Shown here piece after piece: positions 1 through 64,000 of a stretch of DNA of 64,000 nt. The notes under the pieces are model-generated. The model saw nothing but the letters and a program-made list of their open reading frames with translations. It was not told the origin of the DNA and did not search any database. The stretch covers positions 620,001 to 684,000 of the forward strand of contig NZ_JAAOTJ010000002.1 in NCBI RefSeq assembly GCF_011297335.1, given 5' to 3'. Each line of letters starts with the position of its first letter. The stretch's first letter is position 1. The DNA is from Catellatospora methionotrophica (lineage in GTDB: Bacteria; Actinomycetota; Actinomycetes; Mycobacteriales; Micromonosporaceae). A program made the position numbers and the translations under genes.

Positions 1-1
1 C

Positions 2-1030
2 TGTGCCCGGTACGAGGCCGGAACCGTCGCGCTGGAGGTCGGCGGCGACTGGTATGACGCGTTCGCCCTGCCCGACGGCCAGCTCGCGATCACCGTCGGC
101 GACGTGGTCGGCCACGGTCTCGACGCCGCCATCGCGATGGGGGCGCTGCGGGTGGCCATGGCGGCTCTGGCGCCGCACTCGGCGGGCCCAGGTGAGCTGC
201 TGTCGCAGTTCGACCGGTTCGCGCGGGAGGTCGACGGCGCACATTTCGCCACCGCCTGCTACGCCCAGTACGACCCGGCCAGCGGACGGCTGCGCTATGC
301 CTCGGCGGGGCATCCGCCCATGCTCGTCATCGACGCCGACGGCAGCGCTCGCTGGCTCGACGGCGGACGATCGGGCCCGCTCACCGGAAAGGTCGACGAT
401 CAGCGCCCTGACGCCACCGACCGGCTGGAACCCGGTGCCACCCTGGTGCTGTACTCCGACGGGCTCATCGAACGCCGCCGGGAGCCGATCACCGTGGGCC
501 TGGAACGCCTCGCCCGGGCGGCGGTCGAGCTGCACCATCTTCCTGTCGAACAGTTCTGTAGCCGGCTGATCAGTGCCCTGGGGGGTGAACGGCAGCGCAC
601 CGACGACACCGTCGTGCTCTGCCTGCGCGCGGTGGCCCAGCCGTACCGGCGTGAACTGCGCGCGGACGCCACCGAGCTCAGTGGAATGCGCCGTTCGCTG
701 ACCGCGTGGTGCGCCGTGCGCCACGTCGCCGACACCACGGTGGCCAGGCTGATGCTGGCGGTCGGCGAGGCGGCCGCCAACGCGATCGAACACGCCTACC
801 TCGGCCAGACGCCACGGTCTGTCAGCGTGACCGTCAGCCAGGAGCCCGACGGCACCCTGGTGGTCGCCATCGCCGACACCGGCAGCTGGCGTTCACCGGC
901 CCATCCGGGCAGCGACCGCGGCCGCGGCATAATGATCATGCGCCGGGTCAGTGACACGTTCGAACGGCACACCACCGCCGGTGGCACCACCATCCGGCTT
1001 CGACTTTCACCGAACGGACCTGCCGCATGA
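2..1030 (+). CDS. SpoIIE-type PP2C phosphatase fused to RsbW-like HATPase (5' truncated)
   Basis: The reading frame is open from the first bases of the window, so the N-terminus, which in this family often carries PAS/GAF sensors, lies outside. About the first 210 visible residues are a SpoIIE/PP2C phosphatase: GGDWYDAF and GDVVGHGLDAA supply metal-binding Asp/Gly motifs, followed by SAGHPPML, LYSDGLIE and the terminal TDDTV. The last ~120 residues are a histidine-kinase-like ATPase of the anti-sigma factor (RsbW/SpoIIAB) type, with EAAANAIEHAY as N box, DTGSW as G1 box and GRGIMIM. Known family role: the phosphatase dephosphorylates STAS antagonists and the ATPase domain phosphorylates them or binds sigma factors. 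The stop overlaps the start of the downstream STAS gene (ATGA), indicating translational coupling with its probable substrate. Confidence 0.93.
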   Translation, partial: CARYEAGTVALEVGGDWYDAFALPDGQLAITVGDVVGHGLDAAIAMGALRVAMAALAPHSAGPGELLSQFDRFAREVDGAHFATACYAQYDPASGRLRYASAGHPPMLVIDADGSARWLDGGRSGPLTGKVDDQRPDATDRLEPGATLVLYSDGLIERRREPITVGLERLARAAVELHHLPVEQFCSRLISALGGERQRTDDTVVLCLRAVAQPYRRELRADATELSGMRRSLTAWCAVRHVADTTVARLMLAVGEAAANAIEHAYLGQTPRSVSVTVSQEPDGTLVVAIADTGSWRSPAHPGSDRGRGIMIMRRVSDTFERHTTAGGTTIRLRLSPNGPAA

Positions 1031-1353
1031 GCGACCTGGCACAGATCGTCGTGGCCACCCACCGGGACCGGCCCCTGGTACGCATCAGCGGTGAGCTGGA
1101 CATGTCCAACGTCCCAGCCCTCGACCCGCGACTGCGAGCCGGTATCGGCGACGCCTCGGCCGCGTACGTGGACCTCACCGAGGTCGCGTTCCTCGACAGC
1201 CAGGCCCTGAGCATGCTCCAGCGGCTGGCCGACGACCTCACCCGGACCGGCACCGCGCTGACCGTCATCGCCCCACCGTCGGGCGTCGCCGGCAGCCTGC
1301 TCGCCCTGACCGGCATGGACCGCGACCTGGACGTCCGCCCGACCCTGCCGTAG
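1027..1353 (+). CDS. STAS-domain anti-sigma factor antagonist
   Basis: This 108-aa protein is a single STAS domain of normal length. It has the GELDMSN segment after strand 2 and the VAFLDSQAL motif, whose Ser is the expected phosphoacceptor (SpoIIAA/RsbV numbering not assigned). The ATG overlaps the stop of the phosphatase/ATPase gene by 4 bases, so the two are almost certainly co-translated. Expected role, from family knowledge: when dephosphorylated by the upstream phosphatase domain it binds an anti-sigma kinase and frees a sigma factor. The sigma factor partner is not in the window. It is convergent with the reductase gene, with only 10 bases between the stops. Confidence 0.93.
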   Translation: MSDLAQIVVATHRDRPLVRISGELDMSNVPALDPRLRAGIGDASAAYVDLTEVAFLDSQALSMLQRLADDLTRTGTALTVIAPPSGVAGSLLALTGMDRDLDVRPTLP

Positions 1354-1363
1354 CGGGCGCGGG

Positions 1364-1951
1364 TCAGCGCAGGACGCGGTATCGCAGGTGAGTCGCCTGC
1401 GGCGTGTCGATCACCCGGACGATCTCCAGTTCGAGGCGTGCGGGCAGCACGTCGAACAGGCGGCGGCCGCCGCCGAACAACACCGGAATCTGGCTGATCT
1501 GCAGCTCGTCGAGCACCCCGGCCGCCAGCGCCCGTTGCGCCGTGTACGCGCCGTGCACCAGCACGTACCGGTCGCCCGCGGCGGCCTTCGCCTGCGCCAT
1601 CGCGCTGACGATCCCGTCGCTGACGTAGGTGACCAGCGGATAGTTCGCCACCGACGGGCCCGGCGGACGATGGCTGGGCACGAAGACGGGCCTGCCGTGA
1701 TGGTCGCCGCCCCAGTGGTCGACCTGCTCCACGGTGCGCCTGCCCGCCAGCACCGCGCCGAACGTCTCCAGCTCGTCGTAGAGCTCCGCGTCCGGTCCGG
1801 ACGGCCGGACGAACTTGCCGTCCGCGTCGACGAACCAGTCGTGAAGCCGCGTGAAACCCTCGCCGCCGGGGTTGTCCGGCCCGTCGCCCGGGCCTGCGAT
1901 GTATCCGTCCAGCGACATCGCCATGTAGAGCATCGACACTGATCCGGGCAC
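1364..1951 (-). CDS. dihydrofolate reductase family protein (RibD C-terminal domain)
   Basis: A 195-aa protein of the DHFR/RibD-C superfamily. MAMSLDGYIAG near the N-terminus is the hallmark first strand, and the C-terminal part (VLDELQISQIPVLFGGG) matches the NADPH-binding beta-alpha segment of the family. The GTG start is preceded by a GGAGG Shine-Dalgarno five to six bases upstream; a downstream ATG six codons in is a weaker alternative. The family catalyses NAD(P)H-dependent reductions, but these paralogues mostly lack known substrates and are not the housekeeping folA enzyme. Monocistronic in appearance. Confidence 0.88.
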   Translation of the reverse strand: MPGSVSMLYMAMSLDGYIAGPGDGPDNPGGEGFTRLHDWFVDADGKFVRPSGPDAELYDELETFGAVLAGRRTVEQVDHWGGDHHGRPVFVPSHRPPGPSVANYPLVTYVSDGIVSAMAQAKAAAGDRYVLVHGAYTAQRALAAGVLDELQISQIPVLFGGGRRLFDVLPARLELEIVRVIDTPQATHLRYRVLR

Positions 1952-2027
1952 CGCGACCTCCGCTTGGCCGGCGAATCGAAACCGGTCCCCAGCCTGTCAC
2001 ACCACGCGCGAAGCGGCACCCCGGCGA

Positions 2028-2061
2028 CCGGGAGCCCCGCCGTGGACGGCGGCGCTCCCGG
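2028..2061 (-). terminator. hairpin terminator downstream of the EF-hand gene
   Basis: Inverted repeat with arms CCGGGAGC and GCTCCCGG plus an inner CCGCCG/CGGCGG helix, one mismatch and a 4-base loop. It lies 15 bases beyond the EF-hand stop. No T tract, as is usual in very high-GC actinomycetes. Confidence 0.6.
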
Positions 2062-2075
2062 CCCGTTGCGCGCGG

Positions 2076-2594
2076 TCAGGCGTTGACGAGGACCTCGGTG
2101 ACCGAACCGGTCACGGTGGGGTCGTAGAACTCGGCGATGCCCGCGACCCACTCGGCGCGGTCGATGCTGCCGCTGCCGTCCTGGTCGAAGGAGGAGAACA
2201 GGCGCTGCACCTTGTCCGCGGCGAAGCCCACGGCGACCATGACCGGCTGGAACTCGGTGAAACTGATCTGGCCGTCACCGTCGCGGTCGCAGATGTCGGC
2301 CAGCGACTGCGCGTACTGCTGGCCGTACTGCGGGAACCAGCCGTCGGCGGCCACGATGGCGGCGTAGGCCGGCAGGTCGATCCGCTCGGCGGGGCTCGCC
2401 GAGCGCAGGCTCTGCCAGTACCGGTCGTGTGCGGCGCGCAGGGCGGCGGCCTTCGGGTCGGTCGCGTCCGCGCCGGCCGCCAGGATGATCCGGTCGGCTA
2501 CCGCGGCGAAGTCCTCGGCTTCGAGCACGCCGTTGCCGTCGGCGTCGAGCAGGTTGAAACGCAGGCGGATGCGGTCCGAGATGTCCATGTCCAT
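2076..2594 (-). CDS. EF-hand calcium-binding protein (calerythrin-like)
   Basis: The 172-aa soluble protein contains three canonical 12-residue EF-hand loops: DADGNGVLEAED at residues 17-28, DRDGDGQISFTE at 103-114 and DQDGSGSIDRAE at 137-148. The spacing suggests a four-hand calerythrin/sarcoplasmic-type fold in which the second hand (around residues 50-75) has degenerated. No signal peptide or membrane segment is seen, so a cytoplasmic Ca2+ buffer or sensor is likely, as reported for actinomycete calerythrins. I chose the ATG with a GGGGG Shine-Dalgarno just upstream; the frame is open for 16 more codons upstream to another ATG. No partner is apparent from the neighbourhood. Confidence 0.88.
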   Translation of the reverse strand: MDMDISDRIRLRFNLLDADGNGVLEAEDFAAVADRIILAAGADATDPKAAALRAAHDRYWQSLRSASPAERIDLPAYAAIVAADGWFPQYGQQYAQSLADICDRDGDGQISFTEFQPVMVAVGFAADKVQRLFSSFDQDGSGSIDRAEWVAGIAEFYDPTVTGSVTEVLVNA

Positions 2595-2697
2595 GATGCC
2601 CCCGTAAGAGATGAATTGCTTGATCACCAGCAGGGTAGTCACCGTGGCGGCGCGGTCCGGGGAGATCGTCGGCGTGTCGCGCGGAAGGCGACGGCGA

Positions 2698-2744
2698 CAC
2701 GACCCGGCCCCGAGGCCGATGACGCGCCTCGGGGCCGGGTCGTG
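2698..2744 (-). terminator. 19-bp stem terminator downstream of the ricin-lectin gene
   Basis: Perfect 19-base inverted repeat (2698-2716 with 2726-2744) around a 9-base loop, 38 bases past the stop of the lectin gene and before the EF-hand gene start. It separates the two minus-strand genes. Confidence 0.75.
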
Positions 2745-2781
2745 ACTTTCGGCGGGTGCGGTGCACCGGCCACGGTTCCTG

Positions 2782-3330
2782 TCAGTAGACGTTGAAGCGC
2801 TGGTTCCAGGTGCCCTGGCAGGTGAATACCTGCAGCCGCGCCCCGTTGCCGTACTGGCCGTTGAGCAGGTCGAGGCAGAGGTTCTTGTTGCGCATGTTGT
2901 GCAGCGGCCGCCAGCTCACGAAGTCGCCGCCGGAGACGTTCTCCGCGTACCACCGCTGGTTGGAGCCCCCGCTGCACGTCCAGGTCTGCACCCGGGTGCC
3001 GTTGCCCGGAGGGCCGTCGATGGCCATGTCGAGGCACTTGTCGGCGATGTTGCTGTGGAACTCGTACACGTCGTAGCCGTTGTAGTAACCGACGTGGTGG
3101 ATGGTCCAGTACTGCTGGGTCTTGTAGTTGCGCTCCCACAGCTGCACGGGGGTCCCGTTCGCCGGGTTGGCGTCCAGCACGTCCAGCACCATCCTGGACG
3201 GCCCCTGGGGCTGCGGCGTCACGCTGATGTACGTGTTGACCGCGGCGCTGGCGGGGGTGGGCATGGCGAACACGGCCGCCAGCGCGACGAGGCAGGCTGC
3301 GCCGACCTCAAGCATCCTTCTGGTACGCAT
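2782..3330 (-). CDS. secreted ricin-type beta-trefoil lectin-like protein
   Basis: The 182-aa product starts with MRTRRMLEVGA and a hydrophobic signal peptide ending near MPTPASA-A, so it is exported. The mature part is a beta-trefoil (RICIN/CBM13) fold with QxW-type repeats: QLWERN, NQRWYAEN and the C-terminal NQRFNVY, plus the KCLDMAIDG and NLCLDLLNG repeats. There is no catalytic domain, so it is a stand-alone carbohydrate-binding protein; its ligand cannot be read from sequence. Start chosen at the ATG with GGAG upstream; the frame extends 15 codons further. Divergent from the PGRP amidase, with a 239-bp shared intergenic region. Confidence 0.88.
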   Translation of the reverse strand: MRTRRMLEVGAACLVALAAVFAMPTPASAAVNTYISVTPQPQGPSRMVLDVLDANPANGTPVQLWERNYKTQQYWTIHHVGYYNGYDVYEFHSNIADKCLDMAIDGPPGNGTRVQTWTCSGGSNQRWYAENVSGGDFVSWRPLHNMRNKNLCLDLLNGQYGNGARLQVFTCQGTWNQRFNVY

Positions 3331-3470
3331 CTGCTGCACTCCATCTCGTGTCGGGGCGGTGCGGGCCTTGGGCACCGCGGCACGACGTCATCCTCAGGCG
3401 GCCCGCCGGGCGGCTGCCACACCTTGTAGGCGAGCCTGAAACCTGGCGCTGAGCAGGAGCGGGAGCATCT

Positions 3471-3488
3471 TTTCAGCCTCGACTGAAA
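3471..3488. promoter_or_regulatory. inverted repeat TTTCAG-N6-CTGAAA between lectin and amidase genes
   Basis: Perfect 6-base arms (TTTCAG and CTGAAA) with a 6-base spacer in the 239-bp divergent intergenic region 3331-3569; a further CTGAAA half-site lies at about 3436. Placement suggests an operator, but the regulator is unknown. Nothing else recognisable is seen in this gap. Confidence 0.35.
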
Positions 3489-3569
3489 GGTATTGCCGCG
3501 GCGGCTGCCCAGTCACGACGATCGCTGCGGAGGACTCGGCCGGGTGCCGGGTCGGCAGGATGCGGAGGA

Positions 3570-4724
3570 GTGGCTGTGCGAAGCGATGGCGGCGATGTCG
3601 AGGCGGTCGGCGACGGGGTGGGCAGGCGCGCGCTGATCGGTGCGCTGGGGGTGGGCGCGGCCACGGTCCTCGCCGGAGCCCACCCGGCCACGGCGGCCGA
3701 CCCCGGCCCGCGTCCCGCAGGCGGCGGTCGACCGGTCACCAGGACCCTGGCCACGCCCGGTACGGACGGGACGGCGCGGCCAGGGTTCGCGGTGCAGACC
3801 GTCGGCGTGCGATGGCCCGCGCACGGCCGGGCCGGGCGGCTGCGCTTCGCCGACCGGCAGGGCCGCTGGGGCACCTGGCAGACGGTGACGCCGGGCTGCC
3901 CCGCAGGCGCGGGTGACACCGGCCCGGCGACCGAGCAGCTGGCCCTGGTCACGGCACCGGGCGCACCGGCGTACGAACTGGACCTGGCCGACAGTGCCCG
4001 CGCGGTCGCCCTGAACGGCACGGACGGTCCTGCTCTGGCCGCCGCGTCGGCGGGCACCGACGGACGGACCTCGCTGTTCGGGCGGACGTATCTGAGCCGC
4101 GCGGCCTGGGGCGCCGACGAGTCGCTGCGCTTCGGCGCGGGCGGGGCCGAGATCACCCCGTGTTCGTACTGGCCGGTGCAGGGGTTCACCGTGCACCACA
4201 CGGCGACGGCCAACGACGACCCCGACCCGGTCGCGCGGATGCGTTCCATCTACCGGTACCAGGCCGTCGACCTCGGCTACGGCGACTTCGGCTACCACCT
4301 GCTCATCGACGAGGCGGGCACGGTGTACGAGGGGCGGTGGTCCGGCGGTGACGTGCTGCCCGGCTTCGACCCGGCCGGGTGGATGGTCAACGGCGCGCAC
4401 GTGGGCGGTTACAACGCGGGCAACGTGGGCGTCGTGCTGCTGGGCAACTTCATGCAGCGCGAACCCACGGCCGCCGCCCGGCACAGCCTGGTCCTGGTCC
4501 TGGCCGGGCTGGCGGGCTGGTCCCGGATCAACCCGCTGGCCAGCGTCGGCTACGTCAACCCGATCAGCGGACTGCGCCGGACCGTGCCCGCCATCGCCGG
4601 GCACCGGGACTGGGGCGCGACCGAATGCCCGGGAGACCTGCTGGCGGGCTGGCTGACCGGCATCCGCACGGATGTCGCCGCCGTGCTGTCGGCCACGGAC
4701 CGCCGGGCGGCCTTCGCCGGGTGA
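3570..4724 (+). CDS. Tat-exported peptidoglycan-recognition N-acetylmuramoyl-L-alanine amidase
   Basis: The 384-aa protein starts at a GTG directly after GCGGAGGA. A twin-arginine signal (GRRALIGALGVGAAT...) spans roughly residues 18-45. A linker/beta domain follows, then a PGRP/amidase_2 domain from about residue 170. The zinc ligands are visible: HHTA at 209-210, GHRDW at 344-348 (H345) and ECPGD with C353. FGYHLLIDEAGTVYEGRW is the typical central strand. The family cleaves the amide between N-acetylmuramic acid and L-Ala in peptidoglycan, here outside the membrane. Likely role: cell wall turnover or lysis of competitors. Complete and apparently monocistronic. Confidence 0.92.
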   Translation: MAVRSDGGDVEAVGDGVGRRALIGALGVGAATVLAGAHPATAADPGPRPAGGGRPVTRTLATPGTDGTARPGFAVQTVGVRWPAHGRAGRLRFADRQGRWGTWQTVTPGCPAGAGDTGPATEQLALVTAPGAPAYELDLADSARAVALNGTDGPALAAASAGTDGRTSLFGRTYLSRAAWGADESLRFGAGGAEITPCSYWPVQGFTVHHTATANDDPDPVARMRSIYRYQAVDLGYGDFGYHLLIDEAGTVYEGRWSGGDVLPGFDPAGWMVNGAHVGGYNAGNVGVVLLGNFMQREPTAAARHSLVLVLAGLAGWSRINPLASVGYVNPISGLRRTVPAIAGHRDWGATECPGDLLAGWLTGIRTDVAAVLSATDRRAAFAG

Positions 4725-4850
4725 CAAATGCGACAGCTACCGGGGGCAACGACACGACCGGTCCGCAGCCATCGCAGGTCGACGTAGGAGCAGCCGTCCG
4801 CGCTCGGTGCTGAGGCTGCCCGGAATGGCATACCCGTCACGTCTGTCGGG

Positions 4851-4879
4851 TTGCGACACATCTCCCTCGCCATTAGCGT
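4851..4879 (+). promoter_or_regulatory. sigma-70-like promoter for the winged-helix regulator
   Basis: TTGCGA (-35) and TAGCGT (-10, TANNNT) are separated by 17 bases. Transcription would start near 4886, which argues against translation starts upstream of about 4890 and supports the downstream ATG/GTG for the next gene. Inference from motif matching only. Confidence 0.5.
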
Positions 4880-4922
4880 CACTGCCGTCGATGCGGTGAT
4901 CGCTATGGGGAGGGCGGCCGCT

Positions 4923-5894
4923 GTGCTGCGGATTCATTTCGCGCCCGAGGACTTCGCCCGCGTACGGGTGCTGTCACAGCCCGATCCCCTGTGGGAGACG
5001 GTGCTCAGCATCTTCCGGCTGCAGGACCGGTCGCTGCCGCTGGCCTTCCACGAGTGGCGGCGAGCCGCGACGCTGGCCTGTTCCCGTGACGATCTGGCCG
5101 TGCTGGGCGCGCTGGTGCCCGGCGGATACTTTCCCGACTTCCTCACCCCCAGCGAGGGCGGCCTCGGCCTCGACGCGGGACTCGACGCGCTGCTGAGCAC
5201 GCCCCGGTCGCGGCTGCGCGAGGAACTGGCGATCCTCGCGGCCCGGCATCGGCTGCCGGGGTGGACCGCGCGGCTGGCCGACGGCGACCGTGAGACCCTG
5301 CAGCGGCTGGCCGACGCGATCCGCCGCCACTTCCACGCCGCGATCGAGCCGTTCTGGCCGCAGGCGCAGGCGCACATCGACGCCGACCGCGCCCGGCGGG
5401 CCCGCGCGTTCCTGGACGGCGGCGTCGACGGGCTGCTGAGCAGCTACCTGCCGTTGATGCAGTGGTCGCCGCCGGTGCTGACGGTCGCGGTGCTGCGTGA
5501 TCAGGACGTCCACCTCGACGGGCGCGGGCTGCTGCTGGTGCCGTCCTACATCTCGATGAACACCCCCGACGTCCTGCTCGACAGCACCCTGCCGCAGGTG
5601 CTGGTGTATCCCGTCGAGCACAGCCTGGCCGTGTCCGCGATGGTGCTCCCGCCGCGGATGTCACTGGCGCCGCTGATCGGCGACACCCGCACCGCGGTCC
5701 TGGAGTCCATCGGTCAGGGCAGCACCACCACGGAACTGGCCCGCCGGGTCGGGGTCAGCGCCTCGTCGATCAGCCAGCACACCACCGTGCTGCGCACCGC
5801 CGGGCTGATCCAGACCGGCCGGGTCGGCAAAGCGGTCCTGCACACCCTCACCCCGCTCGGGACCGCGCTGCTGGAGCCGGGGCTCGCCGGGTGA
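4923..5894 (+). CDS. ArsR-like winged helix-turn-helix transcriptional regulator
   Basis: About 323 aa. The N-terminal two thirds (LRIHFAPEDFARVRV, then PDPLWETVLS) match the uncharacterised domain typical of long actinobacterial ArsR-like regulators. A winged helix lies at residues ~255-315, with TELARRVGVSASSISQHTTVLRTAGL as recognition region. The chosen GTG is preceded by GGGGAGG; an ATG six codons upstream is also possible, and earlier starts are disfavoured by the promoter at 4851-4879. No metal-binding cysteine cluster is seen, so metal sensing is not supported. It converges on the AfsR-type gene (19 bases apart). Confidence 0.85.
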   Translation: MLRIHFAPEDFARVRVLSQPDPLWETVLSIFRLQDRSLPLAFHEWRRAATLACSRDDLAVLGALVPGGYFPDFLTPSEGGLGLDAGLDALLSTPRSRLREELAILAARHRLPGWTARLADGDRETLQRLADAIRRHFHAAIEPFWPQAQAHIDADRARRARAFLDGGVDGLLSSYLPLMQWSPPVLTVAVLRDQDVHLDGRGLLLVPSYISMNTPDVLLDSTLPQVLVYPVEHSLAVSAMVLPPRMSLAPLIGDTRTAVLESIGQGSTTTELARRVGVSASSISQHTTVLRTAGLIQTGRVGKAVLHTLTPLGTALLEPGLAG

Positions 5895-5913
5895 CGGCAG
5901 CGGCCCCGGCCGC

Positions 5914-8900
5914 TCACCTGGTGGACAGTTCGGCCAGCAGCCCGCGTACCCGCGCGGTGTCGGCGTGGCGCAGCCCGTCCAGGATGTCGCGGGCCTGCTG
6001 CCAGGCGGCGCGGGCAGCAGCACCGTCACCGGCCGCGCGGTGCGTGTCGCCCAGCCGGGTCAGGGACTCGGCCTCGTGGTAGCGGCTGCCGTTCTCCCGG
6101 AACAGCGCGACCGCCCGCTCGTAGCAGGCCACGGCGCGGGCGTGATCCCCCAGCCGGTGGTGGACGTAACCGAGGCTGTCCCAGGTGTGGGCCGCCTCGG
6201 TGGGGTCGGCGAGCCCGCCTAGCACCGCCAGCGCCCGGCGGCAGTAGCGCAGGGCGAGGCGGTGCCGGCCCAGCATGGCGTAGCCCCAGCCGATGTCGTT
6301 GAGCGCCTGACCGTAGCCGTTGGCGTTGCCCGCGAGGCGGTAGTGGGTCAGCGCCTGCTGGTTGTGGTGCAGGGCGCGGCCGTGCTCGCCCTGGCGCGAA
6401 TGGCTCAGCGCGATCGCGTTGTGCGCCCTTGCCAGGCCGCCGTGGTCGCCGGAGCGGGTGAACAGGGCCAGCGCGCGCCGCAGGTGCGGGCGCATCCGAG
6501 CCCCCCGGCCGAGCGCGGAGTATGCGCGGGCCAGGTTCAGGTGCGTGTGGCCCTCCCCGGTGCGCTCGCCGAGCCGGCGCGCTGCCCGGACCGCGCTGCG
6601 CTGGGCGGCGACCAGGTCGTGCCAGTGACCGCGGGCGTACAGGAACGTCGACACGCTGTGCGCCAGCTGCCAGCAGTGGCTGTCCCAGCCGCCGGCCTCG
6701 GCCCGGCGTATGGCCGCGAGCAGGGTGCCGCGTTCGGCGGCGAACCAGGCCAGCGCCTGTTCACGGGTGGCCAGCGGCGGCGGGGTCACCCCGGGCGTCG
6801 CGGGGGCGGTCGTGAGCTGCTCGCGCGCCGGTTCCAGCAGCGTGGCGGCGGTGCGCGCGGTCGCGAGGTGGTGGTCGAGCAGCCGGTGCAGCGCCTGCCG
6901 CCGTGCCGTCGTGGCGTCGAGGGCGCGGCTCAGCTCGGCGGCGTAGGCGCGCAGCAGGCTGTGCAGGTGGTACCGGCCCGGCGTGGACTCGGTGACCAGG
7001 TTGGCGTCGGTGAGCTCTTCGAGGACGCGGTGGGCGGCGGGGGTGGCGGCCCCGGTGAGGCTGGCGGTGACGTCGGCGGTGACGCTGCCGGTCGCGGTGT
7101 GTCCGATCAGCCGGAACGCGGTAGCGGCCGCCGGGCTCAGCGTGCGGTAGGACCAGGAGAACGCGGCGCGCGCGTCGGTGGCCGCGTCGGGGCCGCTGAG
7201 CCCGTCCAGGTTCCGGGTGGCCAGCTCGTGCGTGATCGCGGACAGCGCGAGCCGGGGCCGGGTCGCGGCGCGGGCCCCGACGATCGCCAGTGCCAGCGGC
7301 AGCCGGGCACAGCGCGCGATGATCTCCTCGACGGCGGCGGGCTCGGCCGCGGTGCGCTGGGCGCCGATCCGCGCGGCCAGCAGCCGCCGGGCGTCGTGCG
7401 GGGACGGCAGGTCGAGGGTGAGCAGGCGGGCGTTGCTGGTCGCCAGCAGGCCGCGTAGCTGGTCGCGGCTGGTCACCAGCACGGCGCAGCCGGGGCTGCC
7501 GGGTAGCAGCGGCCGGACCTGCTCGGCGTCGCGGGCGTTGTCGAGCAGGATGAGGACCCGCCGCCCGGCCAGCAGGCTGCGGTAGAGCCCGAGTTGCGCC
7601 TGCGGGGAGACGGGTATGCCGTCCGGTGGCACGTCCAGCGCCTCCAGTAGCGACCGGGCCGCCTCGGCGGGGACCATCGCCGGGCCGCCCGGATCGAATC
7701 CGCGCAGGTCCAGGTACAGCTGCCCGTCGGGGAACCGGTGGGCCACCCGGTGCGCCCAGTGCACCGCGACGGCGGTCTTGCCGCAGCCCGGCGTGCCGGT
7801 CAGCGCCGCGACGACCAGCGACCGGGGCGGGTCCCCGGCGTCGGCCAGGCCGGCGTCGAGCCAGCGCAGCTCCCGGCCGCGTCCGCTGAAGCCGGGCACG
7901 TCCAGGGGCAGCTGCGCGGGCACCGCCGGGGCGCGGGGCCGTTCGGCCTCGGCGGGCCGCGCCCGCAGGATGTCGAGGTACGCCTCATGCAGGGCGGCGT
8001 CGGGTTCGATGCCCAGCTCGTCGGCGAGCCGGGCCCGGGTCGCGGCGAACAGGTCCAGGGCGGCGGCGCGCTGCCCGCTGGCCGCCAGGGCCCGCATGAG
8101 CCGGGCGGCCAGCGCCTCGTGCAGCGGCTCCTCGGCCAGCAGTTCCTGCAGACGCTCGCAGGCCGGGTCGGGACGGCCCCGCTCGATCGCGGTGTCGGCA
8201 TAGGTGAGCACGGCGGCGGTGCGGCGGCGTGCCGCGGCCGCGGCGGCGGGGTGCTGGCGCAGGTTCGGGGGCGCGTCGGCCAGCACGGGACCGCGCCAGC
8301 AGGCCAGGGCCTGTTCCAGCTCCCGCAGCGCCGTCTCGGCGTCACCGCCGGTGCGGGCGTCGCGGGCGCGGGCGAGCCGGTCGTTGAACTGCGCGAGGTC
8401 GAGTTGTTCGCCGGTCAGCCGCAGCTGGTAGCCGTTGCCGACCAGGGACAGCACCTGCGCCGGCGCGCGCGGAGTGCGCTGCGGTTCCAGGATGGACCGC
8501 AGCTGCCCGACGTAGCCCTGCAGCAGTTTGAGGCAGGTCGGCGGCGGGTTCTCGGGCCACAGCACATCGACGATGTGCTCGCGGGACACCGTCTGTCCGG
8601 GCTGCAGGGCGAGCAGGCCGAGCAGGGCGCGCAGCATCGGCTGGCCGATCTCGATCGGGTGCCCGTCGCGGTGGACGGTCAGGGAGCCGAGCACACCGAC
8701 GGTCAGCGGTGGCCGGTGTGCCGGTGTGGCGTCGGGCGGTCCGAACACGGCGGTCAGTGCCCGCATGGTGCGCGGATGCGGATGGCGTACCTGGCCGCGT
8801 TCGATGTCGCGCAGGGCGCGTTCGGCCAGTCCGGACCGGACCGCCAGTTCGTGCTGGGTCAGGCCGGCCGCCCGGCGGCATCGGCGCAGCCACTCGCCGA

Positions 8901-8916
8901 GCTGTTCACCGTCCAT
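5914..8916 (-). CDS. AfsR/SARP-type regulator with N-terminal XRE helix-turn-helix, NB-ARC and TPR domains
   Basis: A 1000-aa STAND-type regulator. Order: XRE-type HTH (residues ~6-60, GLTQHELAVRSGLAERALRDIERG), OmpR-like winged helix (~70-150, FGPPD linker then LTVGVLGSLTVHRDG), bacterial transcriptional activation domain (~160-300, ELGIEPDAALHEAYL), NB-ARC NTPase with P-loop GTPGCGKTA near residue 380 and LLLDNA-type Walker B (ILLDNARD), then TPR repeats through the C-terminal ~300 residues. The known family activates secondary-metabolite or developmental genes after ATP-driven oligomerisation. The XRE domain ahead of the SARP module gives two DNA-binding domains in one chain. Divergent from a short SARP gene; no biosynthetic cluster is adjacent, so the target is unknown. 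Confidence 0.92.
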   Translation of the reverse strand: MDGEQLGEWLRRCRRAAGLTQHELAVRSGLAERALRDIERGQVRHPHPRTMRALTAVFGPPDATPAHRPPLTVGVLGSLTVHRDGHPIEIGQPMLRALLGLLALQPGQTVSREHIVDVLWPENPPPTCLKLLQGYVGQLRSILEPQRTPRAPAQVLSLVGNGYQLRLTGEQLDLAQFNDRLARARDARTGGDAETALRELEQALACWRGPVLADAPPNLRQHPAAAAAARRRTAAVLTYADTAIERGRPDPACERLQELLAEEPLHEALAARLMRALAASGQRAAALDLFAATRARLADELGIEPDAALHEAYLDILRARPAEAERPRAPAVPAQLPLDVPGFSGRGRELRWLDAGLADAGDPPRSLVVAALTGTPGCGKTAVAVHWAHRVAHRFPDGQLYLDLRGFDPGGPAMVPAEAARSLLEALDVPPDGIPVSPQAQLGLYRSLLAGRRVLILLDNARDAEQVRPLLPGSPGCAVLVTSRDQLRGLLATSNARLLTLDLPSPHDARRLLAARIGAQRTAAEPAAVEEIIARCARLPLALAIVGARAATRPRLALSAITHELATRNLDGLSGPDAATDARAAFSWSYRTLSPAAATAFRLIGHTATGSVTADVTASLTGAATPAAHRVLEELTDANLVTESTPGRYHLHSLLRAYAAELSRALDATTARRQALHRLLDHHLATARTAATLLEPAREQLTTAPATPGVTPPPLATREQALAWFAAERGTLLAAIRRAEAGGWDSHCWQLAHSVSTFLYARGHWHDLVAAQRSAVRAARRLGERTGEGHTHLNLARAYSALGRGARMRPHLRRALALFTRSGDHGGLARAHNAIALSHSRQGEHGRALHHNQQALTHYRLAGNANGYGQALNDIGWGYAMLGRHRLALRYCRRALAVLGGLADPTEAAHTWDSLGYVHHRLGDHARAVACYERAVALFRENGSRYHEAESLTRLGDTHRAAGDGAAARAAWQQARDILDGLRHADTARVRGLLAELSTR

Positions 8917-9305
8917 GTGGCTGTTGCCGTCCAGGAGCTCGTGTGATCAGGGGACCCGGCCGGGTGGTGGGCCAGGCCGTCTGCGGGCGGCACGTGATCC
9001 TCCACTGTGGAGGGACTGATGTCGTCGCCGCGCATGGATTTTGCCACAGCGCCGTCATTGTCGGCGTGCTCGATGCGAGCGGAGTGGCTCGGCCCGGGTT
9101 CTGCCGCCGCCGGTGAATCTGCCGCCGGGCGCGCCCGATTCTGCCTGCGCCGGGCGGCCGCGGCACCGCCTCGCCGCGGAAACGTGGTGGATATCCGCAG
9201 GTGAACGGCCTGGCTGCGGGACTCGGGCGGGTCACCGGCAACGGTCGCGCGGATCGGTTCGCGGTGGGGTGAAGCGCCGTCCGGTGCGCATACGGTGCCC
9301 CCGTC
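8917..9305. other. 389-bp divergent intergenic region between two SARP-family genes
   Basis: No gene is supported here; a 65-codon plus-strand ORF lacks family features. It holds a perfect palindrome at 8999-9013 (7-base arms) and a TACGGT -10-like hexamer at 9290-9295, only ten bases from the first ATG of the downstream gene, which raises the possibility of leaderless or near-leaderless expression. Confidence 0.6.
8999..9013. promoter_or_regulatory. perfect palindrome CCTCCAC-T-GTGGAGG upstream of the AfsR-like gene
   Basis: Seven-base perfect arms around one base, 82 bp upstream of the AfsR-type start codon. Compact symmetrical sites like this usually bind homodimeric regulators; the XRE domain encoded next to it is one candidate. 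It could also be a short RNA hairpin. Confidence 0.4.
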
Positions 9306-10124
9306 ATGAGGGATTCGGGGATGGGGACCGTGATGGAGATCCGGATGTTGGGGCCGCTGGAGGTCCTGGCGGGTGGACGGGGTGTGGCGTTCGGGGGAGT
9401 GCGCCAGCAGCAGATCATGGCGATGCTGCTGGCGCACAGCGACCGCTGGGTGGGGGTGTCGCGGCTGGTCGACTGCCTGTGGCCGGACGATCCGCCCGCG
9501 ACGGCCGACCGGCAGGTGCGCAACTGCGCCGCGTCGCTGCGCCGGACCCTGGTCGAGGCGGGGCTCGCGCCTGCCGACCTGGCCGTGGGCTCGGGGGGTT
9601 ATCTGCTGCGTACGGTCGGGTGCGAGGTGGACCGGCAGCGGTTCGAGTCGCTGGTGGCGGCCGCCCGCCGGGACCGCGACGCCGGTGATCTGCCCGCGGC
9701 GGCCGCCGGTTTCCGGGCCGCCGACCGGTTGTGGCGCGGACCTGCGCTGGCGGGCCTGGCCGAAGGCGCCCTGGCCGCCGAGGCGCTGCGCCTGGAGGAG
9801 TGGCGGTTGCAGGCCGTGGAGGACCGGGTGGCCGTCGAACTCGATCTGGGGCTGCACCGGGTGCTGGTGCCCGAACTGCTGTCACTGGCCGACGCGCATC
9901 CCGGCCGGGACCGGCTGCAGTGTGCCCTGATGGTGGCACTGTGCCGGGCCGGTAGCGCCGCCGGCGCCCTGCACGCCTTCGACCGGGTCCGCTCGCGGCT
10001 GAGCGTGGAACTGGGCGTGCCACCTGGTAGCGCCCTGCAGCGGGCCCGAAGGGCGATCCTCGCCGGGGTCCCGTTCGGGCTCGACGACCTGCTCCCGTCG
10101 GCACTGGCCGCGTACGCCCGCTGA
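9306..10124 (+). CDS. small SARP-family transcriptional regulator (winged helix plus BTAD)
   Basis: Up to 272 aa. MEIRMLGPLEVLAGG begins an OmpR-type winged helix (to ~residue 105), followed by a bacterial transcriptional activation domain (DRQRFESLVAAARRDRDAGD... VELGVPPGSALQ). This is the standard SARP layout without NTPase or TPR parts. Starts at 9306, 9321 and 9333 are all possible; 9333 gives the canonical SARP N-terminus and 9321 has GAGGG at good spacing. The family activates antibiotic gene clusters, but no cluster is seen next to it. Expression is divergent from the 1000-aa AfsR-type gene, so cross-regulation through the shared 389 bp is plausible. Confidence 0.88.
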   Translation: MRDSGMGTVMEIRMLGPLEVLAGGRGVAFGGVRQQQIMAMLLAHSDRWVGVSRLVDCLWPDDPPATADRQVRNCAASLRRTLVEAGLAPADLAVGSGGYLLRTVGCEVDRQRFESLVAAARRDRDAGDLPAAAAGFRAADRLWRGPALAGLAEGALAAEALRLEEWRLQAVEDRVAVELDLGLHRVLVPELLSLADAHPGRDRLQCALMVALCRAGSAAGALHAFDRVRSRLSVELGVPPGSALQRARRAILAGVPFGLDDLLPSALAAYAR

Positions 10125-10135
10125 GACCAGGCAGG

Positions 10136-10174
10136 CAGGGGCCCGGCGGCATGGAACGCGCCGCCGGGCCCCTG
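10136..10174. terminator. bidirectional 15-bp stem terminator
   Basis: Perfect 15-base inverted repeat (10136-10150 with 10160-10174) with a 9-base loop, in the 55-bp gap between the convergent SARP gene and the large secreted enzyme gene. Confidence 0.8.
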
Positions 10175-10179
10175 TTCGG

Positions 10180-13100
10180 TCAGCAGACGTAGAACGTCTT
10201 CGGTGGGCTGAACAGCAGCGGGATGGTCAGGTACGGCTGCCCGTGGGTCTTCAGGGTGCCCTGGGTCGGCTCGTACGTGCCGGAGGTCATCTGGCACTTG
10301 GTGTACATCGCGCCCAGCATCGTGCCCTCGGCCCGGTTCTCCGCGGTCGGGACCAGGCGCAGGCGGGTGCTGTTCGTCGACGTCTCACCGTAGAACATGT
10401 CCCACACGCCTCCCCGCTCGCTGGAGTAGAACGGGTACTCGTCGCACTGGTACCCGGTGGGGCGCGGGGTCGGGCAGGTGGTCTGCCCGACGCCGACCAG
10501 GTTCATCCAGCTGCGGCTGAGCACCGCCTCCTTCTGCGCGCCGCTCACGTACCTGTTGAGCAGCCACTGCGGGTTGCCGATGATGGCGTCGTCGTCGTTG
10601 ATCGCCGCCCCGTTGGCGTCGGTGGCGGTGGGGAACAGGATCGGCACGCTCATGCAGGGATCGCCGGTCAGGCCGGACCGTGCCGCCAGGTTCAGGCAGC
10701 GCAGGGCCGCCTCGTCGGCCTGCGCCTGGGTGATCTGCCACCCGTCGGACGAACGGCTGGCGACATAGTTGAAGATCCGCTGGGACACCATGGCGCGGTG
10801 GCTGTAGCCCTGCAGTGCGCTGTTGGCCAGGTCGGCGTAGGCGCGGTAGCCGGCGACGGTCGGGTGGAAGCTGCCGGCGCCGGGGGTGGCGCTGCCGCTG
10901 CCCGTCGTCGACGTGGCGGTGAGCGCGTTGAGCCACGAGTTGGGGGTCGCCGGGCAGGCGGCGTGGCTGTTCTGGCCGACGCCCACGAGCCAGGTGGTGT
11001 TCGGCTCGACGAACCGGATGTTCGCGCCCTCGTCCTTCACCTCCTGGACGGCCTTGGCGATGGTGGTGGTCAGCAGTCCGGCCAGGCTGTTGAGGAAACT
11101 CTGCGTCTGCGGCCCGAGGTTGTAGCAGCCCTCGGACGGGAGGTTGGGGAACATCTGCGGATAACCCATCACGAGGATCTTCGCGTTCGGGGCCTTGGCG
11201 CGGATCGCCCGGTAGACCGCCTTGAGGTGCTGGGGGAGCTGGTTGCGGATGAGGTTCGACTGGTAGTCCTTGAGCGGAGCGGGGTCGACGACGTCGGTGC
11301 CGTGGACGTCACGGGTGAGCCGGTAGTCGCTGTCGTAGCAGTTGCCCAGTGTCATGACGCAGCCGTTGAGCACGTCGCCGAACCGGGCGTCGTTGCCGCC
11401 GATGGACACGGTGACCAGCGTGGTGTCGACGTCGAGGTAGCCCTGGTCCACCTGGGCGACCTCGCCGAAGTGCTGGTCGGCCGCGCCCCAGCTCGTGCTG
11501 CCGCGCAGGTCGTCGGCTGTCGGCGGGTTGTTGACCGCGTCCCGGGTCAGGCTGACGGTCATCGCGCCCGAGCAGGCGATGAACCCGAACGAGGCTTTGC
11601 CCTCGGCGGCCTCCTGCGCGATCGGTGCGGCGTGTCCCGGCAGGGTGACCTTGCGCGGGTAGGCGTCGTCGCGGGAGCGGTGGCAGGCGTTCTTGTCCTC
11701 GCCGTCGCTGACCGTGTGCAGGTAGTCGCTGTTGCGGTCGTACGGCGCGGCACCCTCACCGGAGGAGTACGAGTCGCCCATCGCCACGTAGATCGCCGAC
11801 GGTGCCTGCGTCGGCACGAACGCGACCGCGTCGAAGATGATCGCGTCCTCGCCGCGCCCGTCGGAGGTCTCCGTGCTCAGCGACACGCTGGGCTTGCCGT
11901 TGACCGGGAACACGCCCAGGTCGATCCAGCGGTGCTCGCGCCAGGCCTGGTTGACGACCCGGTACCTGGTCTGGCCGTTGCCGAGGTTGACGACGTACTT
12001 GGCCTGGCGGGTCCACGCCCCGTGGTCGGGGACCGACACCATGATCCGGGTCCAGCCGTTGATGGCCTGCGACGCGGACCAGGTGCCGGTCACCTTCAGC
12101 GAGCCGCCGTTGGCGCCCTGGACGCGGGTGTACGCCCGCCACAGGTGCCCGCCGAACCCTGCCCCCACCTGGTGGAAATCGATCTTCGACGGACGGTTGC
12201 CCGCCGAGTCGCCGGCGAAGTCCAGCGCGAACGTGCCCGCGTTGGTGAAGTTGCGGGGGCAGCCGGTCCGCACCGAGCGGATGTCGTCGGCGACGTCGTC
12301 GACGATGCGCGCGCCCGCGGGCAGCCCGGTCAGGTCGCACCGGGGCGGGAAGCTGGTGCCGTCGTCCTGGTAGGCGTAACCGGGGTCGAAGCGCAGCACC
12401 TCGTTGCCGCACCGCGAGCAGGACGCGCCGGGATCGGTCTGCCAGCCCACGGGCCGGTTGAACCAGCACTTCAGGTCGTACCAGCCGGCGTCGTCGATGT
12501 GACCGCACGGGCCCGCGGGCTCGCCGACGACGTCCTCCTCGTTCGGCGGGAACAGCGCGCCGGGCACGCAGTCGTTGGTGGCGTCGCAGAACTTCGTCAG
12601 CGGCGGCTTGACCGACGCCCGTGCCTCGGCGGTGGTCCACCAGGCGGCCCGGTAACCGGCGACCGTGGTCTCCGGCGTCTCGCTGGCCTCGATCGGATGC
12701 CCCGCCCAGCCCATGATCTTCTCCGGGTACGGCCACCACTGCGGGTTGCGGGCGTCGTCGTAGCTGACCTCCAGGAACGCCTTGCGCTGCGGGTTGAACC
12801 GGGGGTTGATCGGGTTGTTGCCCCAGCCGACACCCCACGCCCCGTTGTTGGCCGCGGCCTCACTCTGCGGGTGGTAGCCGCTGTTGTACGCCCACACGGC
12901 GAAGAACCAGTTCTCCAGCGCCGCCGGGTTGCCGTCGTGGATCATCAGCCCGCCCTGCCGCGTCTGGTTCCACTTGTCCTGCAGGATGCGCAGGCCGGCC
13001 GCGATGTTAGTGGCGAAGTCCAGCGCCACGGCCCGCTGCGTCTGGTACGTCCACGCGGTGTCGTCGGGGCCCTTCTCGTGACCGGCGAGTCGCATGTGGT

Positions 13101-14820
13101 CGGTGACCTGCGTGAGCCCGTACCCGCAGTCGGACTTGGTCCAGTTGATGGCCCAGTCGTCGTCGGGGTTGGCGTTGTAGATCTCGCGGCCGTAGAAGTT
13201 GCCGATCAGCGGGTTCGCGGTGACGCCCGGCAGGGCGAACCGCGACGCCTGCCACATGTTCGACTCCTGGGCGATGATGCCGAGCATGATCTGCGCCGGG
13301 ACCCGCCCGCCGCCGATCAGCGGGATGCTGGGGAACAGACCCTGCGGGGTGTACGCCGGCATGCCGAGGTTCTTCCAGTCGGCGGGCCGGGCCAGGTGCA
13401 GCGAGTTCGTGATCGCCTGGTCCACCGCCCATTCGACCTGGCGCGGCTTGGGCTGCATGGCCTGGTTGCGCGGGTCGTTGCGGGGCACCGAGCAGTAGCG
13501 CTCGGCGTCGACGGGGTTGTCGGCCGAACTCGTCGTCGTGGCCGTCTTGAGGCGCAGCCCGGCACCGGCCGGAGCCGCGCCGAGCAGCAGCGGGTTCACG
13601 GCCGTGCCCGCCGCGGCGTTCGCGCCGCTGACGTGCGGGCCGACGCGGAAGTCCAGCCGCGCACCGCCTGCCAGCACCTTCGCCTGCACGGTGACGGTAC
13701 GCGCACCGGCCTGCGGGTCGACGGCCAGCCGCGGGTCGACGCCGGCGGCCACGCTCACACGGGTCAGGGCGAGCGCTCCGGTGGAGGACGGCTCGCTGCC
13801 CACCGGCACGTCCAGCACGCGGACACTGCCGGGCAGCGCCGCCACCCGGGTCGGCCGTCCGGTCACGAACGCCTTGCCGTTCGCGCCACGGGTCAGGCCC
13901 AGTTCGGTCAGGTCGCCCTCGGCCAGCAGCGCCGCCGGGGCGGCCGTGGCGGTCGAGGTGTGCCGCACCCGGACCTTCACGCCGTCGTGCTCGGCGAACG
14001 TCACCTGCCCGGAACCGTCGGGCACGAGCCGGAACGCCACGCCGGTGGTCGGCGCGAGCGGCTTGGTCGTGCCGTCGGTGCCGACACGGACCAGCCTGCC
14101 GGGACCTGCGGCGACGATGCCGTCGCTGGTCGGCACGGCCGAGGTGACCTCGGTGCGCAGGCCGATCGGCGTGGACAGTTTGCCGGTCGCGGAGTCCACG
14201 GTGAACAGGCGGCTGCGGATGGCGGTGGGGGCCGGGTCGTCGGCGCGGTCGCCGCCGAACTGGCTGATGACCGCGGTCTCCCCGGCTCCGCAGCCGGGGT
14301 TGAAGTACGCCAGGGAGCTCTGCACGCTGAGCTTGCGGACCGCGCCGGTCTGCAGGTCCACCACGGCGGTGAAGGCGCCCCGGTCGAACAGGTCGGCCTT
14401 GTTGGTGAACGTGCGCGGCGCGTACGCCACGACCAGCCGCCGGCCGGAGCCGGTCAGGCAGGCGTTGCCGATCCACATGTCGGTGTCGAAGCCCGGCTCG
14501 GCCAGCGTCGCCGCCGTCTGCCAGGTGTACCCGCTGCGGGCCGTGGCCACCAGCACGTGCAGGCCGGTCGCGTCACCGGAGGTCGTCCACGCCGTGTCGG
14601 CCGAGGTCCGCCAGCCCTTGGGCAGGACCGTGTCGCGGCGTTCGGCGGCGACGCTGTTGGTCACGCCGCCGACGGTCGTGACCGTGGCCGGGTCCCCGGG
14701 GGGCGGCCCGGCGCCCTCGGGTGCGGCCTGGGCGCCTAACACGCCCATCGACAGGAGCAGTGCCACCGCCCCTGTCGCGGCGACGATCCTCGCCGCTGTC
14801 CGTACTACTGGAAACCTCAC
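10180..14820 (-). CDS. giant secreted enzyme: lytic transglycosylase-like, golvesin-like, SGNH hydrolase and NucA/NucB nuclease domains
   Basis: A 1546-aa protein from a GTG with GGGAGGA upstream. It has a signal peptide (RFPVVRTAARIV... ending MGVLGAQA). Residues ~45-440 look like beta-propeller-type repeats. A lysozyme-like/SLT domain centres on AQESNMWQ (Glu at 519), with GYGLTQVTDHM and WAYNSGYHP. A golvesin/Xly-type domain lies at ~890-1005. An SGNH/GDSL hydrolase follows: GDSYSSGEG (Ser 1017), IGGNDARF (~1143) and SFHPTVAGY (His 1319). The last ~90 residues contain CDEYPFYSSERGG (Glu 1461), the signature of NucA/NucB deoxyribonucleases. Expected activity outside the cell: peptidoglycan cleavage, ester hydrolysis and DNA degradation. 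The frame continues 51 codons upstream, but without a better start. Confidence 0.88.
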   Translation of the reverse strand: MRFPVVRTAARIVAATGAVALLLSMGVLGAQAAPEGAGPPPGDPATVTTVGGVTNSVAAERRDTVLPKGWRTSADTAWTTSGDATGLHVLVATARSGYTWQTAATLAEPGFDTDMWIGNACLTGSGRRLVVAYAPRTFTNKADLFDRGAFTAVVDLQTGAVRKLSVQSSLAYFNPGCGAGETAVISQFGGDRADDPAPTAIRSRLFTVDSATGKLSTPIGLRTEVTSAVPTSDGIVAAGPGRLVRVGTDGTTKPLAPTTGVAFRLVPDGSGQVTFAEHDGVKVRVRHTSTATAAPAALLAEGDLTELGLTRGANGKAFVTGRPTRVAALPGSVRVLDVPVGSEPSSTGALALTRVSVAAGVDPRLAVDPQAGARTVTVQAKVLAGGARLDFRVGPHVSGANAAAGTAVNPLLLGAAPAGAGLRLKTATTTSSADNPVDAERYCSVPRNDPRNQAMQPKPRQVEWAVDQAITNSLHLARPADWKNLGMPAYTPQGLFPSIPLIGGGRVPAQIMLGIIAQESNMWQASRFALPGVTANPLIGNFYGREIYNANPDDDWAINWTKSDCGYGLTQVTDHMRLAGHEKGPDDTAWTYQTQRAVALDFATNIAAGLRILQDKWNQTRQGGLMIHDGNPAALENWFFAVWAYNSGYHPQSEAAANNGAWGVGWGNNPINPRFNPQRKAFLEVSYDDARNPQWWPYPEKIMGWAGHPIEASETPETTVAGYRAAWWTTAEARASVKPPLTKFCDATNDCVPGALFPPNEEDVVGEPAGPCGHIDDAGWYDLKCWFNRPVGWQTDPGASCSRCGNEVLRFDPGYAYQDDGTSFPPRCDLTGLPAGARIVDDVADDIRSVRTGCPRNFTNAGTFALDFAGDSAGNRPSKIDFHQVGAGFGGHLWRAYTRVQGANGGSLKVTGTWSASQAINGWTRIMVSVPDHGAWTRQAKYVVNLGNGQTRYRVVNQAWREHRWIDLGVFPVNGKPSVSLSTETSDGRGEDAIIFDAVAFVPTQAPSAIYVAMGDSYSSGEGAAPYDRNSDYLHTVSDGEDKNACHRSRDDAYPRKVTLPGHAAPIAQEAAEGKASFGFIACSGAMTVSLTRDAVNNPPTADDLRGSTSWGAADQHFGEVAQVDQGYLDVDTTLVTVSIGGNDARFGDVLNGCVMTLGNCYDSDYRLTRDVHGTDVVDPAPLKDYQSNLIRNQLPQHLKAVYRAIRAKAPNAKILVMGYPQMFPNLPSEGCYNLGPQTQSFLNSLAGLLTTTIAKAVQEVKDEGANIRFVEPNTTWLVGVGQNSHAACPATPNSWLNALTATSTTGSGSATPGAGSFHPTVAGYRAYADLANSALQGYSHRAMVSQRIFNYVASRSSDGWQITQAQADEAALRCLNLAARSGLTGDPCMSVPILFPTATDANGAAINDDDAIIGNPQWLLNRYVSGAQKEAVLSRSWMNLVGVGQTTCPTPRPTGYQCDEYPFYSSERGGVWDMFYGETSTNSTRLRLVPTAENRAEGTMLGAMYTKCQMTSGTYEPTQGTLKTHGQPYLTIPLLFSPPKTFYVC

Positions 14821-15241
14821 GTCGTCCTCCCACCATCGCTGTGCATGGCGGGCAACGTAGAGCGGCTCGGCACCGCATCGGCATCGTTGGCGCACGCGGA
14901 GCGCATCGATGCGAAGCTGGTCGTCCAACGCGGACAGAAGGTATAGGACGGTCGGCACGCGATGAGCCTTCACAACGGCGGGGGAGTCTGCTTAACTGTC
15001 TGCACCTCGCCGGGAGAGCGCTCTCCGGTAACCTGCGCGGAAGGAGGCGGTAACACGAATCCACCTCAGTCGTGGCTGGCCATGCCGCTTCATGGCAGGC
15101 GGGCGACATAGGCGGCACCGTATGTCGGGCCGCGACCCAGTCTGAGGCCCATCGGCCCACGATGCGGCTGACAGTGCACGTTCCAGACGTGATCGGCGCA
15201 CGTCTTCATGGGATTCACTTCGGGAGAGGTGCCAACCGATC
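14821..15241. other. 421-bp divergent regulatory region between two giant secreted-protein genes
   Basis: No gene is supported. It contains a 14-base perfect palindrome (15013-15026) and an inverted repeat GCCATG-N6-CATGGC at 15079-15096. Both flanking genes start at its edges, so either or both sites may control either gene. Confidence 0.6.
15013..15026. promoter_or_regulatory. LacI-type operator-like palindrome GGAGAGCGCTCTCC
   Basis: Perfect 14-base palindrome with a central CG step. It resembles the GAGCGCTC-centred operators bound by LacI/CebR-family sugar repressors upstream of glycoside-utilisation genes in actinomycetes (family knowledge; no alignment run). It lies 215 bp before the ThuA/GSDH gene and 192 bp before the start of the divergent enzyme gene. 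Confidence 0.5.
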
Positions 15242-19117
<3,876 letters not shown>

Positions 19118-19136
19118 CCTGGTAGAACGGCACAAC

Positions 19137-19172
19137 GCCGGGCGCGGAGGACTCAGGTCCGCCGCGCCCGGC
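19137..19172 (+). terminator. terminator of the ThuA/GSDH gene
   Basis: Arms GCCGGGCGCGG (19137-19147) and CCGCGCCCGGC (19162-19172), 11 bp perfect, with partial pairing inside the loop; starts 20 bases beyond the stop codon. Confidence 0.75.
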
Positions 19173-19308
19173 CTGTTCTTGCGAACTCATGTTCGCCGAC
19201 CCGGCACTTATCCAACCGTGGCTGGCCGCCACGTCGTGACGGGCGCTGTGGCACGTCTCATCCCGTGTCGTGCTGACACGGCACCGGCCACGACATGAGG
19301 ATGTGGGC

Positions 19309-20130
19309 ATGAGTTCACCGCAGCCCGCCGTCGACCCCTCCCCGGATCACCGGTACCTGCTCGACAACGCGCGGGTGCAGGCGGGCGAGCGGTTCACCTG
19401 GCTGGCCAGGCTGTTCGACGGGGTCACGCGCGGGCACTTCGACCGGCTCGGTGTGAGCGCGGGATGGCGCTGCTGGGAGGTCGGCGCGGGAGGAACCAGC
19501 GTCCCCGAGGCGCTCGCCGCGGCGGTCGGGCCGACCGGATACGTGCTGGCCACCGACATCAACCCCGCCTGGCTGGACCCGCGCGGCGGGTACGAGGTGC
19601 TGCGGCATGACGTCGTCGCGGATCCGCCGCCGCAGCCGGGCACGTTCGACCTCGTACACGCGCGGCTGGTGCTCGTCCACGTGCCCGACCGTGCCCGTGC
19701 GCTGGCGACGATGGTCGCGGCGCTGCGTCCAGGCGGATGGCTGCTGATCGAGGACGCCGACACCGAGCTGCAGCCGCTGGCCTGCCTCGACGAGATCGGC
19801 CCGGCGCAGCAGCGCGCCAACCGGCTGCGGCGGGCCGTCCGGGAGCTGATGACCCGCCGGGGCGCCGAACTGCGCTTCGGCCGTACGCTGCCGCGGGCGC
19901 TGCGGGCAGCGGGCCTGGCCGACGTCGAGGCATCGGGCTGCTTCCCGGTCGGCGGCGTGGCCTGCGACCGGCTGGAGGCCGCGACGGTGCGCATGGTCCG
20001 CGCCGAGCTGCTGGCCGCAGGGCTGACCGACGACGCCGAGATCGACGCGCATCTGGCCGCCGTCGACGCCGGCGAACTCGACCTCACCCTCGCGCCGCTG
20101 ATCTCGGCCTGGGGACGCCGCCCGGACTGA
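19309..20130 (+). CDS. class I SAM-dependent methyltransferase
   Basis: The 273-aa protein has a Rossmann methyltransferase core. Motif I reads CWEVGAGGTSVPEALA, the acidic end of strand 2 is LATDINP, and FDLVHARLVLVHVPDRA is motif II/III, followed by LRPGGWLLIEDAD. The N-terminal HRYLLDNARVQAGERF segment is typical of actinobacterial small-molecule methyltransferases. Start chosen at ATG with GAGG 8-10 bases upstream; the frame is open 13 codons further. Substrate unknown and neighbours give no clue. Confidence 0.88.
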   Translation: MSSPQPAVDPSPDHRYLLDNARVQAGERFTWLARLFDGVTRGHFDRLGVSAGWRCWEVGAGGTSVPEALAAAVGPTGYVLATDINPAWLDPRGGYEVLRHDVVADPPPQPGTFDLVHARLVLVHVPDRARALATMVAALRPGGWLLIEDADTELQPLACLDEIGPAQQRANRLRRAVRELMTRRGAELRFGRTLPRALRAAGLADVEASGCFPVGGVACDRLEAATVRMVRAELLAAGLTDDAEIDAHLAAVDAGELDLTLAPLISAWGRRPD

Positions 20131-20158
20131 GCGGACTGTAGGAGTACGACCCGCTGGT

Positions 20159-20818
20159 TCAGCGATCGAGGCCGAGGGTTGCCGCGATCTGCCGTACGAA
20201 GTCCTCTTCGCTGCTGTCGGTGGTCGTCGCGAGCGCGGTGAGGCCGAGTTCGGTGGTCTGCCGGGCGAGCCGGTCGGTGAACATGGCGTCGCGCTGGAGC
20301 AGGTTGTCCAGCGCGCGTCGCGGATCGCTGGTCTTGGCGATGAAGCCCCACCCGGTGCCGCCGCGGGCGTCGAAGACGGCCTTGCGTAACGATGGGGACC
20401 CGAGCAGCCACACCGCGCGATGCTGGTCGGCGAGCAGGGGCTTGACGAGCTCCGGTAGCAGGCGGAAGCCCTCGGCGACGACGGGCCGGTCGGCGGGCAG
20501 GCGGAGCAGGTCGGCGATGATCTGTTCGAAGCCCTCGCCGTGGTACCAGTGGAAGGTCTGGAGCATCTCGTGCGGTGTCCGGTTGACCCACCGGTCGTCC
20601 ATGTCCATGGCGGCGAACCTGCTCAGGCGCGGCGCGGTGTCGGCGGGCAGACGGCGGGCGTGGTCGGGCATGGCGGCGTCGGTGTCGTACACGCCGAGCC
20701 CGTAGCGGGCGGCGAGACGCCTGGCGGCGGTCGATTTGCCCGAGCCGCTGCTGCCGCCGATCCAGTAGACGTGGCTCAGCCGTCGCGGCAGCCCAGCTGG
20801 GTCGGGTCTGGAGTGCAT
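20159..20818 (-). CDS. P-loop kinase-like ATPase (uridylate/shikimate-kinase-like fold)
   Basis: The 219-aa protein has an N-terminal Walker A, WIGGSSGSGKSTAARRLA (around residues 19-36), and DTDAAMPDHAR following strand 2. No helicase or sensor domains are present, so it belongs to the small nucleoside/antibiotic-type kinase group of AAA_18/AAA_33 P-loop proteins. RBS GAGGAGGAACG before the ATG is strong. The substrate is not identifiable. It lies 28 bases past the convergent methyltransferase gene with no obvious functional link. Confidence 0.82.
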   Translation of the reverse strand: MHSRPDPAGLPRRLSHVYWIGGSSGSGKSTAARRLAARYGLGVYDTDAAMPDHARRLPADTAPRLSRFAAMDMDDRWVNRTPHEMLQTFHWYHGEGFEQIIADLLRLPADRPVVAEGFRLLPELVKPLLADQHRAVWLLGSPSLRKAVFDARGGTGWGFIAKTSDPRRALDNLLQRDAMFTDRLARQTTELGLTALATTTDSSEEDFVRQIAATLGLDR

Positions 20819-20888
20819 CGTTCCTCCTCGCGGCGTGACGGCGCCAGCACTGTGCCCGGCGGTGTGTCGCCGATGCCTTGTGGAGGTT

Positions 20889-23183
20889 CTACACCGATAC
20901 CAGCTCGCGCTCGGGCATCGGCTCGGCCTGCTGCGAAAGGTCAGCAGACGCCGCGACAGTCGGCTCTTCGGCCGGTGCGGCGGCAGACTGCGGCTGGGCC
21001 GGGGCCGCCGAGAGCGGTGGCTGCTCGGCGGCCAGGCGGCGGGTCAGCTGCTCGCCTTCGACGTCGACGTTGGGCAGGATCCGGTCGAGCCACGCGGGCA
21101 GCCACCACGCGGCCCTGCCCAGCAGTGACAGGACCGCCGGGACGATGGTCATCCGGACCAGGAAGGCGTCGACGGCGACGCCGACGGCCAGTGCGAAGCC
21201 GAGCGACTTGATGATGGTGTCGTCGGTGAGGATGAACCCGGCGAAGACCGAGATCATGATGAGTGCGGCGGCGGTGACGACGCGCGCGCCGTGGCGGGTG
21301 CCGGTGATGATCGCATCGTCGGGGGCCGCGCCGTGGACGTACTCCTCGCGGGTGCGCGTGACGAGGAAGACCTCGTAGTCCATGGCGAGGCCGAACAGCA
21401 CGCCGATGAGGAAGATCGGCATGATGCTGACGATCGGGCCGGTGGACGGGACGCCGAACAGGTCGGCGAGCCAGCCCCACTGGAAGACCGCTACCAGGGC
21501 GCCGAACGCGGCCGCGACGCTGATCAGGAACCCGACGGTGGCCTTCAGTGGCACCAGTACGCTGCGGAACACCAGCATGAGCAGCACGAACGCCAGCCCG
21601 ACCACGATCGCCAGGTACGGGATCAGGGCCGCGGTCAGCTTGTCCGACACGTCGATGTTGACCGCGGTGGCACCGGTGACCGACAGGTCCGCGCCGGTGG
21701 ACGCGGCCACGGCTGGGGCGAAGTCGCGGATCGCCGTGACGAGGTCCTTGGTCTCCTGCGTGCCGGGGCCGCTGTGCGGGATGACGGTCAGCATGGCCGT
21801 GTCACGGTCGGGGTTGATCGTCGGCGGCGTGACCACGGCGACGTCGGGCAGCCGCGACACGGACTGCTGTGCCTGCCCGGCGGCGGTGCTGACGTCGCCC
21901 AGCGAGTCCTCGACGACGAGCAGCAGGGGGCCGTTGAACCCGGCGCCGAAGCCGGAACTGAGCTGCTCGTAGGCCATACGCTGGGTGGATCCGGGGGCGG
22001 CGGTGCTGTCGTCGGGCAGGGCGAGCGCCAGGTCGAGCGCGGGGACGGCCATGACACCGGCCACGCCGAGCGCCAGCAGCAGCGCGGGCACCCGGTGGCG
22101 CAGGACGCCACGGGCCCACCTGCCGCCCAGTGGCATGGTGGCCGGGGAACGGTGCCGGCCGATGCCCTTGCGGCGGTCGGCGGTCAGGATCCTGGGGCCG
22201 GCGAAGCCCAGCAGGGCGGGCACCAGGCTCAGCGTGATCGCGACGGCGACGGCGACCGTGCCTGCGGCGGCCAGGCCCATCGCGGTGAGGAACGGGATGC
22301 CGGTCACCGAGAGCGCGACCAGCGCGATGATGACGGTGAGTCCCGCGAACACCACCGCGGACCCCGCGGTGCCCACCGCGCGTCCGGCGGCCTGTTCGGG
22401 TTCGTGGCCGTCGGCCAGTTCGTGGCGGAACCGGGATACGACGAACAGCGCGTAGTCGATGGCTACGGCCAGGCCGAGCATGGTCGCCAGCGCCGAGGTC
22501 GACGTCGACAGGTCGAAGAAGCCGGTGGCGATCTGGATGCCGCCCATGCCGAAGCCGACGCCCAGCAGAGCGGTCAGCAGCGGCAGACCGGCCGCGACCA
22601 GTGAACCGAACGTCAGCAGCAGGATGAGCGCGGCCACGGCGATGCCGATGGCCTCGGCCGCGCCGCCCGCCTGCTGCTGCTGGGTGGCCGTGCCGCCGAA
22701 CGCGACGCCGACACCGGCCGCCTCGGCGGTGCGCCCGGCCGCGTACAGGGCCTGCCGGTCGGTGTCGGTCAGGTCCCCGGGCGCGACGGTGTAGGCCACC
22801 GAGGCGAACGCCGTGCGCTGGTCGGGGGAGATGGTTCCGGCCTGGAACGGGTCGCCGACCTGGGCGACCTGCGGCGCGGCCCGCAGCGCCGCCACGGCGG
22901 CGGTGACCGCGGCCTGCTGGCCGGGGTCGGTCAGCTTCGCCTGGCCGCTCGCCGTGAACACCACCTGCGCGGACGCGTTGTCGGCCCCGACGCCCATCTT
23001 CTCGCGCAGCACGGTGATGGCCTGCGACGACTCGGTGCCCGGGATGCTGAAGGCGTTGCTGGTCGGCCCGGACAGCGTCGCCGCGCCCACGCCGACGGCG
23101 GCGAGCAGCACCAGCCACAGGGCGGTGACCAGGCCGCGGCGGCGGAAGGAGAACCGGCCCAGCCGGTACAGCAGATTTGCCAT
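20889..23183 (-). CDS. MMPL/RND-family transporter
   Basis: A 764-aa integral membrane protein with the MMPL duplicated layout: TM1 near LVTALWLVLLAAVGVGAATL, a first periplasmic loop, a five-helix bundle containing GLAVAIDYALFVVSRFRHEL, a second loop and the second bundle with LFGLAMDYEVFLVTRTREEY. The two (A/M)DYxxFxVxR signatures carry the proton-relay Asp-Tyr pairs known from MmpL3. The C-terminal ~60-residue tail is Ala/Pro rich. Likely exports lipids or hydrophobic drugs using the proton gradient. Start chosen at the ATG seven bases after AAGGA; another ATG is two codons upstream. A divergent TetR gene is the probable repressor. Confidence 0.9.
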   Translation of the reverse strand: MANLLYRLGRFSFRRRGLVTALWLVLLAAVGVGAATLSGPTSNAFSIPGTESSQAITVLREKMGVGADNASAQVVFTASGQAKLTDPGQQAAVTAAVAALRAAPQVAQVGDPFQAGTISPDQRTAFASVAYTVAPGDLTDTDRQALYAAGRTAEAAGVGVAFGGTATQQQQAGGAAEAIGIAVAALILLLTFGSLVAAGLPLLTALLGVGFGMGGIQIATGFFDLSTSTSALATMLGLAVAIDYALFVVSRFRHELADGHEPEQAAGRAVGTAGSAVVFAGLTVIIALVALSVTGIPFLTAMGLAAAGTVAVAVAITLSLVPALLGFAGPRILTADRRKGIGRHRSPATMPLGGRWARGVLRHRVPALLLALGVAGVMAVPALDLALALPDDSTAAPGSTQRMAYEQLSSGFGAGFNGPLLLVVEDSLGDVSTAAGQAQQSVSRLPDVAVVTPPTINPDRDTAMLTVIPHSGPGTQETKDLVTAIRDFAPAVAASTGADLSVTGATAVNIDVSDKLTAALIPYLAIVVGLAFVLLMLVFRSVLVPLKATVGFLISVAAAFGALVAVFQWGWLADLFGVPSTGPIVSIMPIFLIGVLFGLAMDYEVFLVTRTREEYVHGAAPDDAIITGTRHGARVVTAAALIMISVFAGFILTDDTIIKSLGFALAVGVAVDAFLVRMTIVPAVLSLLGRAAWWLPAWLDRILPNVDVEGEQLTRRLAAEQPPLSAAPAQPQSAAAPAEEPTVAASADLSQQAEPMPERELVSV

Positions 23184-23262
23184 GATCATTTCCTTGCCGC
23201 GGTCGAGGGAGCGGTGGCGTCGGGGTGCACGGCCCGCAAGCAGGAACGATAGGAGCGGACTA

Positions 23263-23274
23263 AGCCGACCGGCT
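23263..23274. promoter_or_regulatory. candidate TetR operator AGCCG-AC-CGGCT
   Basis: Five-base perfect arms with a two-base spacer in the 208-bp gap between the MMPL transporter and the divergent TetR gene. TetR-family repressors commonly bind such palindromes between themselves and the exporter they control; binding is inferred from position only. Confidence 0.4.
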
Positions 23275-23391
23275 AACATTTGATGAGCCGAGAGGTATAG
23301 CCCACATTCGGTGGCAGCACCGCCGACGGGATCTCATAATCGCTGCTCAAGGCCCGTTAGCTGCGGGGCGTGACTGAGGAGGCCGGCCGCG

Positions 23392-23970
23392 ATGGAGACC
23401 GCGCCACCGCGCCGCCGACGGGTCGGCCGCGAACAGCTGCTCGCCGCGGCGCTGCGGCTGTTCGCCCGTGACGGGATCCAGACGACGTCGCTGCAGGACA
23501 TCGCCACCGAGGCCGGAGTGACCAAGGCCGGGCTGTACTACCACTACAAGACCAAGGACGAGATCGTCCTGGACGTGCTCAGACCTTCACTGGACGAGCT
23601 GCCGACCGTGACCCGCCGTGCCGAGGCCCACCGCACCCGCGCGGCACGTGTCGACGAGGTGCTCGGCGGCATCATCGACATCGCGCTCGACGAGAACTCC
23701 GGGTTCGCCGTGCTGATGAAGGACCCCTACCTCCAACAGTTGCTGAGCCAGCAGGAGTCGATGCGCCGGTGGTGGGACGACGCCACCACGCTCATCCTCG
23801 GACCCGCGCCCGACGTCGAGGCCCGGATCGGCCTGGTCATGTTCATCAACGGCCTGTCGGGCACCAGCCGCGACCCGGTCCTGGCGCCGCTCGACGACCG
23901 CAGCCGCCGACAGCAGCTGCTCGCCTGCGGGCGGCGCCTGCTGCGGGCCGAACAACCCACCGAGGCATGA
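23392..23970 (+). CDS. TetR-family transcriptional regulator
   Basis: A 192-aa protein with the TetR_N domain at residues ~10-56: REQLLAAALRLFARDG, then TSLQDIATEAGVTKAGLYYHYKTKDEI as helix-turn-helix. The remaining part is a variable ligand-binding domain containing a TetR_C-like helical bundle. The RBS GAGGAGG precedes the ATG. Divergent orientation to the MMPL exporter at 20889-23183 suggests it represses that transporter and responds to a transported compound. Confidence 0.92.
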   Translation: METAPPRRRRVGREQLLAAALRLFARDGIQTTSLQDIATEAGVTKAGLYYHYKTKDEIVLDVLRPSLDELPTVTRRAEAHRTRAARVDEVLGGIIDIALDENSGFAVLMKDPYLQQLLSQQESMRRWWDDATTLILGPAPDVEARIGLVMFINGLSGTSRDPVLAPLDDRSRRQQLLACGRRLLRAEQPTEA

Positions 23971-24073
23971 TCACCACGGTGTGACGCCGGTCAGGACCGG
24001 AGCGCGGTGACGGCCGTCGTCGCGGCTCGGGCGATGAGCGCGTCGTCGTAGCCCGCGCCGGTATCCTGCCGCC

Positions 24074-24406
24074 ATGACGATCACCAGGTCCATCGTGCTG
24101 TTCGTCGTGGCGGCGTTGTTCGAGATCGGCGGAGCATGGCTGATCTGGCAGGGCTGGCGCGAGCATCGCGGGCTGTGGTTCATCGCCGCCGGTGTCGTGG
24201 CCCTCGGTGTGTACGGGTTCGTCGCCACGTTCCAGCCCGACCCCGACTTCGGCCGCATCCTGGCCGCGTACGGCGGCGTCTTCGTCGCCGGGTCCCTCGC
24301 GTGGGGCATGATCGTCGACAGGTTCCGGCCCGACCGCTACGACGTCATCGGCGCACTGATCTGCCTCGCAGGCGTCGCGGTCATCATGTACGCCCCCCGC
24401 CCCTGA
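24074..24406 (+). CDS. YnfA/UPF0060 family small membrane protein
   Basis: A 110-aa protein with four predicted transmembrane helices. [18 protein letters not shown], the [16 protein letters not shown] block, [17 protein letters not shown] and [14 protein letters not shown] match the YnfA signature at the full family length of ~108 residues. Members resemble one half of small multidrug-resistance-type transporters; their substrate is not established. Stands alone, 104 bp after the TetR gene on the same strand. Confidence 0.92.
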
Positions 24407-24471
24407 CCCAGCCCGCGCGTGGCTGCCGAACTGAACCAGTCGGTTCGACGCGGTCGGCATAGTCTGGCGCG

Positions 24472-24909
24472 ATGCTTCATGGGTCTAATGGTGGCCGCGG
24501 GTCGGCCCGAGCGGTTTACCCCGGGACGTTCGATCCGTTCACGCCCGGTCACCTTGACGTCGTGGACCGGTCGCGTCGCATGTTCGAGCACGTCACGGTC
24601 CTGGTCGCGGTCAACGACGGCAAGCAGCCGTCTCGGCCGCCGGCCGCGCGGGCGCTGGAGATCCAGGCGCTGCTCCCCGAGGCCTGGCTCAACGTCACCG
24701 TGGCGGTCTGGCAAGGGCTGACCGTGGACTACTGCCGGCGTCATGGCGGTGACACGATCGTGCGCGGGGTCAGGAACGCCGCGGACTACCTGTACGAGCA
24801 GGAGCTCGCCAGGACGAACGCAGCGCTGGGCGTGACGACGTTGTTCCTGCCTGCCCGGCCGGAGCTGGCGGCGATGTCCTCCACGATGAGGCGAACCCTC
24901 CACGCCTGA
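24472..24909 (+). CDS. phosphopantetheine adenylyltransferase-like protein, shortened (CoaD paralogue)
   Basis: A 145-aa nucleotidyltransferase with the CoaD signatures YPGTFDPFTPGH (TxGH class, residues ~16-27), TIVRGVRNAADYLYEQELARTN and the final SSTMRR. Authentic CoaD is about 160 residues and continues ~15-20 residues after the SSxxR motif with a helix contributing to the hexamer; here the protein ends five residues later. The N-terminus has an atypical MLHGSNGGRGSA extension. The housekeeping enzyme converts 4'-phosphopantetheine and ATP to dephospho-CoA; this copy may act on another substrate. A TAGTCT hexamer sits six bases before the ATG and no Shine-Dalgarno is visible, so expression may be leaderless. 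Confidence 0.8.
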   Translation: MLHGSNGGRGSARAVYPGTFDPFTPGHLDVVDRSRRMFEHVTVLVAVNDGKQPSRPPAARALEIQALLPEAWLNVTVAVWQGLTVDYCRRHGGDTIVRGVRNAADYLYEQELARTNAALGVTTLFLPARPELAAMSSTMRRTLHA

Positions 24910-25091
24910 CAGCGCTCGGGTCGGGTGACTCGGCCAGCGGTGTGACACTGCGGGGCGGTCCGGCGCTATACCCGTGGGACCGGTGCGGCCGCACCCCATG
25001 CCGGTCCCCCCACCATGCTCCGCCGAGGTGATGCCGTGAGGCTGCGGCGGGCGGGGCTGTCCGAACGTTCAGGTGAAGAGGTGAGTCATCA

Positions 25092-25445
25092 GTGGCGACG
25101 AGTGAGCCCGAAGGCCGGTTCGCTGTACGGCGACAGGTTCACGAAGACCGGGTCGTGGTCTGGTTGCAGGGCGAGATCGATCTCATGGTCGCCGACCGGC
25201 TGCTGTCGGAGCTGCACGCCGCGGTCGAGCAGTCGCCTGAGATCGAGGTCGATCTCGCGGAGGTCACGTTCCTGGACTCCACGGGCATCAGGGCGCTGCT
25301 GAACGCGCACGCCGCCGCGCTACGGCTGGGGCACCGGATCTACGTGACGAACGCGTCCGGCATCGTGATGCAGGTGCTGGAGGTGACCGGGGTGGACAGC
25401 TTGCTGACCGCGGACCCGCGTGACAGGAGGCCGCAGGGTCGGTGA
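25092..25445 (+). CDS. STAS-domain anti-sigma factor antagonist
   Basis: The 117-aa single-domain STAS protein starts at a GTG with GAGGTGAG ten bases upstream. VVWLQGEIDLMVADRL and EVTFLDSTGIRALL include the conserved Asp-Ser phosphorylation site; the remaining length is normal for RsbV/SpoIIAA. Expected role: binds an anti-sigma kinase when unphosphorylated. It is tail-to-tail (5 bases) with a second STAS-like gene on the opposite strand, forming a STAS cluster without a kinase gene. Confidence 0.9.
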   Translation: MATSEPEGRFAVRRQVHEDRVVVWLQGEIDLMVADRLLSELHAAVEQSPEIEVDLAEVTFLDSTGIRALLNAHAAALRLGHRIYVTNASGIVMQVLEVTGVDSLLTADPRDRRPQGR

Positions 25446-25450
25446 CGTGC

Positions 25451-25894
25451 TCAGTCGGCGCTCTGTCGGGCCGGTCGTACGCATCCTGGCGGTCGTGCCG
25501 GGGGTCGCGGGCAGGCGTACCGTGCTCGGTCGCGCTGCCGGAACGCCCGTACGGGCAGGTGCGGCATCGACTCGCCGGCGGTGTCGGTGATCAGGTGACC
25601 CGCTCCGGCCGCCCCGATGGCGGCGCGGACATGCCGCTGGGGCCCGTACATCAGCAGCTCGACGCCGTGCCTGTGGGCTTGTGCGTGCGACATGCGCAGT
25701 GCCGCGATGCCGGCCAGGTCGATGGCGTCGACCGCGTAGAGGCCGAGCATGACCCGCCGTGCCGCCCGGTGGTCGAGCACGGCCGTGATCACGCGCGTCA
25801 GCCGGTGGCAGGTCGTGCCGTCCAGCCGGCCGCGCGCGTCCAGGCACAGCCCGGCCGCGGTGACGTGCAGCCGGAGCTGGAACAGCTCGGACAT
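25451..25894 (-). CDS. STAS-like domain protein
   Basis: About 147 aa from the ATG after GAGGAGGCACCG; the frame is open for another 26 codons. LHVTAAGLCLDARGRLDGTTCHRL and the later AVDAIDLAGIAALRMSHAQAH follow the STAS strand-helix pattern, but the usual D-S-T/S-G phosphosite is replaced by D-L-A-G, so phosphorylation-dependent switching is unlikely. The C-terminal ~40 residues are Arg/Pro rich. It lies 49 bases downstream of a homologous gene on the same strand and probably forms an operon with it; the two are likely paralogues. Confidence 0.8.
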   Translation of the reverse strand: MSELFQLRLHVTAAGLCLDARGRLDGTTCHRLTRVITAVLDHRAARRVMLGLYAVDAIDLAGIAALRMSHAQAHRHGVELLMYGPQRHVRAAIGAAGAGHLITDTAGESMPHLPVRAFRQRDRARYACPRPPARPPGCVRPARQSAD

Positions 25895-25943
25895 CGGTGC
25901 CTCCTCGGCGGCAGCGTAGTGGGCCGGACAACCGGCGGCGCGG

Positions 25944-26381
25944 TCAGCGGTGGTGAGTGCCGCGGGGAGCACGGTGGGCGCGGCCCGGCGGCCGGGGGCA
26001 GCGCAGGCTGGGCCTGGGACAGTGGCGCCAGCTGTCAGCGGCCGGACGCGCCGCGGGCGCGGATTTGTCTCCCGCGAGCAGGTCCTGGGCGGCGCACGCC
26101 AGCACGGTCGCCCGTGCGGGGTTGCTGGGCTGCACGACGGCCAGTTGCGCGCCCCTGGCGTGCGCGTCGCGGCGGCAGGCGATCAGCGCCGCCACTCCCG
26201 CCACGTCGAGGTAGGTCACCGCGTGCAGGTCGACCATGAGCCGGACCGGGTTCAGGCGGATCAGGGCCAGGTCGACGGCGGTGGTGAGCTGGTGGACGGT
26301 GCTCCCGTCCAGGCGGCCGCCGGCGGTCAGGTACAGGCCGAGCGGGCTGGAGTACAGCCGCAGGCGCAGCTTGTCAGCCAC
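25944..26381 (-). CDS. STAS-like domain protein, paralogue of its downstream neighbour
   Basis: About 145 aa from the GTG. LRLYSSPLGLYLTAGGRLDGSTVHQL and AVTYLDVAGVAALIACRRDAHARGAQLAVVQP parallel the downstream STAS-like gene, again with D-V-A-G in place of the canonical phosphoserine motif, followed by a basic Arg/Pro-rich C-terminus. A GAAGG lies nine bases upstream of the GTG, and the GTG overlaps the stop of a 21-codon ORF with a much stronger ribosome site, suggesting translational coupling. The open frame reaches further upstream without a better start. Confidence 0.78.
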   Translation of the reverse strand: MADKLRLRLYSSPLGLYLTAGGRLDGSTVHQLTTAVDLALIRLNPVRLMVDLHAVTYLDVAGVAALIACRRDAHARGAQLAVVQPSNPARATVLACAAQDLLAGDKSAPAARPAADSWRHCPRPSLRCPRPPGRAHRAPRGTHHR

Positions 26382-26439
26382 GGGCGCTGCCTTCGCCCAC
26401 CGGCCGGTGTCGCGAACCCGCGACCGCTTTCGCCGCCAT
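26374..26439 (-). CDS. 21-aa leader ORF overlapping the STAS gene start
   Basis: ATG is preceded by GAGGAGG with a seven-base spacer, the best ribosome site in this cluster. The 21-codon ORF ends at a TGA inside GTGGCTGA, so its stop overlaps the GTG of the downstream STAS-like gene by eight bases in another frame. The short, basic peptide shows no family features. The arrangement looks like translational coupling or a regulatory upstream ORF; whether the peptide itself matters is unknown. Confidence 0.4.
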   Translation of the reverse strand: MAAKAVAGSRHRPVGEGSARG

Positions 26440-26716
26440 CTCGGCACCTCCTCGTATCGGTGCACCAGACGATCGCCACCGCATGTGGCGGAAGTTCCGC
26501 AGTGCCGTGACAGTTGTGTGACAAATGGCAAGAACGGCTGCTCAGGGCTGACGCTCGGACGTCCGCCGGGCGCGATCGCACGGGCGGTCGGCATCCGGGC
26601 GGCCGGGGAACCCGACCTACCGTCAGTACTTTCTGTACGGTCGTCACCTCATAGCGTGGCATCGAGCTGTCAGAATGTCTGGGCAGCCGCGCTTCGTCAA
26701 GGGTGAGGAAACCCCG

Positions 26717-27778
26717 ATGAACCTGCCCCGGACCCGCAAACTCGACGACTACACCAAACTGCTCGTCGCACTGTTCGCCACACCCGCCCCGTTCGAGATC
26801 GCGATCGGCGTGGTCAAGCGCGAGCAGTACGACTACCGCCGCCTGGCGATCATCCTCGGCACCCTGATCGTGCTCGCCGCCGTGCTGGGGGTGCTGCGCC
26901 GCCGCAGCTGGTGGTATCCGCAGATCATCGTCGGCTACTACGTCCTGCTGGTCGGCACGGCTCTGGCCGGGCTCGGCCTGACCGCGGTGATCTGGGATGA
27001 CGAGATCCGCGCGATGACCGGCTGGTCCGGCACCGTGGAGATCATCGTGACGGCGCTGGCTCCGTCGCTCGGCGTGCTCCTGGTCGCCGCCGGGGCGTAC
27101 CTGGTCCGGGAACGGCGCAACCGGGCCAGGGCCGAGCTGGACAGTCCGCTGCCCGATCGCACCAGCATGGCCAAGATGACCCCGCTGAACCTGCGTACGT
27201 CGGCCGTGTGGACGTCGGAGGACACCACCCGCCAGCGCGGCCGCAACACCCTCATCGCGATCAGCCAGCGCTTCCTCGACATCAACGACCTGCACTATGT
27301 CGCCTGGTTCACCCCGCAGGCCGACTGTGACTTCTATGTGGACCTGTTCGACGACGACGCCCTCGACCTGATGGCCACCGGTGACTCCGGCGACCGCCGC
27401 ACCAACTACATGCGCCACGCCCGCCATGTCCGCCATCTGATCGGCAAGCTCAGTGACCGGCTCGACGACCTGGACACCGGCCCGCTGGTGCGGGTGGTGC
27501 TCGACGTCGAGAAGGGGGCGATCTTCTACTACAGCCTGCCGGGCCTCGGCTTCCTCGTCGGCGTGACGCTCGACCAGCAGAAGGTCGACCCGACCGACTG
27601 GAAGATGTCGGACCTGTCGAACGCGTTCCTGCGCGCCCACGGCAAGCAGGAGGACGACGACTTCTACCGCCTGTGCCCGCACTGCGGGCGCAGCAACCGC
27701 GGCCACCCGGTCGGCCCTACCGGGCCGGTGGACACCCTCAACGTCGTCGTGCCCATGCCTCGCCGCGACGCCGGCTGA
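26717..27778 (+). CDS. membrane protein with soluble domain and C-terminal zinc-ribbon-like CPHCG
   Basis: I do not recognise this 353-aa protein. The first ~135 residues contain four hydrophobic helices (RRLAIILGTLIVLAAVLGVL, WWYPQIIVGYYVLLVGTALAG and others). A ~190-residue soluble domain follows with LHYVAWFTPQADCDFYVDLFDDDALDL and an alternating segment LVRVVLDVEKGAIFYYSLPG that resembles roadblock/LC7 or similar small-molecule-binding folds, though I cannot assign it. The C-terminus carries a CPHCGRS pair of cysteines, half of a zinc ribbon. RBS GAGGAAA fits the chosen ATG; the frame is open 14 codons upstream. A 277-bp gap upstream shows no gene. Confidence 0.75.
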   Translation: MNLPRTRKLDDYTKLLVALFATPAPFEIAIGVVKREQYDYRRLAIILGTLIVLAAVLGVLRRRSWWYPQIIVGYYVLLVGTALAGLGLTAVIWDDEIRAMTGWSGTVEIIVTALAPSLGVLLVAAGAYLVRERRNRARAELDSPLPDRTSMAKMTPLNLRTSAVWTSEDTTRQRGRNTLIAISQRFLDINDLHYVAWFTPQADCDFYVDLFDDDALDLMATGDSGDRRTNYMRHARHVRHLIGKLSDRLDDLDTGPLVRVVLDVEKGAIFYYSLPGLGFLVGVTLDQQKVDPTDWKMSDLSNAFLRAHGKQEDDDFYRLCPHCGRSNRGHPVGPTGPVDTLNVVVPMPRRDAG

Positions 27779-27940
27779 CCCCGGTGCGGCCGCCGTCATC
27801 GCCGGGTCCGGCGGTGACGGCGCCCGCGTCAGGGATCACTCTTTCGCGACGGACCGATACCTGGCGGCCGCGCACTACGCTGGCGTTGGCCGGCACAGGT
27901 TCGGGCAGCGGTGCCGACCCGTCGGCGGAATGGTGGGATC

Positions 27941-29080
27941 ATGCGTCGCCTTGCGGTGCTCACGGCGTTCGTGCTGGCGGGGCTGGGTGCGGCTGCCGTG
28001 TTCGACATCGACGCCGCGTCCCTGCCGCATTCGGCGGCCTACCACTGGGCTGCCTACCTGCTGCTGGCCATCGGCCTGTACGGCGCGACGTACGGCATCG
28101 ACCTGGCGCAGGCCCGGCAGGACAAGAAGATCATCGTATCGGCGGTGACGGTCGGCGTCGTCGTCAAAGCACTGATCATCGGCGGTGTCCTGGCGCTGGC
28201 GTGGCGCGACCCGCTGTTCCTGCTGCTGGGTGTCGCCGTGGCGCAGATCGACCCGCTGTCGGTGGCGGCGCTGATGGGCGACGACCGGATGAGCACCCGC
28301 GCGCGCACCGTCCTGGCCGCCTGGTCGTCGTTCGACGACCCGATCACCGTCATCCTCACCGTCTACGCCGCCACGATCGCCACCTCGTTCGGCCTGGGCA
28401 CGGCGTCCGCGGCTGCCGACGGCCAGTGGCCGTTGCACTACCTGACCGACCTCGCCGGCAACCTCGGGCTCGCCGCGCTGGCGTGGCTGGTGTGGCGCTA
28501 CACCCGCCGGCAGCCGTGGCTGCAGTACGCGGTGCTGCTCGCGTGCGTGGTCGTGGCGATGTTCACCGGATGGATGCTGGCGATGGCCCTGATCGGCCTG
28601 TTCGCCCGCCCGCCGGCGCTGGAGCGGCTCATGCCCCGGATCACCGAGGCGGCCATGTACGCGGCGGCGGCCGGGCTGGGCGTGCTGCTGATCGGCGGCG
28701 TCGACCTCGCGGCCGGCATCGCGCTGGGGGCGGTGGCGTTCCTGGCGCAGGCCCTCGTCGCGTGGCCGCTGACCCGGGGCATGCCCTCCGCCGACCGCTG
28801 GCACCTGGCCGCCGCGCAGCAGCACGGCATCACCGCGATCATCCTGGCCCTCACCCTGGAGATCCAGTTCACCGGCGTGGTCGCGGTGATCGCGCCGACG
28901 ATCCTGACCGCGAACCTGCTGCACATGTTCGGCAACCACCTGCTCGACCGGCGGCTGGCGCGCCCGGCGCCAACCACGACGGACGGGCCCTCCGCTGTGG
29001 AGACCGCCCCGATGCCGTCCCAGCCCGCCGCAGCCGACGCTTCCCAGCCCGCCGGGCAGCAGCAGGTCCCGGACCTCTGA
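27941..29080 (+). CDS. CPA-family cation:proton antiporter-like membrane protein
   Basis: A 379-aa polytopic protein with ~10 predicted helices. VAQIDPLSVAALMGDDR and AWSSFDDPITVILTVYAAT resemble the paired helix motifs (TDP-like and ND/DD-like) of CPA1 Na+/H+ exchangers, where the acidic pair binds the exchanged cation. The ~45-residue C-terminal tail is Pro/Ala rich and cytoplasmic. The start with GGTGGGATC directly before it was preferred; a GTG ten codons upstream is an alternative. Probable role: pH or Na+/K+ homeostasis. Substrate is inferred from motifs only. Confidence 0.75.
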   Translation: MRRLAVLTAFVLAGLGAAAVFDIDAASLPHSAAYHWAAYLLLAIGLYGATYGIDLAQARQDKKIIVSAVTVGVVVKALIIGGVLALAWRDPLFLLLGVAVAQIDPLSVAALMGDDRMSTRARTVLAAWSSFDDPITVILTVYAATIATSFGLGTASAAADGQWPLHYLTDLAGNLGLAALAWLVWRYTRRQPWLQYAVLLACVVVAMFTGWMLAMALIGLFARPPALERLMPRITEAAMYAAAAGLGVLLIGGVDLAAGIALGAVAFLAQALVAWPLTRGMPSADRWHLAAAQQHGITAIILALTLEIQFTGVVAVIAPTILTANLLHMFGNHLLDRRLARPAPTTTDGPSAVETAPMPSQPAAADASQPAGQQQVPDL

Positions 29081-29204
29081 ACCCCATGCCCGGCTGACCG
29101 GATCAGCGGGGTGGCCCGCTGCGGGAAGGGTGGGGGTGGCCCTACCCCTGGTCAGGGGGCGTGCGGGATTCCTTGGCAAGGTCGCATTCGGCAGGCTCGA
29201 ACCC

Positions 29205-30230
29205 ATGAGTCAAGCCATGATCGCGGACCGTCCTCCGGCCACCCGGGGCAGCGACTTCGCGCACCTGTCGGAACGGATCAAGAAAGCCGGGCTGCTCGAC
29301 CGCCGCCCCGGCTACTACGCGCTGCGCATCGGGCTCGTCGTCGTGGCGTACGCCGGGGCGTGGGCGGCGTTCGCGCTGATCGGCGACTCGTGGTGGCAGC
29401 TGCTCGTCGCCGCCGCGCTCGCCGTGGTGTACGCCCAGGTGGCCCTGGTCGCCCACGACCTCGCGCACCGTCAGGTCTTCGCCTCGCGCAGGCCGAGCGA
29501 GATCGCCGGGCTGCTGGCCGGCAATCTCGGTATCGGCATGAGTTACGGCTGGTGGATGGACAAGCACACCCGCCACCATGCCAACCCCAACCACGAGGAC
29601 CACGATCCCGACGTATCGCCCGACATCCTGATCTGGTCCACCGACCAGGCGCGGGCCAGCCGGGGAGTGCCCCGCCTCGTCGGGCGTTACCAGGCATACC
29701 TGTTCTTCCCGCTGCTGCTGCTGGAAGGGCTGAACCTGCACGTGTCGGGTGCCCGCGCCCTGCGCCGCCGGGGGATCCGGCACCGGGCGGCGGAGATCGC
29801 GTTGTTCACCGTGCACGTGCTCGGCTATCTCGGGGTCGCCTTCGCGATGCTGCCGCCCGGCAGGGCACTGGCCTTCGTCGCGGTCCACCAGGGGCTGTTC
29901 GGCCTCTACCTGGGCTGCACGTTCGCACCCAACCACAAGGGCATGCCGATGGCCACCGACGACATGGACTACCTGCGCAAGCAGGTGATCACCTCGCGGG
30001 ACGTGACGGGCGGGCGGCTGGTCGACCTGGCGCTGGGCGGGCTCAACCACCAGATCGAGCACCACCTGTTCCCGAACATGCCCACGCCGAACCTGCGCCG
30101 GGCCAAGCCGATCGTGCGGGAGTATTGCGCCGGGATCGGGGTGCCCTATGCGGAGTCGGGCCTCGTCGCGTCGTATCGCCAGGCTCTGACGCACCTGCAC
30201 CGTGTCGGAGCGCCGCTGCGGGCACGGTAG
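29205..30230 (+). CDS. membrane fatty acid desaturase
   Basis: The 341-aa protein has the three histidine boxes of acyl-lipid/acyl-CoA desaturases: HDLAH (84-88), HTRHH (121-125) and HQIEHH (282-287), which coordinate the di-iron centre. Transmembrane helices flank them (VAYAGAWAAFALIG, FPLLLLEGLNLHV and others). Length is typical for soluble-electron-donor dependent bacterial desaturases such as DesA3/DesC-like enzymes. It would introduce a double bond into membrane acyl chains using O2 and ferredoxin. The chosen ATG has only a weak GCAGG upstream; other in-frame starts exist 25 codons upstream. A CBM2 fragment abuts its 3' end. Confidence 0.92.
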   Translation: MSQAMIADRPPATRGSDFAHLSERIKKAGLLDRRPGYYALRIGLVVVAYAGAWAAFALIGDSWWQLLVAAALAVVYAQVALVAHDLAHRQVFASRRPSEIAGLLAGNLGIGMSYGWWMDKHTRHHANPNHEDHDPDVSPDILIWSTDQARASRGVPRLVGRYQAYLFFPLLLLEGLNLHVSGARALRRRGIRHRAAEIALFTVHVLGYLGVAFAMLPPGRALAFVAVHQGLFGLYLGCTFAPNHKGMPMATDDMDYLRKQVITSRDVTGGRLVDLALGGLNHQIEHHLFPNMPTPNLRRAKPIVREYCAGIGVPYAESGLVASYRQALTHLHRVGAPLRAR

Positions 30231-30358
30231 TAGACCAGCGCCGGTGATCCGGGCGCCAGGTCGCCGTTGTAGGCGGCGTTGACCGCGGTGACGGCGGTGC
30301 CGGACCGGGTGACGGAGGCGTTCCAGGCGTTGGTGATCTTCTGGGTCGCGGGCCTGTC
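30231..30358 (-). pseudogene. fragment of a family 2 cellulose-binding module
   Basis: On the minus strand this 128-bp stretch encodes a piece matching the C-terminal half of CBM2 domains: ITNAWNASVTRSGTAVTA at 30337 downwards, then NAAYNGDLAPG. That combination of the ITNAWNA strand and the YNGxLAPG turn is diagnostic. It has no start, no catalytic partner and no stop of its own; it ends against the desaturase stop codon and the DeoR gene ends 15 bases away. It is best read as the remnant of a lost secreted cellulase or xylanase gene. Confidence 0.65.
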
Positions 30359-30373
30359 ACCGGAAGGCGCGCG

Positions 30374-31129
30374 TCACACCCGCTCCACGACGACTCCGGC
30401 CGTGGTCAGCGCGTGCACGTCCTCGTCGGACGCGTCCTCGGTGGTGACCACGACGTGCACCGCCGACACCGGTGCGACCAGGGCCAGTGCCACGCGGCTC
30501 AGTTTGGCCGGCTCGGCCACCACGATGACGCGGCGCGAGGAGCCGATCGCGGCGCGCTTGATCGCCGCGTCGGCGAGGTCGAACGCCGTCAGGCCCTGCT
30601 CGGCGGTGAGGCCGCAGCAGCCGATCACGGCGGTGTCGAACCGCAGTGCGGCCAGGGACGCCTCGGCCAGCGGGCCGATCATCGTCAGCTCGCCCGGCCG
30701 GGGCTCGCCGCCGGGCAGCAGCAGCCGCAGTTGCGGTGCGCTGGTCAGCACGTTGACCGCGTGCAACGACAGGGGCATCACGGTCAGCCGCCGACCTGTC
30801 AGCGCGTGGGCGACCTCGAGACACGTCGTGCCGCTGTCGAGTACGACCGCCTCGCCGTCGGCGATCATCTCCGACACCGCCGCGGCGATGCGGCGCTTGC
30901 CGTCGGAGCGCTCGTGCGCCCGTACCGCGAACGGGGTCTCCTCGCCGCGCAACTGCACCGTGCGCGCGCCGCCGCGGTATCGCTGCAGCGCGCCCTGCTC
31001 GGTCAGCACATCCAGATCGCGGCGGATGGTCATCTCCGACGCGCTGGTCAGCTCGGCCAGTTGGGTCACGCTGAGCTGGCCCGCCTGGCGCACCGCGTCG
31101 ATGATCTGTCGATGCCGGTCAAGACTCAC
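30374..31129 (-). CDS. DeoR/GlpR-family transcriptional regulator
   Basis: A 251-aa regulator. The N-terminal DeoR helix-turn-helix (RHRQIIDAVRQAGQLSVTQLAELTSASEMTIRRDLDVL) covers residues ~4-56. The DeoRC sugar-phosphate sensor domain follows with SGTTCLEVAHAL and the FDTAVIGCCGL motif. Members repress carbohydrate uptake operons and are released by phosphorylated sugars. The GTG start has no clear Shine-Dalgarno, so leaderless expression is possible. Divergent from an MFS gene, its likely target. Confidence 0.92.
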   Translation of the reverse strand: MSLDRHRQIIDAVRQAGQLSVTQLAELTSASEMTIRRDLDVLTEQGALQRYRGGARTVQLRGEETPFAVRAHERSDGKRRIAAAVSEMIADGEAVVLDSGTTCLEVAHALTGRRLTVMPLSLHAVNVLTSAPQLRLLLPGGEPRPGELTMIGPLAEASLAALRFDTAVIGCCGLTAEQGLTAFDLADAAIKRAAIGSSRRVIVVAEPAKLSRVALALVAPVSAVHVVVTTEDASDEDVHALTTAGVVVERV

Positions 31130-31190
31130 AGCACGTATTGAACACCACAGAACATCGAACCACCAGTTTCAAACACATGAGATGTTTGTT
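31130..31190. promoter_or_regulatory. DeoR/MFS divergent operator region
   Basis: The 61-bp gap is AT-richer than its surroundings and packed with half-sites: GAACATCGAAC near 31151, the inverted repeat AAACA-N7-TGTTT within 31171-31187, and ATGTTCG running into the MFS start. The GAACAT/ATGTTC pair is symmetric around the gap, fitting a DeoR-family operator overlapping both promoters. Confidence 0.5.
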
Positions 31191-32384
31191 ATGTTCGCTT
31201 CCATGTTAACTCCGCTGCGGGCTGCCCGGATGGCGACCTTCACCTATTTCGTGCTCAACGGGTTCGTCCTCGGCATCTGGGTCGTCCACATCCCCGCCAT
31301 CGAACAGCACCTCGGCATCACCCACGCCACCCTCGGCTGGCTGCTGCTGCTGTTCGGCGGAGGGGCCTTCCTCGGCATGCAGGTCGCCGGACCGCTCGCC
31401 GACCGCCACGGGGCCCGCCGCACCGTTCCCGTCAGCGGCGTGCTGATCAGCGCGGCCCTGATCCTGCCCGCCCTCGCGACCAGCACCTGGACCCTGGCCG
31501 TGGCGCTACTGATCTTCGGCATCGGCAACGGCTGCCTCGACGTCAGCATGAACGCCCATGCCGTCCAGGTCGAAGCCGCCTACCAGCGGCCGGTCATGTC
31601 CGCGTTCCACGCCATGTTCTCCATCGGCGGCGTGTTCGCGGCCCTGCTCGGCGCACGCACCCTCAGCTGGCAGTGGAGCACCGCCACCGTGCTCGCCGCC
31701 GTCAGCGCCACCGGGATCGCCGTCGCGCTGCTGGCAGCGCGCAGCCTGCTGCCCGCACCGCACGCCACCGCCGCGCCGGCACCTGACACCCGGACGCGTG
31801 GACCGGTGCCGCTGCGGATCTGGGCGCTGGCGTTCCTGGCGTTCATGCTCATGCTCAGCGAAGGCGTCGCGGCCGACTGGAGCGCCCTGGCGATGCGCGA
31901 CGTCCTGGACACGAGCACGGCCACCGCCGCGTTCGCCTACGGCGCCTTCGCGACGGCCATGACCACCGGCCGGTTCCTCGCCGACCGGGTCGTCGCCCGT
32001 TTCGGCCCGGTCGCCGTCGTCCGGTACGGCTGCCTCGTCGCCGCCGCGGCCCTCGTACTCATCACCCTGTCCCCGAACGTGCCCCTCACCCTCGTCGGCT
32101 GGACCCTGTTCGGCATCGGCCTGTCCGGAACGATCCCGCAACTGTTCAGCACCGCGGGCCACACCGACCCGGCCGCCGCGGCGACCAACATGTCCCGCGT
32201 CGTGGGCCTGGGCTACGTCGGCCTGCTCGCCGGACCCGCGGTGATCGGGGCGCTCACCCGCGTCATGCCGCTCAACTACACGTTCCTGCTGCCACTGCTG
32301 TTCTGCGCCGTCGCGGCGTGCACCGCCTCCATCGTCCGGCCCGAGCCCGCCCCCACTCGACCGGTGGTGGCAGCAGCCCGCTGA
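31191..32384 (+). CDS. MFS transporter (FucP/YbjJ-like sugar-type)
   Basis: A ~397-aa major facilitator with 12 predicted helices. The N-terminal half carries LLLFGGGAFLGMQVAGPLADRHGARR (motif A-like) and FGIGNGCLDVSMNAHAVQVE, which is typical of YbjJ/FucP-type transporters. The second half repeats with GRFLADRVVARFGPV. Starts at 31191 and 31203 are both possible, neither with a strong ribosome site. Probable sugar or drug efflux, controlled by the divergent DeoR regulator; substrate unknown. Confidence 0.88.
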   Translation: MFASMLTPLRAARMATFTYFVLNGFVLGIWVVHIPAIEQHLGITHATLGWLLLLFGGGAFLGMQVAGPLADRHGARRTVPVSGVLISAALILPALATSTWTLAVALLIFGIGNGCLDVSMNAHAVQVEAAYQRPVMSAFHAMFSIGGVFAALLGARTLSWQWSTATVLAAVSATGIAVALLAARSLLPAPHATAAPAPDTRTRGPVPLRIWALAFLAFMLMLSEGVAADWSALAMRDVLDTSTATAAFAYGAFATAMTTGRFLADRVVARFGPVAVVRYGCLVAAAALVLITLSPNVPLTLVGWTLFGIGLSGTIPQLFSTAGHTDPAAAATNMSRVVGLGYVGLLAGPAVIGALTRVMPLNYTFLLPLLFCAVAACTASIVRPEPAPTRPVVAAAR

Positions 32385-32442
32385 CCGCGGTACGTCGGTG
32401 GGTTGATGACAGTGGCGGCGCGACGTCGCTAGCGTCTGCCGG

Positions 32443-33609
32443 ATGCGATGGCGTCAGCTGGCCGATGTGGTGCTGGTGTCGTGGCTGCTGGCCGCCGCGC
32501 TGCTGCTGGCGGGCACCGACGTCGCCGCGGCCACCACCGGCGTGCCGATCGACGCCGCCGGGTGGGCGCTCATCCTCGCCCTCCACCTTCCGCTGTACGT
32601 GCGGACCTGGTTCCCGCTGCCGATCCTGCTCGCGGTGGCCACCGCGGCGACGGTCTACCTCACGCTCGGCTACTACCACTCGGTCGTGACGTTCGCCGTC
32701 GCGCTGGCGGTGTTCACCGTCGCCGAGACCCGGCCCCGCCGGACGTCGGTGCCCGGCGCGCTGCTGGGCTGGGCCGTGCTGCTGTACGCCCAGCGCGCGC
32801 TCGACGGCGACGAGCGCCTGTTCGGCTCCGTGGTGGTCACCTTCATCCTCCTGGTGGCGTGGGGATTCGGCGACAACTGGCGGCAACTGCGCGAACGGGG
32901 CCGGCGGCTGGCGTACCTCACCGAGCAGCTGCGCCGCGAGCAGCAGGAACGGGCCCACCAGGCGGTCTCGCAGGAACAGCGCCGGATCGCACGCGAGCTG
33001 CACGACGTCGTGGCGCACCACATGTCGGTGATCTCGGTGCAGGCCGGGCTCGGCCGGTACGTGCTGGACGCCGACCCGCAGACGGCGCGGACCGCGCTGG
33101 ACGTGATCGCGGGCACCGCGCACGAGGCGCTGAGCGAGATGCGGCGGCTGCTCGCGGTGCTGCGGGTGTCGTCGGTGGAGGCCGGCGAGCCCGCGCAGTT
33201 CGACGCCGCGCCGGGCCTGGACCGGTTGCCGCACCTGCTGGACCGGGTCCGGGCGGCGGGCGCGACCGTCACGTCGCATACCGAGGGCGAGCCGGTGACC
33301 CTGCCGCCGGGGCTGGCGCTGTGTGTGTACCGGGTCGTGCAGGAGTCCCTCACCAACGTGCTCAAACACGCGGTGCCGCCCGAGGCCGCGGTGTCGCTGA
33401 CGTGGCGCGCGCAGTCGCTGGAGGTCCGCGTCACCGACCGGGGCGCACCCCGGAGACCGGAATCACCCTCCGATGTGGTGCGCCACGGGTTGATCGGCAT
33501 GCGGGAGCGGGCGAGGATCTACGGCGGGACGCTGTCGGCCGGGCCTCGGCCGCAGGGCGGGTTCGAGGTGCGCCTCACGCTGCCGATCGGGGAACACGGC
33601 GATGGTTGA
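32443..33609 (+). CDS. NarL-type sensor histidine kinase
   Basis: A 388-aa membrane kinase. Four to five helices occupy residues ~5-150. The HisKA_3 dimerisation domain contains EQRRIARELHDVVAHHMSVI with phosphoacceptor His 187. HATPase_c extends from ~290 with NVLKHAVPP as N box and GLIGMRERARIYGGTLSAGP as the terminal motif. The gene overlaps its response regulator start by 8 bases. The pair belongs to the NarL/DesK-like class; no sensor domain outside the membrane helices is evident, so the signal is likely membrane-borne. Confidence 0.93.
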   Translation: MRWRQLADVVLVSWLLAAALLLAGTDVAAATTGVPIDAAGWALILALHLPLYVRTWFPLPILLAVATAATVYLTLGYYHSVVTFAVALAVFTVAETRPRRTSVPGALLGWAVLLYAQRALDGDERLFGSVVVTFILLVAWGFGDNWRQLRERGRRLAYLTEQLRREQQERAHQAVSQEQRRIARELHDVVAHHMSVISVQAGLGRYVLDADPQTARTALDVIAGTAHEALSEMRRLLAVLRVSSVEAGEPAQFDAAPGLDRLPHLLDRVRAAGATVTSHTEGEPVTLPPGLALCVYRVVQESLTNVLKHAVPPEAAVSLTWRAQSLEVRVTDRGAPRRPESPSDVVRHGLIGMRERARIYGGTLSAGPRPQGGFEVRLTLPIGEHGDG

Positions 33610-34270
33610 CGTCTTGGTCGTCGACGACCAGGTCCTCATCAGGGCAGGGCTGGTCGCCATGATCAAAGCCGCGCCCGGCCTGAACGCGGTGGGGGAGGCG
33701 TCCTCCGGAGAGCAGGCCGTCGAGCTGGCGGCGCGGCTGCGGCCGGACGTGATCCTGATGGACATCCGGATGCCGGGCCTGAGCGGCGTCGCGGCGACAG
33801 AGCAGATCCTGGCGGCGGCCACCCACGACCCGCCGCGCATCCTCATCCTGACCACGTTCGACCTCGACGAGTACGTGTACGCGGCGCTGCGGGCCGGGGC
33901 CAGCGGATTCATGCTGAAGGACACCAGCCCCGAACGGCTGTTCGCGGCGATCGCCGCCATCGCGGGCGGGGACATGCTGTTCACCCCGGGGGTGCTGCGC
34001 CGGCTGATCGAGGCGAACACCCGCCCCGGCCCGGCCGCGGGCGCACCCGGCCAGGACCTGGCCGCGCTGACCAGCCGGGAACAGGAGGTGCTGCGCCTGG
34101 TCGCGCGCGGGCTGTCCAACACCGACATCGCCGGCACCCTGTACGTGAGCGAGGCGACGGTGAAGACGCACCTCAACCGCCTGATGTCGAAGCTGTCGCT
34201 GTCCAGCCGGGCCCAGGCCGTCGTGGTCGCGTACGAGTCCGGGCTGGTCACCCCCGGCAGCCCCGACTGA
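33602..34270 (+). CDS. NarL/FixJ-family response regulator
   Basis: A 222-aa protein with a receiver domain (VLVVDDQVLIRAGLV at the N-terminus, phosphoacceptor Asp 54 in ILMDIRMPG, TTFDLDEYV and the K in LKDTSP) and a C-terminal LuxR-type HTH (LTSREQEVLRLVARGLSNTDIA, SEATVKTHLNRLMSKL). It is the cognate partner of the overlapping kinase gene. The adjacent secreted protein at 34423 on the same strand could be one target, but no promoter evidence supports it. Confidence 0.93.
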   Translation: MVDVLVVDDQVLIRAGLVAMIKAAPGLNAVGEASSGEQAVELAARLRPDVILMDIRMPGLSGVAATEQILAAATHDPPRILILTTFDLDEYVYAALRAGASGFMLKDTSPERLFAAIAAIAGGDMLFTPGVLRRLIEANTRPGPAAGAPGQDLAALTSREQEVLRLVARGLSNTDIAGTLYVSEATVKTHLNRLMSKLSLSSRAQAVVVAYESGLVTPGSPD

Positions 34271-34422
34271 CTACTCCGCCGGTTGGACCGCTACCGCCCT
34301 GGTGGGAGATCGGCGTCCATACCCCGGGTGCACGCGCTGGCCTGCCCCGCGCTGTGACGATGGGCAGGGGAGGTCGCGGTCATGATCTCGTGACGCGCCC
34401 GATCCCAGACCGAGAGGACGTC

Positions 34423-35352
34423 ATGAAGAAGACCACAGCGATCACGGCCGCGCTCGGCGCGGCGGCCGCGGCGATCATCGTCGCGCTCGCCGCGCCGGGT
34501 GCGGCCCACGCCGCGCCCAGCTGCAGCACCAGCACCGGCGGCTCGGTGTTCTATCCGGGCCCGTCAGCGTCGAAGGTGTACAACGACCGGTTCAGCCAGG
34601 GTTTCGACCTGCGGCTGCTGAGCACGCACGTGCCGCAGGGCATCTCCTACTTCGGCGACATGTCGGTGCACCTGACCAGCCACTGGAACCGCACGGCGGG
34701 CGGCCGGGCCCGGATCAACGCCCAGGCGTGGGACGGCGTCGACAAGGGCGAGTTCGACATCTACGAGACCCACGCCGGGGGTATCGCGGTCGCCAGCGGC
34801 TACCTGTACGTGTCCGGCGGCGGTCAGAAGATCCGCCGGTACAGCCTGACCAACGTGCGGACCGCGCTGGAGACCACCGGCGTGCCGTACCTGGCGCAGT
34901 CCGGTGAGCAGGAGACCAACGGCAACTCGTTCCTGACCGCCGGCCCCGGCGGCACGGTCTGGGCGGGCAACTTCGACGAGACCACCCAGAAGTCCATGTG
35001 GGAGTACAGCGTCAACGGCGACGGCACGCTGTCGGTCAAGAGCGGCCCGTACGCCGTGCCCCCGCGCACGCAGGGCGTGGTCGTCACCGACACGCACTTC
35101 ATCTTCAGCACGTCGTACGGCCGGACGAACCTGAGCTACATCTTCGTCGTCAAGCGCGGCTACGGAAACACCTGGGCCAACGCGACCGGCGCGTGCTTCT
35201 CGGCGCCCAGCATGACCCAGGGCCTGTCCCGGGTCGGCACGGTCGTGTACGTGAACTACGAGTCCGGTTCGGCGGAGTACACCGGTGCCCGCAACGTGGT
35301 CAACCACTCGCACAAGGCGTCGCTGCAGAGCCTGCTCGACCTGGCCCCCTGA
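34423..35352 (+). CDS. secreted protein of unknown function
   Basis: A 309-aa protein with the signal peptide MKKTTAITAALGAAAAAIIVALAAPGAAHA (cleavage after AHA). The mature protein shows repeated short strands around GGIAVASGYLYVSGG, KIRRYSLTNVRTAL and TQGVVVTDTHFIFSTSYGR, a pattern like a beta-propeller or lectin-like fold, but I recognise no family. Two cysteines (after signal and GACFSA) could form a disulphide. RBS GAGAGGA before the ATG is good. No enzymatic motif is visible. Confidence 0.8.
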   Translation: MKKTTAITAALGAAAAAIIVALAAPGAAHAAPSCSTSTGGSVFYPGPSASKVYNDRFSQGFDLRLLSTHVPQGISYFGDMSVHLTSHWNRTAGGRARINAQAWDGVDKGEFDIYETHAGGIAVASGYLYVSGGGQKIRRYSLTNVRTALETTGVPYLAQSGEQETNGNSFLTAGPGGTVWAGNFDETTQKSMWEYSVNGDGTLSVKSGPYAVPPRTQGVVVTDTHFIFSTSYGRTNLSYIFVVKRGYGNTWANATGACFSAPSMTQGLSRVGTVVYVNYESGSAEYTGARNVVNHSHKASLQSLLDLAP

Positions 35353-35360
35353 CAGCACGT

Positions 35361-35396
35361 CCGCGTGGTGCCCCATCCGCTCGGGGCACCACGCGG
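35361..35396. terminator. bidirectional terminator between convergent genes
   Basis: Perfect 14-base arms (35361-35374 with 35383-35396) and an 8-base loop in the 53-bp gap between the secreted-protein gene and the Nudix gene. Confidence 0.8.
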
Positions 35397-35405
35397 TGCG
35401 CTCGC

Positions 35406-36239
35406 CTACAACGCCCGGCCGTGGCGGGTGAGGATCTGCGACAGCACGGCCGCGGCGGTCGGGGTCAGGTCACGCTTGACGGCCTCGGCGAGGCTGACGA
35501 ACTCCGCGGCCTGACCCTCACCGACGACGATGGCGCCGGCGGGCACCACGCCGCAGCGGGCCGTATAGGCGCGCATGTCCACCCCTGACGTGCCTTCGGC
35601 GAGGTCTGGGCGCACGTCCTGCCAGAGGAGCCGCAACGGGGCGTCGACGACGAGCCCGGTCTCCTCGGCCAGTTCACGTCGGGCGGCCTGCTCGTAGTCC
35701 TCGCCCTGCTCGACATGTCCGCCGACCAGTCCCCACTGGCCCGGTTCGGCACGCGCGTTCCGATCACGGAGCTGCAGCAGTACCGCCCCGGCGGGATCGA
35801 CCAGCAGCACCACCGCGATCCGGACCGGCGGACCAGCCGGTACCGGCAGGTGAGTACCTTCGGCGCGGTGCAGCCCGGCGCGTACCCGGTGCCGGAGCAG
35901 CTCGTACTGTCCACGGCACCGGCGCGGCGCACCGGGCGGACGGGCCACGTCCACGCCGCCGGTCACGGTCTCACCCGGGTGGAACTGCTCCCGGGTGAGG
36001 TCGACCTCGGTGCCGTCGGGCAGCCGGTTCCAGTAGTGGTGCCCGCGCCGTACGCCGTCCTCGAACACCTCGCCCAGCAGCAGCTCGCCGCCGAGCAGGT
36101 CATGGACGACGAGGGCGGTGACCCCGCACTGGCCGCGACCCGGGTTGTCCGGCCGCCAGTCCGCGAGGTCCACGGGATCACAGGTGTCGGGCCCCCAGGC
36201 CTCCCGCACGATGGGCCGCAGCAGCGACAGGTTCAGCAT
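35406..36239 (-). CDS. YunG-like domain fused to Nudix hydrolase
   Basis: A 277-aa protein. Residues ~5-125 match YunG-type proteins (NPGRGQCGVTALVVHDLLGGELL, HYWNRLPDGTEVDLTREQF), a small domain of unknown function. The second half is a Nudix hydrolase with a complete Nudix box, GHVEQGEDYEQAARRELAEETGL, whose Glu residues bind Mg2+. Nudix enzymes cleave nucleoside diphosphate derivatives; the substrate here is not evident. Start at the ATG in MLNLSLLRP; the frame is open 33 codons further. The fusion suggests that YunG supplies substrate recognition or is itself part of the same repair step. Confidence 0.85.
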   Translation of the reverse strand: MLNLSLLRPIVREAWGPDTCDPVDLADWRPDNPGRGQCGVTALVVHDLLGGELLLGEVFEDGVRRGHHYWNRLPDGTEVDLTREQFHPGETVTGGVDVARPPGAPRRCRGQYELLRHRVRAGLHRAEGTHLPVPAGPPVRIAVVLLVDPAGAVLLQLRDRNARAEPGQWGLVGGHVEQGEDYEQAARRELAEETGLVVDAPLRLLWQDVRPDLAEGTSGVDMRAYTARCGVVPAGAIVVGEGQAAEFVSLAEAVKRDLTPTAAAVLSQILTRHGRAL

Positions 36240-36321
36240 CGCGACATCATGCCGCCCACGTCCGACACCGGCCGCCGGCCCCGTCGGCACCGACCCGCCC
36301 GGCCCCGGGACCTGGCATGGC

Positions 36322-36349
36322 GGCGGCCACCTGGTCACAGGTGGCCGCC
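36322..36349 (-). terminator. terminator of the VWA-domain gene
   Basis: Arms GGCGGCCACCTG and CAGGTGGCCGCC, 12 bp perfect (13 with flanking C-G), 4-base loop, 33 bases beyond the stop of the gene at 36382. Confidence 0.8.
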
Positions 36350-36381
36350 GTGAGTGTCGGTCGGTTGTTCGCTGCGGAGTA

Positions 36382-38571
36382 TCAGCCCAGATGGGTCTCC
36401 GCGAGGATGATCTCTTCGGTGACGATGCCGAGGGCTCCGAGGACCTCTACCCGGACGGCGTTGCGCACCAGCTGGCCGCTGGCGTTGGTGCTGTTCTCAT
36501 TGAGGTAGACGACCGCGATGCCGGGGATGCCGATCGTCCTCGGCTGGTCCGTGCCCACGGCCGAGCCGTTGACGGTGCCCACCACACGGGAGGTGCGGGT
36601 GACCCCGGCCGCGCCGGAGGTGCTCGTGGTCTCGATGACCGACAGGTTGATCACGCCATTGAGCAGGGTCGCCCCGTCGACCGAGGCTTTCGCGGTGGTC
36701 GTGCCCGTGGCGGGATCAAGGGTGCAGCTGGCGTTGAGCACACCGGTGGTGAGCAGCGGCGCCGCGTTGACCGGGGTCCGGGTCAGCGTCTTGTCCGGCG
36801 GGCAGGTCGCGTCCGGGGTCCGGGGCAGGGTGAGCAGCAGTCCCTTGGCCTGCAGGCCGAAGGCGCCGCCGGGCAGGTAGACGACGACCCGCACCACGGC
36901 TGTGGCGGCGGCGCCGTCGTCGTCGGTGACCCGGACGAGGACGTCGTGCGGGCCGACGGCGGTGAACGCGTGGCTGACGGTGCAGGTGCCCGAGCCCGGT
37001 GACTCCACCACGGTGCCGGTGGCGGCGGGAGTGCCGTCATCGAAATTGACCGAGCAGGTGTGGCTGTCGTTGCGGCCGATGTCGGTGAACGGCGCGGTGA
37101 AGGCGACCGTGGTGCCCTTGGTGAACAGGGCGCCGTTGGCCGGTGCGGATACGGTGACCTGCGGCGCGACGTTGGTCAGGGTCAGCGTGGTGGCCGCGGA
37201 GACCGTGGCGTTGACGCCGTCGCCGGCCGACAGGGTCAGCTTGTAGACGCCGTCATCGGTGCAGGTGACCGTCGTCGAGGTGGCGGCCGGGTTGGCGAAC
37301 GTGCACGCGGCCCCCGAGTCCACGCCCGACTGTGGCGCTGCCGTCCACGACGTGGTCAAGGCGGGACCGTCAGGGTCGACGACCGAGCCCGCGATCCCGA
37401 TCGGGGTGCCTTCCTTTCCGGCGTACGCGCCACCGGCGTTGACGACCGGCGGGGCGTTGATGACGATCGTGCGGCAGTCGGTGACGCTGCCCGTCCCGCC
37501 GCCGTCGCTGCCGTTGGCCAGGACGCAGACCTGGTGCGAGCCTGCCGTCAGCGCGTTGGTGTTGACGCTGTAGGAGACGGACTTCGGCCCGTTCTGGGGC
37601 AGGACCGGAGTGACCGTGAACGGGCTGGCCACGACCGTGCCGTCGACGCGCAGCGTCAGCGACGTCAGCTCCGACGCGATCACGCTGGGCAGGATGGCGG
37701 GCAGGTCGGCGGGGTCGTCGACCTCGGTGCAGGTGCCTCCGGTCGCGTTGGCGATCTGCCGCAGCGTGTTGCCGGTCGCACCGCCGCACGCGGAGCCGCT
37801 GCCGACGGCGAACGTGTAGAAGTCGACGCTGGCGGGCACCGCCGCGAGCGCGGTGTCGATGGCCGCTCCGTTGTTCATGCCGTCCGACAGGAACACCACG
37901 ATCCGCCGCAGGGTGCGCCCCGGCGGGTTGGCGGGCGCGGCCGCCGCGGTCGTCGCGGCGGTGATGCCGCTGGGGAAGCTGGTGGTGCCGCCGACGTTCT
38001 TGACCGGCGGGAACTGGTTCAGGCCACCGGAGATGAAGGCCGAGGACAGCACCTCGTCGATGTCGCGGGTGCCGTTGGCGTTGGCGTCGGTGCTCGGGCC
38101 GGTCGACAGCTGCTGACCGGTGGCGGGCCCGACGTCGGCCGCCGCTCCGCTGTCGCCGAAGACCGCAGCGCCGACGGCGGCGATGGTCCCCGCGACGGGC
38201 GCGACGAGGGTCTGGCCGTTGAGGGTCTTCGCCGCGGCGATCTCACAGTCGAGGACCGTGTTGGCCGACCCGTCGCCGTTCTGGTCGCCACCGCAGCCGT
38301 TGGTGCTCGCAGTGCTGCCGGAGACGTCCAGCACGTAGGTCAGCGAGGTGCTGACCACGGGTGCTCCGGTGCCGATCGCGGCCGTGCCGGTGACGGGTAC
38401 CGGGCCGGGTGGGCGTACTGCTCCGTTCGCGGGTGTGCTGATGGCGACGGAGATGCTGGTGCCGCCGGGCAGGTTGCTGTCCGCGGCGCGAGCCGGAGTT
38501 GCGGTCGTTCCCACTACCGCGATCGAGGCCAGCCACAGGGCGCCAGCCCTTGCTGTGGTTGTTCGTCTCAC
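36382..38571 (-). CDS. secreted von Willebrand factor A domain protein
   Basis: A 729-aa exported protein (signal MRRTTTARAGALWLASIAVVG...TPARA). The VWA domain carries the MIDAS motif LDVSGST with Asp 82 and a later SDGMNNGAAIDTAL; an atypical insertion with several DANANGTRD-like Asp/Asn stretches lies between. PKD-like repeats follow (NAGGAYAGKEGT, DPDGPALTTSWTA), and the C-terminal domain (PNENSTNASGQLVRNAVRV-like, EIILAETHLG) matches a choice-of-anchor type found in actinobacterial surface proteins. The GTG start has AGGAG. Likely adhesin or metal-dependent matrix protein; ligand unknown. Confidence 0.85.
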   Translation of the reverse strand: MRRTTTARAGALWLASIAVVGTTATPARAADSNLPGGTSISVAISTPANGAVRPPGPVPVTGTAAIGTGAPVVSTSLTYVLDVSGSTASTNGCGGDQNGDGSANTVLDCEIAAAKTLNGQTLVAPVAGTIAAVGAAVFGDSGAAADVGPATGQQLSTGPSTDANANGTRDIDEVLSSAFISGGLNQFPPVKNVGGTTSFPSGITAATTAAAAPANPPGRTLRRIVVFLSDGMNNGAAIDTALAAVPASVDFYTFAVGSGSACGGATGNTLRQIANATGGTCTEVDDPADLPAILPSVIASELTSLTLRVDGTVVASPFTVTPVLPQNGPKSVSYSVNTNALTAGSHQVCVLANGSDGGGTGSVTDCRTIVINAPPVVNAGGAYAGKEGTPIGIAGSVVDPDGPALTTSWTAAPQSGVDSGAACTFANPAATSTTVTCTDDGVYKLTLSAGDGVNATVSAATTLTLTNVAPQVTVSAPANGALFTKGTTVAFTAPFTDIGRNDSHTCSVNFDDGTPAATGTVVESPGSGTCTVSHAFTAVGPHDVLVRVTDDDGAAATAVVRVVVYLPGGAFGLQAKGLLLTLPRTPDATCPPDKTLTRTPVNAAPLLTTGVLNASCTLDPATGTTTAKASVDGATLLNGVINLSVIETTSTSGAAGVTRTSRVVGTVNGSAVGTDQPRTIGIPGIAVVYLNENSTNASGQLVRNAVRVEVLGALGIVTEEIILAETHLG

Positions 38572-38950
38572 CGAAACTCCTAGGGCGTCTGCCGATCTTG
38601 CATTGACGCGCTTAAGTCTAGAAATAAGGCGATCGAATGGGTGTGGGAATTACACACGTAAGAGTCGTCGATCGGGTCGGGAGATTGGTGGCGCGCGAGG
38701 TGTCGATCTGCTAATGGAAACAAGAGGCGGTTTCATGTGAGGAGCTTCTCGAGCGGGGTTGGAGCACCGCAGCCGCTGCCCGATCCGACGCGACAAGTGA
38801 GCTCTAGGTGTCCGTGTCGATATGAGATTTCGAGAATCCGGTGAAGTTGAGTCATGTTCTGATCGACCCTGACCGGATCCTCTGGGCGCCCCTCTCAAGT
38901 ACAGCCTTGATGGGCATCAGCGGGGCACACCTCGGCCATTCGGCTGCGCG
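38572..38950. other. 379-bp intergenic region of lower GC
   Basis: No gene with family support; an 82-codon minus-strand ORF is probably chance. Composition is visibly less GC-rich than the flanks (runs such as AATTACACACGTAAG and CTTAAGTCTAGAAATAAG). It must contain the promoter of the VWA gene. I see no clear palindrome or promoter hexamers. Confidence 0.5.
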
Positions 38951-39295
38951 CTAGTCGCGCCAGCGACCGATGATCTGCACGGGCCACACGCGAAACTCGC
39001 AGAGGTCGTCCTCAAGGGCCTCGGCCTCGGTCCGCACGACTTTGACCTCGCGGCCTTGATCGTCGGACTCCGTCCGCAGAATCTCACATCGCACGTTGCC
39101 CTTCACCGGCATCGGCGTCGAGCCGGTCGGCTCGTCGTCGGCGAAGAACATCGGGGTCTTCTCGGCAAAGTGCCAGATGCTCCCGGCAGCATCGACCAAG
39201 CGGGCCTTAACCCATGGCGGCCAGCCATCGTCGATGAACTCGTAGCACTCGACTTCGAGTAGGTGTAGCGGTTGAGTGTCCTGCATCAGCGGCAT
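38951..39295 (-). CDS. hypothetical protein, 114 aa
   Basis: I do not recognise this protein. It is acidic, soluble and has no signal or membrane segment. Tryptophan-rich first half (DDGWPPWVKARLVDAAGSIWHF) and a beta-rich second half ending VWPVQIIGRWRD suggest a small beta-barrel. The frame begins at ATG with GAGGG six bases upstream. Codon usage has more A/T third positions than neighbours, and the gene sits beside the low-GC gap 38572-38950, which hints at acquisition by transfer. Small orphan proteins of this kind sometimes serve as immunity proteins, but no toxin is adjacent, so that is speculation. Confidence 0.6.
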   Translation of the reverse strand: MPLMQDTQPLHLLEVECYEFIDDGWPPWVKARLVDAAGSIWHFAEKTPMFFADDEPTGSTPMPVKGNVRCEILRTESDDQGREVKVVRTEAEALEDDLCEFRVWPVQIIGRWRD

Positions 39296-39376
39296 GTGGT
39301 CGCCCTCGTCGGTGGTGCCTGCAACCTACTCCCTGGCTGGTGTCCTGGAGGTCCGCCGATCTGGGCGATGGGCGGG

Positions 39377-39826
39377 TCAGCGGATTTCGAGGGTGCCGCG
39401 CATGCCGGACGTGCCGTGGTAGAGGCAGGGCATGGGGTAGGTGCCGGGTTCGGTGACCTCGACGGTGACGATGTCGGTGGCGGAGCCGTTGATGTTGCCG
39501 GTCCCCGTCGCGGCGGGAATGCGCAGGGCGATGTCGTGCGGGGTCAGTCCGACGTTGCGGAACGTCAGCTCGATCCGGCCCGGCCGCGCCGTCACCACCT
39601 GCGGGGTGAGCTTGAGGTCGTCGTCGACGGTGATCTCGATACGCTGCACGCCGTCCGGCCCCTGGACCGCCACGGCGGCGGGCGGGGCGGTGACGGCAAC
39701 GGGCGGCATCGAGGCCCCTGCGGCGTCAGGTCCGCCCTCCATGCCCCACAGTGCACAGCCGGACAGGGCCGATGCCGCCACGAGCGCGGCGGCCAGCACC
39801 GATAACGGACGGTATGGCGTGCTCAT
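39377..39826 (-). CDS. cupredoxin-like lipoprotein
   Basis: A 149-aa protein with a lipoprotein signal (LVAASALSGC, Cys 24). The remaining ~100 residues form a cupredoxin-like fold (EITVDDDLKLTPQVVTARPG, RNVGLTPHDIAL) with the likely copper ligands H in PHD, C and H in PCLYHGTSGM and the final Met. Start ATG with GGAGAGG overlaps the stop of the upstream DyP gene (ATGA), so the two are translationally coupled. EfeO-like cupredoxins work with DyP-type peroxidases in ferrous iron uptake systems, which fits the pairing, but this protein is much shorter than EfeO and lacks its M75 peptidase domain. Confidence 0.83.
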   Translation of the reverse strand: MSTPYRPLSVLAAALVAASALSGCALWGMEGGPDAAGASMPPVAVTAPPAAVAVQGPDGVQRIEITVDDDLKLTPQVVTARPGRIELTFRNVGLTPHDIALRIPAATGTGNINGSATDIVTVEVTEPGTYPMPCLYHGTSGMRGTLEIR

Positions 39827-42387
39827 GCCGGGTCCTCTCCGAACAGGTCCTGGCCGAGGTGGCCGCCGGGCGCGACGCCGTGCGGCATCGCGAACAGGGC
39901 ACTGGTCTCGTGCCTGGTGAAACGGTTGAGGGCGTCGGAGGCGACCAGGCGCTGCTGCACCGGGACGAACCCGCGTCTCGGGTCGGCCTGCCAGGCCAGG
40001 AAGATCAGCCCGGCCGCGTCGCCGTCGGTGTACGAGTAGCCCCGCCGCAGCATCGCCGCGCCGTTGTTGAACGCCGGGGTGGCGAGCCGGATGTGCGCGT
40101 CGGCGGGGATCGTCAGGGCGCCGTCGGCGCCCTTGGTGCCGAAGTTCGCCGGGGTCCGCTCCTGTCCGCCGCTCAGCGGCGCGCCGGTGTCCTTGCGGCG
40201 GCCGATGACCCGCTCCTGCGCCTGCCGGGGCTGGGCGTCCCAGTCGTCGAGCAGCATCCGGATCCGGCGCACCACCAGCACGGAACCGCCGCGCAGCCAC
40301 GCTGGGGCGGCCGGGTCGGTGACGTACACCTTCGTGCTGAAGTCCTCGTCGGTGGGTTGCGGGTTGTTGGTGCCGTCGAGCTGGCCCATCAGGTTGCGCC
40401 CGGTCGCCGCCGTCGGGGTCACGCCGGGGCTGTTGTTGAAGCCGTCGAGCTGCCAGCGCATCCTGGCCTGCGGGGCGGCCAGGCGGGTCAGCGCGCGGGC
40501 GGCGCGGAACACGACGAGCGCGTCGTCGGCGTGTACCAGCAGGCACAGGTCGCCGTCGCTGTGCGCGGGGTCGAGCCGTTCGCCGGGGAACGCGGGCAGT
40601 GGGGTGAGCTCGGCGGGACGGGCGGTGGCGGGCAGGCCCGCCTTGCCGAACAGGCTCGGCCCGAAACCGGCGGTGACGGTCAGCGACGACGGGCCCGCGC
40701 CGGTGACGACGTCGTCACCGCTGTCGCCCAGCGGCAGGCCCTGGCTGAGCTGTGCGGCGGCCTGGGTCCAGCGGCGCAGCAGACTCTGCAGCCCGACCCG
40801 GTCGACGCCTTCGGCCAGGTCGAACGCGATGATCCGCAGCCGCGCCTGCGGGCGGGCCGGGGTGGTGATGCCTGCCTGGCGCTCGCCGTGGAACGCGATC
40901 CGGGTCGCCCCGACGCCCGTCAGCGGTTCGGCCGGAGGCGCGCCTGCCGGTGTCCCGGGTTCGCCCGGGGTGCCTGCGGCGATCCCGCCCGCTGCGCCGA
41001 GGATCGCCCCGATGCCACCCGCGGCCAGTGTGCCCGCGAAACCGCGCCGCCCCACCGCGCCGCCCTGCCCGGCCTCGCCGCTGTCGGCTGACACGTCGGC
41101 GGCGGCGCGGGCGGCACGGGCGCCGAGCACCACGGGCGCGGCGTCGGGGCTGGTCGGCTGCTCGGTGGGCGAACCGTTCTCGGGCGATGACGTCGGGTCG
41201 ACGCGTGGGGCGTTGCCTGCCTGCGGGTCGGTGGCCGGTGTGCCGCCTGCCGTGGGCTCGCCGCCCGGTGGGTGGGCGGTTCGCATGTCGTCGGCGAGGG
41301 ACGGCTCCGCGACCGCGGCCTCGCGGGCCTGGGGTTTGAAGCGCCGCCACAGCAGCGGGCCGCCGACCAGCAGGCCCGCGCCGAGGCCGACGACCAGGGC
41401 CACACCGGCGCGGTTGAGGTCGGCGGGCAGGGCCGACGGGGCTGAGGAGCGCCACCACACGGGCGCGTCGTCCAGGGCCATCATCGACGACAGCAGGCCG
41501 CCGACGCCCATCGCCACGAAGCCCAGGAACGTCGCGCGCTTGGCGATCAGCACGGCCGCGACCAGGCCGAAGGGCCAGATGAGCAGGCCGGTCAGGCCGT
41601 CGCCGAGGAACGCGGTGAGGCGTTCGGGCACGTTGCCGGCGGTGACCAGGGCGATCCCGGCGGCGTGCAGCACGTCCGCGGCGATGAGTGCGACCAGGGC
41701 GGCGGCGACCAGGGTGTGTGCGCGGCGGGTGAACACCGCGCCGACGACGAGCAGCGCCGCCACGGCGGCGAGCAGGTACCAGGGGGTGGGGGAGGGGCCG
41801 GGGACCCAGTCCAGCGAGCCGGTCGCGGACAGGACGGCGCCGCCGTAGTCGAGGTCGACGTGCCAGTCCGAGACCCGGTGGGCGGCGGTGGGCGCGGCGG
41901 CGACGGCGGTGGGCAGGGTGCTGAGCATCCAGTGGATACGGTGGTCGTGCCAGCGGTGCACGTTGTCGCCGGAGACCTTGCGCCAGCGCGGAGGTGCGGC
42001 GGGGTCGGCGTCGGCGGGCACGGTCGTGCTGGCGAAGCGGTCGGCGTTGAGGTAGGTCGCGGGGGAGCTGTCGTTGAGCCAGACGCCGTCGGGACCGATC
42101 CGGGCGTACGGCTCGTCGCTGTAGCCGCGTACCACGACCTCCTGGGCGGTGGTGTTGCGCAGTTCGAGCCGGGAGCCGTTCTCGACCACGGCCAGGCGTA
42201 CTCCGGGCACGGCGGGGGTGAGCGCGGACAGGGTGGTGGTGAAGTTGGTCGCGCCGACCCCGCCGACCTCGTGCGCCCAGGCCGCGCCGGACGGCGCCAC
42301 GGCCGCCGCCACTCCCGCGACCACGGCGAGCAGCCAGTGCAGCGCACGTCGTGTCGCCTTCACCGAGATGTCCACAATCCTCCCCAT
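39823..42387 (-). CDS. membrane domain fused to internal Tat motif and DyP-type peroxidase
   Basis: An 854-aa fusion. It starts with a signal-like segment (HWLLAVVAGVAAAVAPSGAAWA). An extracytoplasmic beta domain with WHDHRIHWML follows, then six or so transmembrane helices (~205-345) and a ~90-residue Pro/Gly linker. An internal twin-arginine motif GRRGFAGTLAAGGIGA lies around residues 448-475, and a DyP peroxidase domain (~495-850) contains GQLDG (Asp 671), AHIRLATP, carrying the likely heme-ligand His, and RRGYSY. DyP peroxidases use H2O2 and heme; EfeB-like members act in iron release. I see no efeU/efeO, so substrate is uncertain. Alternative GTG starts at 42375 and 42363 exist. Translationally coupled to the cupredoxin gene. 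Confidence 0.8.
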   Translation of the reverse strand: MGRIVDISVKATRRALHWLLAVVAGVAAAVAPSGAAWAHEVGGVGATNFTTTLSALTPAVPGVRLAVVENGSRLELRNTTAQEVVVRGYSDEPYARIGPDGVWLNDSSPATYLNADRFASTTVPADADPAAPPRWRKVSGDNVHRWHDHRIHWMLSTLPTAVAAAPTAAHRVSDWHVDLDYGGAVLSATGSLDWVPGPSPTPWYLLAAVAALLVVGAVFTRRAHTLVAAALVALIAADVLHAAGIALVTAGNVPERLTAFLGDGLTGLLIWPFGLVAAVLIAKRATFLGFVAMGVGGLLSSMMALDDAPVWWRSSAPSALPADLNRAGVALVVGLGAGLLVGGPLLWRRFKPQAREAAVAEPSLADDMRTAHPPGGEPTAGGTPATDPQAGNAPRVDPTSSPENGSPTEQPTSPDAAPVVLGARAARAAADVSADSGEAGQGGAVGRRGFAGTLAAGGIGAILGAAGGIAAGTPGEPGTPAGAPPAEPLTGVGATRIAFHGERQAGITTPARPQARLRIIAFDLAEGVDRVGLQSLLRRWTQAAAQLSQGLPLGDSGDDVVTGAGPSSLTVTAGFGPSLFGKAGLPATARPAELTPLPAFPGERLDPAHSDGDLCLLVHADDALVVFRAARALTRLAAPQARMRWQLDGFNNSPGVTPTAATGRNLMGQLDGTNNPQPTDEDFSTKVYVTDPAAPAWLRGGSVLVVRRIRMLLDDWDAQPRQAQERVIGRRKDTGAPLSGGQERTPANFGTKGADGALTIPADAHIRLATPAFNNGAAMLRRGYSYTDGDAAGLIFLAWQADPRRGFVPVQQRLVASDALNRFTRHETSALFAMPHGVAPGGHLGQDLFGEDPA

Positions 42388-42541
42388 CGCCGCACTGTCG
42401 CCGAGCCTGGCGGGTGACGCGCTGGGCGTCGCCCGTCTTCTGCGGCTCGGTCAGCGTTGGTCGGCGGTCGGCGGCTTCGGGTTCCCGGATGTGCCCGACT
42501 TCTCGCCATCGGCTACGGGCGATGGCTGGGAGTGCCTGGGG

Positions 42542-44134
42542 TCAGGCGGTGTGGCCGGTCGCGGCGGCCAGGGAGGTGACCAGGCCGCGCAGGGTCGGCC
42601 AGGTCCAGCGGCCCATCAGGCTGATCTGCAGCCAGTTGCGGTCGCGCAGGTAGCCGCTCTGGTAGGCGAGCAGGTAACCGGCCCGCTCCAGGCTGGCCCC
42701 GACGTCGGCGGCCGGGAGCGCGGCGGGCAGCGCGATGGTGACTATGCCCGGTGCGGCCTCGGCGGGCTCGGCGACCACGTCCAGTCCGAGGCGGCGCAGC
42801 CGGGCGTCGAGCCAGGCCGCGGCGCGGGCCAGCCGGGCGTGCCGGTCCGGCCAGTCGGTGACCGCCAGGGCCGTGTCCAGCGCGGCGACCAGGTTCGACG
42901 ACTGGGTGTACGCGATCCCGCCCGCCTCGGCGTAGCAGCCCAGATCGAGGTAGCGGGGGATCAGGCCGGGCGAGGACCGGGGCAGTTCGCGCAGGAACAC
43001 CATCGACAGCCCGGGGTAGCCGCCGAGCGCCTTGCCACTGGTGCCGGTGGCCAGGTACGCCCCCGACAGGTCCACCGGCACCGTGCCGATCGAGCTGATC
43101 GCGTCGACGCACAGCCGCACCCCGGCGTCCGCGCACAGCCGGGTCAGCCGCGGCAGGTCGAACAGTTGCCCGGTCGACGTCTCGCAGTGCACGGTCCACA
43201 GCCAGCCGCCCTCGGGCAGCGCGGTGACCGCCTGTTCGACGGCGGGCCAGGGCAGGGGGGCGCCCCACGGCCCGGTCAGCACCCGGTGGTCGAGGCCGGT
43301 GCGGGCGGCGTGGTCGGCCAGGCGCTCGCCGAACTCGCCGTACGCCAGCACGACGCCGGGCCGGTCGAGCAGCCGCAGCTGGGCCGCGACGGCGTCGTTG
43401 GCGACGGTGCCCGAGCCGAGCAGCAGCTGCGCGTGGGCCGCGTGTACGAACGAGGCAAGGCGGCGGTGCAGGTCGTCGACGACGGCCTGGTGTTCGGGCG
43501 AGCGGTGGTAGGCGGGCGGTCTGCCGAACGCGGCGGCGACCTCGGGGGCGACCGACACCGGCCCTGGCAGCAGGTTCTCCGGCTGCCCACCGCCTGCCGA
43601 CAGGCCGCTCCATGCCTGGCGGCGGCCGTCTTCGAGGGTCAGGTACATCGGCTGGAACTGCGCGCCCGGCTCGCCGGTGAGCGGGCCGAACGGGACGCAG
43701 CCCATCCGCCGGTACATCTCCAGCGCGCGGGTGGTGCCCGACAGCAGCGCCAGGTCGCAGCCGAGCCCGGTGAAGTGCTCGGCGATCATCGCCAGCAGCC
43801 GGGGCAGGATCGTGCCCCGGCGGTAGCGCGGATCGACGGCCAGCAGCCGCACCTCCACCGGGCGGCGTCCGGCGGGCAGGTGCCCGTCGAGCCCGGCGAG
43901 TTTGCCGTCCAGCGAGAACGGCCGCGCGGTACGACCGCAGACCATGCCGACGACCTCGTCGCCGTCCAGGCAGACCGCGTAGGTGTTCTCGGCGTGGAAC
44001 CGGTCGACCAGCAGACCGTCGGCGTTGGCCGCGTGCTGGGGGATCTCCCCGGCGAACGTACGGTGGTTGAGCCGGTGGATGCCCTGCTCCTCGGCCGCAG
44101 AATCGGCGATCTTGTATGTCAGGGCGTCCGGCAT
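42542..44134 (-). CDS. fusion of GNAT acetyltransferase and class V aminotransferase
   Basis: About 530 aa. The first ~185 residues are a GNAT-type acetyltransferase (VEVRLLAVDPRYRRGTILPRLL as the acetyl-CoA loop; EMYRRMGCVPFGPL). The rest is a PLP-dependent class V aminotransferase: LLPGPVSVAPEV, GSGTVANDAVAAQL, the lysine Schiff base in ATGTSGKALGGYPG (K368) and HCETSTGQL, resembling alanine-glyoxylate/AEP transaminases. Fused acyltransferase-transaminase proteins are uncommon; a cytosolic amine-processing step followed by acylation is an inference. The start at 44134 has no strong ribosome site; the frame extends to 44398 but that would overlap the divergent gene. Confidence 0.8.
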   Translation of the reverse strand: MPDALTYKIADSAAEEQGIHRLNHRTFAGEIPQHAANADGLLVDRFHAENTYAVCLDGDEVVGMVCGRTARPFSLDGKLAGLDGHLPAGRRPVEVRLLAVDPRYRRGTILPRLLAMIAEHFTGLGCDLALLSGTTRALEMYRRMGCVPFGPLTGEPGAQFQPMYLTLEDGRRQAWSGLSAGGGQPENLLPGPVSVAPEVAAAFGRPPAYHRSPEHQAVVDDLHRRLASFVHAAHAQLLLGSGTVANDAVAAQLRLLDRPGVVLAYGEFGERLADHAARTGLDHRVLTGPWGAPLPWPAVEQAVTALPEGGWLWTVHCETSTGQLFDLPRLTRLCADAGVRLCVDAISSIGTVPVDLSGAYLATGTSGKALGGYPGLSMVFLRELPRSSPGLIPRYLDLGCYAEAGGIAYTQSSNLVAALDTALAVTDWPDRHARLARAAAWLDARLRRLGLDVVAEPAEAAPGIVTIALPAALPAADVGASLERAGYLLAYQSGYLRDRNWLQISLMGRWTWPTLRGLVTSLAAATGHTA

Positions 44135-44237
44135 CCGGGCAGGATACAGTCCCCGGCCATACCGGCCCATGTGGATCTCGCACGCCGCCCGCGCCCGTCG
44201 GCGATCGTGACGCCGAGCTGGCCGTATCATCGCGACG

Positions 44238-45746
44238 GTGACCGACACCGTTTCGCCGTCCAGGCTGCCCGACCGGCTCGCCATGGTCCTGGTCTTCTTC
44301 GCCAGCGGCATCGTGCTGGTGCTGGAGACCGTGTCACTGCGCCTGGTCGCGCCGTACCTCGGGCTGAGCCTGCAGGTCACCAGCGCCGTCATCGGCATGT
44401 CGCTGGGCGCGATCGCCTACGGCGCGTGGCTGGGCGGCTGGCACGCCGACCGCCGCGACCCGCGCCGTTTGCTGGCCCCGCTGCTCGGCCTGTCGGCGCT
44501 GGCCGTCGCGGGCACCCTGCCGGTGGTCCGCTGGCTCGGCGAGGCGCTGCGCGGCACCTCGGTCACCGTGGTGCTCGGGCTGACCGCCGCGGCCGTGTTC
44601 GTGCCGATCATGCTGCTGTCGGCGGTGCCGCCGATGGTCGTCAAACTTCAGCTCGGCGACCTGGAGCAGACCGGCCGGGTCGTCGGTCGGCTGTCCAGTG
44701 TGGGCACCCTCGGTGCGGTCACCGCGACCCTGGTCACCGGCTTCGTCCTGGTCGCCGCGCTGCCCACCAGCGTGATCATGATCGGGGCGGCGGTGCTGCT
44801 CGCGGTCGCCGCACTCGCGCTGGGTGCGTATCTGCGCCGGGCCGGGCAGGCGACGGCGACCGCCGCCCGGGTCACCGCGGCGGCGCTGCTGGCCGTCGGC
44901 ACGGGCCTGTCCGTGCTCGCGCCCGACCCGTGCGACGTCGAGACCGCGTACCACTGCGCGCAGGTCAGCGCCGATCCGCTGCGGCCCGCCGGGCGGGTGC
45001 TGTACCTCAACTCCGCCGAGCACTCCTACGTGGACCTGGCCGACCCGACCCGCCTGGAGTACGCGTACACCCAGTGGATCGGGGTGGTCGCGGACCTCGC
45101 CGCACCGGCCGGGGCCGCGGTCGACGCCGTGCACCTCGGCGGCGGCGGCTTCACCGTGCCCCGTTACCTCGCCGCGACCCGTCCCGGCAGCCGCAGCACC
45201 GTCTTCGAGATCGACGGCGGCCTGGTCGAACTCGCCGAACGCACCCTGGGCCTGCGCCCCGGCCCCGACCTGCGCGCCGTGGTCGGCGACGCCCGGATGC
45301 TGCTCGGCGAACTGCCCGACGGCTCCGCCGACCTGGTCGTCGGCGACGCTTTCGGCGACCTGGCCGTGCCGTGGCACCTGACCACCCGCGAGATGATGAC
45401 CGAGATCCGCCGGGTGGCGGGCCCGGACGGGATATACGCCCAGAACGTCATCGACGGCCCGCCGACCCGCTTCATCCGCGCCGAGGTCGCCACCGTCGCC
45501 GCGGTCTTCCCGCACGTGGCCCTGATCGCCCCGCGTGGCGCGCTCGACGGCCGCGAGGGCGCCAACTTCGTCATCGTCGCCTCGGCTCGCCCCCTGCCGC
45601 TGCCGGCTCTCACGGCCCGGCTGGCCATGCTCCAGCAACCCGTGCCGATGATCTCCGGCCCTGACCTGACCGCCTTCACCGCCGATGCGACCGTCCTCAC
45701 CGACGACTTCGCCCCCGTCGACCAGATGCTGGTCCGCGTGTCCTGA
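44238..45746 (+). CDS. membrane protein with C-terminal spermidine synthase-like domain
   Basis: A 502-aa protein starting at a GTG. The first ~235 residues have about seven helices (LVFFASGIVLVLETVSLRLV, VLGLTAAAVFVPIMLLSAVPP). The C-terminal ~260 residues are a spermidine synthase-type Rossmann domain: DAVHLGGGGFTVPRYLA, VFEIDGGLVELA, DLRAVVGDARMLL and DLVVGDAFGDLAVPWHL. This is the fused MFS/spermidine synthase group of unproven activity; polyamine aminopropylation is not demonstrated for them. Divergent from the GNAT/aminotransferase gene with about 100 bp between the chosen starts; both could act on amines. Confidence 0.83.
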   Translation: MTDTVSPSRLPDRLAMVLVFFASGIVLVLETVSLRLVAPYLGLSLQVTSAVIGMSLGAIAYGAWLGGWHADRRDPRRLLAPLLGLSALAVAGTLPVVRWLGEALRGTSVTVVLGLTAAAVFVPIMLLSAVPPMVVKLQLGDLEQTGRVVGRLSSVGTLGAVTATLVTGFVLVAALPTSVIMIGAAVLLAVAALALGAYLRRAGQATATAARVTAAALLAVGTGLSVLAPDPCDVETAYHCAQVSADPLRPAGRVLYLNSAEHSYVDLADPTRLEYAYTQWIGVVADLAAPAGAAVDAVHLGGGGFTVPRYLAATRPGSRSTVFEIDGGLVELAERTLGLRPGPDLRAVVGDARMLLGELPDGSADLVVGDAFGDLAVPWHLTTREMMTEIRRVAGPDGIYAQNVIDGPPTRFIRAEVATVAAVFPHVALIAPRGALDGREGANFVIVASARPLPLPALTARLAMLQQPVPMISGPDLTAFTADATVLTDDFAPVDQMLVRVS

Positions 45747-45752
45747 CGCGGG

Positions 45753-46679
45753 TCAGGCGTGGGTCTCGGGTTCGTGGCCGGTGTGGCCGGGGGGTTCGAG
45801 TTGGAACGTGGAGTGCACCACGTCGAAGTGGCCGCTGATGCACAGTTGCAGCGCGTCGAGTAGTTGCGGGGCGTGGCCGTCCTGGAAGCACCCGGCCTCG
45901 ACGACGACGTGGGCGGTCAGCACCGGCAGGCCCGAGGTGACGGTGTAGACGTGCAGGTCGTGTACGCCGACGACGTGGTCCAGGCCGGTGATGTGGGCGC
46001 GGATCTCGTTCACGTCGATGCCCGCCGGGACGGCCTGCAGCAGCACGTCGGCGGCCGCGCGCAGCAGCTTCAGCGCCCGGGGCACGATGACCAGGCCGAT
46101 GAGGATCGACACGACCGCGTCGGCCTGGGTGTAGCCGGTCCACGCGATGACTGCCGCCGCGACCAGCACCCCGACCGACGTGGCGGTGTCCGTGGCCACC
46201 TCCAGGAACGCGCCTCGCATGTTCAGGCCGGCGTCGCGGACCCGGTAGAGCACGGCGATGCCGATCGCGTTGCCGACCAGGCCGATCGCGGCGAACAGCG
46301 CCATCCCGCCGGGGTGTACGTCGGTGGGCACGAACAGCCGCTGTACGCCCTCGATCAGCACGTAGACGCCCATGCCCGCCAGGACAAGTCCGTTGATCGC
46401 GGCGGCGAGCACCTCCGCGCGTGCCCAGCCCCAGGTGCGCCGCTCGGTCGGGGGCCGGGCCGCCAGCACGGCCGCGCCCAGCGCCAGCGCGACACCGCCC
46501 GCGTCGGCCAGCACGTGGCCCGCGTCGGCCAGCAGCGCGAGGCTGCCGGTGACCACCGCGCCGACGACCTCGATCACGAAGATGACCAGGGAGATGCCCA
46601 GCACGACGGCCAGCGCCCGGCGGTGCCGTCCGGTCGCCGTCACGCCGTGGGAGTGGCCGTGGCCGTGTCCCGAGCCCAT
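45753..46679 (-). CDS. cation diffusion facilitator (Zn/Co/Cd efflux)
   Basis: A 308-aa CDF transporter with His-rich N-terminus (GHGHGHSHG), six helices and a cytoplasmic ferredoxin-like domain. The helix II site reads LLADAGHVLADAG. At the helix V position most CzcD/ZitB members show HxxxD; here it reads EVATDTATS, so Glu replaces His. DLHVYTVTSG and HISGH-like CISGHFDVVHSTFQLE are in the C-terminal domain. Exports Zn2+ or similar ions by proton exchange; the Glu substitution may change specificity. Six bases separate its stop from that of the convergent spermidine-synthase-like gene. Confidence 0.9.
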   Translation of the reverse strand: MGSGHGHGHSHGVTATGRHRRALAVVLGISLVIFVIEVVGAVVTGSLALLADAGHVLADAGGVALALGAAVLAARPPTERRTWGWARAEVLAAAINGLVLAGMGVYVLIEGVQRLFVPTDVHPGGMALFAAIGLVGNAIGIAVLYRVRDAGLNMRGAFLEVATDTATSVGVLVAAAVIAWTGYTQADAVVSILIGLVIVPRALKLLRAAADVLLQAVPAGIDVNEIRAHITGLDHVVGVHDLHVYTVTSGLPVLTAHVVVEAGCFQDGHAPQLLDALQLCISGHFDVVHSTFQLEPPGHTGHEPETHA

Positions 46680-46781
46680 GGCTCCACGCTAGCCGGTGCG
46701 TGCGGCGAACCCGCTGACCCGGCCGACTTCCTGCTGCCGCGCTGAGCCGCGCCCGGGAGGTCATCGTGCGAGCATGGGCGC

Positions 46782-47585
46782 ATGAATGTTCGTACCCGAA
46801 ACCATGTCACGTTCGCCGGGCCTGTCGACGCGCCGGTGGTGATGCTCGCACATGGCTTCGGCTGCGACCAGAACATGTGGCGTCGGATCGTTCCCGCTCT
46901 GGCCGTCGACCACCGCGTCGTACTGTTCGATCACGTGGGGTCGGGCCGGTCCGATCCGGCGGCGTGGGGCGCCGAGCGGTACGCGTCGCTGTCCGGGTAC
47001 GCCGAGGACGTCGTCGACATCTGCCGGGAACTGGAGCTGCCGCCGGTCACGTTCGTCGGGCACTCGGTCGCGGCGATGATCGGTGTGCTGGCGGCCAACG
47101 AGGCCCCTGATCGGTTCGCCGCCCTGGCGTTGATCACCCCGTCGCCGTGCTACATCGACGACGACACCTACCACGGGGGGTTCAGCCGCGCTGACATCGA
47201 CGAGCTGCTGGAGTCGCTGGACAGCAACTACCTGGGCTGGTCGGCGACCATGGCTCCAGTGATCATGGGCAATCCCGGGCGCCCGGAGCTCGGCGAGGAA
47301 CTGACCAACAGCTTCTGCCGGACCGACCCGGCGATGGCCGCGGTGTTCGCCCGGGCCACGTTCCTGTCCGACAACCGGGCCGACCTCGCCAAGGTCGGTG
47401 TGCCCACGCTGATCATGCAGTGTTCCCACGACGCGATCGCCCCGCCGGAGGTAGGGTTCTACCTGCGACAGCAGATACCGGGCAGCCGTCTGGTCACGCT
47501 GGCCGCGACAGGTCATTGTCCGCAGCTCAGCGCGCCGGAGGAGACTGTCGCGGCGTTGCGTGAGTTTCTGGCCGTGCGCCGGTGA
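46782..47585 (+). CDS. RsbQ-like alpha/beta hydrolase
   Basis: A 267-aa alpha/beta hydrolase. VMLAHGFGCDQNMWR is the oxyanion-hole region, GHSVAAMIG the nucleophile elbow (Ser 95), SHDAIAPP the acidic region and GHCPQLSAP the His region. These segments match RsbQ of the Bacillus energy-stress pathway closely. RsbQ supplies a small molecule to the PAS domain of RsbP. The stop overlaps the start of the downstream PAS-phosphatase gene, which strengthens the RsbQP assignment. The ATG is preceded by a weak purine stretch. Confidence 0.85.
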   Translation: MNVRTRNHVTFAGPVDAPVVMLAHGFGCDQNMWRRIVPALAVDHRVVLFDHVGSGRSDPAAWGAERYASLSGYAEDVVDICRELELPPVTFVGHSVAAMIGVLAANEAPDRFAALALITPSPCYIDDDTYHGGFSRADIDELLESLDSNYLGWSATMAPVIMGNPGRPELGEELTNSFCRTDPAMAAVFARATFLSDNRADLAKVGVPTLIMQCSHDAIAPPEVGFYLRQQIPGSRLVTLAATGHCPQLSAPEETVAALREFLAVRR

Positions 47586-48856
47586 GCACGCCGCGGCCGT
47601 GCCGGACCGATGAGAACACCGCGGATGTGACGTTTCCCGCCATGCTCGAGGACAGCGCCGACGACCTGTACGAACACGCCCCGTGCGGGAACCTGTCGAC
47701 CATGCTCGACGGCACCATCGCGAAGATCAACGAGACGCTGCTGGGGTGGCTGGGCTACGACCGGGATGAGATCGTCGCCCGTCGCCGGTTCAGCGACCTG
47801 CTCACCGTCGGCGGGAAGATCTACTACGAGACCCATTACGCACCGCTGCTGACCATGCAGGGCGAGATCGGCGGCGTCGCGCTGGACCTGCGCGCCAAGG
47901 ACGGCCGTAAACTCCCCGTCCTGGTGACCTCGACGGTCAAGACCGGCGCCGACGGTCAGCCGCTGCTGATCCGCACCACGCTGTTCGACGCCCGCGACCG
48001 CCGCGCCTACGAGACCGAGCTGCTGCGCGCCCGTCACGCCGCCGAAGCCTCCGAACAGGCCGCCCAGCAGGACAGGCAGCGCCTGCAGAAACTGGTCGCC
48101 GGACTGCAGCGCAGCCTGCTGCCCCGGACCCTGGCCACCCCACCGGCGATGGACGTCGCCGCCTACTACCACATGGCCTCCGCGGACGAGGTCGGCGGCG
48201 ACTTCTACGACCTGTTCCCGCTTGGCGGCGACCGCTGGGGATTCTTCCTCGGCGACGTGTGCGGCAAGGGCGTCGAAGCCGCGGCGGTCACCTCACTGGC
48301 CCGCTACACGCTGCGCGCCGCGACGGTCTACGACCCGGACCCGGCGGCGGTGCTCGGCAACCTCAACACCGTCCTCTACCAGGAGTACCAGTCCGACAAC
48401 CACCGCCACTGCACCGTCGTGTTCGGCATCCTCGGCCACGCGACCAGCGCGGGACGCGCCATGACCGTCACCGGCGGCGGACATCCCCCGGCGCTGCTCC
48501 TGACCGCGGCAGGCACCGCCGAATACCTCGACACCAGCGGCGGCCCGCTTGTCGGCCTGCTGCCCGACCTCCGGTTCACCACCCACACCTACACCCTGCG
48601 CCCAGGCGACACCCTGATCCTCTACACCGACGGGCTCATCGAGGCGCGCACCGACGCCGACCGCGGTCGCTACAGCTCCGAGGACCTGCTCGACTTCGCG
48701 ACCTCGCTCGCCCCCGCGTCGGCGGGCGCGGCCGTCGCCGCTCTGACCGACCTGCTCACCCGATTCGGCACCGGCCTCGACGACGACGCCGCGGTGATGG
48801 CCCTTACGGCGCTACCGCCACCGCCTGCCGGTGGAGAACCAGTTCATCGCACGTGA
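47582..48856 (+). CDS. RsbP-like PAS-domain PP2C phosphatase
   Basis: A 424-aa protein from a GTG that overlaps the RsbQ-like gene by 4 bases. A PAS domain occupies ~10-135 (NLSTMLDGTIAKINETLLGWLGYDRDEIV). A coiled-coil linker (RARHAAEASEQAAQQDRQRLQKLVAG) follows, then the SpoIIE phosphatase (~180-415): DEVGGDFYDLFPL, GDVCGKGVEAAAVTSLARYTLR, GGGHPPALLL, LYTDGLIEARTD and DDDAAVMAL. Known role: dephosphorylates RsbV-type antagonists to activate sigma B-like factors when energy or light/redox signals are sensed. Its antagonist substrate may be one of the STAS proteins in this window, but that is inference. Confidence 0.93.
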   Translation: MSTPRPCRTDENTADVTFPAMLEDSADDLYEHAPCGNLSTMLDGTIAKINETLLGWLGYDRDEIVARRRFSDLLTVGGKIYYETHYAPLLTMQGEIGGVALDLRAKDGRKLPVLVTSTVKTGADGQPLLIRTTLFDARDRRAYETELLRARHAAEASEQAAQQDRQRLQKLVAGLQRSLLPRTLATPPAMDVAAYYHMASADEVGGDFYDLFPLGGDRWGFFLGDVCGKGVEAAAVTSLARYTLRAATVYDPDPAAVLGNLNTVLYQEYQSDNHRHCTVVFGILGHATSAGRAMTVTGGGHPPALLLTAAGTAEYLDTSGGPLVGLLPDLRFTTHTYTLRPGDTLILYTDGLIEARTDADRGRYSSEDLLDFATSLAPASAGAAVAALTDLLTRFGTGLDDDAAVMALTALPPPPAGGEPVHRT

Positions 48857-49323
48857 AAGCCGTTCTCCAGTTCGAACATGGTGCCCTCGGCCTTGGCTCG
48901 CACTGCGGCGGTCACCCGCCGGGCCAGCAGCTCCGACGCCCGCTGCTCGGTCTGTGCCTGGTCGCACCACGCCCAGCCGGCAAGCTCGTCCGGCGGCAGT
49001 TGAATGTCCGCGGTGCCCGACTCGTCCAGGACACCGCCGTCGTAGACGTACATGACGCCTTCGGTCCGGCCCGGTCGGGGCGGCACCCAGTCGATCACCA
49101 GCAACCGCCCCGGCGCGACGGTCTTGCCCAGCTCCTCTTCGACCTCGCGGATCGCGGCCTGCCGCGGCGACTCGTTCTCGTCGACGCAGCCGCCGACGAT
49201 CTCCCAGTCGTCTTTGTAGACGGGTTCGACCAGCAGCGCGCGCCCGGTCGCGTCGGTGAACAGGACAGCCGCGCCCATGCGCTTGCGGGGAAGCGCCGCC
49301 GTGTGATCACCGGAGGAGGTCAC
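48844..49323 (-). CDS. Nudix hydrolase
   Basis: A 159-aa single-domain Nudix protein with the box GGCVDENESPRQAAIREVEEELG (residues ~43-65); the conserved Glu pair of REVEEE is present. N-terminal RMGAAVLFTDATGRALLVEP is the usual first strand. It overlaps the end of the RsbP-like gene by 13 bases on the opposite strand. Substrate unknown; most of this subfamily are (d)NTP or nucleotide-sugar hydrolases. Confidence 0.88.
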   Translation of the reverse strand: MTSSGDHTAALPRKRMGAAVLFTDATGRALLVEPVYKDDWEIVGGCVDENESPRQAAIREVEEELGKTVAPGRLLVIDWVPPRPGRTEGVMYVYDGGVLDESGTADIQLPPDELAGWAWCDQAQTEQRASELLARRVTAAVRAKAEGTMFELENGFHVR

Positions 49324-49353
49324 CTCTGCAGATTACCGGGCACGGCAGGCGGG

Positions 49354-50214
49354 TCATTCCTTGCTGCCGCCCTCGGCCGCGCCGCGGACGAAGTAACGCT
49401 GGAAGATCACGAAGATGATCGCGACGGGGATGGTGGCCAGCAGGGCCGCGCCGAGTTTCAGCGGATACTGGGTGCCCGCGCCCAGTGAGCCGCTGACCAG
49501 GTTGGCGATGCCCCGGGGCAGCGTGAACAGTTGCGGGCTCTGCACCGCGACGACGGTGTGCGGGAACTCGTTCCACGACGCCTGGAACGACAGGATGGTC
49601 AGCGTGATCAGGGCGGGCCGGGCCATTGGCAGGATGACCGACCAGTAGGTCCGGAACACTCCCGCCCCGTCCATCCGGGCGGCTTCCTCCAGGCTGGGGG
49701 GCACGGACAGGAAGAACTGCCGCATGATGAACACGCCCGCGGCGTCGACGAGCAGCGGCAGCACCAGCGCGGCGTACGTGTTGTAGATGCCGAGCTGGTT
49801 GAGCACCAGGAACTTGGGGATCAGCAGCACGACGCCGGGCACCGCCATCACCGCCACGATCATCGCGGTGACCGCGCCCCGACCCCGGAAGCTCAGCCGC
49901 GCCAGCGCGTATCCGGCCAGGGAGTCCAGGAACACCCGGCCTGCCGTGATGAGCAGCGTGACCAGGATCGAGTTGCCGATCCACACCGGGAACGCGGTGC
50001 TGTCGAAGATCTTCGCGAACGCGGCGGTGGTGAACGGGTCGGGCACCGGCGACAGCGGATGCGCTGCGGCGTCGGCTTCGGTCTTGAACGAGCTGGCGGC
50101 CTGGATCACGAACGGATACAGGAACACCAGGGCGAAGAAGACCAGGATGGCGTATCCGAGGAAGACTCCCACGATCGCGCGGGGCCCGCCGCGCCGCCTG
50201 CCGGGCGGGGTCAT
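49354..50214 (-). CDS. carbohydrate ABC transporter permease (MalG-like)
   Basis: A ~286-aa protein with six helices. The EAA loop contains EEAARMDGAGVFRTYWSVILPMARPAL, the contact site for the ATPase, and the second permease domain features are typical of the MalG/AraQ group. Start chosen as the ATG with GGAG upstream that overlaps the previous stop (ATGA); the frame extends eight codons more. Together with the upstream permease and binding-protein genes it forms one sugar importer. Confidence 0.93.
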   Translation of the reverse strand: MTPPGRRRGGPRAIVGVFLGYAILVFFALVFLYPFVIQAASSFKTEADAAAHPLSPVPDPFTTAAFAKIFDSTAFPVWIGNSILVTLLITAGRVFLDSLAGYALARLSFRGRGAVTAMIVAVMAVPGVVLLIPKFLVLNQLGIYNTYAALVLPLLVDAAGVFIMRQFFLSVPPSLEEAARMDGAGVFRTYWSVILPMARPALITLTILSFQASWNEFPHTVVAVQSPQLFTLPRGIANLVSGSLGAGTQYPLKLGAALLATIPVAIIFVIFQRYFVRGAAEGGSKE

Positions 50215-51296
50215 GGCGTGCTCCGGCGGCGAGGCCACCAGCGGCGGCGGGGCCGGGGCTCGTCGCGGTCACGCATGATCCAGCGCTGGAGCAGCGTCAT
50301 CACCACGATGATCAGGAACAGGACGAACGAGATCGCCGCGCCGGTGCCGTACGAGAAGTCGGTGAACGCGGTGCGGTAGGACAGGTAGGCGGGGGTGAGC
50401 GTGGTGTTGGCGGGTTTGCCCTGGCTCATCACGTAGATCTGGTCGAAGACCTGCCAGGTGCCGATCAGGCCCAGGGTGATGACCAGGAACAGGGCGGGTT
50501 TGACCATCGGCAGGGTGACGTGGCGCACCCGCTGCCAGGCGTTGGCGCCGTCGATCAGGCTCGCCTCCTCGACCTGCACCGGCACGTCCTGCAGCGCGGC
50601 GAGGAAGATCAGCATGAAGGTGCCGCTGGTGGTCCAGACGACGAGCATGATGATGGTCGACATGGCGACGCTGGGGCCGGCCAGCCACTCCCACCAGGAC
50701 AGCCCGAACGGGCCGCCGCCGGTCAGCGCGGCGGGCGGGGCGGTGAGGTCGACCAGCCCGAGGCCGTCAAGGATCAGGTGCAGCAGCCCGCGCGGGTCGG
50801 CGAACCAGGCCGGGCCGCTGATGCCGACCATGGCCAGTAGTGCGTTGACCGCGCCGGAGTTGGCGAACAGGAACAGGAACACCACGCTGATCGCCACCGA
50901 ACTGGTGACCGACGGGAAGTAGAACGCGGTCCGGAAGAACGAGGTGGCCTTGAGGAAGCGCTGGTTGACGACCAGGGCCAGGGCGAGTGCCAGCAGCGTC
51001 TGGGCGGGTACGGCCACGGCGACGTAGTACAGGTTGTTGCGGAGGCTGATCATGAAGTTCTCGCGGGTGAGCCCGTCGTCGAGGAACAGCTCGGCGTAGT
51101 TGTCGGCCCCCACGTACGGCACGCCGGCGGCGAACGGGCTGCCCTGGCCGTTCCAGCCGCTGACGCTGACCCACAGGGCCATGCCGATCGGCAGCACCAG
51201 GAACAGGCCCAGGATCAGCACGGCGGGTGCGACGAACAGCCACCCGGCCGCCGCCTCGTTGCCCCGGATGCCGCTGCGGCGGCGCGGCTCAGCCAC
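50211..51296 (-). CDS. carbohydrate ABC transporter permease (MalF-like)
   Basis: A 361-aa polytopic protein with six or more helices (WLFVAPAVLILGLFLVLPIGMALW at the N-terminus). The EAA motif is in VEEASLIDGANAWQRVRHVTLPMVKPAL. It overlaps the solute-binding-protein gene by 8 bases (GTG start) and its own stop overlaps the second permease start, so all three genes are translationally coupled. Larger than MalG because of an extended periplasmic segment, as in many MalF-type permeases. Confidence 0.93.
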   Translation of the reverse strand: MAEPRRRSGIRGNEAAAGWLFVAPAVLILGLFLVLPIGMALWVSVSGWNGQGSPFAAGVPYVGADNYAELFLDDGLTRENFMISLRNNLYYVAVAVPAQTLLALALALVVNQRFLKATSFFRTAFYFPSVTSSVAISVVFLFLFANSGAVNALLAMVGISGPAWFADPRGLLHLILDGLGLVDLTAPPAALTGGGPFGLSWWEWLAGPSVAMSTIIMLVVWTTSGTFMLIFLAALQDVPVQVEEASLIDGANAWQRVRHVTLPMVKPALFLVITLGLIGTWQVFDQIYVMSQGKPANTTLTPAYLSYRTAFTDFSYGTGAAISFVLFLIIVVMTLLQRWIMRDRDEPRPRRRWWPRRRSTP

Positions 51297-52509
51297 GCAG
51301 CGCCGCCGTCATGTTGCGCTGCAGCCGCCGCAGGATCGCCTGCGGGTCGGCCACGGTCAGGCGCTGCAGCTGGGTGTCGAAGTCGGACAGGACGTTGCCC
51401 ATCCTCGGGGCGTTGACCGGGCCCTGGGCGTGGTCCGCGCCGTCGAGGAACGCGCGGTCGCCGGGGGACGCCTGCAGGTAGCGGTCGCGGGCGGTGGTCA
51501 CCGACGGCATCACCCCGTACGCGGAGGCGAACGCGAGCTGCTGGTCGACGGCCGTCATCGCCTCCACGAACGCGACGGCCTGCGCGCGGTACGGGGTGCG
51601 TGCCGAGATGCCCCAACAGGTGGTGAACGACAGCGTGCCCGGTCCGGCGGGCCCGGTGGGCAGCGCGTGCACGGTGTACCGGATGCCCGGGTAGTCCCCG
51701 GCCAGCGCGCCGCGGATCCAGTTGCCCTCGATCGTCATGGCGGCCAGGCCGCGCCCGAACGCCTCCCCGGCCCAGCCGGTGTCCAGCGCGCTCGGGTATC
51801 TGGCCAGCCCGGCCCGCAGCAGCTGCTGCACGTACCGCAGCGCGGTGAGGTTCTGCGGGCTGTCGGCAGTGGCCCGGGTGCCGTCCGGGCTGATCAGCCA
51901 GCCGCCCGCCTGCACCAGGAACGCGCCGATCCGTTCCTGGGTGTCGCCGAGCACCAGTGGCGTGACGCCGGTCGCCGCGATCCGCTCGGCGACCGCCGCC
52001 AGCTGTACCCAGTCGCGGGGCACGTCGGCGGCGCTCAGCCCGGCCTTGGCCCACAGGTCCTCGTTGACCTGCAGGGCCAGGGTGGCGAAGTCCTTGGGCG
52101 CGCAGTAGAACCGGCCCTGGTAGGTGAACGCCTGCCGCAGCGTGCCGTAGAAGTCGCCCGCTCCGGGCAACTGCTCGGCGTAGGGCTCCAGCGCGCCGAC
52201 GCTGGCGAAGTCGGCGAAGCGGGCCGCGTCGACGTAGAACACGTCTGGCGGCGACGAGCCCGCGAACGCCTGCCCGAGCTGCTGGTCGAGGTCCTGGGCC
52301 GGGATGACGGTCACCTGGTTGCCGCTGGCCGCCGACCACGCCGCGGCGGCGTCGGTGACCGCTCTGGTCTCGGCAGCACCGGACGAGCCGATGAGAACCT
52401 GCAGCGTGGCGGGCCCGGCCCGCTGCGGTACCGGTCCCGGCGTACCCCCGCATGCGGCCGGTGCGAGCAGACACAAAGCGGCGATCGCACGCAGAACCGC
52501 ACGCCCCAT
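51289..52509 (-). CDS. extracellular solute-binding lipoprotein (family 1)
   Basis: A 406-aa lipoprotein with signal MGRAVLRAIAALCLLAPAACGG (lipobox LAPAAC). The mature part is a two-lobed binding protein of the carbohydrate type (LQVLIGSSGAAETRAVTDAAAAW at the start; FVEAMTAVDQQLAFASAYGVMPS near the end). It probably delivers an oligosaccharide to the two permeases encoded next. No ATPase or glycosidase gene is adjacent, so a shared MsmK-like ATPase elsewhere must energise it. The sugar is unknown. Confidence 0.93.
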   Translation of the reverse strand: MGRAVLRAIAALCLLAPAACGGTPGPVPQRAGPATLQVLIGSSGAAETRAVTDAAAAWSAASGNQVTVIPAQDLDQQLGQAFAGSSPPDVFYVDAARFADFASVGALEPYAEQLPGAGDFYGTLRQAFTYQGRFYCAPKDFATLALQVNEDLWAKAGLSAADVPRDWVQLAAVAERIAATGVTPLVLGDTQERIGAFLVQAGGWLISPDGTRATADSPQNLTALRYVQQLLRAGLARYPSALDTGWAGEAFGRGLAAMTIEGNWIRGALAGDYPGIRYTVHALPTGPAGPGTLSFTTCWGISARTPYRAQAVAFVEAMTAVDQQLAFASAYGVMPSVTTARDRYLQASPGDRAFLDGADHAQGPVNAPRMGNVLSDFDTQLQRLTVADPQAILRRLQRNMTAALRG

Positions 52510-52636
52510 GGCCCGATTACCCCTTTTGCCGCTTATTTCACGGCTCAGCGTAATGTGTGATCATGGTGCGCGGGGCCTACCACGCTCGGCCGAGTGCTTA
52601 TTGGCGACGTTTTACCAGGCGGCAGGGCTGCGGCGG

Positions 52637-53344
52637 TCAGGCTGGGACGGGCTGGGCTGCCGGAACCGGTTCCGGGCGGGGAACGGTCGCGAACACGTTC
52701 GAGCGGAACCACGTCGGCAGCGCCCGGCGCAGCTCCTGCGGACCCTCGATCTCCAGGTCCCCGCGCCGCATCCCGTCAGCCCAGGACAGCTCGCCCAGCC
52801 ACACCCGGATCAGGCCGCGCAGGCTCGCGGTGACCGTCACCGCCACCTCGTGCCCAGGGTCGAAGTCGCAGATGTCGACGTCCTCCGGGGTGATCACCAG
52901 CCACCAGTCGCGCAGCGGGCGCGCCACGTCGTGGAACGCGAACCGCAGCACTGTACGCCCACCAGGCACCGCCGCCCGGTCGACGTGGCGGTGCATGTCC
53001 CACAGCAGCAGCTTCGGGTCCAGATCCTGGTCGCCGAGCTGGCCGATCCAGCGAACACCCCACGCGCCCAGCGCCACCACGATCGGCTCCAGCTCCCGCC
53101 CGGCCGGGGTCAGCGTGTACTGCACCTCGCTGTCGGTCGGCCGCCGCTCCACCACCCCGGCGGCCACCAGCTGCTGCAGCCGTTTGGACAGCAGCGTCGG
53201 CGACATGCGCGGCAGGCCCCGGCGCAGCTAGTTGAAGTGTCGGCTACCCGCCACCAGCTCCCGGACGACCAGCATCGTCCAGCGCTCGTCGAGCAGCTCC
53301 ATGGCCTTGGCGACCGGGCAGAACTGGCGATATGAGGCTCCCAT
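52637..53344 (-). pseudogene. HxlR-family regulator interrupted by an in-frame amber codon
   Basis: The minus-strand frame from ATG 53344 reads MGASYRQFCPVAKAMELLDERWTMLV..., the classic HxlR N-terminus, then RHFN, then a TAG at 53228-53230 (codon 39), then LRRGLPRMSPTLLSKRL, the HxlR recognition helix. Alignment to the family motif HFNELRRGLP indicates that a GAG (Glu) codon became TAG by a single G to T change. The rest (a ~190-aa tail with a SCP2-like C-terminal domain) is intact and could be translated separately from ATG 53206, but that product lacks the first helix of the HTH. Likely a recent loss of function, unless suppressed or a sequencing error. It is divergent from the methyltransferase at 53455. 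Confidence 0.85.
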
Positions 53345-53376
53345 GTCCGGCACCGTAGAACGGGAACGCGGGCCTG

Positions 53377-53391
53377 GTACAGATCCTGTAC
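53377..53391. promoter_or_regulatory. palindrome GTACAG-ATC-CTGTAC, candidate HxlR operator
   Basis: Six-base perfect arms with a 3-base spacer in the 110-bp divergent gap, directly before a weak -35 (TGGATC, 53392-53397) and TACCGT -10 (53416-53421) of the methyltransferase gene. HxlR proteins bind GTAC-containing repeats next to their own genes, which supports the assignment. Confidence 0.55.
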
Positions 53392-53454
53392 TGGATCGGA
53401 CATCGGGCGGCTTCCTACCGTGAACCCATCATGAGACACGACAGGAGCACCACC

Positions 53455-54279
53455 ATGACCACCGCACCGAGCGACGACAGCGCGCTCAAGGCCAAGCACC
53501 GCGCGATGTGGGCGCTGGGCGACTACCCGGCCGTCGCCGCCGAGGTCATCCCCGAACTCGGCACCGTCCTGGCCGGGGCCGTCGCCGCCGGACCGGGCGT
53601 CCGCCTGCTCGACGTCGGCGCCGGCTCGGGCAACGCAGCGATCCCCGCCGCGCTCGCCGGGGCCGACGTCGTCGCCAGCGACCTGACGCCCGAACTGCTG
53701 GACGTCGGCCGCGCCCTGGCCGAGCAGCGCGGCGCGAAGCTGACCTGGGAGCAGGCCGACGCCGAGGCGCTGCCGTACGCCGACGCGTCGTTCGACGCCG
53801 TCATGTCCTGCGTCGGGGTCATGTTCGCCCCGCACCACCAGCCCGCCGCCGACGAACTGGTCCGGGTCTGCCGCCCCGGCGGGACCATCGGGCTGGCGAA
53901 CTGGACGCCGCAGGGGTTCATCGGGCAGATGTTCGCCGTGCTGAAGCCGTACGCCGCCCCGCCGCCGCCCGGAGCGCAGCCGCCGCCGCTGTGGGGCAGC
54001 GAGGAGCACGTCACCGCCCTGTTCGGCGACCGGGTCACCGACGTCGTCGCGCAGCGCCGCACCGTGCGGGTGGACCGGTTCGCCACGGCCGAAGAGTTCC
54101 GCGACTTCTTCAAGGCGACGTACGGCCCCACCATCGCGGTGTACCGCAACATCGCCGACCAGCCCGACAAGGTCGCCGCCCTCGACGAGGCGCTGGCCGA
54201 ACTCGGCCGCCGCAACGACCTCGGCCGGGGCGCGATGGACTGGGAATACCTGCTCTACACCGCGCGCCGCGCGGGCTGA
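53455..54279 (+). CDS. class I SAM-dependent methyltransferase
   Basis: A 274-aa methyltransferase: KHRAMWALGDYPAVAAEV at the start, motif I VRLLDVGAGSGNAAIPAALAG, motif II VVASDLTPELLDVGRA, EQADAEALPYADASFDAVMSCVGVMFA and RPGGTIGLANWTP. This is the UbiE/COQ5-like group of actinobacterial methyltransferases with the C-terminal FATAEEFRDFFKATYGPT segment. RBS AGGAG; frame open eight codons upstream. It is divergent from the broken HxlR gene, which probably repressed it. Substrate not evident. Confidence 0.9.
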   Translation: MTTAPSDDSALKAKHRAMWALGDYPAVAAEVIPELGTVLAGAVAAGPGVRLLDVGAGSGNAAIPAALAGADVVASDLTPELLDVGRALAEQRGAKLTWEQADAEALPYADASFDAVMSCVGVMFAPHHQPAADELVRVCRPGGTIGLANWTPQGFIGQMFAVLKPYAAPPPPGAQPPPLWGSEEHVTALFGDRVTDVVAQRRTVRVDRFATAEEFRDFFKATYGPTIAVYRNIADQPDKVAALDEALAELGRRNDLGRGAMDWEYLLYTARRAG

Positions 54280-54286
54280 CGGGCCC

Positions 54287-54312
54287 GGGGCGCGCCCGCA
54301 CGGGCGCGCCCC
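54287..54312 (+). terminator. terminator after the methyltransferase gene
   Basis: Arms GGGGCGCGCCC (54287-54297) and GGGCGCGCCCC (54302-54312), 11 bp perfect with a 4-base loop, 8 bases after the stop. Confidence 0.75.
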
Positions 54313-54384
54313 GCACGTCGGCTAGCCTGGACCGATCGCCGACGAAGCCGCAGGACGGCCGCGGCCGACGGAGGCGGAGACGGC

Positions 54385-55101
54385 ATGGGTGCACGGCTGC
54401 AGGAACTCGGCTGGCGGCAGACGCCGATGGGCGTCATCAGCCTGCGCCGCCGCTGGGACCCGATGTTCGCCACCGACGTGTACGAGGTCAAACTCGACGA
54501 CGACTTCCTCATGTCGAGCCTGTTCACCGTCGCCGAGGAGGCCGTGGCCGCGCTGGCCCTGGCCGAGCTGGACGGCACCGGCTTCGACGTCGCCGTCGGC
54601 GGGCTCGGCCTGGGCTACACGGCGCTGACCGTCCTGCAGGACGAGCGGGTCGACGCGCTGCTGGTCATCGACGCGCTGCCCGACGTCATCGCCTGGCACG
54701 AGCAGGGCCTGATCCCGGCGGGCACGACGCTGACCGCCGACCCGCGCTGCCGCCTGGCCGAGGGCGACTTCTTCGCCCGCTGCGCGTCGGCGGAAGGCCT
54801 CGACCCGCACCGGCCCGGACGGCGCTTCCACGCCATCGTCGTCGACATCGACCACTCGCCCAGCCACCTGCTGCACCCCAGCCACGCGGGCTTCTACGAG
54901 CCCGCCGGGCTGCGCCGGCTCGCCGAGCACCTGCACCCCGGCGGCGTGTTCACGCTGTGGTCCAACGACCCGCCCGAGGAGCAGTTCACCGCCCGGCTGG
55001 CCGCGGTGTTCGCCGGCGTGCGGGCCGAGGTCGTCAGCTTCCCGAACCCGCTGCAGGACCGGGAGTCCACCAACACCGTCTACGTGGCCAGGCGCCGCTG
55101 A
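54385..55101 (+). CDS. spermidine synthase-like methyltransferase-fold protein
   Basis: A 238-aa protein of the polyamine synthase-like Rossmann group: VAVGGLGLGYTALTVLQDERVDALLVIDALPDVIAWHEQ is motif I with its acidic terminus, and FHAIVVDIDHSPSHLL the active-site region. It lacks the separate N-terminal tetramerisation domain of SpeE and the aminopropyl-donor motifs are not obvious, so it may be a methyltransferase or a catalytically divergent relative. Second spermidine-synthase-like gene in the window (with 44238). Ends 11 bases before the riboswitch promoter. Confidence 0.8.
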   Translation: MGARLQELGWRQTPMGVISLRRRWDPMFATDVYEVKLDDDFLMSSLFTVAEEAVAALALAELDGTGFDVAVGGLGLGYTALTVLQDERVDALLVIDALPDVIAWHEQGLIPAGTTLTADPRCRLAEGDFFARCASAEGLDPHRPGRRFHAIVVDIDHSPSHLLHPSHAGFYEPAGLRRLAEHLHPGGVFTLWSNDPPEEQFTARLAAVFAGVRAEVVSFPNPLQDRESTNTVYVARRR

Positions 55102-55111
55102 CCCGCGCCGG

Positions 55112-55141
55112 TTGACGGCGTTCACGACCGGCGCTTACGGT
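55112..55141 (+). promoter_or_regulatory. promoter of the glycine riboswitch operon
   Basis: TTGACG (55112-55117) and TACGGT (55136-55141) with an 18-base spacer, immediately upstream of the riboswitch. Strong match to actinobacterial sigma-A-type promoters; the transcript would begin around 55148. Confidence 0.6.
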
Positions 55142-55169
55142 ACGGCGGACAACTGCATACCTCGCCGAC

Positions 55170-55355
55170 AGAACCACGGCGGGAGAGGCCCGGTGCGTCC
55201 GGGCCGCCGAAGGAGCAACTCTCCCCGGAATCTCTCAGGCCCACGTACCGCCGTGGCGAGGCGAACTCTGGAAAGTCAGGACGGGAACGTCCTGCGCCCA
55301 AGGTGCAAGCCGCCGCCGCGGTGAAGCTCTCAGGCCCCATGACAGAGGGGGAGGC
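55170..55355 (+). promoter_or_regulatory. tandem glycine riboswitch
   Basis: Two glycine aptamers in a row. Aptamer 1 (about 55175-55265) contains GGGAGAGGCC, GCCGAAGGAGCAA and AATCTCTCAGGC, the conserved core of the class. Aptamer 2 (about 55266-55355) has GGGAACGTCC, CCCAAGGTGCAAGCCGC, GTGAAGCTCTCAGGCCCC and GACAGAGGGGGAGG. Between the second aptamer and the gene an 8-bp hairpin with GTGT loop (55367-55386) and the ribosome site suggest translational or termination control. Riboswitches of this kind turn on glycine cleavage genes when glycine is abundant. Confidence 0.9.
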
Positions 55356-55404
55356 CATCCATCACCGGTGCCGCGTGTGCGGCACCCGGACCAGGGAGCC
55401 TCCC

Positions 55405-56583
55405 GTGAGTGCCGTCGCGTCGTCGACCGCCCACGCCTGTCCTGAACGGGACACGGCCGGGCATGACCAACCTTCCCCCAGGCGCACCCCGCTGCACGAC
55501 GTGCACGTCGGGCTCGGCGCTGTGCTGACCGCGTTCGCCGGCTGGACGATGCCGCTGCGCTACGGCAGCGAGACCGCCGAGCACCACGCCGTACGCCGCG
55601 CCGCCGGGCTGTTCGACCTGACCCACATGGGCGAGATCGAGGTGACCGGCCCCGAGGCCGCAGACATGCTCGACTACGCGCTGACCGGGCGGCTGTCGGC
55701 CGTCGCGGTCGGCCGGGCCCGCTACACGATGCTGTGCGCGCCCGACGGCGGTGTGCTCGACGACCTGGTCGTCTACCGCCTCGACACCGAGCGCTACCTG
55801 GTCGTGGCCAACGCCGCCAATGTCGCCACCGTGTACGCCGCGCTGGCCGGGCGGGCCGCCGGGTTCGACGCCGCCGTCGCCGACGTGTCCGGCGACTGGG
55901 CGCTGATCGCCGTGCAGGGGCCGCGCTCGACCGACGTCCTGCGCGAGGTGACGGACTCCGACGTGGACGCCCTGCGCTACTACGCCATCGACCCCGCTGT
56001 GCTGGCCGGGTTGCCGGTGCTGCTGGCCCGGACCGGCTACACCGGTGAGGACGGCTTCGAGATCTACTGCGCGCCCGGCGACGCGGCCGCCGTATGGGCC
56101 GCGGTGAGCGCGGCGGGTGCGGCACACGGCCTGGTCCCGGCCGGGCTCGCCTGCCGGGACACGCTGCGGCTGGAGGCGGGCATGCCGTTGTACGGCCAGG
56201 AGTTGACCGTCGCGCGCACCCCGTTCGAAGCCGGGCTGGGCCGCGTCGCCGTGCTCGACAAACCCGCCTTCGTGGGCCAGGACGCGCTGCTCGCCCGCCA
56301 GGCGAGCGGTCCGGCCGAGCTGCTGGTCGGGCTGCTGCCCGCTGGGCGGCGCGCGCCCCGGCAGGGCTACGACGTGCTCGACCCGGACACCGGCGTCCGG
56401 ATCGGCACCGTGACCAGCGGCGTGCCGTCGCCGACCCTGGGCCGCCCGATCGCGATGGCGTACGTGCCCGCCGACCGGGCCGCCGTCGGCACCGTGCTCG
56501 CCGTCGACATCCGCGGCAGCCGCGACACCGTCACCGTCGTCGAGCTGCCCTTCTACCGCCGCCAGGCTGGAGGCAACGCGTGA
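55405..56583 (+). CDS. gcvT: aminomethyltransferase, glycine cleavage T protein
   Basis: A 392-aa GcvT from a GTG with GGGAG six bases upstream; an open frame continues 34 codons upstream through the riboswitch hairpin, so earlier starts are unlikely. Folate-binding/aminomethyltransferase regions include LHDVHVGLGAVLTAFAGWTMPLRY, FDLTHMGEIEVTGPEA, TGYTGEDGFEIY and GLACRDTLRLEAGMPLYGQEL. Transfers the aminomethyl group from the lipoyl arm of H protein to tetrahydrofolate. First gene of gcvT-gcvH-glyA, controlled by the upstream glycine riboswitch. Confidence 0.95.
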   Translation: MSAVASSTAHACPERDTAGHDQPSPRRTPLHDVHVGLGAVLTAFAGWTMPLRYGSETAEHHAVRRAAGLFDLTHMGEIEVTGPEAADMLDYALTGRLSAVAVGRARYTMLCAPDGGVLDDLVVYRLDTERYLVVANAANVATVYAALAGRAAGFDAAVADVSGDWALIAVQGPRSTDVLREVTDSDVDALRYYAIDPAVLAGLPVLLARTGYTGEDGFEIYCAPGDAAAVWAAVSAAGAAHGLVPAGLACRDTLRLEAGMPLYGQELTVARTPFEAGLGRVAVLDKPAFVGQDALLARQASGPAELLVGLLPAGRRAPRQGYDVLDPDTGVRIGTVTSGVPSPTLGRPIAMAYVPADRAAVGTVLAVDIRGSRDTVTVVELPFYRRQAGGNA

Positions 56584-56963
56584 ACACCGTTCCGGAGAAC
56601 CTGCGCTACACCCGCGACCACGAGTGGCTGTCCGGCGAGGACGAGCCCGCCGTCGGCATCACCGCGTTCGCGGGCGAGGCCCTGGGCGACATCGTCTACC
56701 TGGAGCTGCCGCCGGTCGGCACCGTCGTCACGGCGGGCGACCCGTGCGGGGAGGTCGAGTCGACCAAGTCGGTCAGTGAGCTGTACGCCCCGGCCGACGG
56801 TGAGATCGTCGCGGTGAACCCGGCCGTGGCCGAGGACCCGTCGCTGGTCAACGCCGATCCGTACGGGCAGGGCTGGCTGTTCCGGCTGCGCCTGACCGGC
56901 ACCCCGGAGCTGCTGGACGCGGCGGAGTACGCCGCGCTGATCGGTGCGGAGGCGAGCCGGTGA
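56580..56963 (+). CDS. gcvH: glycine cleavage H protein
   Basis: A 127-aa lipoyl carrier with [10 protein letters not shown] carrying the lipoylated Lys. The GTG start overlaps the gcvT stop by 4 bases. Shuttles the methylamine group between P, T and L proteins. Expected full-length for GcvH. Confidence 0.95.
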
Positions 56964-58231
56964 CGACGCTGGACGCCCCGCTGGCCGACTTCGACCCCGA
57001 GGTGTACGCGGCGCTGCGCGCCGAGCTGGGCCGCCAGCGCGACACCCTGGAGATGATCGCGAGCGAGAACTTCGCGCCGCTGGCGGTGCTGCAGGCGCAG
57101 GGTTCGGTGCTGACCAACAAGTACGCCGAGGGTTATCCCGGGCGGCGCTACTACGGCGGCTGTGAGCACGTCGACGTGGTGGAGCAGCTGGCGATCGACC
57201 GGGTGAAGGCGCTGTTCGGGGCGGGGTTCGCCAACGTGCAGCCGCACTCGGGCGCGCAGGCCAACGCGGCGGCGATGATGGCGCTGATCCAGCCCGGCGA
57301 CACGATCCTCGGCCTGGACCTGGCGCACGGCGGCCACCTCACCCACGGCATGCGGATCAACTTCTCGGGGCGGCTGTACCACGCGGTGGCCTATCACGTG
57401 TCGGCCGACGACGGCCGGGTCGATCTCGCCGAGGTGGAGCGGCTGGCGCTCGAACACCGGCCCGCTCTGATCATCGCTGGCTGGTCGGCGTACCCCCGGC
57501 AGCTGGACTTCGCCGCCTTCCGCAAGATCGCCGATCTGGTCGGGGCGCGGCTGATGGTGGACATGGCGCACTTTGCCGGGCTGGTCGCGGCGGGCCTGCA
57601 CCCGAATCCGGTGCCGTTCGCCGACGTGGTCACCACCACGACGCACAAGACGCTGGGCGGCCCGCGTGGGGGAGTGGTGCTCAGCAACGACGAGGAGGTC
57701 GCCCGCAAGGTCAACAGTGCGGTGTTCCCGGGGCAGCAGGGTGGTCCGCTGGAGCATGTGATCGCGGCGAAGGCGGTCGGGTTCAAGATGGCGGCGAGCG
57801 CGGAGTTCGCGCAGCGCCAGCAGCGGACCCTCGACGGCGCGCGGCTGCTGGCGCGGCGGCTGGGTGCGGCCGACGTCGCGGCGGCCGGGGTGTCGGTGCT
57901 GACCGGTGGCACGGATGTGCACCTGGTCCTGGTGGATCTGCGGGCGTCGGCGCTGGACGGGCGGCAGGCCGAGGACCGGCTGCACGGCATCGGCATCACG
58001 GTGAACCGCAATGCCGTGCCTGGCGATCCGCGCCCGCCGATGGTCACCTCCGGGCTGCGGATCGGCACCGCCGCGCTGGCCGCGCGGGGGTTCGGCGAGG
58101 CCGACTTCGCCGAGGTCGCCGACATCGTCGCGGCGGCGCTGCTGCCGACCTTCGACGATGCCACCGCCAGCGCCCTGCGGGACCGGGTCGCGGCGCTGAC
58201 CGCCGCGCACCCGCTCTATCCGGCACTGTGA
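56960..58231 (+). CDS. glyA: serine hydroxymethyltransferase
   Basis: A 423-aa SHMT starting at a GTG that overlaps gcvH by 4 bases. [30 protein letters not shown] and the PLP lysine in [14 protein letters not shown] are all present. It converts serine and tetrahydrofolate to glycine and methylene-THF, complementing the T and H proteins. gcvP (glycine decarboxylase) is missing from the operon, so P protein must be encoded elsewhere. Confidence 0.95.
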
Positions 58232-58235
58232 GCAT

Positions 58236-58272
58236 CGTGCCCCTGCCCCCTGTGTAAGGGGGCGGGGGCACG
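58236..58272 (+). terminator. terminator of the gcvT-gcvH-glyA operon
   Basis: Arms CGTGCCCC-T-GCCCCC and GGGGGC-G-GGGGCACG, ~14 bp with one T/G wobble and a 7-base loop, five bases after the glyA stop, followed by ACCCTTT. Confidence 0.8.
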
Positions 58273-58371
58273 ACCCTTTCAAGGTGATCTATGTAGAACT
58301 CTTTCGCTCGTAACTTGATGTTGGTTGAATAGTTTCACTTCCACTCCTCGACACCCCCTGACGGAGAGCTA

Positions 58372-59337
58372 GTGAGACTTCCCCTCGCCCTGCGCAACGC
58401 TGTCGCCGGGCTCGCCACCGCCACCCTCGTCGTGCTCGGCCCCGCCGCGCCCGCCGCGGCGGCGACGACCATCGTCGACAACGCCGCCGGGTTCACCGCC
58501 AGCGCCAACTGGGGCACCTCGGCCTGGTCGACGCAGCGCTACGGCGCCGACTACCGCTTCGCCAGCCCCGACACCACCGTCAGCGACGCGGCCTGGTTCA
58601 CCGCCACGATCGCGGCCGCCGGACCACACACGGTCGAGGTCTGGTACCCGGCCGACGCCGGGTACAACAACGCCACCCCGTTCGTCGTCGCCGCCAGCGG
58701 CGGCAGCCAGACGGTCGTGGTCAACCAGCGCGCCAACGGCGGCCGCTGGGTCAGCCTCGGCACGTTCACCCTGGCCGCGGGCACCCGCAACGTGGTCGGG
58801 GTGAGCCGGTGGACCAACGGCACCGGCTACGTCGTGGCCGACGCGATCCGCCTGACGTCCACGACCGGCGCGCCCGCGTTCTCCCTGCCGCTGGCCAAGA
58901 GCGCCCTGCCGCGCAGCGAGTACGACGACCCGCACCACGACTACCCGGCCATCGACCTGCCCGTCGGCACCGGCACCCCCGCGTACGCCGTGCGCGGCGG
59001 CACCGTCGTGATCATCGACGACAGCTCCTGCGGGCGCGGCGTCAACCTCACCGGCGCCGACGGCAACGTCTACACCTACTGCCACTTCTCGTCGTGGTCG
59101 GTGTCCAACGGCGCGACCGTCGTGGCCGGACAGCAGGTCGGCCTGACCGGCAACACCGGCAACTCGACCGGCCCGCACCTGCACTTCGGCATCCGCACCG
59201 GCAGCACCCGCCGGTGCCCGCAGAACTACCTGCTGGCCCTCTACGACGGGCTCACCCCGCCCGCCGCGACCAGCCTGCCGACGACCGGCTGCTTCTACAC
59301 GAGCCTGACCTCGGCGACGGTCCAGCCGCTCGGCTGA
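58372..59337 (+). CDS. secreted golvesin-like / M23 family metallopeptidase
   Basis: A 321-aa exported protein (signal ending PAAPAAAA). Residues ~33-160 are a golvesin/Xly C-terminal-type domain (SANWGTSAWSTQRYGADYRF, VVGVSRWTNGTGYVVADAIRL), and residues ~185-295 are an M23 LytM-type peptidase with the zinc ligands H189 (HHDY), D195 and the GPHLHFG pair H269/H271. It should cut peptidoglycan cross-bridges or elastin-like peptides. The GTG start has GGAGAG. The golvesin-like domain recurs in the giant enzyme at 10180 and probably aids wall binding. Confidence 0.93.
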   Translation: MRLPLALRNAVAGLATATLVVLGPAAPAAAATTIVDNAAGFTASANWGTSAWSTQRYGADYRFASPDTTVSDAAWFTATIAAAGPHTVEVWYPADAGYNNATPFVVAASGGSQTVVVNQRANGGRWVSLGTFTLAAGTRNVVGVSRWTNGTGYVVADAIRLTSTTGAPAFSLPLAKSALPRSEYDDPHHDYPAIDLPVGTGTPAYAVRGGTVVIIDDSSCGRGVNLTGADGNVYTYCHFSSWSVSNGATVVAGQQVGLTGNTGNSTGPHLHFGIRTGSTRRCPQNYLLALYDGLTPPAATSLPTTGCFYTSLTSATVQPLG

Positions 59338-59346
59338 CCCGCCGCG

Positions 59347-59380
59347 CCGGCGGAGCGCCCGTGCGAGGGCGCTCCGCCGG
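59347..59380 (+). terminator. 14-bp stem terminator of the M23 peptidase gene
   Basis: Perfect arms CCGGCGGAGCGCCC (59347-59360) and GGGCGCTCCGCCGG (59367-59380) with a 6-base loop. Confidence 0.85.
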
Positions 59381-59516
59381 TCGGCTCAGAAGAACCGCAG
59401 ATACAGGTACGGCACCGCCTCGGTCGCGGCCTGCCAGATCTGCCCGATGACAGCCTCGACGGACCGGGTCTATAGTGGACCCTCGTCAATTCACGACGGT
59501 CTGTGGAGGTCCGCCC

Positions 59517-60503
59517 ATGGTGATCAGCGCACCGCCCGCGACGGCCCAGGCCGCACCTCCGCCACCGCGCCGCAGCGCCCGCGGGCTGCTGACCCACCTC
59601 GGCTGGGAAGCGATCCTGCTGGTCCTGGCCGTCATCGCGGCGGTCGCCGTAGGCGCGCAGGGCGGGGGCGACGCGTTCGGCCGCAGGCTGTGGCTGACCA
59701 TGGCCATCGCCGGCCTGCTCGCCGCCGCGTTCGCCTTCTCGCTGCGTACCGCCGCACCGAACCTCGCGGTCGGGGCGCTGGGAGGGCTCGCCGGGACCGT
59801 CTACGCCAAGCTCGTCCAGGCCGACTGGCCGGGCCTGCTCGCCGGTGCCACCGCCGTCGCCGCCGTCGTGGTGTTCAGCCTGATCCTGGGTGTCGTCACC
59901 GGGCTCACCTCCGCACCTGCCTGGGCGGTCTCGCTCGGCGGTCTCGCCGCCGCCCAGGCCGTCGCGCTGGGCGTGGCCGCCGACCGGGGCATCCCGCTGC
60001 GCGGCGGCCCTGACCCGGCGTGGGCCACGTGGGCGTGGCTGGCCCTGTTCGTGCTCGGGTCGCTGGCCGGAGGAGTGGTCTTCCTCAGCGTCGCCGTGCG
60101 GCGCGCACTCGGCGTTGCCCGGCCGGACGGCGAGGTGCCGCGGTTCCAGGCCAAGCGGCTGCTCGGCGCGGTGCTCGGATTCACCGGCTCCGGCCTGCTG
60201 GCCGCGCTCAGCGGCATCGCGCAGGCCGGCTACCTCGGCGGTTCCTTCCCCGTGTCGGACATCCACATGCTGATCGCGGTGGCCGCGGTGCTGCTCGGCG
60301 GACTGAGTGCCTACACCTATCGCGGCGGCGTGGCCGGCACCGTGCTGGCCACCGCGTTGCTGGTGCTCACCCAGACCGCCCTGTTGCTGGCCGGGGCCCC
60401 CACCTGGCTGGCGTTCTCGCTGCCCGCCGGGGTGGCGATCCTGCTCGGTGTGGCGGTCGGCTCGGTGCTGGACAAGATCTCAGGACCCGAGCAGACCGTC
60501 TGA
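59517..60503 (+). CDS. polytopic membrane protein resembling sugar ABC permease
   Basis: A 328-aa protein with about nine hydrophobic helices after an N-terminal Pro-rich tail (ATAQAAPPPPRRS). Segments such as LRTAAPNLAVGALGGLAGTVYAKL and VSDIHMLIAVAAVLLGGLSAYTYRGGVAGTV resemble RbsC-type (BPD_transp_2) permeases, but no ATPase or binding protein is nearby and no EAA-like loop is obvious. Start at the ATG with GGAGG; frame open 14 codons further. Transport role inferred only. Confidence 0.7.
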   Translation: MVISAPPATAQAAPPPPRRSARGLLTHLGWEAILLVLAVIAAVAVGAQGGGDAFGRRLWLTMAIAGLLAAAFAFSLRTAAPNLAVGALGGLAGTVYAKLVQADWPGLLAGATAVAAVVVFSLILGVVTGLTSAPAWAVSLGGLAAAQAVALGVAADRGIPLRGGPDPAWATWAWLALFVLGSLAGGVVFLSVAVRRALGVARPDGEVPRFQAKRLLGAVLGFTGSGLLAALSGIAQAGYLGGSFPVSDIHMLIAVAAVLLGGLSAYTYRGGVAGTVLATALLVLTQTALLLAGAPTWLAFSLPAGVAILLGVAVGSVLDKISGPEQTV

Positions 60504-60685
60504 AACGACGCCACCGGCGACGCCGGGACCCCCGTCCACGGCGCGCGCCGGTTCATCGATCGTGAACGCGCCCGAAGTACCGGCATGGGTACTTCGGGCA
60601 CCGGTGACCCGCCAGGGGCGGGGCTGCCCGGGCCGCGCGGAGCTGCCGCTCGCGCACCCGGGCCGCAGCCGCCGCCCGCGCTAGG

Positions 60686-60964
60686 TCAGGCACATTCGAC
60701 GCACACGTCCTTGCCAGCCGCCGCCCGCTGGTTGCGGTGGCGGACCAGGAAGCACTTCGTGCAGCGGAACTCGTCCGCCTGCTGTGCCACGACCGGCACC
60801 GTCAGCTCCTCGTCGAGCTGTTCGCCGCCGGGCAGGTCGTAGGACTCGCTCTCCTCGACGTCCACCGCCGAAGCGTTGGGCGCATCCCGCCGGGCCCGCA
60901 GTTCCTCGAGGCTGTCTTCCTCGACGGCGGGCGTACGGGGCGTGTCGTAGTCGGTGATTGCCAT
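60686..60964 (-). CDS. DUF4193 family protein
   Basis: A 92-aa acidic protein. The N-terminal DYDTPR, EDSLEELRARR and the C-terminal CTKCFLVRHRNQ...CVECA pair of CxxC motifs (zinc ribbon) match the actinobacterial DUF4193 signature. RBS GGGGGAGAG before the ATG. Function is unknown; the family is conserved in actinobacteria. A longer open frame upstream is not favoured. Confidence 0.9.
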   Translation of the reverse strand: MAITDYDTPRTPAVEEDSLEELRARRDAPNASAVDVEESESYDLPGGEQLDEELTVPVVAQQADEFRCTKCFLVRHRNQRAAAGKDVCVECA

Positions 60965-61654
60965 GGTCTTCTCTCCCCCCTCGTGACGCACCGTTGGAAC
61001 ACCGTCACTGTGGTGCCTATTCCAGTCCCGCCGATGTTGTTCCGCATCACATCGCGGCAGCGGCGGGTTGTTGCAGGTTCAACGCCGGGGCAGTCGTTTC
61101 GGTTCGCAGCTGCGAGGGTCATTTTCCGGCCCTCGCCGGCCCTTTCGACGGCTCCGAGATCCCCTGGTGGGGGAGGTGCTCGAACACCGGCAGCGCCCCG
61201 TCGCGCCAGTGCCGCAGGCGGCGGGGACGAGCTTTTTCCCGCTCCCGCCGGTGCACGTGGCCCACCACCACGTGCGGCCGAGAGTGTAGCCCTCTCCGCT
61301 GTGCCAGATCGTGAACCCCGTGAAGATCGGCGCGCCGTCCGCACCCGGCCGCCTCCAGGCGTGGCGAGGCCGTGGCCGCGGCGAGGTCTCACCACGCACC
61401 GGTCCGTTGCCCGGATGTGCTGCCGACCAGGCGTTCTACGGCGTGCGGGGGCTGCCCAGGGCACACCGGCCGCGCGAGCGCGCGAGGGCCGGTGATCTCG
61501 GCCACGGTGACCTTGGCAGGATGCATGCGGCGAGGTTAGCCGCTGCGGGCGGACATCACGCGGTGAACCGCTCATTCATTCCCGTACAGGACGCCCGGTC
61601 GGGTGTGTCCGCGGCCGCCCGCCGCCACCGGGCGGTGGCGGCGGGCGGCGTCGG
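60965..61654. other. 690-bp region without a supported gene
   Basis: Between the DUF4193 gene and the GH43 gene, both on the minus strand. ORFs here lack ribosome sites and family features. One minus-strand frame (61079-61399) has a locally plausible stretch (IFTGFTIWHSGEGYTLGR) that might be the remnant of a small gene. The GH43 terminator at 61614-61649 is included. Confidence 0.5.
61614..61649 (-). terminator. 16-bp stem terminator of the GH43 gene
   Basis: Perfect 16-base arms (61614-61629 with 61634-61649), 4-base loop, 5 bases past the stop. Confidence 0.85.
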
Positions 61655-63418
61655 TCACGAGACCGGCTCGCCCGAGGGCGCCGTCAGGGTGACGCCGGTC
61701 GCGACCGGCACGCCGAGGTTAGGGGTGCCGTCGGCGTTCCAGGTGATCTTCTGAACCCGGGTCGAGCGGTTCATGTCGCAGCCGCCGCTGGTCGAGCTGT
61801 TCGCGTGGTACACGATCCAGTCCTCGGTGCCGTCGGGCGACTTGAAGAAGCCGTTGTGGCCCGGCCCGTACACGCTGTTGGCGTTGGAGCGCTGGAACAC
61901 CGGGCCCGACTTCGTCCACGACGACGACAGCAGCGGGTCGCCGGTGCCGTTGTAGGTCAGCATGCCGAGCTTGTAGTCCGGCGTGGAGCAGTGGCTGGCC
62001 GAGTAGATGATGAACGTCTTGCCGTTGCGCTGCAGGACCTCACCGCCCTCGGCGACCGCCCCGCCGACCGTCTCCCAGCTCAGCGTCGGGGTGGTCAGGA
62101 TCCGGCGGGTGCCGCTGGCGGTCCACGGGTTGCTCAGCGGTCGGATGAACAGCGGCTGCGACCCGTTGTAGAAGGTGCCCAGCAGGTACAGGTTGCCGTT
62201 GAGCTGCAGGATGCCCGGGTCGAGCTCCCAGGTGTTGTTGGCCGTCGGGTCGAGCAGGTCGGCCTTGAAGCTGTACGGGCCCATCGGGTCCGTCCCCGCG
62301 CTCTCCAGCACGTGGATGCGCTGGGTGCCCAGGTTGTACGGCTCCTGCCCGGCGGTGTAGTAGAAGTACCAGCGCAGCCCGTTCGGGCCGTTGAGCAGGT
62401 GGAACTCCGGAGCCCACATGGTGCCCGCCCCGTTGGGGTTGGTCAGGTTGAACAGCACCTGGTCGGTGGCGGTGGCCAGGCCCCGCATCGTGGTCGCCCG
62501 GCGCATCGTGATGGTCCGGTTCCAGGTGGTCGTCGCCAGGTAGTAGTAGCCGTTGTAGTACTGCAGCCACGGGTCCGGGCCCTGCGCCTTGATCGGGTTG
62601 GTGAACGTGTTCGTGCCGCCGCCCCCGGTGACCGTCCAGCTGAACGTCGTGCTGCCGCTGACGCCGCCGCTGGTCGCGGTCGCCGTCACCGAGTACGACG
62701 CCACGGTCGTCGCGGTGCCGCTGATCACGCCGGTCGAGCCGTTGATGCTCAGCCCGGCGGGCAGGCCGCTTGCCGTCCAGGTGTAGCCGCCCGAGCCGCC
62801 AGCGGCCTGCAGGGCCAGCGAGGTGGCCGTGTTGACCACCGTGGAGCGGCTGCCGGGGTTGGTGACCGTGACGCCGGTGCCGTCGCTGACGTACGACGGC
62901 AGGCGCCACACCCGGCTCGTCGCGGTGCTGCACGGCAGCTGCACGAGGCCCACGTTGGCCCCGGAGGAGCCGCCGCTGGGCACGATGCACTTGCCGGACC
63001 CGACCGAGACCACGTTGAAGGTCTTGTCGGTGCCGCTGACCGTCACCGCGGCCAGCCGCCAGCGCTGGTTGGCGTTGGTGTGGCACGGCCACTGGATGAT
63101 CGTGGCGTTGTCGGCCGTGGACGCGCCGTTGACGTCGACGCACTTGCCCGACGTCGACGTCGCGATGGTGTAGGTGTCGGTGGTGCCCGACACCGGCGTG
63201 AAGGTGAACCGCTGGTACGTGGCCGCGTTGCAGGCCTGCTGGGTCAGCTGCACCAGGTTGGCGGTGTCGCCGCCCGGCAGCGCCGCGCAGTTGCCGCCGT
63301 TGGCGTTGACCGCGGTCGAGCTGAAGGTGACGATCGCGGCGGCGGGCTGCGGGACCAGCAGCGTCGCGGCCACGATGACGGGCACGGTGAGCAGGGACAG
63401 TAGTCGGGAGCGTGTCAT
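61655..63418 (-). CDS. secreted family 43 glycoside hydrolase with CBM13 and Ig-like domains
   Basis: A 587-aa exported enzyme (signal MTRSRLLSLLTVPVIVAATLLVPQPAAA). CBM13/ricin repeats occupy ~30-165 (CVDVNGASTADNATIIQWPC, NQRWRLAAV), a putative Ig-like domain (~180-262, LPAGLSINGSTGVISG) follows, and a GH43 five-bladed propeller spans ~275-587: PDPW with Asp 282, WELDPGI with Asp 400 and GGEV with Glu 460 as the expected catalytic set. GH43 enzymes release arabinose or xylose from arabinan/xylan. Start ATG with GGAGG. Two CGAAAA/TTTTCG operators lie upstream. Confidence 0.9.
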   Translation of the reverse strand: MTRSRLLSLLTVPVIVAATLLVPQPAAAIVTFSSTAVNANGGNCAALPGGDTANLVQLTQQACNAATYQRFTFTPVSGTTDTYTIATSTSGKCVDVNGASTADNATIIQWPCHTNANQRWRLAAVTVSGTDKTFNVVSVGSGKCIVPSGGSSGANVGLVQLPCSTATSRVWRLPSYVSDGTGVTVTNPGSRSTVVNTATSLALQAAGGSGGYTWTASGLPAGLSINGSTGVISGTATTVASYSVTATATSGGVSGSTTFSWTVTGGGGTNTFTNPIKAQGPDPWLQYYNGYYYLATTTWNRTITMRRATTMRGLATATDQVLFNLTNPNGAGTMWAPEFHLLNGPNGLRWYFYYTAGQEPYNLGTQRIHVLESAGTDPMGPYSFKADLLDPTANNTWELDPGILQLNGNLYLLGTFYNGSQPLFIRPLSNPWTASGTRRILTTPTLSWETVGGAVAEGGEVLQRNGKTFIIYSASHCSTPDYKLGMLTYNGTGDPLLSSSWTKSGPVFQRSNANSVYGPGHNGFFKSPDGTEDWIVYHANSSTSGGCDMNRSTRVQKITWNADGTPNLGVPVATGVTLTAPSGEPVS

Positions 63419-63672
63419 GTTCGCGTCCTCCGGGTAGGGGCCGGCTCGGCGAGACGCCACCATGGGCCGCCACAGCGCACGCCGTCTCCCCGGCCGGCGG
63501 GACGCGCCGCGCGGGGGAGCCGTGCCTACCCGGTCACCGTGCGGGCTGGTCGGTGTCTCACCTGTTCAGGGCTGTCGGTGGTGGCGTGTGCCCGCCACCG
63601 CGGGTTGCTGGGTCCGGGTGCGTGCTCCTCTCGCCGGTATGCCGGTACATCGACAGGTGCCACGATGACTTA

Positions 63673-63686
63673 CGAAAACCTTTTCG
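63673..63686. promoter_or_regulatory. operator CGAAAA-CC-TTTTCG
   Basis: Six-base perfect arms with a two-base centre, 255 bp before the GH43 start. CGAA-N-TTCG-type boxes are known as XlnR/BxlR or LacI-family sites for xylan/arabinan genes in actinomycetes. Regulator not in window. Confidence 0.55.
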
Positions 63687-63773
63687 GCAACGGCGCGCGT
63701 GCCCTCCGAACGTGCGGTACGGGGACGACGGCGACGACGGCGTCCGCTTATCCAGGCGCGACGGTGCATCGGT

Positions 63774-63786
63774 CGAAAAGTTTTCG
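63774..63786. promoter_or_regulatory. operator CGAAAA-G-TTTTCG
   Basis: Six-base perfect arms with a single central base, 101 bp from the first dyad. Two copies at near ten helical turns (101/10.5) would allow DNA looping. Confidence 0.55.
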
Positions 63787-63838
63787 TGCCTGGCGTGGGT
63801 CGCTGGCATCCGGCGGCGGGCTCAGTCACCCTTCCTGC

Positions 63839-64000
63839 TCAGGGCAGGGGCAACACGAGGATCACCTGGAAACCGGCCTCGTCCCGGTGACCGGCGGTCA
63901 GTGTCCCGCCGTAGACACGCGCCCGTTCCCGCATACCGAGCACTCCGTGCCCCGGTTGGGCGAGCGCCGCGAGCGCGGGCTCGGCGGGGCGAGCGGCACC
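63839..64000 (-). CDS. sensor histidine kinase, C-terminal fragment
   Basis: Minus-strand frame ending at the stop 63839-63841, running off the right edge. The visible 53 residues contain GHGVLGMRERARVYGGTLTAGH followed by FQVILVLPLP, the terminal ATPase motif of NarL-type kinases and almost the same as the kinase at 32443. The N-terminal part lies outside the window. Confidence 0.88.
   Translation of the reverse strand, partial: GAARPAEPALAALAQPGHGVLGMRERARVYGGTLTAGHRDEAGFQVILVLPLP

What the first reader, a model, noticed from the sequence alone, without database searches (positions are those of the whole stretch)
10180..14820. Single secreted protein combining peptidoglycan, ester and DNA hydrolysis domains
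Seen: signal peptide, SLT-like Glu 519, golvesin-like domain, SGNH Ser 1017/His 1319 and a NucA/NucB signature around residue 1460 in one 1546-aa chain. Established: each domain is individually known. Inference: a scavenging or anti-competitor enzyme that opens cell walls and digests released DNA. The order transglycosylase-golvesin-esterase-DNase is unusual.
Basis: partly seen in the sequence, partly recalled or inferred. Interest (0 to 1): 0.72.

Follow-up and report, generated by a model that had tools for sequence, protein, structure and literature searches.

The report
Modular secreted toxin with swappable payload
A soil bacterium carries a large secreted protein made of a fixed front part, which likely binds and cuts other bacteria's cell walls, and a back part that relatives swap for different membrane- or DNA-destroying enzymes, as expected of a modular weapon against rival bacteria.

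Summary
In detail: 10180-14820 (-) encodes a 1546-aa secreted protein with SLT-like, golvesin-like, SGNH and NucA/NucB domains and intact catalytic residues (SLT scores below Pfam's cut-off, but its core motifs are invariant in 174 of 174 headers). A constant header of about 1000 aa (signal peptide, propeller, SLT, golvesin) is joined, just after the golvesin domain, to different tails. In 176 sampled copies: SGNH 90, NucA/B 27, none 25, an unknown 440-aa domain 18, SGNH+NucA/B 8 (the window's type), endo/exonuclease/phosphatase 4, RHS 3, broken 1. Tails changed at least 19 times on the header tree. The next gene follows the tail: SUKH or DUF6461 genes near 24 of 26 distinct NucA/B-tailed and 0 of 90 SGNH-tailed genes; same-strand ORFs with a hydrophobic segment after 67 of 90 SGNH-tailed and 0 of 27 NucA/B-tailed genes. 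Best reading: a single-chain polymorphic-toxin-like system that brings its own wall-cutting enzyme. Against: the window copy has no recognised immunity gene next door, and nothing here tests toxicity.

The parts
10180..14820 (-). Gene for the 1546-aa secreted modular protein (P0001)
   Evidence: Open frame, GGGAGG before GTG 14820, full-length relatives
14722..14820 (-). Sec-type signal peptide, residues 1-33
   Evidence: Read from the sequence: RTAAR, long hydrophobic stretch, AQA-AP; no predictor run
13636..14664 (-). N-terminal beta-propeller, residues about 53-395
   Evidence: AlphaFold block pLDDT mostly 80-90, weakest blocks about 43-62; Foldseek matches include Cdc20, TolB, Drp35 and other propellers, best E 9e-8
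12841..13314 (-). SLT-type lytic transglycosylase-like domain, Glu519 with GYGxxQ and YNxG motifs
   Evidence: Pfam SLT 17.5 bits, below the cut-off of 21.3; SLT at E<=0.1 in 10 of 14 headers; motifs invariant in 174 of 174; model confidence here low, blocks about 26-59
11815..12111 (-). Golvesin_C domain, residues 904-1002; last part of the constant header
   Evidence: Pfam PF25275 above cut-off; matched in 14 of 14 headers at E<=0.1
10813..11799 (-). SGNH lipase/phospholipase-like payload, residues 1008-1336, Ser1017 and His1319
   Evidence: Pfam above cut-off; tail-family profile to 4hyq phospholipase A1 1.8e-36, 5mal lipase 8.8e-33; Foldseek to 4hyq 1.8e-13; Ser and His 98 of 98
10276..10485 (-). 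NucA/NucB DNase payload, Pfam core residues 1446-1515, Asp1460-Glu1461, Asn1495
   Evidence: Pfam PF14040 above cut-off; catalytic residues 35 of 35 as in NucB (PMC5758888); not modelled with confidence
9306..10124 (+). Convergent gene at the place where a SUKH-like gene lies in relatives L040 and L235: BTAD-only regulator, not a recognised immunity gene
   Evidence: Pfam BTAD 6.7e-36; 55 nt between the two genes; no match to the SUKH, DUF6461 or membrane-partner profiles in the window's ORFs of 50 aa or more

Best explanation
A single-chain, polymorphic-toxin-like antibacterial weapon. The chain is exported by Sec (inferred from the signal peptide). The constant header binds the target surface (beta-propeller and golvesin domain; inferred) and its SLT domain cuts peptidoglycan (inferred from invariant catalytic residues). 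The exchangeable C-terminal payload then attacks what lies beneath: here an SGNH phospholipase/lipase-like enzyme against the membrane and a NucA/NucB DNase against DNA. Relatives carry other payloads behind the same header and, next to the gene, payload-specific partners best read as immunity proteins: soluble SUKH or DUF6461 proteins for DNase tails, membrane-bound proteins or lipoproteins for SGNH tails and for the unknown G3 tail. Shown here: the architecture, intact catalytic residues, repeated tail exchange, and partner type following tail type. Inferred: target binding, entry, killing and protection. How the nuclease would cross the membrane is not known.
For: Header (about residues 55-1004) conserved, tails diverging right after the golvesin domain. 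Tail classes in 176 copies: SGNH 90, Nuc 27, none 25, G3 18, SGNH+Nuc 8, EEP 4, RHS 3, broken 1 (recounted). Header tree of 174 rows: at least 19 tail changes against a minimum of 6; starred branches alone force 5 for Nuc and 7 for G3. SUKH or DUF6461 in the 2.5 kb downstream of 24 of 26 distinct Nuc-tailed genes against 5 of 148 others, and 0 of 90 SGNH-tailed; over 5 independent pairs of rows that differ in the Nuc tail, the partner goes the same way in 4.8 on average and never the other way. The window's genome has 3 SUKH matches in 8.4 Mb. Same-strand ORF within 150 nt with a TM-like segment: SGNH 67 of 90, G3 13 of 18, Nuc 0 of 27. Three headers continue into 17-21 RHS repeats plus DUF6531. 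Catalytic residues invariant in the sets examined. 65 of 246 Streptomyces genomes have the header, with up to 5 matches each. The window's nearest header relatives on the tree, L235 and L040, have a convergent SUKH-like gene about 50 nt away (Pfam SUKH-1 at 2.5e-11 for L040).
Against: The window copy has no SUKH, DUF6461 or membrane-partner profile match in its 64 kb; its convergent neighbour is a BTAD regulator. Five of 8 window-type genes have instead a same-strand secreted ricin-lectin plus DUF2690-like protein of unknown role. 25 of 176 copies have no payload. Partners beside SGNH tails are not one family: the four named profiles cover 30 of 90, and the TM count also takes signal peptides and has no background rate from unrelated loci; header-only copies score 7 of 25. 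All 16 SUKH genes beside Nuc tails and 6 of 9 DUF6461 genes are convergent, not co-directional as is usual for immunity genes (recalled); L136's lies about 1200 nt away; 4 of the 9 DUF6461 hits are weaker, 1e-7 to 1e-9. L035's SUKH neighbour and L235's (tested incomplete) are below Pfam's cut-off. The independent-pairs test cannot pass p=0.0625 with 5 pairs; the Fisher values ignore relatedness. The header tree is FastTree only. No toxicity, binding or enzyme data exist here.
Confidence: 0.68

Rival explanations
1. One reading: a secreted multi-hydrolase that digests dead cells (wall, lipids, DNA) for nutrients, with the neighbouring genes incidental.
For: The enzyme domains are common in secreted bacterial hydrolases (recalled); the window copy lacks a recognised immunity neighbour; the gene on the other side encodes a ThuA/GSDH/CBM6/F5-8C protein; Bacillus NucB is a biofilm-degrading endonuclease (PMC5758888, title and passages).
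Against: Tail exchange behind a fixed header, RHS tails, and SUKH/DUF6461 partners almost only beside nuclease tails are unexplained by scavenging.
Confidence: 0.17
2. Self-directed enzyme of development: wall remodelling or programmed lysis of the producer's own hyphae, with partners restricting it to the right cells.
For: SLT header kept in filamentous actinomycetes; 25 of 176 copies are header only; AfsR/BTAD-type regulators flank the window gene.
Against: Patchy: 65 of 246 Streptomyces, 37 of 200 of the window's family, 10 of 246 of the class, the last two counting the window's own genome; paralogues with different tails in one genome, for example G115 with L074 (G3), L091 (SGNH) and L124 (Nuc). 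A core developmental function should be more constant.
Confidence: 0.08
3. Weapon or digestive protein aimed at fungi or protists rather than bacteria.
For: Lipase and propeller folds are not specific to bacterial targets (Foldseek matches come from bacteria and eukaryotes).
Against: The SLT motifs, invariant in 174 of 174 headers, point to peptidoglycan as substrate (recalled family knowledge); SUKH-type partners protect the producer's own kind.
Confidence: 0.04

Closest known systems
Polymorphic toxin systems (Zhang et al. 2012, PMC3482391; passages read)
   Same: Constant export/trafficking part, exchangeable C-terminal toxin domains, adjacent immunity genes, RHS members, SUKH immunity with nuclease toxins (listed there).
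   Different: Header of beta-propeller, SLT and golvesin with its own wall hydrolase: the passages I saw do not list it, and the part of the main text held has no 'transglycosylase'. Its Tox-NucA (HNH/EndoVII fold; GH,N,N,E) is probably not the PF14040 family (inference). SUKH genes here are convergent.
Streptomyces umbrella toxins (PMC11062931; passages read)
   Same: Secreted antibacterial polymorphic toxins of Streptomyces with beta-propeller lectins and immunity genes next door.
   Different: Umbrella toxins are multi-protein particles on ALF repeats; here one chain carries the propeller, a wall enzyme and the payload.
SGNH phospholipase A1/lipase of Streptomyces (4hyq, 5mal; PMC10779480, passages read)
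   Same: Ser and His conserved, no Asp seen at His-3, as in those Ser-His dyad enzymes; profile match 1.8e-36 and 8.8e-33.
   Different: Those are free enzymes; here the domain is a C-terminal payload of a large header.
Bacillus NucB (5OMT; PMC5758888, passages read)
   Same: Asp-Glu of the CDEYPF core and the catalytic Asn conserved.
   Different: NucB is a free 110-aa enzyme; here it is the end of a 1546-aa chain.

Membership tests
Polymorphic toxin system | Conserved N-terminal export/trafficking region | tested here: met
   Signal peptide read from the sequence; header conserved in 14 sequences, mean column identity 56%
Polymorphic toxin system | C-terminal domains exchanged by recombination | tested here: met
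   At least 19 tail changes on the header tree, minimum possible 6
Polymorphic toxin system | Immunity gene adjacent (family level) | tested here: inconclusive
   SUKH or DUF6461 near 24 of 26 Nuc-tailed and 2 of 8 SGNH+Nuc genes; protection itself not testable; SGNH tails have mixed membrane/lipoprotein neighbours
Polymorphic toxin system | Immunity gene adjacent (this window copy) | tested here: not met
   Of the eight partner profiles only BTAD matches in the window; a ricin lectin 6.8 kb away matches only the lectin part of the ricin-DUF2690 partner. So the window gene is filed as working like one, not as a proven member
Polymorphic toxin system | C-terminal domain is toxic | not testable with these tools
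   Catalytic residues intact; needs expression
SLT lytic transglycosylase (PF01464) | Pfam curated cut-off | tested here: not met
   17.5 bits against 21.3; L004 20.5, the highest of the eight SLT scores printed, is also below
SLT lytic transglycosylase (PF01464) | Catalytic Glu-Ser and the GxxxQ and AYNxG motifs (motifs recalled) | tested here: met
   Glu519 174/174, Ser520 161/174, GYG and Gln571 174/174, YN and Gly648 174/174, Ala644 135/174
SGNH hydrolase, PLA1/lipase clade | Ser, Gly, Asn, His blocks | tested here: met
   Ser 98/98, Gly 95/98, Asn 97/98, His 98/98
DNase NucA/NucB (PF14040) | Cut-off and Asp-Glu-Asn site | tested here: met
   36.1 bits against 23.8; 35/35. Among 26 Ig-linked Nuc tails only 11 match PF14040 at E<=0.01
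Golvesin_C (PF25275) | Pfam curated cut-off | tested here: met
   34.1 against 31.6

The most novel reading that the evidence does not exclude
A second, single-chain class of actinobacterial polymorphic toxins, separate from umbrella particles, in which every weapon carries its own wall-opening enzyme: a general header (propeller, SLT, golvesin) that carries enzymes through the thick wall of rival actinomycetes, with at least five interchangeable payload types, among them an undescribed 440-aa toxin family (G3) with a two-helix membrane immunity protein. The window's version is a double warhead, membrane plus DNA.
Probability: 0.5. Interest if true: 0.85.

Novelty: new variant of a known kind. 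Interest (0 to 1): 0.7.

Why it matters
How large protein toxins get through the thick wall of Gram-positive rivals is an open problem. A conserved header with a built-in wall enzyme and exchangeable payloads would give a directly testable answer, add a weapon class to Streptomyces and relatives beyond small-molecule antibiotics and umbrella particles, and supply candidate toxin and immunity pairs (DUF6461, G3 with its two-helix protein).

Tried and rejected
Rejected: a unique fusion or assembly artefact (8 of 176 copies share the order). Rejected for the window: a partner of the profiled families anywhere in its ORFs of 50 aa or more; an unprofiled immunity gene cannot be excluded. The ricin lectin at 2785-3387 as partner: it matches only the lectin part, and the own genome has 11 matches to that partner protein, nearly all to its lectin part. 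Led nowhere: alignment queries to the genome search; PDB profiles for the header and Nuc tails (no match); Pfam, NCBIfam and PDB for G3 (nothing convincing); the structure model of the C-terminal half (mean pLDDT 47.5; Nuc part under 50, so only its SGNH part was used); the SLT part of the header model (low). Literature: no paper holds golvesin with polymorphic toxin; of the 10 golvesin papers I opened one, PMC9166713 (passages), which places golvesin in a carbohydrate-binding (CBM6-CBM35-CBM36-like) group; the other nine were seen as listings only and look unrelated. DUF6461 is in none. Searches gave the papers cited and others that I did not open, among them PMC13274773, PMC12419801, PMC13018210 and PMC12691689. 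Subscription papers and most preprints are not in that library, so 'not in print' is not claimed.

Rows left out before counts: of about 110 rows listed, 11 were not fetched (several fragments, and L036's own row). Of 61 rows, 49 were fetched, 6 were already held, 2 came in with neighbouring regions (L228, L231) and 4 were not fetched. Of 17 rows, 11 were fetched. The genome search scored only 5 or 6 candidates a genome, so matches per genome are lower bounds, and one gene can give two match rows (G148). In one search six overlapping frames were dropped (L085+, L125+, L129-, L167+, L170-, L172-); the second copies in L242 and L246; L143 (broken) and L086 (identical to L037). L037 and L086 both count in '27', once in '26'. 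L083's G3 tail is only 180 aa and was left out of A2.

Full report
What is there. The minus strand of 10180-14820 encodes one 1546-aa protein with a plausible start (GGGAGG before GTG 14820) and a Sec-type signal peptide read from the sequence. Pfam finds Golvesin_C, GDSL/SGNH and DNase_NucA_NucB above their cut-offs and SLT below its cut-off. SLT is a weak match in 10 of 14 headers scanned, the window's included, and its catalytic Glu519 and the GYGxxQ and YNxG motifs are invariant in 174 of 174, so I accept an SLT-like domain, although the structure model there has low confidence. The SGNH Ser and His are invariant in 98 of 98 tails, and the NucA/B Asp, Glu and Asn in 35 of 35, matching the NucB active site described in PMC5758888 (passages). 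What it missed is an N-terminal beta-propeller, residues about 53-395, with block pLDDT mostly 80-90 and Foldseek matches to Cdc20, TolB and other propellers (TM-scores are low, at most 0.22 by query and 0.51 by target in the 50 rows printed). Golvesin-type domains belong to a carbohydrate-binding group according to PMC9166713 (passages).

A constant header with exchangeable tails. Relatives from the genome search and genome contigs share the first 1000 residues at 40-59% identity over the header and diverge immediately after the golvesin domain. A wider survey found the SLT-golvesin part at E<=1e-30 in 65 of 246 Streptomyces genomes, 26 of them with more than one match row and up to 5 (only 5 candidates a genome were scored, and one gene can give two rows), in 37 of 200 genomes of the window's family, and at E<=1e-20 in 10 of 246 of the class; the last two counts include the window's own genome. 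I fetched 165 regions. Classified copies, 176 in all: SGNH only 90; Ig-like linker plus NucA/B 27; header only 25; an unknown 440-aa domain, here 'G3', 18; SGNH+NucA/B 8, the window's type; endo/exonuclease/phosphatase 4; RHS repeats 3; broken 1. 'Ig-like' is my description, not a profile match. For L007 the endo/exonuclease/phosphatase domain is above Pfam's cut-off; the other three were assigned with a profile built from L007 alone. Only 11 of 26 Ig-linked Nuc tails match PF14040 at E<=0.01, though the catalytic residues are there in every Nuc tail aligned. The three RHS tails have 17-21 RHS repeats and DUF6531.

Exchange is repeated. On a FastTree of 174 headers (638 columns) the tail label needs at least 19 changes, the least possible being 6 and the shuffled mean 78.8; starred branches alone force 12 for SGNH, 7 for G3 and 5 for Nuc. 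For example L078 (SGNH) sits beside L081 and L083 (G3) on a starred branch. The window groups with L040 and L235, both SGNH+Nuc (99, starred). FastTree joins long branches readily, and the tool flagged two such joins.

The neighbour follows the tail. Profiles made from downstream neighbours give SUKH or DUF6461 in the 2.5 kb after 25 of 27 Nuc-tailed genes (24 of 26 distinct; misses L122 and L127), against 5 of 148 others: L040 and L235, which also carry a NucA/B domain, L159 (G3), and L167 and L170, whose hits are the same genes that lie beside their Nuc-tailed convergent neighbours. SGNH-tailed: 0 of 90. The profiles were built from these same neighbours, so the count says that Nuc tails share two neighbour families, not that the families were found blindly. 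The 16 SUKH genes are all convergent and within about 200 nt except L136 (about 1200 nt); of the 9 DUF6461 genes 6 are convergent and 3 on the same strand. Pfam confirms SUKH-1 above its cut-off for L119 (5e-11) and L040 (2.5e-11) and DUF6461 for L036 and L090; L035 and L235 (the latter tested incomplete) are weak SUKH matches below it. Four DUF6461 hits (L125, L126, L129, L158) have E only about 1e-7 to 1e-9 with my profile. The window's genome has 3 SUKH matches in 8.4 Mb, so chance adjacency is unlikely. SGNH and G3 tails are followed instead, on the same strand within 150 nt, by ORFs with a TM-like segment: 67 of 90 and 13 of 18, against 0 of 27 Nuc, 7 of 25 header-only, 5 of 8 SGNH+Nuc, 1 of 4 EEP and 2 of 3 RHS (simple hydropathy that also counts signal peptides, no background rate from unrelated loci). 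They fall into several families: a protein with up to four helices in 11, a lipoprotein-like protein in 7, two one-helix families in 6 and 7 of 90 SGNH (30 of 90 in all), and a two-helix protein in 5 of 18 G3. Soluble partners for DNases and membrane-bound partners for enzymes that act at membranes is the pattern expected of immunity proteins. In independent comparisons the Nuc tail and its partner go together in 4.8 of 5 pairs on average and never the other way, which cannot pass p=0.0625; for SGNH and its four named membrane partners it is 5.5 of 12 the same way, about none the other way, 6.5 undecided. The Fisher values ignore relatedness.

The window copy itself. It has two payloads. The SGNH tail family matches Streptomyces phospholipase A1 (4hyq, 1.8e-36) and lipase (5mal, 8.8e-33) (Foldseek for this protein 1.8e-13), shows no Asp among the residues printed at His-3, and so resembles the Ser-His dyad enzymes of PMC10779480 (passages). 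I therefore prefer a lipase or phospholipase acting on membranes to an acetyl esterase. Its neighbourhood is the weak point: the convergent gene 55 nt downstream is a BTAD-only regulator, and of the partner profiles only BTAD matches in the window. Of the other seven window-type genes, two (L040, L235) have a convergent SUKH-like gene about 50 nt away and five (L003, L004, L230, L232, L233) a same-strand secreted protein with a ricin-type lectin and a DUF2690-like part (Pfam tested for L003's only: ricin lectin just above cut-off, DUF2690 below it), whose role I cannot tell. The window copy may be an orphan, be protected by an unlinked or unrecognised protein, or need no protection.

Mechanism and rivals. 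I commit to a single-chain, polymorphic-toxin-like weapon: export, surface binding by propeller and golvesin domain, wall cutting by SLT, then membrane and DNA attack by the payload. Only architecture, conservation, exchange and neighbourhood are shown; binding, entry, killing and protection are inferred. Scavenging (0.17) and developmental self-lysis (0.08) remain possible.

Known kinds. Polymorphic toxins in general (PMC3482391, passages) and Streptomyces umbrella toxins (PMC11062931, passages) are the nearest systems. [quoted passage not shown] umbrella toxins are multi-protein particles, and the word 'transglycosylase' occurs 0 times in that text. I found no paper on this header in the library searched, which lacks most subscription journals.

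Noticed in passing
L038, L074, L075, L079, L081-L083, L148, L150, L159, L162, L163, L227, L229, L234, L270, L274, L284 (tails): G3: an unknown payload of about 440 aa, with no convincing Pfam, NCBIfam or PDB relative (11 members scanned), followed by a 66-94-aa two-helix ORF in 5 of 18.
   Followed up: partly
L125/L170, L129/L167, L085/L172, L228, L231: Header-only copies lie on the same contig as payload-bearing copies, in the first three cases tail to tail; 25 of 176 copies have no payload.
   Followed up: no
window 5914-8916 (-) and 9306-10124 (+): An AfsR/SARP-type regulator with an extra N-terminal HTH, BTAD, NB-ARC and TPR, and a BTAD-only regulator beside the toxin gene; BTAD profile hits also lie downstream of 7 SGNH-tailed and 2 header-only copies.
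   Followed up: partly
window 15242-19117 (+): Divergent neighbour: 1291-aa secreted-looking protein with ThuA, GSDH, PKD, CBM6 and two F5/8-type C domains.
   Followed up: partly
window 2785-3387 (-): Small secreted-looking ricin-type lectin, distantly like the lectin part of the partner beside 5 of 8 window-type genes.
   Followed up: yes
window about 3453-4721 (+); L236 and L241 downstream ORFs: By eye only, the window ORF resembles ORFs next to two endo/exonuclease/phosphatase-tailed genes; it looks like a secreted peptidoglycan-recognition-type protein, not tested.
   Followed up: no
L040:7896-12673: In Paractinoplanes rishiriensis the SGNH+Nuc gene is split over two frames; only described.
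   Followed up: no
L168, L169, L171: Same header followed by RHS repeats and DUF6531, open frames of 2294-2338 aa; small ORFs follow L169 and L171 that could be immunity genes, judged by eye.
   Followed up: partly
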